Of a stretch of DNA of 38,509 nt, positions 1 through 38,509 are shown in pieces. Within the stretch, counting starts at the first letter, position 1. Every line of letters starts with the position of its first letter. This DNA comes from Candidatus Omnitrophota bacterium (GTDB taxonomy: Bacteria > Omnitrophota > Gorgyraeia > Zapsychrales > Zapsychraceae), in assembly GCA_029261065.1 (NCBI GenBank), contig JAJDCB010000027.1:1-38509 (forward strand). Reading direction: 5' to 3'. The notes beneath the pieces were generated by a model that saw only the letters and a program-made list of their open reading frames with translations, did not search any database and was not told the origin of the DNA. A program made the translations under genes and the position numbers.

Positions 1-2
1 TC

Positions 3-1796
3 ACCTATGATAAAAGAGATAATCTTATCACGCACGTAGATCCAAAGGGACAGCTCACAACAAACACATATGATGATCTCTCCCGATTAATACAGTCGGT
101 AACCCCGGATAACACCATCATAAATACATATGATGATGTGGGTAATGTTCTTACAACAGTTGATAATGATAGCAGTATGAGTTTTACTTACAATAATGTA
201 GATAATCCGTTAACGGTATCAACGACTAATGTTGGCGTACAACCAGCGAGTACCTTAACCAATACATTCAATTTATTAGGAAATCGTACTCAGCTTCTTG
301 ATTCAGCAGGAGGGACGACGCAATTTGATTATGATATCATTAATCGTCTAACCCAACTTATAACACCAGCAAATAGCACTATCAACCTCAGCTACGACCC
401 AACAGGCCGTTTAACACAAATAGCGCACCCAAATAATACATTCGTCAATTACCAATACGACGTTCAGGGACGTTTAAATAACCTTAATCATAAGCACGGT
501 GGGGCAACGTTAGCGAATTTAGATTACGTTTATAACGCGTTAGGTAATATCACAAGTGTCACCGAACAGTCCCAAACAAAAAATTACGGCTATGATGCTT
601 TGCAGCGTTTGCTCAGTGGAGGAACAGCAGGCACGCCAGAAACCTACACCTACGACCCCGTAGGCAACCGCATCGCATCTCATCTTTCTAATGCACACAC
701 AGTTGATGCCGCCAATCGTCTCGTAGAAGATGATACTTATACTTATACCTACGATGCTAACGGCAACATGCTAACTAAAACTGCCAAGGTTGGAGGTGCA
801 GTAACAACGCACACCTACGATGCCCAAAATCAACTCACCCAAATCAATCACCCCAACGCAACAATAACGACATATAAATACGATGGACTGGGACGACGCA
901 TTGAGAAAAACGTCAATGGCGCGATCACACGATACATCTACGATGGCGAAGACATCTTGTTGGAATACGATGGCACAAACTCCCTTCAAGCTAGATACAG
1001 CCACGGCGATCAAACCGATCAACCATTAAGTCAAGATCGGGGAGGGCAGAGTTATTTCTATCACGCGGATCATCAAGGTTCCATCAGAATGATTACCAAT
1101 GTAAGTGGAACAATTGTTAATTCCTATGATTATGATTCGTATGGTAAAATAAATTCAATTATAGAAAGTATTAGTAATCCGTATCTTTATACAGCTAGAG
1201 AATATGATGTGGAGAGTGGTTTATATTATTATCGGGCGAGATATTACGATGCAACAATTGGTAGGTTTTTGCAGAGAGACCCGATTGGTATTACAGATAA
1301 TATAAATTTATATACTTATGTTCATAATAATCCTACCAATTTCATTGACCCATCTGGAGAAATTGCAATTGCTGGAGCTGTATTGGGTGGACTTGGTGGC
1401 ATAATAAGTGAAGTAGGTTTTCAAGCAGCTGGTAATTTAATTGAAGGTAGAAGTGCTTTTTCAAATTTAAATTTTGGTGATATAGGTATTTCAGCATCAA
1501 TCGGTGCTGGAGCTGGGGCAACTGGTGTTGGATTATTTACGCAAGGTGGTAAAGCTTTAAAAGCACTTAAGAAAGTAAATACAGTAAAGAAAAATTTGAA
1601 AGCACGTCAAATAGCTATAGCAGCTGGTAAAGTTCGAAATAAACAAAAAACAGCAGCACAAATACAAAAAGGAAATCAAGCTTTAGGATCTGCATTTGAT
1701 GCATTTAAAAGAGGTTCGATTGCACCGATTATTAAAGGTATAGCAAAAACATTATTCTTTGATGATAAAGTTAATTCTAATGCTTGTGAAAAATAA
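3..1796 (+). CDS. RHS repeat protein, 3' part with RHS core and variable C-terminal domain
   Basis: The frame is already open at base 3 and reads through YD repeats (TYDxxGNL-type units), so this is the 3' part of a longer gene whose start lies outside the window; an internal GTG at 138 is not a credible start. RHS proteins form a beta-cage shell around a C-terminal effector, usually a contact-dependent toxin. The conserved RHS core is visible (YDGLGRRIEKNVNG, then YYYRARYYDATIGRFLQRDPIG), ending at the usual DPSG boundary near base 1365. After it comes a variable domain of about 140 residues, opening with a Gly/Ala-rich hydrophobic stretch (AIAGAVLGGLGGI) and continuing with a Lys-rich part. 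I do not recognise that domain; by position it should be the toxin. Codon use changes after about base 1100 from C-rich to T/A-rich, consistent with an exchanged C-terminus. Certainty is high for RHS and low for the toxin type. Confidence 0.9.
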   Translation, partial: TYDKRDNLITHVDPKGQLTTNTYDDLSRLIQSVTPDNTIINTYDDVGNVLTTVDNDSSMSFTYNNVDNPLTVSTTNVGVQPASTLTNTFNLLGNRTQLLDSAGGTTQFDYDIINRLTQLITPANSTINLSYDPTGRLTQIAHPNNTFVNYQYDVQGRLNNLNHKHGGATLANLDYVYNALGNITSVTEQSQTKNYGYDALQRLLSGGTAGTPETYTYDPVGNRIASHLSNAHTVDAANRLVEDDTYTYTYDANGNMLTKTAKVGGAVTTHTYDAQNQLTQINHPNATITTYKYDGLGRRIEKNVNGAITRYIYDGEDILLEYDGTNSLQARYSHGDQTDQPLSQDRGGQSYFYHADHQGSIRMITNVSGTIVNSYDYDSYGKINSIIESISNPYLYTAREYDVESGLYYYRARYYDATIGRFLQRDPIGITDNINLYTYVHNNPTNFIDPSGEIAIAGAVLGGLGGIISEVGFQAAGNLIEGRSAFSNLNFGDIGISASIGAGAGATGVGLFTQGGKALKALKKVNTVKKNLKARQIAIAAGKVRNKQKTAAQIQKGNQALGSAFDAFKRGSIAPIIKGIAKTLFFDDKVNSNACEK

Positions 1797-1817
1797 ATCA
1801 CAAAACTGGGAGAATCA

Positions 1818-2045
1818 ATGAATATATTCATAATCTTAGGAATAATTTGGGTGGCATATGTTGGGTATACTATGGTTAAGAAAGATGGCAAGAGGGGTAT
1901 TCTTACACTTGTTTTTTTAATTTTCGCTGCATTACTTTGGGCGTCTGGAGAGAAGTTTGGGTTTAATGGGGGTGTTGCTGCTGTAGTGGTTTCCGTATTA
2001 TTTATTCTTGGGGTGTTTATTTACGACAATAAGAAAAGTAAATAA
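1818..2045 (+). CDS. Small three-helix membrane protein, possible RHS immunity protein
   Basis: The 75-residue protein has three predicted membrane segments (about residues 2-19, 27-43 and 50-69) and a Lys-rich tail (DNKKSK). It begins 21 bases after the RHS stop, with a GGGAG ribosome-binding site just upstream, so the two are probably co-transcribed. A small gene directly behind an RHS C-terminus is the usual place for the cognate immunity protein. The all-membrane composition would suit protection against a membrane-acting toxin, but that is inference from position. I recognise no family. Confidence 0.55.
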   Translation: MNIFIILGIIWVAYVGYTMVKKDGKRGILTLVFLIFAALLWASGEKFGFNGGVAAVVVSVLFILGVFIYDNKKSK

Positions 2046-2171
2046 GTTAAAATAATTTTCTATTCAGAATCAGTAATTAACGTTACTGGCTCTACAGTGG
2101 TTGCTGCCGCTATTCAGACATTCTTTGTTGATTGTGATAAACATATTAAGTCAATACAATGTGAGGAATAA
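2046..2171 (+). pseudogene. Orphan coding remnant, probable displaced RHS C-terminal tail
   Basis: This stretch is open, without a start, in the same frame as the preceding gene and directly after its stop. It translates to a protein-like tail (STVVAAAIQTFFVDCDKH, then a CEE end) and stops five bases before the next gene. A tail with no start in front of a small gene is the pattern left by orphan RHS C-terminus/immunity modules that accumulate behind RHS genes. The reading is short, so it could be chance. Confidence 0.35.
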
Positions 2172-2176
2172 TTGTA

Positions 2177-2554
2177 ATGTCTTGGATTAAAAATACTAAG
2201 CAGGCTTGGAAATTAATAATATTTTATTTTTTTATTTATTTAACGTTTTTTGATTTAATTGCTTTGATTTTTATTATTCCAAATGAAAATGAAGTGGCAC
2301 AATTAATTGCATTTATTTTGATAGTTACCTTTCCTATATTTGCATTTAGTTGGCTATGTGTATCGATTAAATGTCCTGAATGTGGATGTATGCCTGTTTG
2401 GAATATCTTAAAAACAGTTTCGAATAAACAAATACTTCAAAAATTGACTAATATCAAAGATTGTCCAGATTGTGAGAAGAACAAAGTGCCAGGTCCCTGG
2501 TATGGAATACCCTGTCAATCCTTCGATATAGATTGTTTGATTGAGCTATTTTAA
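2177..2554 (+). CDS. Two-helix membrane protein with Cys motifs, possible orphan immunity protein
   Basis: The 125-residue protein has two hydrophobic segments (about residues 13-36 and 42-64), then a soluble part with CPECGC and CPDC motifs that could hold one zinc ion. It starts five bases after the orphan tail. It could be the immunity partner of that tail, but no family is recognised. Codons for KVPGPWYGIP coincide with a REP-like sequence (2483-2511) also found in inverted form beyond the IS110 gene, so the C-terminus after CEKN may have been replaced by mobile DNA. Confidence 0.5.
   Translation: MSWIKNTKQAWKLIIFYFFIYLTFFDLIALIFIIPNENEVAQLIAFILIVTFPIFAFSWLCVSIKCPECGCMPVWNILKTVSNKQILQKLTNIKDCPDCEKNKVPGPWYGIPCQSFDIDCLIELF
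2483..2511 (-). repeat. REP-like sequence, short form
   Basis: Read on the minus strand this is GGTATTCCATA, then CCA, then GGGACCTGGCACTTT. The same 11- and 15-base blocks recur in inverted orientation at 3961-4019, where a 33-base segment containing a perfect hairpin replaces CCA. The two copies flank the IS110 transposase. Confidence 0.6.
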
Positions 2555-2575
2555 TACATAAGTATATATAATTGA

Positions 2576-2755
2576 TTTGGAAGTGAGCTGGCTGCTTCGA
2601 CGATGTATCAACCTGGTATTCGTACATAGGTTATTATACCTGTACATTATATTGACTCCGTCGCGGCCTGCCTTGATCTTCATGCGTGAATTCAGTTATT
2701 CTTTATCACATAGGGACCTTCAAGGATCACCTTTCGTGCCAACTCACTTTCCAAA
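2576..2755 (-). ncRNA. 180-nt inverted-repeat-bounded region beside IS110, candidate structured RNA
   Basis: This stretch between the transposase stop and the preceding gene holds no convincing gene. Its ends pair: TTTGGAAGTGAGCTGGC at 2576-2592 against GCCAACTCACTTTCCAAA at 2738-2755, with one bulge and one wobble. IS110-family elements encode a bridge RNA of this general size in one non-coding end; IS1111-type members place it downstream of the transposase. Position, size and pairing fit, but the element ends and the guide loops are not identified. Confidence 0.3.
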
Positions 2756-2775
2756 ATTAGTATTTATTTTACTCT

Positions 2776-3876
2776 CTATGCATACTTAGTCTTATTAACC
2801 ATTAAAGACCATATAAATCCACTCAATTCTCTTGCCACAGCAACAGCTGCCACATTCTTGTTCTTTCTATTTCCTAAATTTATAAATTTTTGATTTAATC
2901 TTTTCTGTGCTTTCCAGGCATATTCTATAACTTCGCTATTTTGATCTTTTTGTCGTTTTTGTAATTCTTTTGATATATTTGGTCTATGACGATAATGCCA
3001 AGCAGATTCAACTAACAACTGTCGTACTCTTTTGTTTCCTGTTGCTGTTATTTTTCCCATTCGATGTGTATTTCCAGATGAATATTGTGATGGTGTTAAT
3101 CCAAAATAGCCCATTAAATGACTCGGTTTAGCAAATCGATCAAAATCGACAACCTCACATATTATTGTTATTGCACTTAATGTATCTATCCCTTTTAAAC
3201 ATCGTAATCTATTTACCGACTTAACATAGCGTTCGCTCTGTGCAAGCTTTTCTATCCTTTCTTCTATACAACGCAACTCCATTAGTTCACCTTCTAACAT
3301 GGATAAATAGCGCTTATACACATAAAGCTCTTCTTCTGTTGCTAGAATTATCTTTTTTAAAAACCACCAATGTTTTTCTGTCCAATTCTTTCCTTCACGA
3401 TAAACTATTCCTTTTGTCTGTAAAAATTTTAATATATGTTGCTTCGACTGATGTATCTTTTTCTTTATTTGTTCTCTTAATCTAATAATACATCGATCTG
3501 CTTCTTCTTGCTCGGTTGGAACATGCACTTGGGTTAATTCTCCGGCCCGATATAATTTGGCTAAATTTCTCGCATCACGACTATCTGTTTTTATTTTATC
3601 ACCCGATCTCTTAGGAATTAAACTTGGTGCGATCACTGCGCTCTCAATTCCAATTTCTTTTAACCATCGGTACATAACATATCCTCCTACTCCAGCCTCA
3701 TAACATGCTTCAATTTTATACTCACGATACAATCTTTCATAAATTTTTTGTATTAGTTTTTTATCATTTTTAATTGTCTTTTCAAAGAGGGTTTCATTTT
3801 CTTGTTCACGAAAGACAGCTATTCTGATAAAATCCTTGTGTACATCATTACCAATATAAAGTGTTTGTTTTTTCAT
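2776..3876 (-). CDS. IS110-family transposase (DEDD recombinase)
   Basis: The 366-residue protein has the two domains of IS110 recombinases. The N-terminal RuvC-like DEDD domain shows D11 (GNDVHKD), E60 (YEAGVGG), D98 and D101 (KTDSRDARNLA). A coiled central part follows, then the C-terminal Tnp20 domain (LKGIDTLSAITIICEV, GYFGLTPSQYSSG, GNKRVRQLLVESAW), with a candidate catalytic serine in the SSG motif near residue 267. All expected motifs are present and the length is normal, so it may be active. IS110 elements lack long terminal inverted repeats, so the exact ends cannot be set by eye. A strong ribosome-binding site (AGGAG) precedes the start. It lies convergent to the upstream RHS block. 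Confidence 0.93.
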   Translation of the reverse strand: MKKQTLYIGNDVHKDFIRIAVFREQENETLFEKTIKNDKKLIQKIYERLYREYKIEACYEAGVGGYVMYRWLKEIGIESAVIAPSLIPKRSGDKIKTDSRDARNLAKLYRAGELTQVHVPTEQEEADRCIIRLREQIKKKIHQSKQHILKFLQTKGIVYREGKNWTEKHWWFLKKIILATEEELYVYKRYLSMLEGELMELRCIEERIEKLAQSERYVKSVNRLRCLKGIDTLSAITIICEVVDFDRFAKPSHLMGYFGLTPSQYSSGNTHRMGKITATGNKRVRQLLVESAWHYRHRPNISKELQKRQKDQNSEVIEYAWKAQKRLNQKFINLGNRKNKNVAAVAVARELSGFIWSLMVNKTKYA

Positions 3877-3902
3877 ACCGGTGCTCCTTTCGTTTTTGAC
3901 TT

Positions 3903-3939
3903 ATTATAGTCGATTGTAGCTCTGGTGACTAGATCACCA
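3903..3939 (-). promoter_or_regulatory. IS110 upstream end: TATAAT box and hairpin
   Basis: On the transposase strand a TATAAT box lies at 3908-3903, with no good -35 at the right distance. Just upstream a six-base-pair stem (TGGTGA/TCACCA, 3923-3939) sits in the non-coding end. IS110-type circles are known to build a junction promoter from a -35 in one end and a -10 in the other, which would fit a lone -10. That reading is inference. Confidence 0.35.
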
Positions 3940-3960
3940 ATCTACGTTTGAAAGGACGCC

Positions 3961-4019
3961 GGTATTCCATAATATCTTCATCCCGTTACTTTTGGCGGGA
4001 TGAAGGGACCTGGCACTTT
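3961..4019 (+). repeat. REP-like sequence with perfect 10-bp hairpin
   Basis: CTTCATCCCG (3976-3985) pairs perfectly with CGGGATGAAG (3996-4005) around a ten-base loop. Flanks GGTATTCCATA and GGGACCTGGCACTTT match the inverted copy at 2483-2511. GGGACCTGGCAC-type sequences resemble the repeats that accompany RAYT transposases. The rest of 4020-4140 shows no gene. Confidence 0.6.
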
Positions 4020-4102
4020 TCTATAAAACCCTCCGTTTAAGCTTAATTTTCGGTATGGTTTATTATGAGTCAACGAATCTACATTTTTGATCTTAATTAA
4101 TT

Positions 4103-4124
4103 CCTAACTTTTTGCAAAGTTAGG
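4103..4124. repeat. Short hairpin upstream of the PEP-CTERM gene
   Basis: CCTAACTTT and AAAGTTAGG form a nine-base-pair stem with a four-base loop. TGAGTCAA occurs on either side (about 4064 and 4131). It lacks a T-run and is 23 bases upstream of the TGTCA repeats, so it could be a weak terminator or a protein site. Confidence 0.4.
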
Positions 4125-4146
4125 TTTATCTTGAGTCAATTCGAGG

Positions 4147-4201
4147 TGTCATATTCTGTCATGTTGTGTCACATTGACTTTCCTTAATCATATGGCATAC
4201 T
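4147..4201 (+). promoter_or_regulatory. Promoter with triple TGTCA direct repeat (Pho-box-like)
   Basis: TGTCA occurs at 4147, 4157 and 4167, exactly 10 bp apart and so on one face of the helix. The fuller unit is (G/C)TGTCA(T/C), close to the CTGTCAT half-site bound by PhoB. The repeats end next to a -35 box TTGACT (4174-4179), followed after 16 bp by CATACT (4196-4201). Tandem repeats abutting the -35 are typical of OmpR/PhoB-family activators. The next gene starts 80 bp downstream. Confidence 0.6.
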
Positions 4202-4281
4202 AAACAATATAATTGAAATAAAGGTATAGCCAGGTAATTAGATGTAGGTGCCTTAAATATAGTGTTTGGAGGAAACACAAG

Positions 4282-4908
4282 ATGAAAAAAATAACTAAAC
4301 TTTGGGTTTTGGTATTTACTATTTGTGGTTTAATGGCAACTCAAGCTCATGCAACAATTATCTTTATGGATAATTTTGATACTGAAAATGGCGGAGTTGG
4401 TACAGTAAATTATGTCGGTTTTGCAAATTGGACTGTATCAAACGGTACTGTTGATATAATCGGAAATGGTTTTGCTGATGCATTACCAGGTAACGGACTT
4501 TATGTTGATTTAGATGGATCGACAAGCAATGCAGGAATTCTTTCAACGCAAATTACAGTAACACCTGGTGAATATTGGTTGTCATTTGATCTTGCTGGAA
4601 GTCAAAGTACATTTGGTTCGGCTAATAACTCAGTTGATGTAAGTTTTGGTATGGTTTTTTCTGAGTCATTTACTGCAGCGGATTTTGATCCATTTTCTAC
4701 TGTCCAACGATCTTTCACAGTGCTTGCTGGAAACACAGCAACTTTAGCATTTGATCATGATGCGGGTGGAGATAATTTTGGGATTTTATTGGATAATGTT
4801 CGTTTAGAACAACATGATCCAGTCAGTGCCGTTCCAGAACCAATGAGCATGTTGCTTTTTGGAGCAGGATTAGTAGGTGCAGCTCTTAAACGTAAGTTTA
4901 ACGTCTAA
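4282..4908 (+). CDS. PEP-CTERM sorting domain protein, secreted
   Basis: The 208-residue protein has an N-terminal signal peptide (MKKITKLWVLVFTICGLMA, cleavage probably after ATQAHA). A beta-rich, Gly/Asn/Asp-rich body resembles jelly-roll galactose-binding or DUF642-like folds. It ends in a PEP-CTERM tail: VPEP, a hydrophobic helix (MSMLLFGAGLVGAAL) and KRKF. Such tails are recognised and cleaved by exosortase (EpsH/XrtA family) for surface or extracellular-matrix delivery; no exosortase is in this window. A strong ribosome-binding site (GGAGG) sits 9 bases upstream of the start. It is a single-gene unit with its own promoter upstream and terminator downstream. Its ligand or role in the matrix cannot be told from sequence. 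Confidence 0.9.
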   Translation: MKKITKLWVLVFTICGLMATQAHATIIFMDNFDTENGGVGTVNYVGFANWTVSNGTVDIIGNGFADALPGNGLYVDLDGSTSNAGILSTQITVTPGEYWLSFDLAGSQSTFGSANNSVDVSFGMVFSESFTAADFDPFSTVQRSFTVLAGNTATLAFDHDAGGDNFGILLDNVRLEQHDPVSAVPEPMSMLLFGAGLVGAALKRKFNV

Positions 4909-4930
4909 TAAATTTAGATGTTTGAATATA

Positions 4931-4966
4931 AAAAAGGCGATCTCAAAAGAGGTCGTTTTTTTTTTT
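4931..4966 (+). terminator. Intrinsic terminator of the PEP-CTERM gene
   Basis: The stem GCGATCTC/GAGGTCGT, with two G.T wobbles and an AAAA loop, is followed by a run of 11 T. It lies 23 bases after the stop codon. The upstream A-run also makes it usable on the minus strand. Confidence 0.85.
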
Positions 4967-5047
4967 GAATAAACACTGATACTGTCTTTTCCTGGCACTT
5001 TGAGTGTTGTCGTTTAATTATTTCATTACTTTTCGATGCATAACAAT

Positions 5048-5100
5048 TTAATCTACGCCGGTCGCTTTTTCTGGATAAACCAGAGTATAGCAGGTTAAAA
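5048..5100 (+). repeat. 53-bp direct repeat, copy A
   Basis: This copy matches 5524-5576 with four mismatches over 53 bases; both contain the small palindrome CTGGATAAACCAG. The two copies flank the minus-strand zinc-ribbon gene. Around copy A, CATAACAA (5039-5046) and TTGTTATG (5134-5141) form a perfect outer inverted repeat, and the stop codon of the flanked gene falls inside the right arm. Confidence 0.8.
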
Positions 5101-5136
5101 GAAAAGAGTGACAGGGCTCTTTGTACGATTTCGTTG

Positions 5137-5502
5137 TTATGTGTTCTTATTTTTTTCACGCACAGTTTTTAAAAAATTTAAGAAAGCTAATCTACGCTGA
5201 CATTTTTTACAATAATAATCTGTTTTAACTTCTGCATCTTCAATCTTTAGTCTATTTTGATCAAATGGGTATTCTTGAGGTAAATCTTTCAGTAATCCAA
5301 AATATTCAGGATAATATGAATCGAAGTCAGCGTCACAAAAGTCGCAAAGTATTATTTTTTCCCCGAATATTTCATATAAATAATATTCGTGTTCATCATT
5401 TTTCAGTTCTGTTATCTCTTCCTTTGAATGACCGCAATCATAGCAAGGAGCTACTTCAATGCTAGCCATATCACTATTACAAATTGGACATTCCATTTTC
5501 AT
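5137..5502 (-). CDS. Two-zinc-ribbon hypothetical protein between direct repeats
   Basis: The 121-residue protein has four Cys pairs: CPIC near residue 5, CYDC near 19, CDFC near 54 and CKKC near 98. This suggests two zinc-binding sites around an acidic, aromatic-rich centre (DADFDSYYPEYFG). The pattern resembles a widespread family of small uncharacterised zinc-ribbon proteins; no function is known to me. It reads against the PEP-CTERM gene and is enclosed by 53-bp direct repeats with nothing else inside, like a one-gene mobile cassette. Its stop codon TAA lies within the CATAACAA arm of an outer inverted repeat. No clear promoter or ribosome-binding site is seen. Confidence 0.75.
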   Translation of the reverse strand: MKMECPICNSDMASIEVAPCYDCGHSKEEITELKNDEHEYYLYEIFGEKIILCDFCDADFDSYYPEYFGLLKDLPQEYPFDQNRLKIEDAEVKTDYYCKKCQRRLAFLNFLKTVREKNKNT

Positions 5503-5523
5503 TTATTATTTTCACAGAACGAC

Positions 5524-5576
5524 TTAATCTACGACAGTCGTTTTTCCTGGATAAACCAGAGTATAGCAGGTTAAAA
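5524..5576 (+). repeat. 53-bp direct repeat, copy B
   Basis: This is the partner of 5048-5100, in the same orientation, starting 22 bases upstream of the zinc-ribbon gene start. The outer TTGTTATG arm seen around copy A is not recognisable here, so only the core is shared. Confidence 0.8.
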
Positions 5577-5690
5577 CTATTTAAGCTTTTAATAACTTTA
5601 CCATTTTTTACTTTAAAAGGACACAAATGACATGAAGAATGTCGCTTATTTAGATTTTTTAAGATAGCTTCTCAATAACGAATTTTTTTA

Positions 5691-5720
5691 ACACCATCCT
5701 AGTGAGGGTGTCTTTTTTTT
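5691..5720 (+). terminator. Intrinsic terminator upstream of the mraZ promoter
   Basis: ACACCATC pairs with GAGGGTGT (one mismatch) and is followed by eight T on the + strand. No + strand gene precedes it within 5577-5690, so it either ends an unseen short transcript or insulates the dcw promoter from upstream reading. Bases 5721-5841 contain a small GACTAC/GTAGTC hairpin and no gene that I can support. Confidence 0.6.
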
Positions 5721-5841
5721 GGAAAAATAGGAGGAATTGTGGAATTAAGCCAGGAAGGGACTACATCTAGTAGTCTAAAGGGGGATATGACACAAAATGT
5801 TGTGGTTCAGGTAAATACGTCAATTTTTTTAAAAAGCAGGG

Positions 5842-5870
5842 TTGACAGGGTCCCAGGATATATGTATACT
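5842..5870 (+). promoter_or_regulatory. Promoter of the dcw cluster
   Basis: A perfect TTGACA (5842-5847), a 17-bp spacer and TATACT (5865-5870) make a near-consensus sigma-70 promoter. Transcription should start near 5877, giving a leader of about 95 bases before mraZ. Confidence 0.85.
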
Positions 5871-5880
5871 GTGAATCATG

Positions 5881-5904
5881 GTGGTTCGAAGTGGAGTGAA
5901 GTGG
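5881..5904 (+). promoter_or_regulatory. MraZ operator: three GTGG repeats at 10-bp spacing
   Basis: GTGG occurs at 5881, 5891 and 5901; the last two read GAAGTGG. MraZ is known to bind tandem short G-rich direct repeats spaced one helical turn apart in its own promoter region. Lying just downstream of the predicted transcription start, this array should allow MraZ to repress the whole cluster. Confidence 0.75.
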
Positions 5905-5972
5905 TTAATTGAATCATTCTTGTCACATTTAAAAAATTCATTATTTCTCGCAAAAAAAAGAGTTTTGGCCTT

Positions 5973-6410
5973 ATGTTTTATGGTGAATACAAGCATAGCA
6001 TTGATCGCAAAGGGCGTCTTATTATGCCTGCCAAGTTCAGGGAGGTCTGTAAAGATGCTGGATTAGAGCGATTTTATCTGACGCGTGGTCTTGATAAATG
6101 CATCTTTATGTTCAGCGAAGAAGAGTGGCGCGCTCAAGAGCAAAAATTTCGAAATATGTCCTTTACCAAGCAAGAAACGCGTTCGTTTAACCGACTGTTT
6201 TTCTCAGGTGCTGTTGATATTTTACCCGATAAGCAAGGCCGATTTATTGTGCCTCAATATTTAAAAGATTATGCGACGATTAAACGCGATGCGATTATTA
6301 TTGGTGTTTCCAATCGGATTGAGATTTGGGATAAAAAAAGTTGGGAAGAGTTTTACACAAACTCTGGGGACACCTTTGAACAGATTGCAGAAAATATTTT
6401 AAACCTTTAA
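5973..6410 (+). CDS. mraZ: Transcriptional regulator MraZ
   Basis: The 145-residue protein has two AbrB-like half domains: the first opens with FYGEYKHSIDRKGRLIMPAKFR, the second contains FFSGAVDILPDKQGRFIVPQYLKDYA. Both carry the DxxGR(L/F)xxP signature that forms the MraZ ring. The length is normal. In other bacteria it binds repeats upstream of its own gene and tunes the division and cell-wall cluster; the matching repeats are at 5881-5904. It is the first gene of the dcw cluster, 20 bases before rsmH. The ATG at 5973 is chosen because it starts exactly at the conserved MFYGEY N-terminus. Confidence 0.96.
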   Translation: MFYGEYKHSIDRKGRLIMPAKFREVCKDAGLERFYLTRGLDKCIFMFSEEEWRAQEQKFRNMSFTKQETRSFNRLFFSGAVDILPDKQGRFIVPQYLKDYATIKRDAIIIGVSNRIEIWDKKSWEEFYTNSGDTFEQIAENILNL

Positions 6411-6430
6411 ATAAGAATGAATAAATCGAG

Positions 6431-7366
6431 ATGATACGAACTATGTCAAAAGATGAATCCCAAGAGCGGGAATCCAAACCACGCAAACATATTCCTGTTA
6501 TGCCCAAGGAAGTTTTGCAAATGCTAAACCCTGGGGATCATGATATTTATGTGGATGGCACTTTAGGAATGGGAGGGCATGCGAAGTTGGTATTGGCGAT
6601 TATTGGTGAAAAGGGCAAGTTGATTGGTATCGATCAAGATGCGCAGTCTTTAAAAAAGGCTGAGGAGAATTTGCATATTTATAAAGATCAATGTGTTTTT
6701 GTTCAAGACAATTTTAAAAATTTGAATAAAATTTTAAAAAGGTTAGGCATTCGAAAAGTGGATCGTATTCTATTGGATTTGGGGATATCGAGTTTTCAAT
6801 TGGATAATGCCCAAAGAGGATTTAGTCTGCGTAATGACGGTCCGCTTGATATGAGAATGGATCAAGATAGTCAACTGTGCGCGTATGATTTAGTGAATTC
6901 GTTATCAGAGAAAGAAATTTCGAACATTTTAAAAGAATATGGCCAAGAACGTATGCATAATCGTATCGCACGTTTTTTAGTAACGGAACGCGCCAAGAAC
7001 CCTATTGAAACCACATCTGCCTTAAGTCATGTTGTTCTTAAAGCGATGCCGCAGGGTAAAAAAAGAGAGCGGATTCATCCTGCTACTCGAACATTTCAAG
7101 CTTTTCGTATTGCGGTGAATCGAGAACTAGAAGCGTTAGATGCCTCGTTGGATGCGTGTATTGATGCGCTATCTCCAGGAGGACGCTTGGTTGTTATTTC
7201 GTTTCATTCGTTAGAAGATAAAATTGTTAAAGGAAGATTTAAAACACTAGAGGCGGCCAATCGCGTTAGGCTGATTGTTAAAAAGCCGCTTCGCCCCAGT
7301 GAAGAAGATGTTCAACATAATTCTCGTGCTCGCAGTGCCCGTCTTCGTGTGGCAGAAAGGATTTAA
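6431..7366 (+). CDS. rsmH: 16S rRNA (cytosine(1402)-N(4))-methyltransferase RsmH
   Basis: The 311-residue enzyme methylates N4 of C1402 in the ribosomal decoding centre, using S-adenosylmethionine. Visible motifs are HIPVMPKEVLQML, the SAM-binding YVDGTLGMGGHA, the ILLDLGISSFQLD block, the RGFSLRNDGPLDMRMD block, and the C-terminal ISFHSLEDKIVK and SRARSARLRVAER. It is complete and of normal length. A second in-frame ATG at 6443 could be the real start, because the first conserved residues come about 20 codons in. Its stop overlaps the start of the ftsL-like gene by one base, implying coupled translation. Confidence 0.96.
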   Translation: MIRTMSKDESQERESKPRKHIPVMPKEVLQMLNPGDHDIYVDGTLGMGGHAKLVLAIIGEKGKLIGIDQDAQSLKKAEENLHIYKDQCVFVQDNFKNLNKILKRLGIRKVDRILLDLGISSFQLDNAQRGFSLRNDGPLDMRMDQDSQLCAYDLVNSLSEKEISNILKEYGQERMHNRIARFLVTERAKNPIETTSALSHVVLKAMPQGKKRERIHPATRTFQAFRIAVNRELEALDASLDACIDALSPGGRLVVISFHSLEDKIVKGRFKTLEAANRVRLIVKKPLRPSEEDVQHNSRARSARLRVAERI

Positions 7367-7755
7367 TGAGATTACCTCAACTTTTTAAAATTATGGGATT
7401 CTTGACTTTCGTCGCTGTCATCTATATTCATTTGCAAATGGAAATAATTGAATTGGCTTATCACGGAAAGTCTAAAGAAAAACGAATTCATAAGTTGATC
7501 GAAGAAAACGGGAACGTGACTTATTCGATTTTAATGGCTAAGTCGGCGAAACATTTAGGCATTAAGATGCTGGCTGAAGATTCTAACATGCAGTTTGCAG
7601 ATCCACAAAATGTGGTTTCTATTATCACCGATGATGAAGCCATCATTGAGAAACCAAAAGAGGTTATCAAACAAAAATCAAAAGAAAATCCTCTTTTGAG
7701 TTTATTATCTTTTGGTTCCTCGGCGGAAGCCACTACCGTGACACGTGATAGATAA
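7366..7755 (+). CDS. ftsL: FtsL-like cell division protein
   Basis: The 129-residue bitopic protein has a short cytoplasmic N-terminus, one membrane helix (about residues 8-25) and a heptad-patterned periplasmic segment to about residue 75. It ends in a low-complexity Lys-rich tail. FtsL sequences are poorly conserved, so the call rests on size, topology and its place between rsmH and ftsI, where FtsL normally lies. FtsL joins FtsB and FtsQ to activate the FtsW-FtsI septal synthase. The roughly 50-residue tail beyond the coil is longer than usual. It overlaps the rsmH stop by one base. A long palindromic element separates it from ftsI. Confidence 0.8.
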   Translation: MRLPQLFKIMGFLTFVAVIYIHLQMEIIELAYHGKSKEKRIHKLIEENGNVTYSILMAKSAKHLGIKMLAEDSNMQFADPQNVVSIITDDEAIIEKPKEVIKQKSKENPLLSLLSFGSSAEATTVTRDR

Positions 7756-7817
7756 CGAAGTGTTATTTTCTTGTATTTTAAATTTCATACTATAAAGATT
7801 ATTTCTTGGAAATCTAA

Positions 7818-8037
7818 ATGGGTAACCTAGAGGCTAAAAGAGGTTGTCATGCTCAAACATCCTTCGCTCGATAGCTTTTTTTTATTAAGGGGCAAAACCA
7901 TATGATCACAAGAGCGAGTTTGTCGCAAAGCGACGTTGTTTGAGCGAATGATCATATGGTTTTGCCTCTTAATTGATTGTAAGCTATCGGCTGCGGAACT
8001 GCGCGTGACAACCTCTTTTAGCCTCTAGGTTACCCAT
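7818..8037. repeat. Long palindromic element 1 (220 bp) between ftsL and ftsI
   Basis: The ends are a perfect 32-bp inverted repeat (7818-7849 and 8006-8037, core CCTAGAGGCT). Inside is a second inverted pair (CAAAACCATATGATCA with its complement) and an innermost GTCGC/GCGAC hairpin in a loop containing GCTCAAACAACGTCGC (minus strand). No gene is encoded. It belongs to a family with 12696-12935, which has the same layout in the opposite orientation, and shares loop sequence with 16477-16603. It could fold into one tall hairpin in the operon transcript. Confidence 0.92.
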
Positions 8038-8066
8038 GTAAAGCTTTAAAACATCATAAAAATATT

Positions 8067-9743
8067 GTGCAATTTCGAAAATACGGACTTAGGTTTAGTT
8101 TAATTTTTTTAATCCTCATCGTCGCTCTATGCGGTTTTTCGATCAAGCTCGTATTAATCCAAATCTTCAAATCTTCCCACCTTGCTAGCCTAGCAGAAAA
8201 ACAACACCGCCATTCCATTGAGATTGAACCCATCCGTGGGACGATCTATGATCGTAATTTAAGACCAATGGCGTTAAATATCTCGGCCTATTCTCTATTT
8301 GCAAATCCTCGCATGATGACAGCAAAGGATAAGGCTAAGGCGTTAAAATATTTACCGGAATTGCTCAATATAAAACCTAGTTTCGTTAAGGAGCGATTAG
8401 CGCGTAAGAAGTATTTTATTTGGATCAAACGTAAGATGCCTGTTGATATGGCTGATAAGATTAAGGCCCTTAAAATTGCTGGACTTAGTTTTATGAATGA
8501 AAGTAAACGTTTTTATCCAAATGGTGCTCTTGCTGCGCATGTCATTGGTTATGCGGGTACGGATAATACGGGATTAGAGGGGATGGAGTTGTATTATGAA
8601 AAGTATTTAAAAGGGGAAGCTGGGTGGAGTCAAATCATACGGGATGCCAAACAGCAATCGTTAATGTTGGAAAATTATTATGTAGCCCCAAAGCATGGTA
8701 AAAATCTTGTTTTAACCATAGATGAGACGGTTCAATATATTACAGAAAGGGCCTTGGACCGTGGTGTTGAAAAGCATAATCCTAAAGGGGCGACTGCGAT
8801 TGTGATGGATGTAAAAACAGGAGAAATTATTGCCTTGGCCAATCGCCCGACGTATAATTTAGATGATGTCGCCAATAGTAGTTTAGAAAGTCGAACGAAT
8901 AGGGCTGTTAGTTATGTGTATGAACCGGGATCTGTATTAAAGATGATAACGGCAGCAGCGGCGTTGGAAGAAGGGGCCTTTAAAGAAAGTGATGAAATAT
9001 TTTGTGAAAATGGCAAATACCGCGTCGCTAATCATATCTTGACAGATCACCGGCCGCATGGGACATTAACGTTTGAAGAGGTCATTAAACTTTCCAGTAA
9101 TATCGGAACCGTCAAGATTGCTCAGAAATTGGGTCCGGATATTATCTATAAATATGGACAACGATTTCGATTAGGTAAGAAAACGAATATTTCTATGAAA
9201 GGCGAGGTTTCTGGTTGGCTTAAGGCCCCAAAGTTATGGTCTAAGACAACGATTGGTGCGATTCCTATAGGTTATGAAGTCACCGTGACTCCCATACAAC
9301 TTGTTTGTGCTGTTGCGGCCGTTGCTAATGGTGGTGTGTATATGAAACCGCAAGTGGTTAAGTATATTAAAGATCAGCAAGATAATATTATTAAATCTTT
9401 TAAGCCTGAGGTTGTTGACCGTATAATAAGTATTGATACAGCCAATCGTGTTAATGAAATATTATCTAAAGTTGTGGAGGATGGAACAGGCAAAAGAGCC
9501 AGGATTGATGGTGTTAAAGTCGCGGGTAAAACAGGAACGGCCCGTAAAGTTGTTGATGGTGCTTATGCAAAAGGAAAGTACTACGCTTCTTTTGTAGGCT
9601 TTGCACCCGCGGATAATCCTCGTATAGCTGCTGTTGTCATTTTTGATGAACCGCATCCAAGTTATTTTGGAGGAACGGTATCAGCTCCTGTGTTTAAAGA
9701 AATTGTTGAGAATGCTCTTAAATATTTGGAAATTTCTGGGTAG
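8067..9743 (+). CDS. ftsI: Septal peptidoglycan transpeptidase FtsI (PBP3, class B)
   Basis: The 558-residue protein has an N-terminal membrane anchor (about residues 9-31), a PBP dimerisation domain starting at EPIRGTIYDRNLRPMA, and a transpeptidase domain. The three penicillin-binding motifs are present: SVLK with catalytic S289, SSN at 343-345 and KTGT at 488-491. There is no PASTA domain, unlike SpoVD types. It cross-links septal peptidoglycan together with FtsW. The start is a GTG at 8067, since no ATG lies upstream in frame near the conserved N-terminus. The first 150 codons are unusually C-rich at third positions compared with the rest, next to palindromic element 1. Confidence 0.95.
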   Translation: MQFRKYGLRFSLIFLILIVALCGFSIKLVLIQIFKSSHLASLAEKQHRHSIEIEPIRGTIYDRNLRPMALNISAYSLFANPRMMTAKDKAKALKYLPELLNIKPSFVKERLARKKYFIWIKRKMPVDMADKIKALKIAGLSFMNESKRFYPNGALAAHVIGYAGTDNTGLEGMELYYEKYLKGEAGWSQIIRDAKQQSLMLENYYVAPKHGKNLVLTIDETVQYITERALDRGVEKHNPKGATAIVMDVKTGEIIALANRPTYNLDDVANSSLESRTNRAVSYVYEPGSVLKMITAAAALEEGAFKESDEIFCENGKYRVANHILTDHRPHGTLTFEEVIKLSSNIGTVKIAQKLGPDIIYKYGQRFRLGKKTNISMKGEVSGWLKAPKLWSKTTIGAIPIGYEVTVTPIQLVCAVAAVANGGVYMKPQVVKYIKDQQDNIIKSFKPEVVDRIISIDTANRVNEILSKVVEDGTGKRARIDGVKVAGKTGTARKVVDGAYAKGKYYASFVGFAPADNPRIAAVVIFDEPHPSYFGGTVSAPVFKEIVENALKYLEISG

Positions 9744-9787
9744 CCATCGAATCGTTAACGCGGACGGGTGTAGAACCCGCCCCTTAT

Positions 9788-9839
9788 GTCATTCCCGCGA
9801 AAGCGGGAATCCTATGGGGTAAACTCCAGCGGGAATGAC
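9788..9839. repeat. REP-type palindrome (GTCATTCCCGC family)
   Basis: GTCATTCCCGC and its complement GCGGGAATGAC bound a short palindrome with an internal hairpin (CCCGCGAAAGCGGG) and a fixed stretch GGGGTAAACTCCAGCGGG. Related copies lie at 25263-25393, 27733-27810 and 29890-30050. It occupies the ftsI-murE gap. Confidence 0.88.
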
Positions 9840-9864
9840 AACAGTTATTGTGAATTGAAATAAA

Positions 9865-11322
9865 ATGACTCTAGAAGAAATAATAAACAACATCTACGAT
9901 CAAGATATTAATCCTGTCTATAAAACATGGGATATCGAATCGATAAATTCTGATTCAAGAAAAGTAAAACGTAACAGTTTGTTTGTAGCCCTTAAAGGTT
10001 CGGCTTATGATGGCGATGATTTTGTGCCTGAGGCGATAGCGAAGGGAGCTAAAGTGATTGTGACGGAATCAGAAGATCTTAAAGCGGATAAGGCCGACGA
10101 TGTTTGTTTTCTTCGTGTTAAAAATGCTGATCAGTTTTTAAGACAAATAGCGACGAACTTTTATCAAGAACCCTCAAAAAAGGTTAAGACAATTGGTATT
10201 ACAGGGACGAATGGTAAGACGACGATATCGTATTTGATTGAGGCTATTTTACGAGAAGCGAGTTTTGATTGTGGTGTGATTGGAACGGTGAATTATCGTA
10301 TTGGAGAGAAAAAGTTGCCTTCAGTTAATACAACGCCTGCCTTGCTTGATAGTCAAGATTTGCTTCTTACTATGGCGGAGGAGGGCGTTGAATATTGTAT
10401 CATGGAGGTCTCATCCCATGCTCTTGATCAAGGGCGTACAGATTTAATCGATTTTCATACAGCTGTTTTTACAAATCTCACCGGAGACCATCTTGATTAT
10501 CATAAAACGATGGAACAATATTTTAACGCCAAATCAAAATTATTTACAGATTTAGAAAGTGATGCAACCTCCGTTATCAATTGTGACGATCGGTATGGGC
10601 GTAAATTAATTTCAAAGACTTCTTCAAAGGTTGTAACCTACGGCATTGAGAACAATGCACAAGTGATGGCCCGAGACATTCAACTTGGTATTACCGATAC
10701 GCGCTTTAAGCTGACGTGTGAACAGGGAGAGGCTATTATTCGAACAAATTTGGTTGGCATTTATAACGTTTATAATATTCTGGCCGCGACGGCTGTGTGT
10801 TTGAATGACAATATTGGATTAGAAAAAATTGTTAGTGCTGTTGGTCGACTTAAGATGGTTCCAGGGCGTCTTGAAAGTGTTGATTGTCAGCAAGATTTTT
10901 CAATCTTTATTGACTATGCTCATACACAAGATGCTTTAGAAAATGTTTTAAAGGCTATAAGGGCGGTGCGCGATTCTAAGATTATCATTGTGTTTGGTTG
11001 CGGGGGAAATCGAGATAAGTTAAAGAGAAAAGAGATGGGAATGGCCGCGTGTCACTTAGCCGATTATTCTATTGTTACGACGGATAATCCAAGATCAGAA
11101 AATCCTCAAGATATTATTACGCAAATTGTGGAAGGCTTTGATAATCATAATTATGAAGTTGTCCTCGAGCGAGAAGAGGCCATCAAAAAGGCATTATCTA
11201 TCGCGCGCTCAGGTGATATTGTTCTTATTGCAGGAAAAGGGCATGAAAATTATCAAGTATTTAAAGACCGAACCATTAAGTTTGATGAAAGAGCCATCAT
11301 CCGCCAATACTTAAGATGTTAA
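9865..11322 (+). CDS. murE: UDP-MurNAc-L-Ala-D-Glu:meso-diaminopimelate ligase MurE
   Basis: The 485-residue Mur ligase adds the third residue of the peptidoglycan stem peptide in an ATP-dependent cytoplasmic step. It has an N-terminal UDP-binding domain (SINSDSRKVKRNSLFVALKG), a central ATPase domain with the P-loop TGTNGKTT (K118) and the MEVSSHALDQGR block, and a C-terminal domain. The substrate motif is DNPR at 407-410, the signature for meso-diaminopimelate rather than lysine, which indicates DAP-type peptidoglycan. Its end overlaps murF by seven bases. Confidence 0.96.
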   Translation: MTLEEIINNIYDQDINPVYKTWDIESINSDSRKVKRNSLFVALKGSAYDGDDFVPEAIAKGAKVIVTESEDLKADKADDVCFLRVKNADQFLRQIATNFYQEPSKKVKTIGITGTNGKTTISYLIEAILREASFDCGVIGTVNYRIGEKKLPSVNTTPALLDSQDLLLTMAEEGVEYCIMEVSSHALDQGRTDLIDFHTAVFTNLTGDHLDYHKTMEQYFNAKSKLFTDLESDATSVINCDDRYGRKLISKTSSKVVTYGIENNAQVMARDIQLGITDTRFKLTCEQGEAIIRTNLVGIYNVYNILAATAVCLNDNIGLEKIVSAVGRLKMVPGRLESVDCQQDFSIFIDYAHTQDALENVLKAIRAVRDSKIIIVFGCGGNRDKLKRKEMGMAACHLADYSIVTTDNPRSENPQDIITQIVEGFDNHNYEVVLEREEAIKKALSIARSGDIVLIAGKGHENYQVFKDRTIKFDERAIIRQYLRC

Positions 11323-12677
11323 CATTACAAGAAATTATCTCCTCAACAGACGCTAAGCTTATCTTAAGCGGGTGCGATTGTGATTCATCTACCTTTGTCT
11401 TAAAAGGTGTATCTACCGACACAAGGACCATTAAGAAAAATGATATCTTTGTTGCCATTAAGGGGCCGAACTTTGATGGGCATCAATTTATTAGTCAAGC
11501 GATACGGGCTGGAGCGAAAGCCGTTGTGGTCTCAAAGCGTGTAGCAACCAAGTGTGATGTTCCTCTTCTAAAAGTTTTAGATACAACAGAAGCTTTAGGA
11601 TTAATGGCTAGATGTTATCGTCAAAAGTTTTCTATTCCTGTGATTGCCATTACAGGAAGTGCGGGGAAGACCACAACAAAAGATATGATAGGTTTGGTCT
11701 TATCGCAGAAATATAAGGTTTTAAAAAATGTTAAAACAGAAAACAATCAGTATGGTGTTCCTTTAACACTATTTAAGTTAAAAAAATCTCATGAAGTAAT
11801 CGTGTTAGAGCTGGGGACGAATCAAAAAGGGGATATTGCGTGGTTAGCAAAAATTTGTCAGCCAACGGTTGCTGTTTTTACGAATATTGGTGAGTCTCAT
11901 CTGGCAGGTTTAAAAAACGCTTATGGGGTTTTTTGTGAAAAGGCACAATTAATTAAGGGGATGAGTAAAGGAACTGTGATTTTTAACAAAGATGACCCTT
12001 ATTTAAGTAAATTGTCTTTACGTGCAAAAGGCTTAAAAAAGTTAAGCTATAGCTTAAAATCACGATCAAACCTTCAGGCAAAAAATATTTTGTCAAATCA
12101 GCAGAAATTGAGTTTTTCAGTAGGGCGTAACCATTTCCAACTAAATACGTTAGCAAAGCACAACATTGCGAACGCATTAGCTGCAATTTCCTGTGGTCGG
12201 TTATTTAATATTAGTTATAATAATATTAATAAAGCGCTTAAGAAAAAGCCATTTGATCAAGGTCGGCAGCAGTTAAAACGTATCTCTGGGATGTGGGTGA
12301 TTGATGATACGTATAACTGTAATCCTGTTTCATTAGTGAGTGCTATTCAATCCTTAACAGACTTTGAAAACAAGGGCCGCAAAATATTGGTTTGTTCAGA
12401 TATGTTAGAGTTAGGGCCAAAATCAATAGAGTTGCATCAATCGATGGGCCGGCTAATTGGGCGCTCCTCAATTGATTGTTGCGTAACAACAGGCCAGGCA
12501 TCCAAACATATTTCTTCTGCTTTACGCCGTTCTAATTCCACAATTGAAAATCATCACTATACATCACAAGAAGATGTTCAAAGTTTTTTAAAGAAGTTTT
12601 GTCAAGCGGGTGATGCCTTGTTGGTAAAGGGTTCAAGAGGGATGAGGATGGAACGCGTTGTCAATTCATTAAAATGA
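11316..12677 (+). CDS. murF: UDP-MurNAc-tripeptide:D-Ala-D-Ala ligase MurF
   Basis: The 453-residue protein adds the D-Ala-D-Ala dipeptide, completing UDP-MurNAc-pentapeptide. Visible features are the N-terminal substrate domain (GVSTDTRTIKKNDIFVAIKG), the ATP site ITGSAGKTTTKDM with K118, the NNQYGVPLTLF motif typical of MurF, and DDTYNCNPVS followed by the C-terminal domain. Length is normal. It overlaps murE by seven bases. The downstream gap to mraY is filled by palindromic element 2. Confidence 0.96.
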   Translation: MLTLQEIISSTDAKLILSGCDCDSSTFVLKGVSTDTRTIKKNDIFVAIKGPNFDGHQFISQAIRAGAKAVVVSKRVATKCDVPLLKVLDTTEALGLMARCYRQKFSIPVIAITGSAGKTTTKDMIGLVLSQKYKVLKNVKTENNQYGVPLTLFKLKKSHEVIVLELGTNQKGDIAWLAKICQPTVAVFTNIGESHLAGLKNAYGVFCEKAQLIKGMSKGTVIFNKDDPYLSKLSLRAKGLKKLSYSLKSRSNLQAKNILSNQQKLSFSVGRNHFQLNTLAKHNIANALAAISCGRLFNISYNNINKALKKKPFDQGRQQLKRISGMWVIDDTYNCNPVSLVSAIQSLTDFENKGRKILVCSDMLELGPKSIELHQSMGRLIGRSSIDCCVTTGQASKHISSALRRSNSTIENHHYTSQEDVQSFLKKFCQAGDALLVKGSRGMRMERVVNSLK

Positions 12678-12695
12678 AGTTCTTTGGAAGTTTAG

Positions 12696-12935
12696 GTGAG
12701 TACCCTAGAGGCTGAGAAATTTTGTCACGCGCAGTTCCGAAGCCGATAGCTTACAATAGATTGATGGACAAGACATATGATCATTCGCTTCAGACAGTCC
12801 TCGCTACGCATTTTTCTAAAAATTGCTTGCTGCGGAACTCGCTCAATGATCATATGTCTTGTCCACCAATAGAAAAAGCTATCGAGCGAAGGTTGTTTGA
12901 GCATGGCAGAATTTCTCAGCCTCTAGGGTACTCAC
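12696..12935. repeat. Long palindromic element 2 (240 bp) between murF and mraY
   Basis: The terminal arms 12696-12727 and 12904-12935 pair at 30 of 32 positions, and the two exceptions are G.T wobbles. An inner inverted pair (GGACAAGACATATGATCA and its complement) surrounds a loop. The element has the same layout as element 1 in reverse orientation, with block GCTCAAACA(A/T)CCTTCGCTCG on one shoulder and CGCGCAGTTCCG on the other. Eight arm positions differ from element 1, and each is matched on the opposite arm. A 77-codon open frame across it is a by-product of the palindrome. Confidence 0.92.
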
Positions 12936-12986
12936 TGAAGATTTCAAAGACATAAAAAAAGTTAACAAGAAAGTTCATTTATACCC

Positions 12987-14075
12987 ATGCTATATTATCT
13001 CTCCGAGTTGCGTGATGTTTTCTCCAGTTTAAATATTTTTCGTTATATTACTTTCCGTGCCGGGATGGCGGTTGTTACAACTTTTTTGATATGTGTTGTT
13101 TTTGGTCCGTGGGTGATTAAGAAGTTAAGGCAGATGAAAGTTCAAGAAGTTGCAAAAAGAGCGGATTGTCCGGATTTAGATCAGTTTCAACATTCTAAAG
13201 AAGGAACGCCGACGATGGGTGGGGTATTTGTTATTGGTAGTATTGTCATGACTGTTTTGTTTTGGGCTGATTTGACCAATAGATATATCTTGCTTACGCT
13301 TTTGACAGGTGTCTGGTTGGCGGTTTTAGGTTTTGTTGATGATTACATGAAGTTGACCCGAAAAGGGGGCAAGAGGGGGATATCCAAGCGAACAAAATTA
13401 ATTTGGCAAATTTTGCTTGGATTTTTTATTGGGTCTTATGTTTATTATGATCCTTCTGTTTCAAACAAACTCGATTTACCTTTCTTTAAAGAGTATCTCT
13501 TAGATATAGGAATTTTTTATATTCCCTTTGTGGCCTTAATTATTATTGGTTCTTCAAATGCCGTTAATCTAACGGACGGTCTTGATGGTTTAGCTATTGG
13601 TTGTGTTTTGATTGTAAGCATCACATTAGGGGTTTTAAGTTATATCACCGGTCATTTTGAAATGAGTCAGTATCTTTATATTCCGTTTGTTTCAGGTTCC
13701 GGAGAATTGGCTATTGTGTGTGCGGCTATTTTAGGGGCGAGTCTCGGATTTCTTTGGTTTAATTGTCATCCAGCGAGCGTCTTTATGGGAGATGTTGGTT
13801 CGCTTTCTCTTGGAGGGATGTTGGGCGCGATGTCGATATTTATAAAAAAAGAATTGTTGCTAGCCTTGTTAGGCGGGATTTTTGTTATTGAGGCGGTTTC
13901 TGTTATCTTACAAGTTTATTCGGTTCGATATCGGGGAAAAAAGCTTTTTAAGATCGCACCTATTCATCATCATTTCCAAATGTGCGGATGGCATGAATCA
14001 AAAATCATTATTCGATTTTGGATCATCGCGATTATTTTTGCGTTATTAACTTTAACCTCTTTAAAGGTTCGTTGA
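12987..14075 (+). CDS. mraY: Phospho-MurNAc-pentapeptide translocase MraY
   Basis: The 362-residue protein has about ten membrane segments and makes lipid I from UDP-MurNAc-pentapeptide and undecaprenyl phosphate. Conserved loops are present: EGTPTMGGVF, FVDDYMKL with the DD pair, NLTDGLDGLA, the NCHPASVFMGDVGSLSLGG block, and PIHHHFQMCGW with the HHH motif. It is complete and of normal length. It follows palindromic element 2 by 51 bases. The tail overlaps murD by one base (TGATG), so the two are likely coupled. Confidence 0.96.
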   Translation: MLYYLSELRDVFSSLNIFRYITFRAGMAVVTTFLICVVFGPWVIKKLRQMKVQEVAKRADCPDLDQFQHSKEGTPTMGGVFVIGSIVMTVLFWADLTNRYILLTLLTGVWLAVLGFVDDYMKLTRKGGKRGISKRTKLIWQILLGFFIGSYVYYDPSVSNKLDLPFFKEYLLDIGIFYIPFVALIIIGSSNAVNLTDGLDGLAIGCVLIVSITLGVLSYITGHFEMSQYLYIPFVSGSGELAIVCAAILGASLGFLWFNCHPASVFMGDVGSLSLGGMLGAMSIFIKKELLLALLGGIFVIEAVSVILQVYSVRYRGKKLFKIAPIHHHFQMCGWHESKIIIRFWIIAIIFALLTLTSLKVR

Positions 14076-15364
14076 TGCTCGATATTAAAGGAAAGACAAT
14101 ATCTATTTTAGGGCTTCAACGCAGTGGTTTGGCTGCAGCACAATTGGCTTTGAAGCTTGGGGGCTCTCCTAAATTATCTGATCTAAGCCCTTCTGATAAA
14201 TGTCCACCTGAAACGTTGCGTTGGATTAAAGAGAATAACATTCCCGTGGCCTTTGATGGACATCCGCGCAATTTTATTGAAGGCAGTGATGTGATTGTGT
14301 TGAGCCCCGGGGTTCGTCACGACTGTGCTCCTGTTCAATTGGCTCGATCGCTTGGTATTCTTGTTTTAGGCGAGATAGAATTTGCTTTTCAATTTTGTCA
14401 GGCGCCTGTTATTGCTGTCACAGGAAGCAATGGAAAGACGACTGTCGTCACGTTGATGGATTTGGTCTTGGAACGAGCCGGTTTTAAGAGTGCTTTATGT
14501 GGCAATGTCGGAATGCCTTTTTCAAATTATGTGACAGAAGCATACGATTATATTGTTTTAGAAGTCAGTTCGTTTCAATTGGAAAGTATGTTAGATGTAT
14601 CGCAATATAAAAACAAGGAATGGAAAGGCTTTAAACCGCATGTGGCAGCCCTTTTAAATTTTAGTCAAAATCATTTAGATCGTCATTCGGATCTTAACGA
14701 ATACCTGCATGCCAAGCTTCGTATTTTTGAAAATCAAGATAAAGGTGATTTTACTGTTTTGAATGCTCAAAATTCTCATTTAAAAAATCATCTAAAAGAC
14801 AGTACCGCGCAAATTTCTTTTTTTAATAATTTTCCAAATGACGAATTTCCCCACAATCAAAATTTTTCAGCTGTTTCGCAAATGGCCAATATTTTAGGCA
14901 TTTCAAAACAGATATGTGAGGATGTCTTTGCGAGTTTTAGTGGTGTCGAACATCGCATGGAACGCGTGCGTACGATTAACGGTATTGACTTTGTTAATGA
15001 TTCCAAATCCACAACAACAGAAGCCAGTCAGTGGGCCTTAAACAATATTCAACAACCCATCCACATGATCTGCGGCGGCCGCGATAAAAATTTAGATTTC
15101 TCAACCCTCTCTGAGATTGTTAAACAAAAAGTTTCTAAGATGTATGTCTATGGTGAGGCCAAAGAAAAGATACGAGACGCCTACAAAAACATCATAGACA
15201 TCGAAGAGTTTTCAGCCCTAAACGAAGCCGTTGCCAAAGCCAGACATTCCGCCAAAGAGGGAGACTGCGTTATCCTATCTCCGATGTGCGCCAGTTTCGA
15301 CATGTTCAAAGATTATGAGGAGCGGGGGCGGGTTTTTAAGGAAATTGTTGAGAAATTGACATAA
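14075..15364 (+). CDS. murD: UDP-MurNAc-L-alanine:D-glutamate ligase MurD
   Basis: The 429-residue cytoplasmic ligase adds D-Glu. It shows the N-terminal Rossmann domain (KTISILGLQRSGLAAAQLA), a P-loop GSNGKTTVVT with K121, LEVSSFQLE, a LNFSQNHLDRH motif, and a C-terminal domain with NDSKSTTTEAS and ICGGRDKNLD. The ATG at 14075 is preferred over an upstream start at 14018, because MLDIKGKTI is the normal N-terminus and it overlaps the mraY stop by one base. Codons in about 15040-15310 are markedly C-rich compared with the rest. The last 48 bp recur at 16413-16460 after the next gene. Confidence 0.95.
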   Translation: MLDIKGKTISILGLQRSGLAAAQLALKLGGSPKLSDLSPSDKCPPETLRWIKENNIPVAFDGHPRNFIEGSDVIVLSPGVRHDCAPVQLARSLGILVLGEIEFAFQFCQAPVIAVTGSNGKTTVVTLMDLVLERAGFKSALCGNVGMPFSNYVTEAYDYIVLEVSSFQLESMLDVSQYKNKEWKGFKPHVAALLNFSQNHLDRHSDLNEYLHAKLRIFENQDKGDFTVLNAQNSHLKNHLKDSTAQISFFNNFPNDEFPHNQNFSAVSQMANILGISKQICEDVFASFSGVEHRMERVRTINGIDFVNDSKSTTTEASQWALNNIQQPIHMICGGRDKNLDFSTLSEIVKQKVSKMYVYGEAKEKIRDAYKNIIDIEEFSALNEAVAKARHSAKEGDCVILSPMCASFDMFKDYEERGRVFKEIVEKLT

Positions 15365-15380
15365 AATTGCGAAATAGATT

Positions 15381-16373
15381 ATGACAAATAAAACGAAAAA
15401 TATAGAGACATCTAAAGGGCAAGTTGTTTTATATAAGAATAAATTTGAAGTCAAGTTTGAGCAGGAAACGGTATGGCTTAATCAAAAGCAAATGGCCGAG
15501 TTATTTCAGAAAGATTTAAGAACGGTCAATGAACATATATATAACGTTTACCAGGAGAAAGAGTTACAGAAATCTACAACTATCCGGAAATCCCGGATAG
15601 TTCAAAAAGAAGGAAAACGAGAGGTTACAAGAAATATTGAATTTTATAACCTTGATGTCATTATTTCGGTGGGGTACAGGATTAAATCTAAACAAGGGAC
15701 ACAATTTCGAATTTGGGCTACGAATGTACTCAGGAAACATTTAGTTGATGGATACACAATTAACGAAAAAAGACTTAAAATTGAACAGCATAAATATCAA
15801 GAATTGCAGAAATCCATTAGTTTGCTTGGTAATGTTACAAAATTATCATCAATTTCAGATGATGCAAGAGGGCTAATTCAAATCATTACAGAATACACCA
15901 AAGCACTAGATATTTTGGATGATTTTGATCATAAGAAACTATTAGTTCCTAAGGGAACAAAGAAAGCCAAGTTTGAATTGTCCTATGATGAAGCAAGAAA
16001 AGTTATTGAGGCTATGAAAAAGAAGTTTAAAGATTCTGATCTTGTAGGACAGGAGAAGGACAAAAGTTTCAAAAGTTCCATTGGGGCAATATATCAAACA
16101 TTTGGTAAAAAGGATGTTTATCCAACGGTTGAAGAAAAAGCGGCGCATTTATTATATTTTGTAACCAAGAATCATAGTTTTGTAGATGGTAACAAACGCA
16201 TCGCAGCGGCACTATTCGTTTGCTTTTTGCAGAAAAACGGTATTATCCTTCGCAAAAATGGAGAGAAGCGGATAGATAATAATACATTGGTTGCATTAAC
16301 ACTGATGGTTGCGGCAAGCAAGCCCGTAGAGAAAGATATGTTGATTAAAGTAATTTTAAATTTACTAAAATAA
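15381..16373 (+). CDS. RhuM-Fic/Doc fusion protein
   Basis: The 330-residue protein has an N-terminal RhuM (virulence protein) domain with the WLNQKQMAELFQKDLRTVNEHI DNA-binding-like helices and FYNLDVIISVGYRIKSKQGTQFRIWAT. A C-terminal Fic/Doc-type domain follows, with motif HSFVDGNKR at 265-273 (H265, D269, N271, R273), matching HxFx(D/E)GNxR. Fic-domain proteins transfer AMP, phosphate or other groups to targets; this fusion is widespread, is often found in mobile islands, and its target is unknown. Here it sits 16 bases after murD and is followed by a second copy of the murD 3' end, so it is probably an insertion. No antitoxin motif (S/T)xxxE(G/N) is obvious. Confidence 0.88.
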   Translation: MTNKTKNIETSKGQVVLYKNKFEVKFEQETVWLNQKQMAELFQKDLRTVNEHIYNVYQEKELQKSTTIRKSRIVQKEGKREVTRNIEFYNLDVIISVGYRIKSKQGTQFRIWATNVLRKHLVDGYTINEKRLKIEQHKYQELQKSISLLGNVTKLSSISDDARGLIQIITEYTKALDILDDFDHKKLLVPKGTKKAKFELSYDEARKVIEAMKKKFKDSDLVGQEKDKSFKSSIGAIYQTFGKKDVYPTVEEKAAHLLYFVTKNHSFVDGNKRIAAALFVCFLQKNGIILRKNGEKRIDNNTLVALTLMVAASKPVEKDMLIKVILNLLK

Positions 16374-16382
16374 ATGTGATCT

Positions 16383-16398
16383 GTCCCTTTTCGGGGAC
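16383..16398 (+). repeat. Small REP-like hairpin
   Basis: GTCCC and GGGAC pair around TTTTCG and are followed by a further TGTCCCG. It lies in the short gap between the RhuM-Fic stop and the duplicated murD tail, and resembles other RAYT-associated repeats in the window. Confidence 0.45.
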
Positions 16399-16412
16399 TG
16401 TCCCGTTTTCTC

Positions 16413-16460
16413 GAAGAGCGGGGGCGGGTATTTAAGGATATTGTTGAGAAGTTGACATAG
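16413..16460 (+). pseudogene. Duplicated 3' end of murD
   Basis: This 48-bp stretch matches 15317-15364 with five mismatches and encodes EERGRVFKDIVEKLT plus a stop, against EERGRVFKEIVEKLT in murD. The changes are synonymous except for one conservative E/D, so both copies were evolving as coding sequence. There is no start or other part of murD here. The two copies flank the RhuM-Fic gene as direct repeats. Confidence 0.9.
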
Positions 16461-16476
16461 GGTAATGTAGGGAAGC

Positions 16477-16603
16477 ATCCCAATCTTGTGATTTTATAAT
16501 TTTGTACCGTAAGATATTTCAAGCTCAAACAACTCCGCTTCGCTACGTAACTCGCGTGAAATATCTTACGGTACAAAATTATAGTGAATTACAAAACTGG
16601 GAT
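16477..16603. repeat. Long palindromic element 3 (127 bp)
   Basis: Arms of about 45 bases (16477-16521 and 16557-16603) share the inner 27 bases exactly (core TTGTACCGTAAGATATTTCA) and are imperfect further out. The loop at 16522-16556 contains GCTCAAACAACTCCGCTTCG and AACTCGC, nearly the same as the loop of element 1, although the stems are unrelated. No gene is encoded. Confidence 0.9.
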
Positions 16604-16650
16604 AGGCAGAGATGCACTGGGGTATGACTTTAATGAAGTTTTTTTATAAT

Positions 16651-16674
16651 AATTAGTAATCATAGGTACTAATT
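16651..16674. promoter_or_regulatory. Inverted repeat just upstream of the TPR gene
   Basis: AATTAGTA and TACTAATT form a perfect 8+8 inverted repeat with an eight-base spacer, 12 bases before the ATG at 16687. Size and place suit an operator for a dimeric regulator. The surrounding AT-richness raises the chance of coincidence. Confidence 0.35.
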
Positions 16675-16686
16675 CCTAATTTTAAA

Positions 16687-17565
16687 ATGAAGAATACAAT
16701 TATTAAAAAGTTAAGTATTACGCTGTTAGTGTTATTTTTTTCTACATCAATACTTTCTGCTTCTGAAGAGTCAGATATAAAATTTGGGTTCGCTATGGAT
16801 TTGTATAAAAATGGCAAAATACCGGAATCGTTGAAAGTAGCAAATGAAGCCATTTCTATAGATTCTAATAATTCAATATATTACACTTTCATGGGAAATA
16901 TTTATAAGCAGATAAAGCAGTATGATGAGAGTGAGCAAAATTTTAGAAAAGCTTTAAAAATAAATTCTAAGGATGGGGGGGCGTTAAACGGTTTAGCTGG
17001 GATATTTTCCCATATGGGGCAATCAACCCAAGCAATAAAATATTATAAAAAAGCTTTAAGAAATGGCTTAGATTATTATGGGGTATATGTAAATATTGGA
17101 CACGAATATCTAGTCCTTTATGAGAAGAGTGGCAAAGTAAAACATTTGTTTTTCTCAAAGGAAAATTTAGAAAAAGCAATTAAGCTTAATGAAAAAGCAT
17201 ATGATGCCCATAGTTATTTAGGTAAAGTTTTTATAAATTCATATGATTATGATAGTGCCATAGAAAGTCTCAAAAAATCCATAAAATATGCATCAGAATC
17301 GAGAATATTTTATGGAGACCTAAGTGGCGTGTATTATGACTTAGCATCTGCCTATTATAATAAAAAAAGATATGGTGAAGCAGTTAAAGCCTGTAAAGAG
17401 TCATTAGAAATATTACCCAATATCCCAGATGCCGTATTTCTTATGGGAGTTAGTTATGCTTATCTCGGTAATGAAGATGAGGCTGTTAAGCAATATCATA
17501 GTTTAGCAATCATTGATAAAATATCAGCTTCAACATTGTTGGAAGTGATTAATAAAAAATTCTAA
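16687..17565 (+). CDS. Secreted TPR-repeat protein
   Basis: The 292-residue protein has a signal peptide (KKLSITLLVLFFSTSILSAS) and then about seven tetratricopeptide repeats filling the rest, for example AFINIDSNN-like starts, YDESEQNFRKALKINSKDG, AIKYYKKALRNG and YGEAVKACKESLEILPNIPDA. TPR repeats make helical scaffolds for protein binding; the partner is unknown. It is the first of three AT-rich genes, each followed by a similar 88-bp repeat, inserted between murD and ftsW. It has no recognisable ribosome-binding site. It has no visible link to peptidoglycan synthesis, apart from export. Confidence 0.85.
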   Translation: MKNTIIKKLSITLLVLFFSTSILSASEESDIKFGFAMDLYKNGKIPESLKVANEAISIDSNNSIYYTFMGNIYKQIKQYDESEQNFRKALKINSKDGGALNGLAGIFSHMGQSTQAIKYYKKALRNGLDYYGVYVNIGHEYLVLYEKSGKVKHLFFSKENLEKAIKLNEKAYDAHSYLGKVFINSYDYDSAIESLKKSIKYASESRIFYGDLSGVYYDLASAYYNKKRYGEAVKACKESLEILPNIPDAVFLMGVSYAYLGNEDEAVKQYHSLAIIDKISASTLLEVINKKF

Positions 17566-17576
17566 AACAGTGAGTA

Positions 17577-17663
17577 AATAGTGTCGTTTCTCTTAATATT
17601 TTCTAAATCAAAGAGTTGCATTTAAATTAAAGCTGTTTAATTTCAGTTGTTTGTGAAACGATA
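17577..17663 (+). repeat. 88-bp cassette repeat, copy 1
   Basis: It begins AATAGTGTCGTTTCTC and ends TTTGTGAAACGATA, the ends being imperfect inverted repeats of each other. The centre carries TTTAAATTAAAG and TTTAATTTCAGTTG. It starts 11 bases after the TPR stop. It aligns base for base with copies 2 and 3 apart from a two-base gap. Confidence 0.88.
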
Positions 17664-17684
17664 CCATTTTCCCATTATACTTTT

Positions 17685-18413
17685 ATGAAAAATGATTTTA
17701 AAAAAGATCAAGTCAACCTTATAAATGAAGTTTGGGCAAAGGTACCTAAAATTTTTCGGAAAATTATAATTGTTGTTATTATTATTTCATCAATAGTAAT
17801 ATCTTTATTTAAATTAATTCCAAATAATGAACAAGTAAAAAATGTTAATTCAACAAAATTTGATATTAACAGTGAAACAGGCGATGTGCATGTTACACAA
17901 AATTACTACGGGAAAGATAATGAATTAAAAGAGAGAATTAATAAAATTGAGAAAAAAATTAAATCCGTGATTGATTCAAGAGAATTAGATGCATTTATTA
18001 CATCAATTTTTAAGAATCAAAAAGTTGAATCAATAAAACATTCTCAATTTGATAAAATACAAATTGTTAAACGAAATGATAAGTCCGCATTTGTAATAAT
18101 TAAACTTGACGAAATGCCAATAACAGAAACAATTGAATTATCTTGGTATATATACGATCAACCAGCAGCTTCATATAGTGCTTTTCATAATATGGTTCTG
18201 TTTAACTGGGCTGATGATGTCAGCAAGTTAAAAACAAAGAACTTCACATTGCGTTATGTTTCATCAAATCCATTAAATTTACCTAAGCTAAACTTTCGTA
18301 AAGAAAATGAATTCCTATTTGTTGGCAATTGGATTGGATTTAGATTATCAGATGGTACACCATTTAATATTGGAGATAGAAATAAGTTAAAACCTATAAA
18401 GAAATCAAACTAA
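17685..18413 (+). CDS. Membrane-anchored hypothetical protein with coiled coil
   Basis: The 242-residue protein has a basic cytoplasmic N-terminus, one membrane helix (about residues 27-46), a Gln/Asn/Val-rich linker (VHVTQNYYG), a coiled-coil stretch (about residues 83-100) and a C-terminal soluble domain of mixed beta character. No family is recognised. The VHVTQNYYG linker resembles stretches seen near coiled coils in some defence-associated membrane proteins, but that is only an impression. It has no ribosome-binding site, is AT-rich and lies between repeat copies 1 and 2, as the second cassette-like unit. It probably depends on transcription from upstream. Confidence 0.7.
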   Translation: MKNDFKKDQVNLINEVWAKVPKIFRKIIIVVIIISSIVISLFKLIPNNEQVKNVNSTKFDINSETGDVHVTQNYYGKDNELKERINKIEKKIKSVIDSRELDAFITSIFKNQKVESIKHSQFDKIQIVKRNDKSAFVIIKLDEMPITETIELSWYIYDQPAASYSAFHNMVLFNWADDVSKLKTKNFTLRYVSSNPLNLPKLNFRKENEFLFVGNWIGFRLSDGTPFNIGDRNKLKPIKKSN

Positions 18414-18424
18414 TAAACGTAAAA

Positions 18425-18513
18425 AATAGTGTCATTTTTCATGACATTTTCTAAAATAAAGGGTTGAATTTAAATTAAAGTTTTTTAATTTCAGTTGTTT
18501 GTGAGAAACGATA
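18425..18513 (+). repeat. 88-bp cassette repeat, copy 2
   Basis: It begins AATAGTGTCATTTTTC and ends TTTGTGAGAAACGATA, with inverted ends as in copy 1. It contains an extra internal palindrome (TGTCAT/ATGACA). It starts 11 bases after the preceding stop and ends 12 bases before the next gene. Confidence 0.88.
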
Positions 18514-18525
18514 GCACTTTTTCTA

Positions 18526-19032
18526 ATGCCTATTACACCATTTCATTTTGGCCCTGGATTTTTAGCGAAAGCTACTTTTACGAAATATTTTAGTTTTCGA
18601 ATATTTATGCTCACAAATGTTATCATTGATCTGGAGTCGATATATTTCGTTCTAACGAATCAATATCCGCTTCACAGATTTTTTCACACATATTTCGGAG
18701 CTACTATTATTGCTGTTGGATGCATCGTGGTTGGTAGACAAATTTGTTATCGATTAACTAGCATTTGGAATATGATTTTTAAAAGTTTTAAAACAATTAA
18801 TAAAGAAATTTCTGTTGTTGCGTTAATAATCACCGTTTTTGTTGGAACATATAGTCATATAATTCTGGACAGCATCATGCATCAGGATCTTTGTCCATTT
18901 TATCCATGGAATAAATCTAATGACCTGTTGCATATCTTAAGCTACGGTCAATTACATTTATTTTGTGTTTTAACGGGTGTCATTGGGATTGCTATTTATA
19001 GATTCAGAATAATGAATTCGATAAAAAAATAG
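18526..19032 (+). CDS. YdjM-like membrane protein (putative metal-dependent hydrolase)
   Basis: The 168-residue protein has four predicted membrane helices and the polar residues of the YdjM/LexA-binding membrane hydrolase-like family (PF04307): TPFHFGPG near the start, DLE near residue 36, HRFFHTY near 50, and YSHIILDSIMHQD near 110. These His/Asp residues would cluster at the membrane surface and may bind metal. The activity of this family is not established. It is the third cassette-like unit; its TAG stop lies inside repeat copy 3, so gene and repeat overlap. It lacks a ribosome-binding site. Confidence 0.72.
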   Translation: MPITPFHFGPGFLAKATFTKYFSFRIFMLTNVIIDLESIYFVLTNQYPLHRFFHTYFGATIIAVGCIVVGRQICYRLTSIWNMIFKSFKTINKEISVVALIITVFVGTYSHIILDSIMHQDLCPFYPWNKSNDLLHILSYGQLHLFCVLTGVIGIAIYRFRIMNSIKK

Positions 19033-19116
19033 TGACGTTTTTCATAACATTTTTTAAAATGAAGGGTTGACTTTAAATTAAAGTTGTTTAATTTCAGTTG
19101 TTTGTGAGAAACGACA
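19028..19116 (+). repeat. 88-bp cassette repeat, copy 3
   Basis: It begins AATAGTGACGTTTTTC and ends TTTGTGAGAAACGACA. It is the closest match to copy 2. The first bases contain the stop codon of the YdjM-like gene. After its end the sequence turns abruptly from AT-rich to balanced composition. Confidence 0.88.
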
Positions 19117-19127
19117 TCATTTTTTCG

Positions 19128-19190
19128 GTTTTTGACTACGATGGCGAATCGTGGCGCAAAGGTCTAATCGCCGCAACGTTTCAACCTTAG
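19128..19190 (+). pseudogene. Coding-like 3' remnant between repeat copy 3 and ftsW
   Basis: The frame reads VFDYDGESWRKGLIAATFQP and then a stop. It has normal amino-acid composition and no start; upstream it runs straight into repeat copy 3. This looks like the tail of a gene whose 5' part was lost when the repeat array arrived. The source family is not recognised. Confidence 0.35.
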
Positions 19191-19218
19191 TCTAAAGATA
19201 CGCAATAAGAAAAATCCT

Positions 19219-20319
19219 ATGAGAAACATTCGAATATCCATAGCCACGATCGTCGCCTTTCTAGTTTGCATTGGCATCGTTATGATTTATAGCTCAAGCG
19301 GGATTTATGCGCTTCAGGTTTTAAATGATAAGGCGTATTTTTTAAAGAGGCATTTGTTGTTTTTGTGTGTGGGTACGGTTTTAATGGCCGGTATTATGGT
19401 TTTTGATTATAGGGATTTGCGAAAAATGGCTAAGCCGATGTTGTTGATTTCTTTGGGGCTTTTGGTTTTGGTGCTTATTCCTGAGATTGGTAAGTCGCAT
19501 TTTGGGGCGCGGCGGTGGTTTAAGGTGGGGCCGTTTAGTTTTCAGCCGTCTGAGTTGACCAAGTTTGCCATGCTTATTTATGTGGCGGATTTTTTAGCTA
19601 GAAAGAAAGATAAGATTACAGAATTTCGGGAAGGGTTTTTGCCTGTGATGCTGGTTTTGGGGGCGAGTTGTTTGTTGATTGTTAAGCAGCCGGATTTAGG
19701 AACAACTTTACTTATTAGTAGTGTTGTTTTGATTATGATTTATATCGCAGGTGCGCGGTGGTTGCATTTAAGTATTTTAGGGGTTTTGGCTATGCCGGTG
19801 TTAGTTTTTTTGGTGGCCTCAGCTCCGTATCGTATGAAGAGAATTGTTTCTTTTTTGGATCCTTGGAAAGATAGTTTGGGTTCGGGCTTTCAATTAACGC
19901 AGTCTCAGATTGCGTTGGGTTCTGGTGGGTTTTGGGGCGTCGGATTAGGAAAGAGTATGCAGAAGTTGTTTTATCTGCCGGCGGCGCACACAGATTTTAT
20001 TCTCTCTATTGTAGGAGAGGAGTTAGGGTTAATTGGAACGCTGAGCGTTGTGATGTTATTTATGGCTTTTATTTGGCAAGGCGCGCGTATTGCAAAAAGA
20101 ACCACGGATCCATTTGGATATTTTTTATGTGTTGGTATTGTCTCGATGTTAGGGTTGCAGGCTGTTGTTAACATTGGTGTCAGTATAGGAGCCTTTCCAA
20201 CAAAGGGATTGCCGCTTCCTTTTGTGAGTTATGGTGGTTCAGCGCTCATTTTTCATATGCTTAGTGTGGGATTGTTGCTAAACATTTCACGTGTTGAAGA
20301 TCTTTGTGGGAGCCAATAG
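19219..20319 (+). CDS. ftsW: Peptidoglycan glycosyltransferase FtsW (SEDS family)
   Basis: The 366-residue protein has about ten membrane helices and polymerises lipid II at the septum with FtsI. SEDS landmarks are present: SSSGIYAL after helix 1, FGARRWFKVGPFSFQPSELTK, KQPDLGTTLL, RIVSFLDPW, QLTQSQIALGSGGFWGVGLG, the AHTDFILSIVGEELG loop carrying the conserved acidic residue region, and GLPLPFVSYGGSAL. It is complete. Three bases separate its stop from murG. The promoter or upstream transcript must cross the cassette-like insert. Confidence 0.95.
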   Translation: MRNIRISIATIVAFLVCIGIVMIYSSSGIYALQVLNDKAYFLKRHLLFLCVGTVLMAGIMVFDYRDLRKMAKPMLLISLGLLVLVLIPEIGKSHFGARRWFKVGPFSFQPSELTKFAMLIYVADFLARKKDKITEFREGFLPVMLVLGASCLLIVKQPDLGTTLLISSVVLIMIYIAGARWLHLSILGVLAMPVLVFLVASAPYRMKRIVSFLDPWKDSLGSGFQLTQSQIALGSGGFWGVGLGKSMQKLFYLPAAHTDFILSIVGEELGLIGTLSVVMLFMAFIWQGARIAKRTTDPFGYFLCVGIVSMLGLQAVVNIGVSIGAFPTKGLPLPFVSYGGSALIFHMLSVGLLLNISRVEDLCGSQ

Positions 20320-20321
20320 TT

Positions 20322-21392
20322 ATGAAAGTTGTTATTGCGACGGGTGGATCTGGCGGGCATTTGTTTCCAGCACTGGAGGTGGCTAAAGAGTTAAGAGCGA
20401 AACATCATGATGTTTTGTTTGTAGGGGCATTAAGTCGTTCGTTAGAAAAAATGACAGATATGGATTTTGCTTGTTTTGAACTTCCTGTGCGGGGGGTTGT
20501 TGGGAAATCGTTTGGTAAAAAAATAAAGTCTTTAGCTTTGATGGTTAAGTCCATTTGGATTGCGCGACGCATTATAAAAGATTCAAAGGCTGATGCGGTT
20601 TTAGGATTTGGCGGTTACGGAGCGTTTCCAGGCGTGATGGCGGCCATTTTAACACGGACGCCTTCGATGATTCATGAACAAAATGTTGAACCAGGTGAGG
20701 CGAATGCTTTATTAGGAAAATGGGTTAAGAAGGTCGCGATTAGTTTTGAAGAAGCGCGAAATCGTTTTAAGAAAGATAACATTGTTGTTACGGGGTGTCC
20801 TGCTTACGCTCAAGAATCTAAGAAATCAAGGGAAGAGATTATCAATGGTTTTGGTTTAAAATCGGATGTTAAAACGATTTTGGTTTTTGGTGGTAGCCAG
20901 GGGAGTAAGGCTATCAATGATTGCTTTTTAAAGGCAGCAGAATTGTTAAAAGATGAGATGCCTTTTCAGGTGATTCATAGTTGCGGATTTGATGATTTTA
21001 AGAGGATTGAGAAGCTTTATAAATCTTTTGATATTTCATGTGCCTTATTCCCATTTTTAGATAAAATGGGTGAGGCGTATCAAGTGAGTGATCTCGTTAT
21101 TTCGCGAGCAGGTGCTATGACGGTAACGGAGTTAGCCAAGTTTCATAAAAGAGCTATTTTTATTCCGTACCCTCATGCCAATGCGCATCAAAAAGCAAAT
21201 GCTCATTTGTTGGAAGCGCGCGGCATGGCTGAAATCATTGAAGAAAAATATTTAACGCCGAAGATGTTGGTGGATAAAATTAAGAATAACATTAAAACAT
21301 TAAATACAGAGCATTCAAAGAACACGAATGATTTGTATCAATCTCAGGCTGCAAAGAAGATAGCCGATGAGCTTGTATTACTAACAGCATGA
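20322..21392 (+). CDS. murG: Lipid II-forming GlcNAc transferase MurG
   Basis: The 356-residue GT-B glycosyltransferase adds GlcNAc to lipid I on the inner membrane face. Conserved parts are GGSGGHLFPALEVA at the N-terminus, GFGGYGAFPGVMAA, HEQNVEPG, the VFGGSQGSKAIND donor-site loop and SRAGAMTVTELAKF. The ATG at 20322 is preferred over an upstream one at 20304, since MKVVIATGGSGG is the standard N-terminus and the upstream codons fall inside ftsW. Its stop overlaps the next start by four bases (ATGA). Confidence 0.96.
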   Translation: MKVVIATGGSGGHLFPALEVAKELRAKHHDVLFVGALSRSLEKMTDMDFACFELPVRGVVGKSFGKKIKSLALMVKSIWIARRIIKDSKADAVLGFGGYGAFPGVMAAILTRTPSMIHEQNVEPGEANALLGKWVKKVAISFEEARNRFKKDNIVVTGCPAYAQESKKSREEIINGFGLKSDVKTILVFGGSQGSKAINDCFLKAAELLKDEMPFQVIHSCGFDDFKRIEKLYKSFDISCALFPFLDKMGEAYQVSDLVISRAGAMTVTELAKFHKRAIFIPYPHANAHQKANAHLLEARGMAEIIEEKYLTPKMLVDKIKNNIKTLNTEHSKNTNDLYQSQAAKKIADELVLLTA

Positions 21393-22171
21393 AAAATATT
21401 ATATTTTCAATTTTGATTCTGATAAGTGCTTTATCGTCTTCTGTTTTTGCAGAAGAGGATAAGGATTGGAAAGAATATAAACGACAACATTTCATAATTT
21501 ATTATAAAAATGCTCCAATTGATTTTGTTAAAGAAGTCGAGGATATGTCGGAATACTATTATACGACGATTAGTAAGAACATCGGATTCACGCGTTATAA
21601 TGCTTGGACGTGGGATGAACGGGCTAAGATTTATATTTATGATAATCCGGAAGATTATGTCGAGACTGGTAAGCAAATGCGATGGTCGCATGGGGTGGCA
21701 TCTCCCGAAGATCGTGTGATTCGTACCTTCCCAGCGGCGCATGGTTTTTTTGATTCGACGTTACCGCACGAATTAAGTCATATCGTTTTCAGAGAATTTG
21801 TTGGGTTTAATGCACGCGTTCCAGCCTGGTTTGAAGAGGGGGTTGCGATGTATCAAGAGAAAGCCAAACGTTGGGGGGCTCATGATACGGTTCGTCGTGC
21901 CATTGAGAATGGTGTTTTTATTTCGCTTGAGGAGTTAACACGTGCCAAATTATTTCATAAAGCGGATAAGGCGTTTATCAATTTATTTTATGCGGAAGCC
22001 GCGAGTGCCGTTAATTTTATGATTACTAAACATGGCAAGCATCGGTTTGTTAATCTTTGTCGGAAGATGAAAAAGGGATCGTCTTTTGAAGAGGCCCTTA
22101 AATCCGTTTATGTCAGATATCACACCATTGAAGATTTAAGTGAAGATTGGTATAAATTTTTAACACAATGA
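21389..22171 (+). CDS. Secreted gluzincin metalloprotease (peptidase MA-like)
   Basis: The 260-residue protein has a signal peptide (IIFSILILISALSSSVFA, cleavage after VFA) and a zinc-peptidase core: HELSH at 127-131 supplies two ligands and the general base E128, and WFEEGVAMY places E150 as the likely third ligand, the gluzincin arrangement of the MA clan. It overlaps murG and murC by four bases on either side, so it is translationally coupled to both. This suggests an envelope role tied to wall synthesis, such as trimming a division or cell-wall protein, but no substrate is known. The catalytic set is complete. Confidence 0.85.
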   Translation: MKNIIFSILILISALSSSVFAEEDKDWKEYKRQHFIIYYKNAPIDFVKEVEDMSEYYYTTISKNIGFTRYNAWTWDERAKIYIYDNPEDYVETGKQMRWSHGVASPEDRVIRTFPAAHGFFDSTLPHELSHIVFREFVGFNARVPAWFEEGVAMYQEKAKRWGAHDTVRRAIENGVFISLEELTRAKLFHKADKAFINLFYAEAASAVNFMITKHGKHRFVNLCRKMKKGSSFEEALKSVYVRYHTIEDLSEDWYKFLTQ

Positions 22172-23565
22172 AAAATCATTATCACTTTATTGGAATTGGA
22201 GGCATTGGCATGGGCGCGATAGCGTCTTTGTTGTTGTCTAAGGGTCTTAAGGTTTCGGGGTCTGATATTAAAGAGAATCAGATGATCGAACAACTAAGAA
22301 GTCAAGGGGCGAGGATCACGATTGGTCATGAGGCCAGTTCAATTGATGGCGCTGATTGTGTTGTTTATTCGTCTGCCGTAAAAAAAAATAACCCAGAGTT
22401 TGTGGCCGCTCAAGATACACACATCCAAATTTGTCAAAGGGCCGAATTGCTCGCTCAGTTGATGCAAGGTTACTTTCAGATAACGGTTGCTGGGGCCCAT
22501 GGAAAAACAACAACAAGTTCTATGGTTTCTCATCTTCTGATGGAGGCAAAGCTTGAGCCAACGACAGCTGTTGGCGGTATCGTTCATGCCTTAGATTCTA
22601 ATGCCAAGTTAGGCGAAGGAGAATATTTTGTAGCTGAGGTCGATGAAAGTGATGGTTCTTTTCTAAACTTCTCACCCGACATCTCCGTTATTACAAATAT
22701 CGATTGTGAGCATCTTGATTATTACGGGAATTTTGAAAACATTTGTAACGCTTATAAAACGTTTATTGATCAAACTAACCCTAAGGGAACCATTATTGCT
22801 TGTTGCGACAATCAACATTTATTTGATCTCTTAGCTGACTCTCAAGCATCTTATCTAAGTTATGGGTTTAGTCCAACCAATCAGTTACAAGCAATAAAAA
22901 TTGAACATGATCAATTTGAATCACGATTTGATTGTTTATACCAAGATAATTTTATCGGTTCGGTTACCTTAAACATTCCTGGACGACACAATGTTTTAAA
23001 TGCCCTTGCAACAGTAGCTGTTGGTCTTTGTTTGAATATTGATTTTGAAACAATCGCGCAAAGTTTAAAAGGTTTTGAAGGTGTTCAAAGGCGATTTCAG
23101 GTTATTGGGTCCTTTGATGATGTTACCGTTATCGATGATTACGCCCATCATCCAACAGAATTAAAAGCAACGCTACAAGCGGCGAAGGCCTTAAAGGCGA
23201 GAAGGATTGTAAGTGTTTTTCAACCCCATCGTTATTCAAGAATGAAAGCGTTGTGGAATGATTTTCTAGAATGTTTTGATGATAGCGATCATATTATTGT
23301 GACAGATATTTATGCCGCTAGTGAATCACCGCTTGAAGGGGTGAGCTCTGAACAGTTAGTTAAGGATTTACATCAAAAATTATCAAAGCCTGTCCATTAT
23401 GTTTCTAAAGATAAACTTATTACGCATGTTGCAAAGAATATTTGTGAAGGGGATTGTGTGATGATGTTAGGGGCGGGTGATATTACGAGAGTAGGAAAGG
23501 AATTGGTGCAGGTGCTTGGCCAAACGCGATTTGTTAAGACGCAGATGATTGGAGAGAAGGTGTGA
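22168..23565 (+). CDS. murC: UDP-MurNAc:L-alanine ligase MurC
   Basis: The 465-residue ligase adds the first stem-peptide residue. It shows HFIGIGGIGMGAIASLL at the N-terminus (Rossmann-type UDP site), VAGAHGKTTTSSM with K113, EVDESDGSFL, TNIDCEHLDYY, and the C-terminal DDYAHHPTELKATL and FQPHRYSRM blocks. Length is normal. It overlaps the metalloprotease gene by four bases upstream and ddl by four bases downstream. murB, often next to murC, is not here and is not fused to it. Confidence 0.96.
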   Translation: MKNHYHFIGIGGIGMGAIASLLLSKGLKVSGSDIKENQMIEQLRSQGARITIGHEASSIDGADCVVYSSAVKKNNPEFVAAQDTHIQICQRAELLAQLMQGYFQITVAGAHGKTTTSSMVSHLLMEAKLEPTTAVGGIVHALDSNAKLGEGEYFVAEVDESDGSFLNFSPDISVITNIDCEHLDYYGNFENICNAYKTFIDQTNPKGTIIACCDNQHLFDLLADSQASYLSYGFSPTNQLQAIKIEHDQFESRFDCLYQDNFIGSVTLNIPGRHNVLNALATVAVGLCLNIDFETIAQSLKGFEGVQRRFQVIGSFDDVTVIDDYAHHPTELKATLQAAKALKARRIVSVFQPHRYSRMKALWNDFLECFDDSDHIIVTDIYAASESPLEGVSSEQLVKDLHQKLSKPVHYVSKDKLITHVAKNICEGDCVMMLGAGDITRVGKELVQVLGQTRFVKTQMIGEKV

Positions 23566-24539
23566 ATTCGTTGCTGGAAAATCGTTATGGGCGGATTGGT
23601 GTGTTGATGGGGGGCTCTTCATCAGAGCGAGAGATTTCATTAAAGTCAGGGCGTGCTGTTTATGAATCATTAAGAGCAAGTGAGTGTGATGTTGTTGCTA
23701 TTGATATTGTTGCAGGAGAAGATTCAGAGATATTAAAACAAATTGATAATGAAAAAATTGATATTGCTTTTATCGCATTGCATGGTCAGCTCGGAGAAGA
23801 TGGAAAAATTCAAGAGTTGTTAGAGAAGTTGGATATTGTTTATACAGGATCAGGGGTGAAGGCAAGCCGGCTTGCTATAGATAAGATTGGTACGCAACAA
23901 CTCTTAGAAAGCGAAGGGATTCGCGTTCCCCCTTATTTTTCTTTAAGAAAAGATCAAGACTATGGGATTGATGAGATTGTTTCTCTTCTAGGAGATAAAA
24001 AGTTTGTTGTAAAACCTGCAACTGAAGGGTCGAGCATTGGTATTACTCTTCTAGAAGATGCTAAGAAATTACAAGAGGCCATCGATGAAGCCTTTCGATA
24101 CAGTCAAAGTGTAATTATTGAGAAGTTTATTGCGGGGCGTGAGATGACGGTTGGTATTATTGGCGAGCAAACGTTACCCGTTTTAGAGATTATATCGAAA
24201 CAATCTTTTTTTGATTTTAAGGCGAAGTATGAAGTAGGTATGTCTGAATATATTGTTCCAGCAGAAATTTCAGAGTCACTAGCGCAAAGCCTTAAGACCC
24301 AAGCTTTAAAAGCGCACCAAGCCTTAGGGTGTGAGGGGTTCTCAAGAGTTGATTTTATTTTAAATGACGAGGGGGGCTACGTTTTAGAAGTAAATACCAT
24401 CCCTGGTTTTACGCAAACAAGTTTGTTACCAAAATCGGCTAAGGTTATTGGCTTTGAGTTTAATGAGTTGTGTTTTAAATTACTGGATTTAGCTTATGGC
24501 AAGAAAAAAGAAAATCAAAATACCGTTTCACATTCTTAA
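23562..24539 (+). CDS. ddl: D-alanine:D-alanine ligase
   Basis: The 325-residue ATP-grasp enzyme makes the D-Ala-D-Ala dipeptide used by MurF. Visible are GVLMGGSSSEREISLKSG, IALHGQLGEDG, the small glycine loop EGSSIGIT, the ATP-grasp lysines, GCEGFSRVDFI and the metal-binding EVNTIPGFT. The start is a GTG at 23562 overlapping the murC stop by four bases (GTGA). Its last 44 bases overlap ftsQ in another frame, which is unusually long for this cluster and makes the C-terminus variable. Confidence 0.95.
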   Translation: MNSLLENRYGRIGVLMGGSSSEREISLKSGRAVYESLRASECDVVAIDIVAGEDSEILKQIDNEKIDIAFIALHGQLGEDGKIQELLEKLDIVYTGSGVKASRLAIDKIGTQQLLESEGIRVPPYFSLRKDQDYGIDEIVSLLGDKKFVVKPATEGSSIGITLLEDAKKLQEAIDEAFRYSQSVIIEKFIAGREMTVGIIGEQTLPVLEIISKQSFFDFKAKYEVGMSEYIVPAEISESLAQSLKTQALKAHQALGCEGFSRVDFILNDEGGYVLEVNTIPGFTQTSLLPKSAKVIGFEFNELCFKLLDLAYGKKKENQNTVSHS

Positions 24540-25254
24540 ATATCCTTTGTTTATTCTTTTGATATTGGGAGTGTCGTTTCTGATTTATAAAGGGTTATCG
24601 AATCTCGTTGTTGGTGCGGATTATTTTCGTATTAAGTCCGTGCAATATGATTCGAGTTTACAGTTTATTGATCGCGCGGATATCGGACGATTAAAGGGAA
24701 CAAGTATTTTTGAGGTGGATATTAAAGAGGTACAGAAACGATTGCAGAGAAAATATCCACAAGCCTCTGATTTACGAGTTTTAAGAAAATTTCCAAATCA
24801 TATTTTAATAAAGGCTAAAAAGAGACTGCCCAGTGCTCAGATTAAATTTAAGAACACGATATTTACCATTGATGAAACGGGATTGATTGTTTCAACATCA
24901 AGTAAGATGATCAAGAAGCTACCTCTTATTACCGGCATCCGTACGGTGTTAGACCATAAAAGGTTGGGTGATCAACTTCTAGAGCGTGATATTCATTCGG
25001 CCCTTGATGTGATAGAGATATTTCAAAAGAATGTCTCTTTATCCTCGCAATATGAGATTTTATCCATTGATGTGAATAATCTCTCTAAGATCACAATGAT
25101 GCTTTCCAATAATCTCAATGTAATTATCGACTTAGATAAAATAAGCTATAAAATGAAGACGTTAAGCGTTGTCCTTACTCAAGGGCAATTAAAGTTAGAA
25201 GAAATTAAGTATTTAGATTTACGTTTTAAGGAACCAATCATAGGGAAGAAGTAG
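24496..25254 (+). CDS. ftsQ: Cell division protein FtsQ/DivIB
   Basis: The 252-residue bitopic protein has a basic N-terminus (ARKKKIKIP), one membrane helix (about residues 13-33) and a POTRA domain starting at FRIKSVQYDSS. A beta domain follows, with the characteristic LRVLRKFPNHILIKAKKRLPSA stretch and a C-terminal YLDLRFKEPIIGKK. FtsQ anchors FtsL-FtsB at the septum. The call rests on topology, these motifs and its position between ddl and ftsA. Its start lies within ddl. A REP cluster separates it from ftsA. Confidence 0.9.
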   Translation: MARKKKIKIPFHILKYPLFILLILGVSFLIYKGLSNLVVGADYFRIKSVQYDSSLQFIDRADIGRLKGTSIFEVDIKEVQKRLQRKYPQASDLRVLRKFPNHILIKAKKRLPSAQIKFKNTIFTIDETGLIVSTSSKMIKKLPLITGIRTVLDHKRLGDQLLERDIHSALDVIEIFQKNVSLSSQYEILSIDVNNLSKITMMLSNNLNVIIDLDKISYKMKTLSVVLTQGQLKLEEIKYLDLRFKEPIIGKK

Positions 25255-25262
25255 GCAACTTT

Positions 25263-25393
25263 GTCATCCCCGCCCCTTGTGTCATTCCCGCAAAATCGGG
25301 AATCCTACGGGGTAAACTCCAGCGGGGATCTGTGCGCAATAACTATTACTTGATTCCCGCTTTCGCGAGAATGACATAGGGATCGAGGATGAC
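25263..25393. repeat. Composite REP cluster (GTCATTCCCGC family)
   Basis: At least two palindromic units lie between ftsQ and ftsA, with GTCATTCCCGC, the fixed GGGGTAAACTCCAGCGGGG block and a closing GATTCCCGCTTTCGCGAGAA hairpin. The 5' border CCCGCCCCTTGTGTCATTCC also matches the 9788 copy, so the repeat unit extends about ten bases upstream of the palindrome. Confidence 0.85.
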
Positions 25394-25411
25394 ACAACAA
25401 GAAAGTAATCC

Positions 25412-26653
25412 ATGTTTAAAAAAATGATCAAAGATAAAATTTATTGTGGCCTTGATGTTGGGTCTCAGAAAATTAAGGCTGCTGTTGTTAAATGTGGGGA
25501 TAATCATCGTTTGGATTTGTTAGGTGTTTATGAAGATAAGACGTTTGGTTATAAAGATTGTTCGGTGACAAATTTAGGCGAGTTGTCGGAATGTATATTT
25601 CGTACCGTTCATGAGCTTTCTCAAAGGACGAATGTGAAGATTAAGAATGTGAATTTAGGTGTCAGTGGTGAATTAGTTCAAACGCGAGAAACAGACTCTG
25701 TTATTCCTCTTGTTGATCGAGGACAGAAGGTTATTGTTCAACGGGATATTAATAAAATAAACGAACAAACGAAGTTGTTAAGTGCGAAGATGGAGGAGGA
25801 AATCTTACATCACCTTCCGCAAACTTATAAAGTGGACGATATTAATTCAGCACTAAATCCTTTAGGATTGTTGGGACGCAAGTTAAGTGTTCATTCTATT
25901 GTTGTCTTAACTGAAGAGATGCGAATTAAAAATTTAACGAAAGCTGTGCATGAAGCTGGATTTAATGTTAGTAATGTCTTTTTTAGTTCTTTGGCTTCTT
26001 GTGAATCTATTTTTAGCCAAGAAGATAAAACTCAAGGATGCGCGTTATTGGATATTGGTGCTCGTCGTTCGGCATTGTTGGTTTTTAAAGATAATATTTT
26101 ACAAGGGATTCGAAAAATTGATATTGGTGGAAACAATTTTACAAATCAAATCGCCAAACGTTTAGCTCTTCCTTTTGATTTAGCTGAGGAAATAAAGAAG
26201 TCTTATGCGGATACGATCTATCAAGAAGAATATTCCAATGAGGAAATTCTTGTTAAAAGGGAAAGTGAATATATTCCTATTAAAAGAGATGCTATCTTTC
26301 AAGCCATAGAACCTGAGGTTAAAAGATTCGTTGAAGCCATTAGGAACGAACTAGACTCTTTTAATGAAGATGCCCAATTGCAATGTGGATTGAAATTAAT
26401 AGGGGGCGGGGCGTTATTAACAGGGTTTATTGAGCGGGTTGGCCGAGAGGCTGGGCTTGCCGTTCAATTAGGAAAGGTGCGTTTAAAGTTTAGCAAAAAT
26501 TTAAGTCATGCGGCTGTATTTGCACCCGTCATTGGTTTGGCCCAAAGTGGGCATAAGAGTTCTTTTAGCTTTTCTTCCACTGACAATGAGGATGATGGAT
26601 GGATGCAGCACTTGTCCCATCGTGTTCGGGAGCTCTATCAAGAATATTTTTAA
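25412..26653 (+). CDS. ftsA: Cell division protein FtsA
   Basis: The 413-residue actin-fold ATPase links FtsZ filaments to the membrane and recruits later division proteins. Motifs are YCGLDVGSQKIKAAVV (phosphate 1), the 1C subdomain around VNLGVSGE, CALLDIGARRSALLVF (phosphate 2) and LKLIGGGALLTGF (adenosine). The C-terminus (WMQHLSHRVRELYQEYF) forms the expected amphipathic membrane-targeting helix. The start may be MIKDK a few codons in. It ends the cluster: the next gene is convergent after three bases, and ftsZ, the usual neighbour, is absent. Confidence 0.95.
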   Translation: MFKKMIKDKIYCGLDVGSQKIKAAVVKCGDNHRLDLLGVYEDKTFGYKDCSVTNLGELSECIFRTVHELSQRTNVKIKNVNLGVSGELVQTRETDSVIPLVDRGQKVIVQRDINKINEQTKLLSAKMEEEILHHLPQTYKVDDINSALNPLGLLGRKLSVHSIVVLTEEMRIKNLTKAVHEAGFNVSNVFFSSLASCESIFSQEDKTQGCALLDIGARRSALLVFKDNILQGIRKIDIGGNNFTNQIAKRLALPFDLAEEIKKSYADTIYQEEYSNEEILVKRESEYIPIKRDAIFQAIEPEVKRFVEAIRNELDSFNEDAQLQCGLKLIGGGALLTGFIERVGREAGLAVQLGKVRLKFSKNLSHAAVFAPVIGLAQSGHKSSFSFSSTDNEDDGWMQHLSHRVRELYQEYF

Positions 26654-26656
26654 GAG

Positions 26657-27001
26657 TTAGTTTTGGCGGGAACGAATTTTGCTCATCGTATAACTTAAAT
26701 CTTTTAAAAGAGTCATGATTCTTTGCATGGCGTTAAAAACGAAAAGCAGCCAAAAAGAGTTTAATAAGAGAAGTAAAGCGATGATAGAGGTATTAACTGT
26801 TTGCATGACGGATATGCGTTCGGAGTTGGTTGGTTCGGAAATATGGCTTACATCTATGACGCCAAGCGTGTTGGCAAACCAGAATAAAAAGACGATGACT
26901 AGGATGATTTGGAAGAATGTGAAATAAAAGTGGCGCATAAGCCACTTGGCACTCATGTGATCCCAGTATCTAATTTTATTCATAAAGTCTTTGTAAGCCA
27001 T
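26657..27001 (-). CDS. Two-helix membrane protein, hypothetical
   Basis: The 114-residue protein has two hydrophobic helices (about residues 26-48 and 70-92), an amphipathic basic N-terminus and a C-terminal helical tail with basic residues (MTLLKDLSYTMSKIRSRQN). It is convergent with ftsA, with stop codons three bases apart and no terminator between. A ribosome-binding site (AAGGAGAAC) precedes the ATG. No family is recognised. It diverges from the response-regulator gene, so 27002-27085 should hold both promoters. Confidence 0.7.
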   Translation of the reverse strand: MAYKDFMNKIRYWDHMSAKWLMRHFYFTFFQIILVIVFLFWFANTLGVIDVSHISEPTNSERISVMQTVNTSIIALLLLLNSFWLLFVFNAMQRIMTLLKDLSYTMSKIRSRQN

Positions 27002-27085
27002 TCGTTCTCCTTTTTGTGTTATTCTACATAACTTAAGAGCAAAAGCAATAGGTTTTAATGGAAAAATTATTGAAAGTTAATACTC

Positions 27086-27451
27086 ATGTCTCATAAAGTC
27101 TTAATTGTTGATAACGAAAAGATCAATGTCTCTATTGTTAAGTTTATGCTAAGAGAGCAAGGATATCAAGTCTATGTGGCTTCTGATGCGAAAGTAGGTA
27201 TTGAAGAGGTTAAAAGTGAAGTGCCGGATTTGATTATTTTAGATATTCAGATGTCTACGCTTACGGGGGAGGAATTTGTTAATCAGTTAAAAACCCTTGT
27301 GCCCGATAGGGTTGTGCCTGTTATTATGCTGACAACGGATAATCGGATGGAGGAGAATGTCTTTAAATTTGAGGGGGTTCGGGGTCTTTTGGTTAAATCT
27401 ATTCATGTGAGTCATCTTGTGACTACCGTGAATGAAATTTTTAAAGAGTAA
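27086..27451 (+). CDS. Single-domain response regulator
   Basis: The 121-residue protein is only a receiver domain: D53 in LIILDIQMS is the phosphoacceptor, the acid pocket is D9-N10-E11 (VDNEKIN), and the switch Thr (MLTTDN) and Lys (LLVKSI) are present. N10 replaces the second acidic residue usual in the VDDE motif, though E11 may compensate. There is no output domain and no histidine kinase in the window, so it would act as a phosphorelay carrier or by protein contact, as CheY and Spo0F do. A small membrane protein follows five bases later. Confidence 0.9.
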   Translation: MSHKVLIVDNEKINVSIVKFMLREQGYQVYVASDAKVGIEEVKSEVPDLIILDIQMSTLTGEEFVNQLKTLVPDRVVPVIMLTTDNRMEENVFKFEGVRGLLVKSIHVSHLVTTVNEIFKE

Positions 27452-27456
27452 CGTTT

Positions 27457-27726
27457 ATGAAGATATTAGTATTTTTAATGACCCTTGGTATTATTGGGCT
27501 TTGTTTTTTTCTTTTATCGAAATCGCAATGGATTTTTTCTCTTAATCACGCCCGCCGCAAAGGTTTGATTCCAAAGAAAGATAAAGCCACGATGTTTGAT
27601 GTTAGGCGACTTTTGCAGCATGGAGAACGAGATGCGGCTATTCGCGTTTATTGTGAGATTTTTGAATGCTCTAAAAGTGAATCGCACAAAGCCATTAAAG
27701 ATTTAGAGCAAAGTATTCAGAAATAG
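27457..27726 (+). CDS. Small membrane protein with L7/L12-like C-terminal helix motif
   Basis: The 89-residue protein has one N-terminal membrane helix (about residues 3-20), a basic linker, and a C-terminal stretch (VRRLLQHGERDAAIRVYCEIF, then SKSESHKAIKDLEQ). That stretch follows the pattern of the ribosomal L7/L12 C-terminal fold (LxxxGxxxxAIxxxRxxxxxxLxEAxxxVE). Similar membrane-tethered L7/L12-like modules are common small hypothetical proteins with no settled function. It is five bases after the response regulator and probably co-transcribed. Confidence 0.7.
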   Translation: MKILVFLMTLGIIGLCFFLLSKSQWIFSLNHARRKGLIPKKDKATMFDVRRLLQHGERDAAIRVYCEIFECSKSESHKAIKDLEQSIQK

Positions 27727-27732
27727 GGGCAC

Positions 27733-27810
27733 GGGTCCCCGATAAACGCGTTCGGGGATGACACGATTACTTTATATATTAATATTGTCATCCCCGCGGA
27801 AGCGGGGACC
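27733..27810. repeat. Two REP palindromes (GTCATCCCCGC family)
   Basis: Units lie at 27733-27762 (GGGTCCCCGATAAACGCGTT to GGGGATGAC) and 27787-27810 (GTCATCCCCGCGGAAGCGGG). They sit in an otherwise gene-free gap of 193 bases before the aminotransferase; the rest of the gap shows nothing I can support. Confidence 0.85.
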
Positions 27811-27919
27811 TATTAATAGCAGAAACAGCTTCGGGATTCTAGAAGCTATCGCTATTCCATTACACAATCCATCCAAAATTATAATTGTCATTTCCAACTT
27901 TCTTCCCTAGAATGAGCTG

Positions 27920-29062
27920 ATGAACGACTACACATCTGACTTTAAATTGTCTCCAGATAAGGTTTGGTTAAATGCGGCCAGCGAAGGTCCATTACCAAAC
28001 ATTGCGGTGGAATCACTTAAAGAGGCTATTTCTTGGAAAGTGGAACCTCATTTGTTAAATAACGACAAGTTCGTTCGCATCCCCTTAGAATTAAAAAAAG
28101 CCATTGGATCCTTAATTAATGTTTCTTATCAAGATGTCATTCTAGGAAATAGCGCCACCTTCGGTATTCATCTTCTGGCCCACGGTATTCAATGGGAGGC
28201 GGGGGATGAAATCCTTCTCATGCAAAACGACTTTCCCGCGAACATCATGCCTTGGTTGGCGCTTTCCAAAAAGGGTGTTGTTATTCGACAGATTGCTCCC
28301 AAAGATAAATTTATTACATTTAACGAACTTAAAGAAAATATCACGCCAAAGACACGGCTTGTGTGTTTGTCACATGTGCATTCCTTTACAGGATTTAAAT
28401 TGGATGCCAAAACATGTGCGAATATTTGTAAAGAAAACAATATCATTTTTGTTCTTAATTTGGCGCAGTCCCTTGGTAATATGCCCATTGATGTGAATGA
28501 TTTGAAACCCGGTGCCATTATGGCCCCTGGTTATAAATGGTTGTTAGGTCCCTACGGGACGGGTTTATGTTGGATTAACCCTAAACTCCGTCAAGAGATG
28601 GATTACAATCATGCCAATTGGATTCCGATGCTTTCTCAAGAAGAGTTGGACAGTGAAGGGCCACTTGAATATAAAGAAATTTCAACCGCTCGACGTTACG
28701 ATCAGTTTGGAACGGCAAACTTCTTTAATTACGTTCCTTGGACGTCTTCCATAAACTATTTATTAGAGATTGGTTTAAAAAATATTGAAGAACATAATCA
28801 AGATCTCATTGATTGTTTCCTTCAAGATTTGGATCAAAAGGTTTATGATGTGATAAGTCCTCTTAAGCGATTAGAGCGATCTAATCTTGTTGTTATCTCA
28901 AGTAAAGAGCGTGGGCGAAACAAAGATCTTTTTGCGCAGCTTAAAGAACAACAGATTTATCCAGCGATGTGGAAAGGGAATATTCGTTTTACACCACATA
29001 TTTATAATACGAAAGAAGATATCGAGCAAGCTCTCAAAGGGCTGCATAAATTAGCAGGTTAA
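27920..29062 (+). CDS. Class V aminotransferase-fold PLP enzyme
   Basis: The 380-residue protein has the class V fold seen in cysteine desulfurases, kynureninases and isopenicillin N epimerase-like enzymes. NAASEGPLP near the start, a substrate-side VCLSHVHSFTGFKLD, and the PLP-lysine motif APGYKWLLGPYGTG (K206) are visible. The position that normally carries the Asp contacting the PLP ring nitrogen (D-x-x-Q) reads N180-L-A-Q183, an Asp-to-Asn change that may alter the chemistry. There is no desulfurase Cys loop of the usual kind. The substrate is unknown. It stands alone between REP clusters and YbjQ genes, with no strong ribosome-binding site. Confidence 0.85.
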   Translation: MNDYTSDFKLSPDKVWLNAASEGPLPNIAVESLKEAISWKVEPHLLNNDKFVRIPLELKKAIGSLINVSYQDVILGNSATFGIHLLAHGIQWEAGDEILLMQNDFPANIMPWLALSKKGVVIRQIAPKDKFITFNELKENITPKTRLVCLSHVHSFTGFKLDAKTCANICKENNIIFVLNLAQSLGNMPIDVNDLKPGAIMAPGYKWLLGPYGTGLCWINPKLRQEMDYNHANWIPMLSQEELDSEGPLEYKEISTARRYDQFGTANFFNYVPWTSSINYLLEIGLKNIEEHNQDLIDCFLQDLDQKVYDVISPLKRLERSNLVVISSKERGRNKDLFAQLKEQQIYPAMWKGNIRFTPHIYNTKEDIEQALKGLHKLAG

Positions 29063-29080
29063 CAACAAAAAGGAGTTAGG

Positions 29081-29395
29081 ATGATTATTACCAATATTGA
29101 CAGCGTCCCGGGGCGCAAGGTAGTTGAGCATTTTGGAATCGTGCAAGGAAGTACCGTTCGCGCGCGTCACATGGGATCAGATTTTGCGGCTGGTCTTAAG
29201 AATATGGTTGGAGGAGAGTTAAAGGGCTACACCAAATTGTTAGAGGATGCACGCGCTGAGGCCTTAGAACGCGTTAAACAGCAAGCTCAGCAACTAGGCG
29301 CTAACGCCATTATTAATGTCCGATTTGCGACGTCTGCCATTAGCCAAGGGGCGGCTGAGTTGATGGCTTACGGAACTGCAATTAGAGTTGAGTAA
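29081..29395 (+). CDS. YbjQ family protein (UPF0145)
   Basis: The 104-residue protein matches the YbjQ/UPF0145 family over its full length: the N-terminal PGRKVVEHFGIVQGSTVRARH, the central GGELKGYTKLLEDARAEALERV helix and GANAIINVRFATS. Members form pentameric rings and have been described as putative heavy-metal-binding proteins, but the function is not proven. A good ribosome-binding site (GGAG) precedes the start. A second, longer family member follows 30 bases later, and the two probably act as a pair. Confidence 0.92.
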   Translation: MIITNIDSVPGRKVVEHFGIVQGSTVRARHMGSDFAAGLKNMVGGELKGYTKLLEDARAEALERVKQQAQQLGANAIINVRFATSAISQGAAELMAYGTAIRVE

Positions 29396-29425
29396 GTTAA
29401 TGGCAGGCTAATAAAGGAGTCAATT

Positions 29426-29878
29426 ATGGATTTTATTATATTTTTGTTTTTAATCTCGCTTGGATTTTTTGTTGGAGGACGCGTTGAGAGAAAACATTAT
29501 AAAGATATTGCAAAAAGAGAGGCGGAATTACTCGACATTCCAGCTGTAACATCAAAAGAACTTCACAATCTTGATGATGTTGAGGAAGCGCAGATGGTTT
29601 CCGCGAATGTTGTTATTTCTCTAGATTATTTCAAGCGATTTCTTGCCGGGCTGCGAAATTTCTTTGGTGGGCGTATTAAGGCTTATGAAACGTTGCTTGA
29701 TCGTGGACGCAGAGAGGCCATTCTTCGCATGAAAGAAACAGCTAAGTTAAATGGTTATGACATGATTATGAATTTGCGTTTTGAGACAGCCGGTATCGGT
29801 CAGGTTACATCGGGTCGTGGGAGTTTGGGATGTTTTGAGGTTATGGTTTATGGGACGGCGGTGAAATTAAGGAAGTAG
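29426..29878 (+). CDS. Membrane-anchored YbjQ family protein
   Basis: The 150-residue protein begins with a membrane helix (IIFLFLISLGFFVGG), followed by a linker and a YbjQ-like domain (SANVVISLDYFKRFLAGLRN, GGRIKAYETLLDRGRREAILRM, YDMIMNLRFETAGIG). It is a diverged paralogue of the gene just upstream, with the added anchor. A ribosome-binding site (GGAG) lies 8 bases before the start. A mixed ring of soluble and anchored subunits is a possible arrangement, by inference only. Confidence 0.85.
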   Translation: MDFIIFLFLISLGFFVGGRVERKHYKDIAKREAELLDIPAVTSKELHNLDDVEEAQMVSANVVISLDYFKRFLAGLRNFFGGRIKAYETLLDRGRREAILRMKETAKLNGYDMIMNLRFETAGIGQVTSGRGSLGCFEVMVYGTAVKLRK

Positions 29879-29889
29879 ATTGTAGATCT

Positions 29890-30050
29890 GTCATTCCCGT
29901 GAAAACGGGAATCCATTATTTTACGATTAATTGATCCCCCGCTGGAGTTTACCCCGTAGGATTCCCGCTTTCGCGGGGATGACAATATTATTATTTCGTG
30001 TCACTATTAATAGAAAGCGTAAACGTGTCATCCCCGCGAAAGCGGGGACC
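29890..30050. repeat. REP cluster, three palindromic units
   Basis: 29890-29983 is a composite unit running from GTCATTCCCG through an inverted copy of the GGGGTAAACTCCAGCGGG block to GGGGATGAC. A separate simple unit is at 30027-30050 (GTCATCCCCGCGAAAGCGGG). Compared with 9788 and 25263 the central block is inverted. No gene is present in 29879-30072. Confidence 0.87.
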
Positions 30051-30072
30051 TCAATAAAGTAAATATCGAATT

Positions 30073-30975
30073 ATGGCTAAATTCACACCAAAAAATCTGA
30101 ACGATCACGCGAATGTCAACGTGTCAAAAATCTCTCAACCCAAAGAGTTTGTTGTGTTGTTATCGGGGTTGATTGGCATTATGTTGGTGGTTTATTTAGT
30201 TCTTGGATTTACTCTGGAAATTTTAGTCAAGCACATGCCAACAAAGATGGATGATGCTCTAGCCAACGTTTTTCCAATGGATCAGTTTGAGACACCCAAA
30301 AACTTAAAAAGTGCACGGGATTCTTTGCAGACATTACTTGATGAGTTAGTAACACTGTGGCCTGAGGCCAATGAGCAGGCGTACAACATTAACATTGTGG
30401 ATGAGGATCAGGTCAATGCCTTTGCTTTGCCAGGAAGAAATATTGTTGTGTTGCGTGGGCTTCTTGATGAGGTCGAGTCTGAAAATGAATTGGCCATGGT
30501 ACTCGCGCACGAATTAGGACATTTTGCCAACCGTGATCACCTAAGAGGCATGGGCCGCGGGGTTGTCTTTTTGGTTTTAAGTGTCATCTTCTTTGGAGAC
30601 AACAATCCCGCAACCGAATTCGCCTCAGGCGCCATTAACATGGTGAGCCTCAAATTCTCCCGTGAACAAGAATCCGCCTCCGACCGCTTCGCCCTAGATC
30701 TCCTCCACAAAAAATATGGCCATGTGGCCGGCTCCACCGATTTCTTTAATCGCGTCAAAGACAAACACAATATCCCCGGATTCTTTAATTTTGTATCAAC
30801 GCATCCTATTGGTAATAAAAGAGTTGAAGAAATAGAGCGCTTAGCCCGTGAGAGCAATTACCTGTATCAGGAGAAGCAATCTCTCAATGATACTATTGTT
30901 GCAGCCCTTAAAAGTGATGATGATTTAGAGGATGCCATTGAGGTTGAAGAGATCTTTGTTGAGATTTATCAATAA
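30073..30975 (+). CDS. M48-family membrane zinc metalloprotease
   Basis: The 300-residue protein has an N-terminal membrane helix (about residues 27-49) and an M48 catalytic domain. Zinc ligands are H146 and H150 in HELGH, with E147 as base, and E200 in the ExxxD motif (E200, D204). The downstream FVSTHPIGNKRVEEI motif is typical of the family. A second short hydrophobic segment (about residues 158-170) follows the active-site helix. It resembles BepA/LoiP- or HtpX-type envelope quality-control proteases. The stretch 30600-30790 uses many C-ending codons, unlike the rest. An acidic C-terminus (DDDLEDAIEVEEIF) is unusual. Confidence 0.9.
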   Translation: MAKFTPKNLNDHANVNVSKISQPKEFVVLLSGLIGIMLVVYLVLGFTLEILVKHMPTKMDDALANVFPMDQFETPKNLKSARDSLQTLLDELVTLWPEANEQAYNINIVDEDQVNAFALPGRNIVVLRGLLDEVESENELAMVLAHELGHFANRDHLRGMGRGVVFLVLSVIFFGDNNPATEFASGAINMVSLKFSREQESASDRFALDLLHKKYGHVAGSTDFFNRVKDKHNIPGFFNFVSTHPIGNKRVEEIERLARESNYLYQEKQSLNDTIVAALKSDDDLEDAIEVEEIFVEIYQ

Positions 30976-31025
30976 GTTTTGTAACAAAATGAATGCTGTT
31001 GCGTTAAATAGAAAGAGGGGTAGAA

Positions 31026-31241
31026 ATGAAACCTGAAAATTTGAAGAAATTGGAAAACGTTCATAAAAATTTGAAGATAGGGTTTGTTGTACTCATAATA
31101 ATGCTCGTTTTAGATACGATTAAGGTGCCCTTTACTGACCAGCTATCTAATTATAATTTCTATTTTGTTGCAACTATGATTGCTATCACGATAGTTTATT
31201 TTGTTATTAAAGATATCATTAAATCTGAGCAAGATAAATAG
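31026..31241 (+). CDS. Small two-helix membrane protein, hypothetical
   Basis: The 71-residue protein has two membrane helices (about residues 15-32 and 42-61) and charged ends. A strong ribosome-binding site (GAGGGG) lies 7 bases before the ATG, which supports it as real. No family is recognised. It is 43 bases upstream of the alpha-2-macroglobulin start and may be co-transcribed with it. Confidence 0.6.
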   Translation: MKPENLKKLENVHKNLKIGFVVLIIMLVLDTIKVPFTDQLSNYNFYFVATMIAITIVYFVIKDIIKSEQDK

Positions 31242-31284
31242 AATACACGAGGGAAAGGGTTATTAAAAATTGGAGATTAATAAA

Positions 31285-34200
31285 ATGAAACACTTTATAT
31301 TCGCTTTTTCTGTCATGTTGATGTTAGCCGGCAGTTCGCCCCTTTTCGCCCAAACCAAAATTCAAACTCAATCGATAGAACAGGCTGATCAATTAAGAGA
31401 TGAGAAATCATTTCAGCAGGCCGCTGCCATTTATAAAAATGTTCTGAAAGATTCTGAATTATCGCCTTCTCTAATAAAGGAACTTCAATTTAAGTGGGCG
31501 GATGCGAGTTGGAGGAGTGGAGTCGCGAATAATTATGAAGATGCGGTTAAGATGTTACAGGAGGTTGTGGCTGGTGAGGATCATGAGCGGTGGTGGGCGG
31601 AAGGGCATGAGTCGCTCGCGGAGCATTTTATTAAAGTTGATCGTTACTCGCATCAAAATGAGATCAAGCAATCTTTAGAACATGCCCGTGGATATTGGGC
31701 GGGTTCTAGCGACATTGAACTGGCGCGCTCACGTTTTATTAAGGTTAGTTTCACGTTAGGCGAATTTATCTCGCAACACTGGGGTTGGGTTTATCGAGAC
31801 CTTAAACCCACCAAGATGTATCACGGTAACATCCTTCCTGATGATCCCAACCGAAACGGGTTACAAATTTTATATGAAGAAATTTTGGAAGTTGCTAAGT
31901 CTGATGAGGACCGCGCGCGCGTTTATTATTCCTTAGCCATGTCCTATTATCACAATTACAATCATCCTGAAAAAAGGAAATTGACGAAGAAGTATTTTAA
32001 TAAAATTATCAAAGATTTCCCTGAAAGCGAGTGGCTTGATGATGCGTATTATTATTTAGGACAAAACTTTGAACAGAATAATGAACTAAAGAAGGCTGTT
32101 AAGGTTTATCAAGATTTCTTAAAGCGCTACGGTAAAGGCGAATCGAAGTGGGTGAATGATGCGTCCCGGCGTCTTGCATATATTATTGCTCCCCAATTAT
32201 CCGTATCCTCCTCCTATACTTTTGTCCCCGACTCAGACATCCAATTTAATATGTCATGGCGTAATATTTCAGAGGCCAATATTAGTCTTTATGATATTAA
32301 TCTGCTTGATCACCTTGTCTTTGATCAAACCAAATCCAACACCGATTCAAAACGTGGCGTTAACAATTATCAAGACATTTTAAAGAGGGTGGTCGAATCT
32401 AATAAACATCGTTCGTTAAAGAAGGTGATGAATTGGAAGGTGGCCTTAAAGGATGAAGGTAACTATCAGCATTACAGTGAGAATAAAAGTTTAGCGCATT
32501 GGTTGGTCAAAAATAAAAACGAAGTTGATCCCAAAAAGAGCAAATTAAAACCAGGGGCTTATTTGTTGTTGGCTGAATCCGGTGATCAAAAAGCGTTTGA
32601 TTTGGTGTTAGTGACGGATTTGGGTGTTGTTTCAAAGACGGCGGGTAACACAGGTTTAATTTTTGCCTTTGATAGTAAAACAGGCGCGCCGCTTCCATCC
32701 ACAGATGTAAAATATCAATATCGTTATCACGATGATACAGGCAACTGGCAATGGGTTCAAGAGCAAGGGCAGACGGATGAGGAGGGTTTGTTAAAAATCA
32801 ATTTTAAAAATGGGGAGAATCGTAATTACGGCAAACAACATCAACTGTTTGTGACGTTAAAGAATGATGATATGCAGGCTTTTGTTCAGGGGAATTATTA
32901 TGCGCATTATGGACAAAACAATCAATGGTGGTTTTATGCTTACACCGATCGTCCCGCATATCGGCCTACTGAAGAGGTTTCATTTAAAGGGGTGTTGCGT
33001 AATTATCAAGACAAGGGTTTTGAAACGCCAAGTTTTAAGCGCGTGAAGGCGCTCGTGTATGATGCAAGAGGCAATAAGGTTATGGAGAAGGTCTATTCGC
33101 TAAATGAATTTGGATCTTTTAATGATAAATTTAACTTGGATGAGAAAGCGACGTTAGGGGAATATCGATTAGAACTTTATACAGAAGAGGGAAATACTCA
33201 TCTTGGCCAAGCGGTTTTATTTCGTTTAGAAGAATATAAGTTGCCAGAATTTTTGGTGGACATCACACCTAAAAAGGAAGAAGGTCAAACGTTAACCTAC
33301 CAACTAGGTGATACGATTGATATAGAATTAAACGCCGAATATTATTTTGGAGGCGGGGTTTCAAACGCCGAAGTTGAGTATCTTGTTTATCAAAGTCCGT
33401 ATTATCACTATTATTATCCGATGCAAAAATACCCTTGGTATTATGATCAGCTTAATCCAAGCCATCGATCGCAGTATTACAATAAACAATTGATCACACA
33501 AGAAACGATAAAGACAGACGAGCATGGTAAGGCATTTTTTAATTTTCAATCTCCAGAAAATGGCAGTCAGGATTTGATTTATCATATTGAGGCGCGTGTT
33601 GTTGATCAATCTCGTCGTGAGATTCGTGCGAATGCAACAATAAAAGTCACAAAACAAGGTTTTTATGCGTATCTTAAACCTAAACAAAATCTTTATCGCC
33701 CCGGCGATCGGGCTGAGGTTGATATCAAGACATTAACCGCGAATAATGAACCTATTGCAGTCGATGGAAAGGTGACGGTGTCACGTCATTGGTGGAAGCA
33801 GGCGGTTATTCATAATGAAAAAACGACTCATCCCGCTCAATACGATAAGACGGAGTTATTTACCAAGTTTGCAAAGACAAATGAGTTGGGGGAGGTTGTC
33901 TTTGCATTTGAACCTGATCAAGATGGTTACTACATTGTTGAATTTACAGGCTTTGATGCTAAGGGCCAAGAAGTTAAATCGCAAACCAATGTATTTGTGT
34001 GCGCCACTTCAAGTAAAGATATTGGTTTTCAATATAATGGGCTACAAATAATCTCAGAAAAGGAAACCTATGCTGTCGGAGAAATCGCACGTGTCATGCT
34101 TGTGGCTAACAAACCTGATACCTGGGTTTTGTTCTCTCAAGAAGCAGATGAAATTTTTGATTATAAAATGCTGCACCTTGATGGCAATGTTAAGTTGGTT

Positions 34201-37053
34201 GAATTTGAAGTGAAAGATTATTACACGCCTAATATGTTTCTTAACGCGGTATCGGCTGAAAATTATCAGCTAAAACTTCATAACTTAAGTTTAATCGTGC
34301 CACCGGATGAAAAGTTTTTAAATATCAAAATTATCTCTGACAAAGAAACTTATTCTCCCGGGGAAGAAGGAAATTTTGAGATCGAGTTAACAGATAAAAA
34401 TGGTGATCCCGTGCAAGGCGAGATGTCTTTAGGTTTGGTCGATGCTAGTGTCTATTACATTCAATCAGAGTTGGCGAAAGATATTCGTGAATTTTTCTAC
34501 GGGAAGAAGCGTGCGCATTCCGTGCAAACGCAAGCCTCGTTTCATCAACGGAGTTATCAGAGGTTTGATTTGTTTAAGCGTGATAATAATGGGGAAGATG
34601 ATCTTGATGAAAAGGAAGGAAATAAGCGGGTAGGTGGATATCAGGCGCGAGTAATGTATGGCAAGGGAATGGTCGCTCAAGAGATGTTGGCATCCGCACC
34701 TATCATGGCAGATTCGATAGAAGAATCCTTTAGGAGCGATGGTAGGTTCGGAAATCGTCTTGAACAGAAAAAACGGTCAGGAGATAAGTTGTCGAAATCA
34801 AAATCAGAAATAGGCGGGGAAGATGCTGATCTTGATAGCCCGAAAGTCCGACAAGATTTTCGCTCAACGATTATCTGGCAACCAACTCTTATCACAGATG
34901 AAAATGGTCGCGCACACATTAAGGTAACATTCCCCGATTCACTAACAACATGGAAAACAACCGCGCGCTCAATAACCCAACACACACAAGTCGGTACTGT
35001 CACCCATGAGGTTAAAACAAAAAAAGATATCATCGTCCGTTTACAAGCCCCACGGTTTTTTACAGAACGGGATGAAGTTGTTATATCAGCCAATGTGCAC
35101 AATTACACTGATGAAGAGAAAAAAATTAAAGTGACAATCAAAGCGGATGGGCTTGATTTAAAAGATAAAGCATCACTTTGGATTAATGTAGCCGCCCAAG
35201 GTGAGCAACGTGTGGATTGGAAAACGATTGCCGTCTCTCAAGGAATGGCCAACATCACCGTCATGGCGCAAACCGAAAAAGATTCTGATGCGATGGTTAA
35301 ATCATATCCGGTTATTCCTCACGGGATTGAAAAATTTTTAGCGCAATCGCTTGAATTAAAATCACAAGGTCTTGAATCATTTCAATTTGATGTTCCAAGA
35401 GAACGCATCAAAGAATCAACGTCTCTGCAAATTAATCTGTCACCGTCGCTTGCCGGGGCCATGTTAGATGCGCTTCCCTATTTAGCGCAATACCCTTATG
35501 GTTGTGTCGAGCAGACAATGAGTCGTTTTTTACCAGCGATCATTGTTCGAAAGACGTTACGTGAATTAGGATTAAGTCAAAGGGAAGTCAGCCAGTACAT
35601 CAATAACGTTCTTATTCCTCGTGAAGACCCCGAAGGCCATCCCAAACGTAGCTCGCAGGCTACGTTATCGGAATTAAACAAAATGACCAACTCCGGTTTA
35701 GATCGTATTTACGATTTTCAACATAGTGATGGAGGTTGGGGGTGGTGGAAAGAGGGAAGAAGTGATCGGTTTATGAGTGCTTATGTAGTTTGGGGTTTAA
35801 GTTTGGCGAAAGATGCGGGTATGAAAATTAAGGGTAATGCCTATAGTCGAGGGATTGATTATCTAAAAAAAGAATTAGTTGAGGAGGAAGATAATCCTGA
35901 CATGTTAGCGTGGATGCTTCATGCTTTGGCGGCAACAAAATCAAGAGGTGAGTTTCAAGATAAGCAATCAACACGTTTGTGGGATATGCGTGAGGAACTT
36001 AATCCTTACACGCGAGCGTTATTTGCTTTGGCAGAACATTATCATGGGAATAAAGATCGTGCTTTGGTTTTGGCGCGTAATTTGGCCAATGGCATGAATG
36101 AACAACAAAGCAATAACACCGTTTATTGGGGTGAGTCGGGCGTTCATTATCGTTGGAGTGAGGGTGGTGTTGAGGCCACAGCGTTTGTGATTAAAGCCCT
36201 CTCGAACATCATGCCTGATAGCGAATTGATTGCTCCCGCCGTCCGTTGGATGGCGTTAAACCGACGAGGCGCGCGTTGGAAAAATACAAGAGATACCGCG
36301 ATTGCCATCTTAGGATTAGCAGATTACCTTAAAACAACTAACGAATTAACACCGGACTTTGAATATCAAGTGACGGTGAACGGAAAACAAGTTCAGACGG
36401 GTCACGTGGATCGCAAAAACTTATTTTCATTTAACCGCATCATCCAACTGGATGCCGAGAGTATCAAAAATGGTAACAATCAGGTTGAAGTGAAGTTGCA
36501 AGGCGCAGGTGCGCTTTATGTTTCTGGGTATCTCAAATATTTCACCTTAGAAGAGAACATCTCGGCTGAAGGCAACGAAGTTTATGTCACAAGAAAATAT
36601 TACAAACAAAGCACCAAACCAACCTTACTTAAAGGCTATTCCGAAGATTGGAAGCTTATCAAATCAGGTGCTGAGATTAAGAGTGGCGATCGTATTCGTG
36701 TTGAGATCTTATTGGATTCCAAAAATAACTACGAATACTTAATCGTCGAAGATTATAAACCCGCAGGACTCGAAGCCGTAGAACTTAAAAGCGGCTCCAC
36801 CTACGCCGAGCAACTCGATTACAAGGGACGCGACACCAATCATCGCACCTGGGTCTATCAAGAACTCCGCGATCAAAAAGCCGTCTTCTTCGTCGACAAA
36901 CTCAAAACCGGCCAACACCGCCTCCGCTACGAACTCCGCGCCGAAATCCCCGGCACCTTCCACGGCATGCCCAACCAAACGCATGCGATGTACGTCCCGG
37001 AGATTCGGGCGAATAGTTCGGAGGTTGTGGTGAGTGTTAGGGATAAACAGTGA
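31285..37053 (+). CDS. Bacterial alpha-2-macroglobulin with thioester
   Basis: This very large protein (1922 residues) has a signal peptide (FIFAFSVMLMLAGSSPLFAQ, no lipobox). Then come an N-terminal helical, TPR-like region (to about 320), a long series of MG domains, and an acidic, Lys- and Ser-rich low-complexity stretch at about 1094-1190 that fits a bait region. The A2M signature follows (TIIWQPTLITDENGRAHIKV, FPDSLTTWKTTARSIT), then a thioester domain with GCVEQ (Cys about 1407, Gln about 1410). Family members trap attacking proteases in the periplasm by bait cleavage and covalent thioester capture. The ATG at 31285 is chosen over a TTG at 31270 for its ribosome-binding site (GGAG, 9 bases upstream) and its fit to the signal peptide. 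The usual pbpC partner is absent. Codons in about 36745-36990 are strongly C-rich. Confidence 0.94.
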   Translation: MKHFIFAFSVMLMLAGSSPLFAQTKIQTQSIEQADQLRDEKSFQQAAAIYKNVLKDSELSPSLIKELQFKWADASWRSGVANNYEDAVKMLQEVVAGEDHERWWAEGHESLAEHFIKVDRYSHQNEIKQSLEHARGYWAGSSDIELARSRFIKVSFTLGEFISQHWGWVYRDLKPTKMYHGNILPDDPNRNGLQILYEEILEVAKSDEDRARVYYSLAMSYYHNYNHPEKRKLTKKYFNKIIKDFPESEWLDDAYYYLGQNFEQNNELKKAVKVYQDFLKRYGKGESKWVNDASRRLAYIIAPQLSVSSSYTFVPDSDIQFNMSWRNISEANISLYDINLLDHLVFDQTKSNTDSKRGVNNYQDILKRVVESNKHRSLKKVMNWKVALKDEGNYQHYSENKSLAHWLVKNKNEVDPKKSKLKPGAYLLLAESGDQKAFDLVLVTDLGVVSKTAGNTGLIFAFDSKTGAPLPSTDVKYQYRYHDDTGNWQWVQEQGQTDEEGLLKINFKNGENRNYGKQHQLFVTLKNDDMQAFVQGNYYAHYGQNNQWWFYAYTDRPAYRPTEEVSFKGVLRNYQDKGFETPSFKRVKALVYDARGNKVMEKVYSLNEFGSFNDKFNLDEKATLGEYRLELYTEEGNTHLGQAVLFRLEEYKLPEFLVDITPKKEEGQTLTYQLGDTIDIELNAEYYFGGGVSNAEVEYLVYQSPYYHYYYPMQKYPWYYDQLNPSHRSQYYNKQLITQETIKTDEHGKAFFNFQSPENGSQDLIYHIEARVVDQSRREIRANATIKVTKQGFYAYLKPKQNLYRPGDRAEVDIKTLTANNEPIAVDGKVTVSRHWWKQAVIHNEKTTHPAQYDKTELFTKFAKTNELGEVVFAFEPDQDGYYIVEFTGFDAKGQEVKSQTNVFVCATSSKDIGFQYNGLQIISEKETYAVGEIARVMLVANKPDTWVLFSQEADEIFDYKMLHLDGNVKLVEFEVKDYYTPNMFLNAVSAENYQLKLHNLSLIVPPDEKFLNIKIISDKETYSPGEEGNFEIELTDKNGDPVQGEMSLGLVDASVYYIQSELAKDIREFFYGKKRAHSVQTQASFHQRSYQRFDLFKRDNNGEDDLDEKEGNKRVGGYQARVMYGKGMVAQEMLASAPIMADSIEESFRSDGRFGNRLEQKKRSGDKLSKSKSEIGGEDADLDSPKVRQDFRSTIIWQPTLITDENGRAHIKVTFPDSLTTWKTTARSITQHTQVGTVTHEVKTKKDIIVRLQAPRFFTERDEVVISANVHNYTDEEKKIKVTIKADGLDLKDKASLWINVAAQGEQRVDWKTIAVSQGMANITVMAQTEKDSDAMVKSYPVIPHGIEKFLAQSLELKSQGLESFQFDVPRERIKESTSLQINLSPSLAGAMLDALPYLAQYPYGCVEQTMSRFLPAIIVRKTLRELGLSQREVSQYINNVLIPREDPEGHPKRSSQATLSELNKMTNSGLDRIYDFQHSDGGWGWWKEGRSDRFMSAYVVWGLSLAKDAGMKIKGNAYSRGIDYLKKELVEEEDNPDMLAWMLHALAATKSRGEFQDKQSTRLWDMREELNPYTRALFALAEHYHGNKDRALVLARNLANGMNEQQSNNTVYWGESGVHYRWSEGGVEATAFVIKALSNIMPDSELIAPAVRWMALNRRGARWKNTRDTAIAILGLADYLKTTNELTPDFEYQVTVNGKQVQTGHVDRKNLFSFNRIIQLDAESIKNGNNQVEVKLQGAGALYVSGYLKYFTLEENISAEGNEVYVTRKYYKQSTKPTLLKGYSEDWKLIKSGAEIKSGDRIRVEILLDSKNNYEYLIVEDYKPAGLEAVELKSGSTYAEQLDYKGRDTNHRTWVYQELRDQKAVFFVDKLKTGQHRLRYELRAEIPGTFHGMPNQTHAMYVPEIRANSSEVVVSVRDKQ

Positions 37054-37143
37054 CAGGCACGAATAACGGGCATGGGCAGGAATAAACAGTGACAGGCACG
37101 AATAACAGGCATGGATCAAAAAATCGTGCCTGTCACTAATTAT
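37042..37143. repeat. RAYT-type repeat cluster (GTGACAGGCAC)
   Basis: Two direct copies of AAACAGTGACAGGCACGAAT (37044 and 37083) are followed by the inverted GTGCCTGTCAC (37126-37136). The stop codon of the alpha-2-macroglobulin is the TGA inside the first copy. The same sequence pair brackets the leader of the RAYT gene at 37591-37768. The hairpin could also end the upstream transcript. Confidence 0.82.
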
Positions 37144-37186
37144 CCCTGTTGAATAATCATCGTAAGGCATCTAAAAGGAAAGAAGA

Positions 37187-37582
37187 ATGACACTGGGTGA
37201 AGAAATAGTAGCGGAGATGATGAAGAGGAATCTACAACAAGATCCAATAAGCTATGAACAGATGCAACAGCTTAAGAAACTATCAAGTTCGAAAGAAATT
37301 TCAGAATATTTGATCTCGATGAGGTTTAGTAAAAGTGGAGACATAGATACATCGAACGATTTTGTTGATTTCATGGTGGATCCTGTAAATCGAAAACTTT
37401 CAAAATTTCAAAGATTCTCGTTGTCTTTTTCTGTAATTTTTTTGATTATGTATGCTTATTTAGTTGTTATGGGGGATTTGGATTTCTTAAACAGTAGTCC
37501 AGTGGTATTAATGGTTTTCTTCAATCTTTGTTTGGTTTTAGTAAGAGATAAATATCCAATGAAACTTTTTAAAAAAAGGTAA
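37187..37582 (+). CDS. Two-helix membrane protein, hypothetical
   Basis: The 131-residue protein has a soluble helical N-terminus of about 80 residues, rich in Glu, Lys and Ser, then two membrane helices (about residues 83-102 and 107-123) and a basic end (MKLFKKR). A ribosome-binding site (AAGGAAAGAAG) precedes the ATG. It lies alone between two RAYT-type repeat sets, which may have carried it. No family is recognised. Confidence 0.65.
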   Translation: MTLGEEIVAEMMKRNLQQDPISYEQMQQLKKLSSSKEISEYLISMRFSKSGDIDTSNDFVDFMVDPVNRKLSKFQRFSLSFSVIFLIMYAYLVVMGDLDFLNSSPVVLMVFFNLCLVLVRDKYPMKLFKKR

Positions 37583-37590
37583 AGGTAAAG

Positions 37591-37768
37591 AATAAACAGT
37601 GACAGGCATCAAATAATCAAAAATTTGACAAGATTTTTTAAATAGCTATAATAAACCAAATCAAATAATCCCCCCCGCTTAAAAAACTCCCCCACTATAA
37701 TAAATCCCCCGTGATAGGGTGTAAATTGGTAACGAGAAAACCAATAAATCGTGCCTGTCACTAATTAT
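37591..37768. repeat. RAYT-type repeat pair flanking the RAYT leader
   Basis: AATAAACAGTGACAGGCA (37591-37608) faces AAATCGTGCCTGTCACTAAT (37746-37765) in inverted orientation, 137 bases apart. In REP systems the RAYT gene is typically bordered by its own repeats, which supports these as its substrates. Three C-runs of five to seven lie between them (from 37670, 37689 and 37706), of unknown meaning. Confidence 0.8.
37625..37652 (+). promoter_or_regulatory. Consensus promoter of the RAYT gene
   Basis: A perfect TTGACA (37625-37630), a 16-bp spacer and a perfect TATAAT (37647-37652) lie within the repeat pair. Transcription would start near 37659, leaving a leader of about 130 bases that contains the inverted GTGCCTGTCAC. 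Confidence 0.8.
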
Positions 37769-37790
37769 AATTCCCCCCAACAAGGACAAC

Positions 37791-38509
37791 ATGCCAAGAA
37801 AAGCAAGAATAATTGTCGCAGGAGAGTTGTATCATATTACTCAAAGAGGAAATTATCGTCAGAATATTTACGATGAGGATAATGACAAGATACAATATCT
37901 GAAGTATTTTGAAAAATATAGCCAACAGTTCGGGTTGGATGTGTTTGCTTATTGTTTAATGAATAATCATATCCATTTTATAGTTCGCCCGTTAAATAAA
38001 GAATCGATGGCGCAAACAATATGTCGGGCTCATCAAAGATATTCGGTTTATTATAATGCTAAGAATAAAAGGAGTGGGCATTTGTGGCAAGAACGCTTTT
38101 ATTCATGTTTGCTCCAAGGAAATCATATAAAGCAGGCGGTTAGATATGTTGAATGTAATCCGGTGAGAGCGGGAATAGTCGCCAAGCCATGGCAATATGG
38201 ATTCTCAACGGCGCGAGCCCATTTAGGGCGGCAATATAAAATAATTACATTGGCCGATATCTTTGAATGTATTGATGTTGATTCATGGAAAGATTATCTT
38301 CTTGAAAGAGAAGATGAAGATCTGCATGCGCGAATAAGGAAAGCTACGATGAAGGGGCTTGTGTTAGGATCAGATGATTATATTCGAGAAATTGAACAAA
38401 GATTAGGCCGAACCCTAATCAAAGTGCGAGGAAGACCGAAAAATGGTGCCAATGGTATGGACGACCACGCAATTTTACACCGCCTGTATGGTGAACAACT
38501 CAAGGGCAA
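37791..38509 (+). CDS. REP-associated tyrosine transposase (RAYT, Y1_Tnp/HUH), cut by window end
   Basis: At least 239 codons are open to the end of the window. The N-terminus is PRKARIIVAGELYHITQRGN. The HUH motif appears as NNHIHFIVRP, and the catalytic tyrosine region as RYVECNPVRAGIVAKPW, with GHLWQERFYS between; this is the standard Y1_Tnp layout. After about residue 160 a C-terminal extension continues (REIEQRLGRTLIKVRGRPKN), as in longer members of the family. RAYTs nick and rejoin REP sequences as single-stranded DNA. The gene has its own promoter and a ribosome-binding site (AAGGA, 10 bases upstream). Confidence 0.94.
   Translation, partial: MPRKARIIVAGELYHITQRGNYRQNIYDEDNDKIQYLKYFEKYSQQFGLDVFAYCLMNNHIHFIVRPLNKESMAQTICRAHQRYSVYYNAKNKRSGHLWQERFYSCLLQGNHIKQAVRYVECNPVRAGIVAKPWQYGFSTARAHLGRQYKIITLADIFECIDVDSWKDYLLEREDEDLHARIRKATMKGLVLGSDDYIREIEQRLGRTLIKVRGRPKNGANGMDDHAILHRLYGEQLKG

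Follow-up and report, generated by a model that had tools for sequence, protein, structure and literature searches.

The elements reported here come closest to three described kinds of sequence. Bacterial MITEs resemble them in being short and without an ORF, in having terminal inverted repeats, in lying between genes, in duplicating a fixed 8 bp of target and in leaving internally deleted derivatives that retain both ends. Palindromes just 3' of coding regions are also found as REP and REPIN sequences, and Y1 genes occur in both genomes considered here. Y1 transposition is not known to produce a target duplication of fixed length. The ends of GTAG REPs may supply a stop codon (PMC3733652), as GTAA may do at element ends in one of our genomes. 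Finally, template switching is reported to create and maintain perfect hairpins (PMC8794818), and these share with the present elements mirrored multi-base changes and perfect stems. We found no description of this element family in the open-access literature.

The window analysed here, meaning the whole stretch of 38,509 nt, belongs to an Omnitrophota genome available as a 2.7-Mb draft (G000). Comparison of sequences indicates that the palindrome called element 2 is an insertion between murF and mraY, two cell-wall genes, at the murF stop codon, because the murF-mraY spacers of relatives are short and because a target duplication is present in the sequence. The spacer measures 309 nt at this locus and 2-200 nt (median 12) in 20 relatives that have both genes in place; once the element and one target copy are subtracted, 26 nt remain. 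The duplication is imperfect, and its left and right copies match at 6 of 8 positions. A preliminary description of the palindrome had given it the bounds 12696-12935, which are slightly short, since terminal repeats (AGTTCTTTGG/TTCAAAGACA) and target duplications place the ends at 12678-12952. The main context of element 2, absent from the earlier account, is mobility: the unit was inserted and carries 8-bp target duplications. Its parts are as follows.

12678..12952, minus strand: element 2, composite palindromic insertion of 275 bp, with the GCTCAAAC orientation on the minus strand
12670..12677, no strand: left copy of the 8-bp target duplication, TAAAATGA, containing the murF stop codon
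12953..12960, no strand: right copy of the 8-bp target duplication, TAAAAAAA
12698..12727, plus strand: left arm of the outer stem, a block in step with the right arm (own-arm identity.918 vs.70 between copies)
12904..12933, minus strand: right arm of the outer stem (own-arm identity.918 vs.70 between copies)
12728..12759, plus strand: left shoulder, within the conserved asymmetric core, GCGCAGTTCCGAAGCCGATAGCTT side, conserved across composite copies
12871..12903, plus strand: right shoulder, within the conserved core, CGAGCGAAGGTTGTTTGAGC, conserved across composite copies
12761..12783, plus strand: left arm of the inner stem, TTGATGGACAAGACATATGATCA; 13 of 23 pairs with two-sided change and 0 with one-sided change (11 copies)
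12847..12869, minus strand: right arm of the inner stem, with the same 11-copy pair tally as the left arm
12784..12846, plus strand: inner loop, a second core copy in the opposite orientation, TTCGCTTCAGACAGTCCTCGC...GCGGAACTCGCTC, the core being as in the singleton loops

The architecture of element 2 is thus that of two nested hairpins about an asymmetric conserved core, with no ORF of at least 80 aa inside it. A related element, element 1, lies between a 129-aa ORF that follows a MraW-family gene and a penicillin-binding protein gene.

7800..8055, plus strand: element 1, of the family of element 2 in opposite orientation
7792..7799, no strand: left target duplication of element 1, ATAAAGAT, matching the right copy at 7 of 8 positions
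8056..8063, no strand: right target duplication of element 1, ATAAAAAT

Direct reading of the sequence bears out the first claims made for the pair: element 2 (12696-12935) is built like element 1 (7815-8040) but runs the other way, and wherever their outer arms differ, at eight positions, the partner arm carries the corresponding change. Element 2 has two non-Watson-Crick positions, both T.G, and the inner stem is altered on both sides (GGCAAAACC vs GGACAAGAC), also as described before. When folded as single-stranded DNA, both elements are far more stable than shuffles, the two values being -73.2 kcal/mol (z -13.2) and -78.7 kcal/mol (z -12.8).

The whole of G000 holds eight composite copies of about 240-330 bp with outer ends of the GGCTCTTTGAAGTATT type, four inner hairpins that stand alone, and about eight singletons, hairpins with only the loop in common with the rest. 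The 8-mers flanking the outer elements agree at.85, compared with.53 after permutation (reached in 4 of 2000 permutations, n=6), and a width of 8 is the only one that stands out. A stop codon lies within 18 nt of seven of the eight composite copies, which show no strand bias. Two composites only (L003, ~1685-1725, and L008, ~1390-1435) carry a third small hairpin of ~36 nt (GAAATAAGCAA...TTGCTTATTTC) in the shoulder, apparently a nested insertion.

Other repeats were also seen. Another inverted-repeat element, in which GCAAGAATAACCAAG ends enclose a centre of 168-210 nt, occurs at L216:7725-7942 and L233:13844-14103, and L033 carries a tandem repeat of ~35 nt (GCTGTGACGCTGTTTATTTGAGTACTCAAAAAAAGA) from ~1600, near the contig end. 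Repeats of TGTCATTCCCGCGAAAGCGGGAATCC, which are common elsewhere in the genome and often form inverted pairs, are dispersed at window positions 9787, 25280, 27786, 29889 and 30026, and three copies of a 103-nt direct repeat lie between consecutive genes at 17573, 18421 and 19024. A 47-nt direct repeat (91%) joins 15317-15363, the end of ORF 14018-15364, with 16413-16459, just past a RhuM/Fic-domain gene (15381-16373), as if this gene had been inserted with duplication of the 3' end of the gene upstream.

For every copy, we scored the identity between its own two arms and the identity of each arm to its counterparts on that side in the other copies; the outer arms were read by hand and checked against the sequence. 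Own-arm identity was.918 in the outer block, compared with.699/.712 for the same side (n=8), and.972 in the inner stem, compared with.748/.762 (n=12); none of 2000 permutations reached either result. Within the inner stem (11 copies), two-sided change affected 13 of 23 pairs and one-sided change affected none; 98% of the 253 cells were paired, five were unpaired, and neither a one-sided standard pair nor a G-U pair was found among them. The covariation score was 0.503, as against 0.134 +/- 0.024 in shuffled alignments, none of 500 reaching it. An alignment of all copies in the genome therefore supports the matching of arm changes far beyond chance (0/2000 permutations; covariation 0/500), and a single recent duplication of one arm does not account for these changes. 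The statement that pairing was kept while the sequence drifted holds for the outer block and the inner stem; it fails for the outermost ~18 nt, where the arms are out of step (own-copy identity 0.58, other-copy 0.59-0.61).

The kinds of change are also informative. Mirrored changes between copies comprised 104 transversions and 49 transitions in a tally over copy pairs, in which events are not independent, and the excess of transversions was present in close copies as well. This ratio is close to the 2:1 that plain copying of a random new base onto the other arm would give. Mismatches between arms were about equal by kind (G.T 8, A.C 9, transversion 10), and the lengths of the arms shift in step.

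A second family around the same core occurs in a related Omnitrophota genome, again a draft assembly (G054), as ~40 copies of a 120-bp element with ends GTAACCGGTGAGTTACTG and the core at its centre. Its 8-bp target duplications match at.79 vs.31, again with width 8 alone standing out, and internally deleted derivatives (L196-L198) retain both the ends and the target duplications. The element starts a median of ~10 nt past a stop codon or itself provides TAA, and the GCTCAAAC strand is the coding strand in 19 of 19 tandem-gene contexts (p = 4e-6). Arms of one copy again agree in the distal 23-27 nt (.902, vs.745/.751 for the same side; 0/5000 permutations, n=25). Arm lengths, which shift in step here too, were equal within 19 of the 25 copies, where 7.2 were expected (maximum 17), and the terminal repeat showed 31 mirrored changes vs 4.5 expected. 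Mirroring is confined to this outer, loop-distal half of the stem. Over the loop-proximal 19 nt the arms of one copy are hardly more alike than those of different copies (own.779, other-copy.769, same side.887/.865), so the two arms there are inherited separately, with no homogenisation. Distal mismatches were G.T in 18 cases, A.C in 14 and transversions in 20, whereas the proximal ones are mostly of one kind (92 vs 10), an A.C on one strand that is a G.U on the other.

Together, these results indicate that element 2 is probably a non-autonomous miniature inverted-repeat mobile element, the arms of which evolve in concert by DNA-level copying between them. The element inserted at the murF stop codon with duplication of 8 bp of target, and the terminal repeats and 8-bp duplications suggest a transposase that acts in trans. 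In spreading lineages, changes in one arm, transversions and length changes included, would be copied into the other by DNA synthesis or repair with the opposite arm of the hairpin as template; candidate routes are template switching in replication and, in an extruded hairpin or cruciform, mismatch repair. After insertion, copies would decay one-sidedly. We infer the copying step and its timing from the pattern of changes alone. Copying between arms, or hairpin repair, explains the mirrored transversions, the mirrored length changes and the sharp boundaries of the mirrored blocks; the loop-proximal 19 nt of the G054 stem imply that it must differ between parts of the stem. For the template-switch hairpins the process is described in the history of RNA genes such as those for rRNA and microRNA, whereas the present case would involve a mobile family with dispersed copies. 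Misassembly of palindromes is an unlikely cause of the pattern, though both genomes are drafts, because the same pattern recurs in a second, independent assembly and the target duplications are intact in both.

With regard to the source of mobility, both families have the terminal inverted repeats, the 8-bp target duplication and the insufficient coding length of a MITE. They differ from bacterial MITEs in that the fast-changing, mirrored part is the terminal repeat in G054 and the stem block in G000, while the loop core is conserved and common to families with unrelated ends, and in that no parent insertion sequence was found. A search of both genomes detected no insertion sequence with the same ends, an absence that is weak in drafts. 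The element ends presumably resemble those of ISL3, and the ends of the G054 family those of IS66. Derivation from ISL3 or, for the G054 family, from IS66 was guessed from these ends and the 8-bp duplication and was rejected, as the corresponding transposases (PF01610 and PF03050) are absent from both G000 and G054. In G054, no long-spaced pair of terminal repeats brackets a transposase gene; one candidate, C118, with terminal repeats ~1.8 kb apart, encloses ordinary genes.

A link to RAYT genes was likewise rejected. Y1 genes are present (PF01797, five matches in each genome), but the core does not occur in the loci around them. The elements are also unlike REPs and REPINs in their 8-bp target duplications, which are of fixed length, in their stems of 20-50 bp and in having no GTAG/CGTC tag at the ends. 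The window itself contains a Y1 (IS200-like, RAYT-type) transposase gene at 37785-38507, which runs to the contig end, and upstream of it TCGTGCCTGTCACTAATTAT / ATAAACAGTGACAGGCA palindromic repeats (37039-37148, ~37590-37608 and ~37749-37768); gene and repeats are likely a REP-RAYT pair.

As an alternative to arm-to-arm copying, the element may be mobile and its folded DNA hairpin, a cruciform or single-stranded transposition substrate, may be kept by selection for recognition by a protein, with active copies compensating changes one by one. The conservation of an asymmetric core between unrelated stems is what one expects of a recognised structure, and the mismatch counts in G000 fit this as well, given that G.T has no advantage over A.C in DNA pairing. 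Compensation of this kind, however, needs mismatched or bulged intermediates, and among the 253 inner-stem cells we found 0 one-sided standard pairs and only 5 unpaired cells. Furthermore, arm lengths shift in step in most copies, and neither the outermost 18 nt in G000 nor the loop-proximal 19 nt in G054 are kept paired. We therefore regard this alternative as unlikely.

The loop core raises another alternative. This asymmetric sequence of ~35 nt, GCTCAAACAAC...GnAACTsGC, sits in stems of unrelated sequence in G000 and G054, and these were the only two of 384 sampled genomes of the phylum to contain it (at most 2 mismatches); it was absent from the other 382. Matches from a GTDB pattern scan outside Omnitrophota lacked a surrounding hairpin and appear to be coincidental or to lie in coding sequence, and no relatives of the element were found in phages, plasmids or IMG/VR. 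One singleton palindrome with the core lies in the window.

16495..16583, plus strand: singleton palindrome with the same loop core and unrelated arms; 30-nt arms 97% complementary; loop GCTCAAACAACTCCGCTTCGCTACGTAACTCGC

A 26-nt stretch of its arm occurs only in its own two places in G000 and nowhere in G054 at up to 3 mismatches. The core may thus seed palindromes, with fold-back synthesis copying one flank into the other, so that arms arise from arbitrary local sequence; palindromes that capture a transposon end would become mobile families. The ~8 singletons of G000 and 6 of G054 agree with this proposal, in that they share the core and ~8-10 adjacent nt only, their arms of 20-50 nt being otherwise unrelated. 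The same applies to the long palindromes with unique arms in a 438-kb sample, to which the survey of palindromes without the core was limited: nearly all bear it. An inherited proximal part and a mirrored distal part, as in G054, are what fold-back priming from a short proximal stem predicts. On the other hand, singleton L030 has a target duplication matching at 7 of 8 positions precisely at its ends, like an ordinary insertion, and the arms of the G054 singletons resemble one another to some extent beyond the core, so that some may be diverged relatives. We consider such seeding rather improbable.

The preliminary description had left two possibilities: that selection acts on a fold, of RNA or of single-stranded DNA, or that one arm is rewritten from the other. 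DNA-level copying is favoured, and selection on an RNA fold is disfavoured by the pattern of change: stepwise compensation in RNA would be expected to leave G-U pairs behind and to favour transitions, and G000 shows neither, the inner stem having no one-sided or G-U pair, even mismatch kinds, an excess of transversions and arm lengths in step. It is very unlikely that selection keeps the stems paired as a structured RNA, for instance a 3'-UTR hairpin, even though the G054 element lies just past stop codons in one orientation and has proximal mismatches that read as G.U on one strand, since that strand is the untranscribed one in 19 of 19 contexts, the distal mismatches of G054 are of mixed kinds, the G000 composites have no strand bias, an Rfam scan at the gathering score gave 0 matches, and 0 intrinsic terminators (a GC-rich hairpin followed by a T run) were found in 12600-13050, in and around element 2. 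One-sided changes in the G054 terminal repeat, read on the transcribed strand, were G-T in 17 cases and A-C in 6, which hints at a possible small role for RNA pairing.

The conserved core links palindromes with unrelated arms. If it does seed palindromes, it would be a source of new MITE families, making new inverted-repeat elements with arms kept identical from arbitrary flanks. With its dispersed copies, the family also offers natural material from which one could measure how fast, and in which direction, one arm is copied onto the other. Matched changes in stems usually count as the strongest sign of a functional RNA; in this family the signal is very strong, but its details point to DNA copying. 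Covariation tests on mobile palindromes could therefore mislead RNA discovery.
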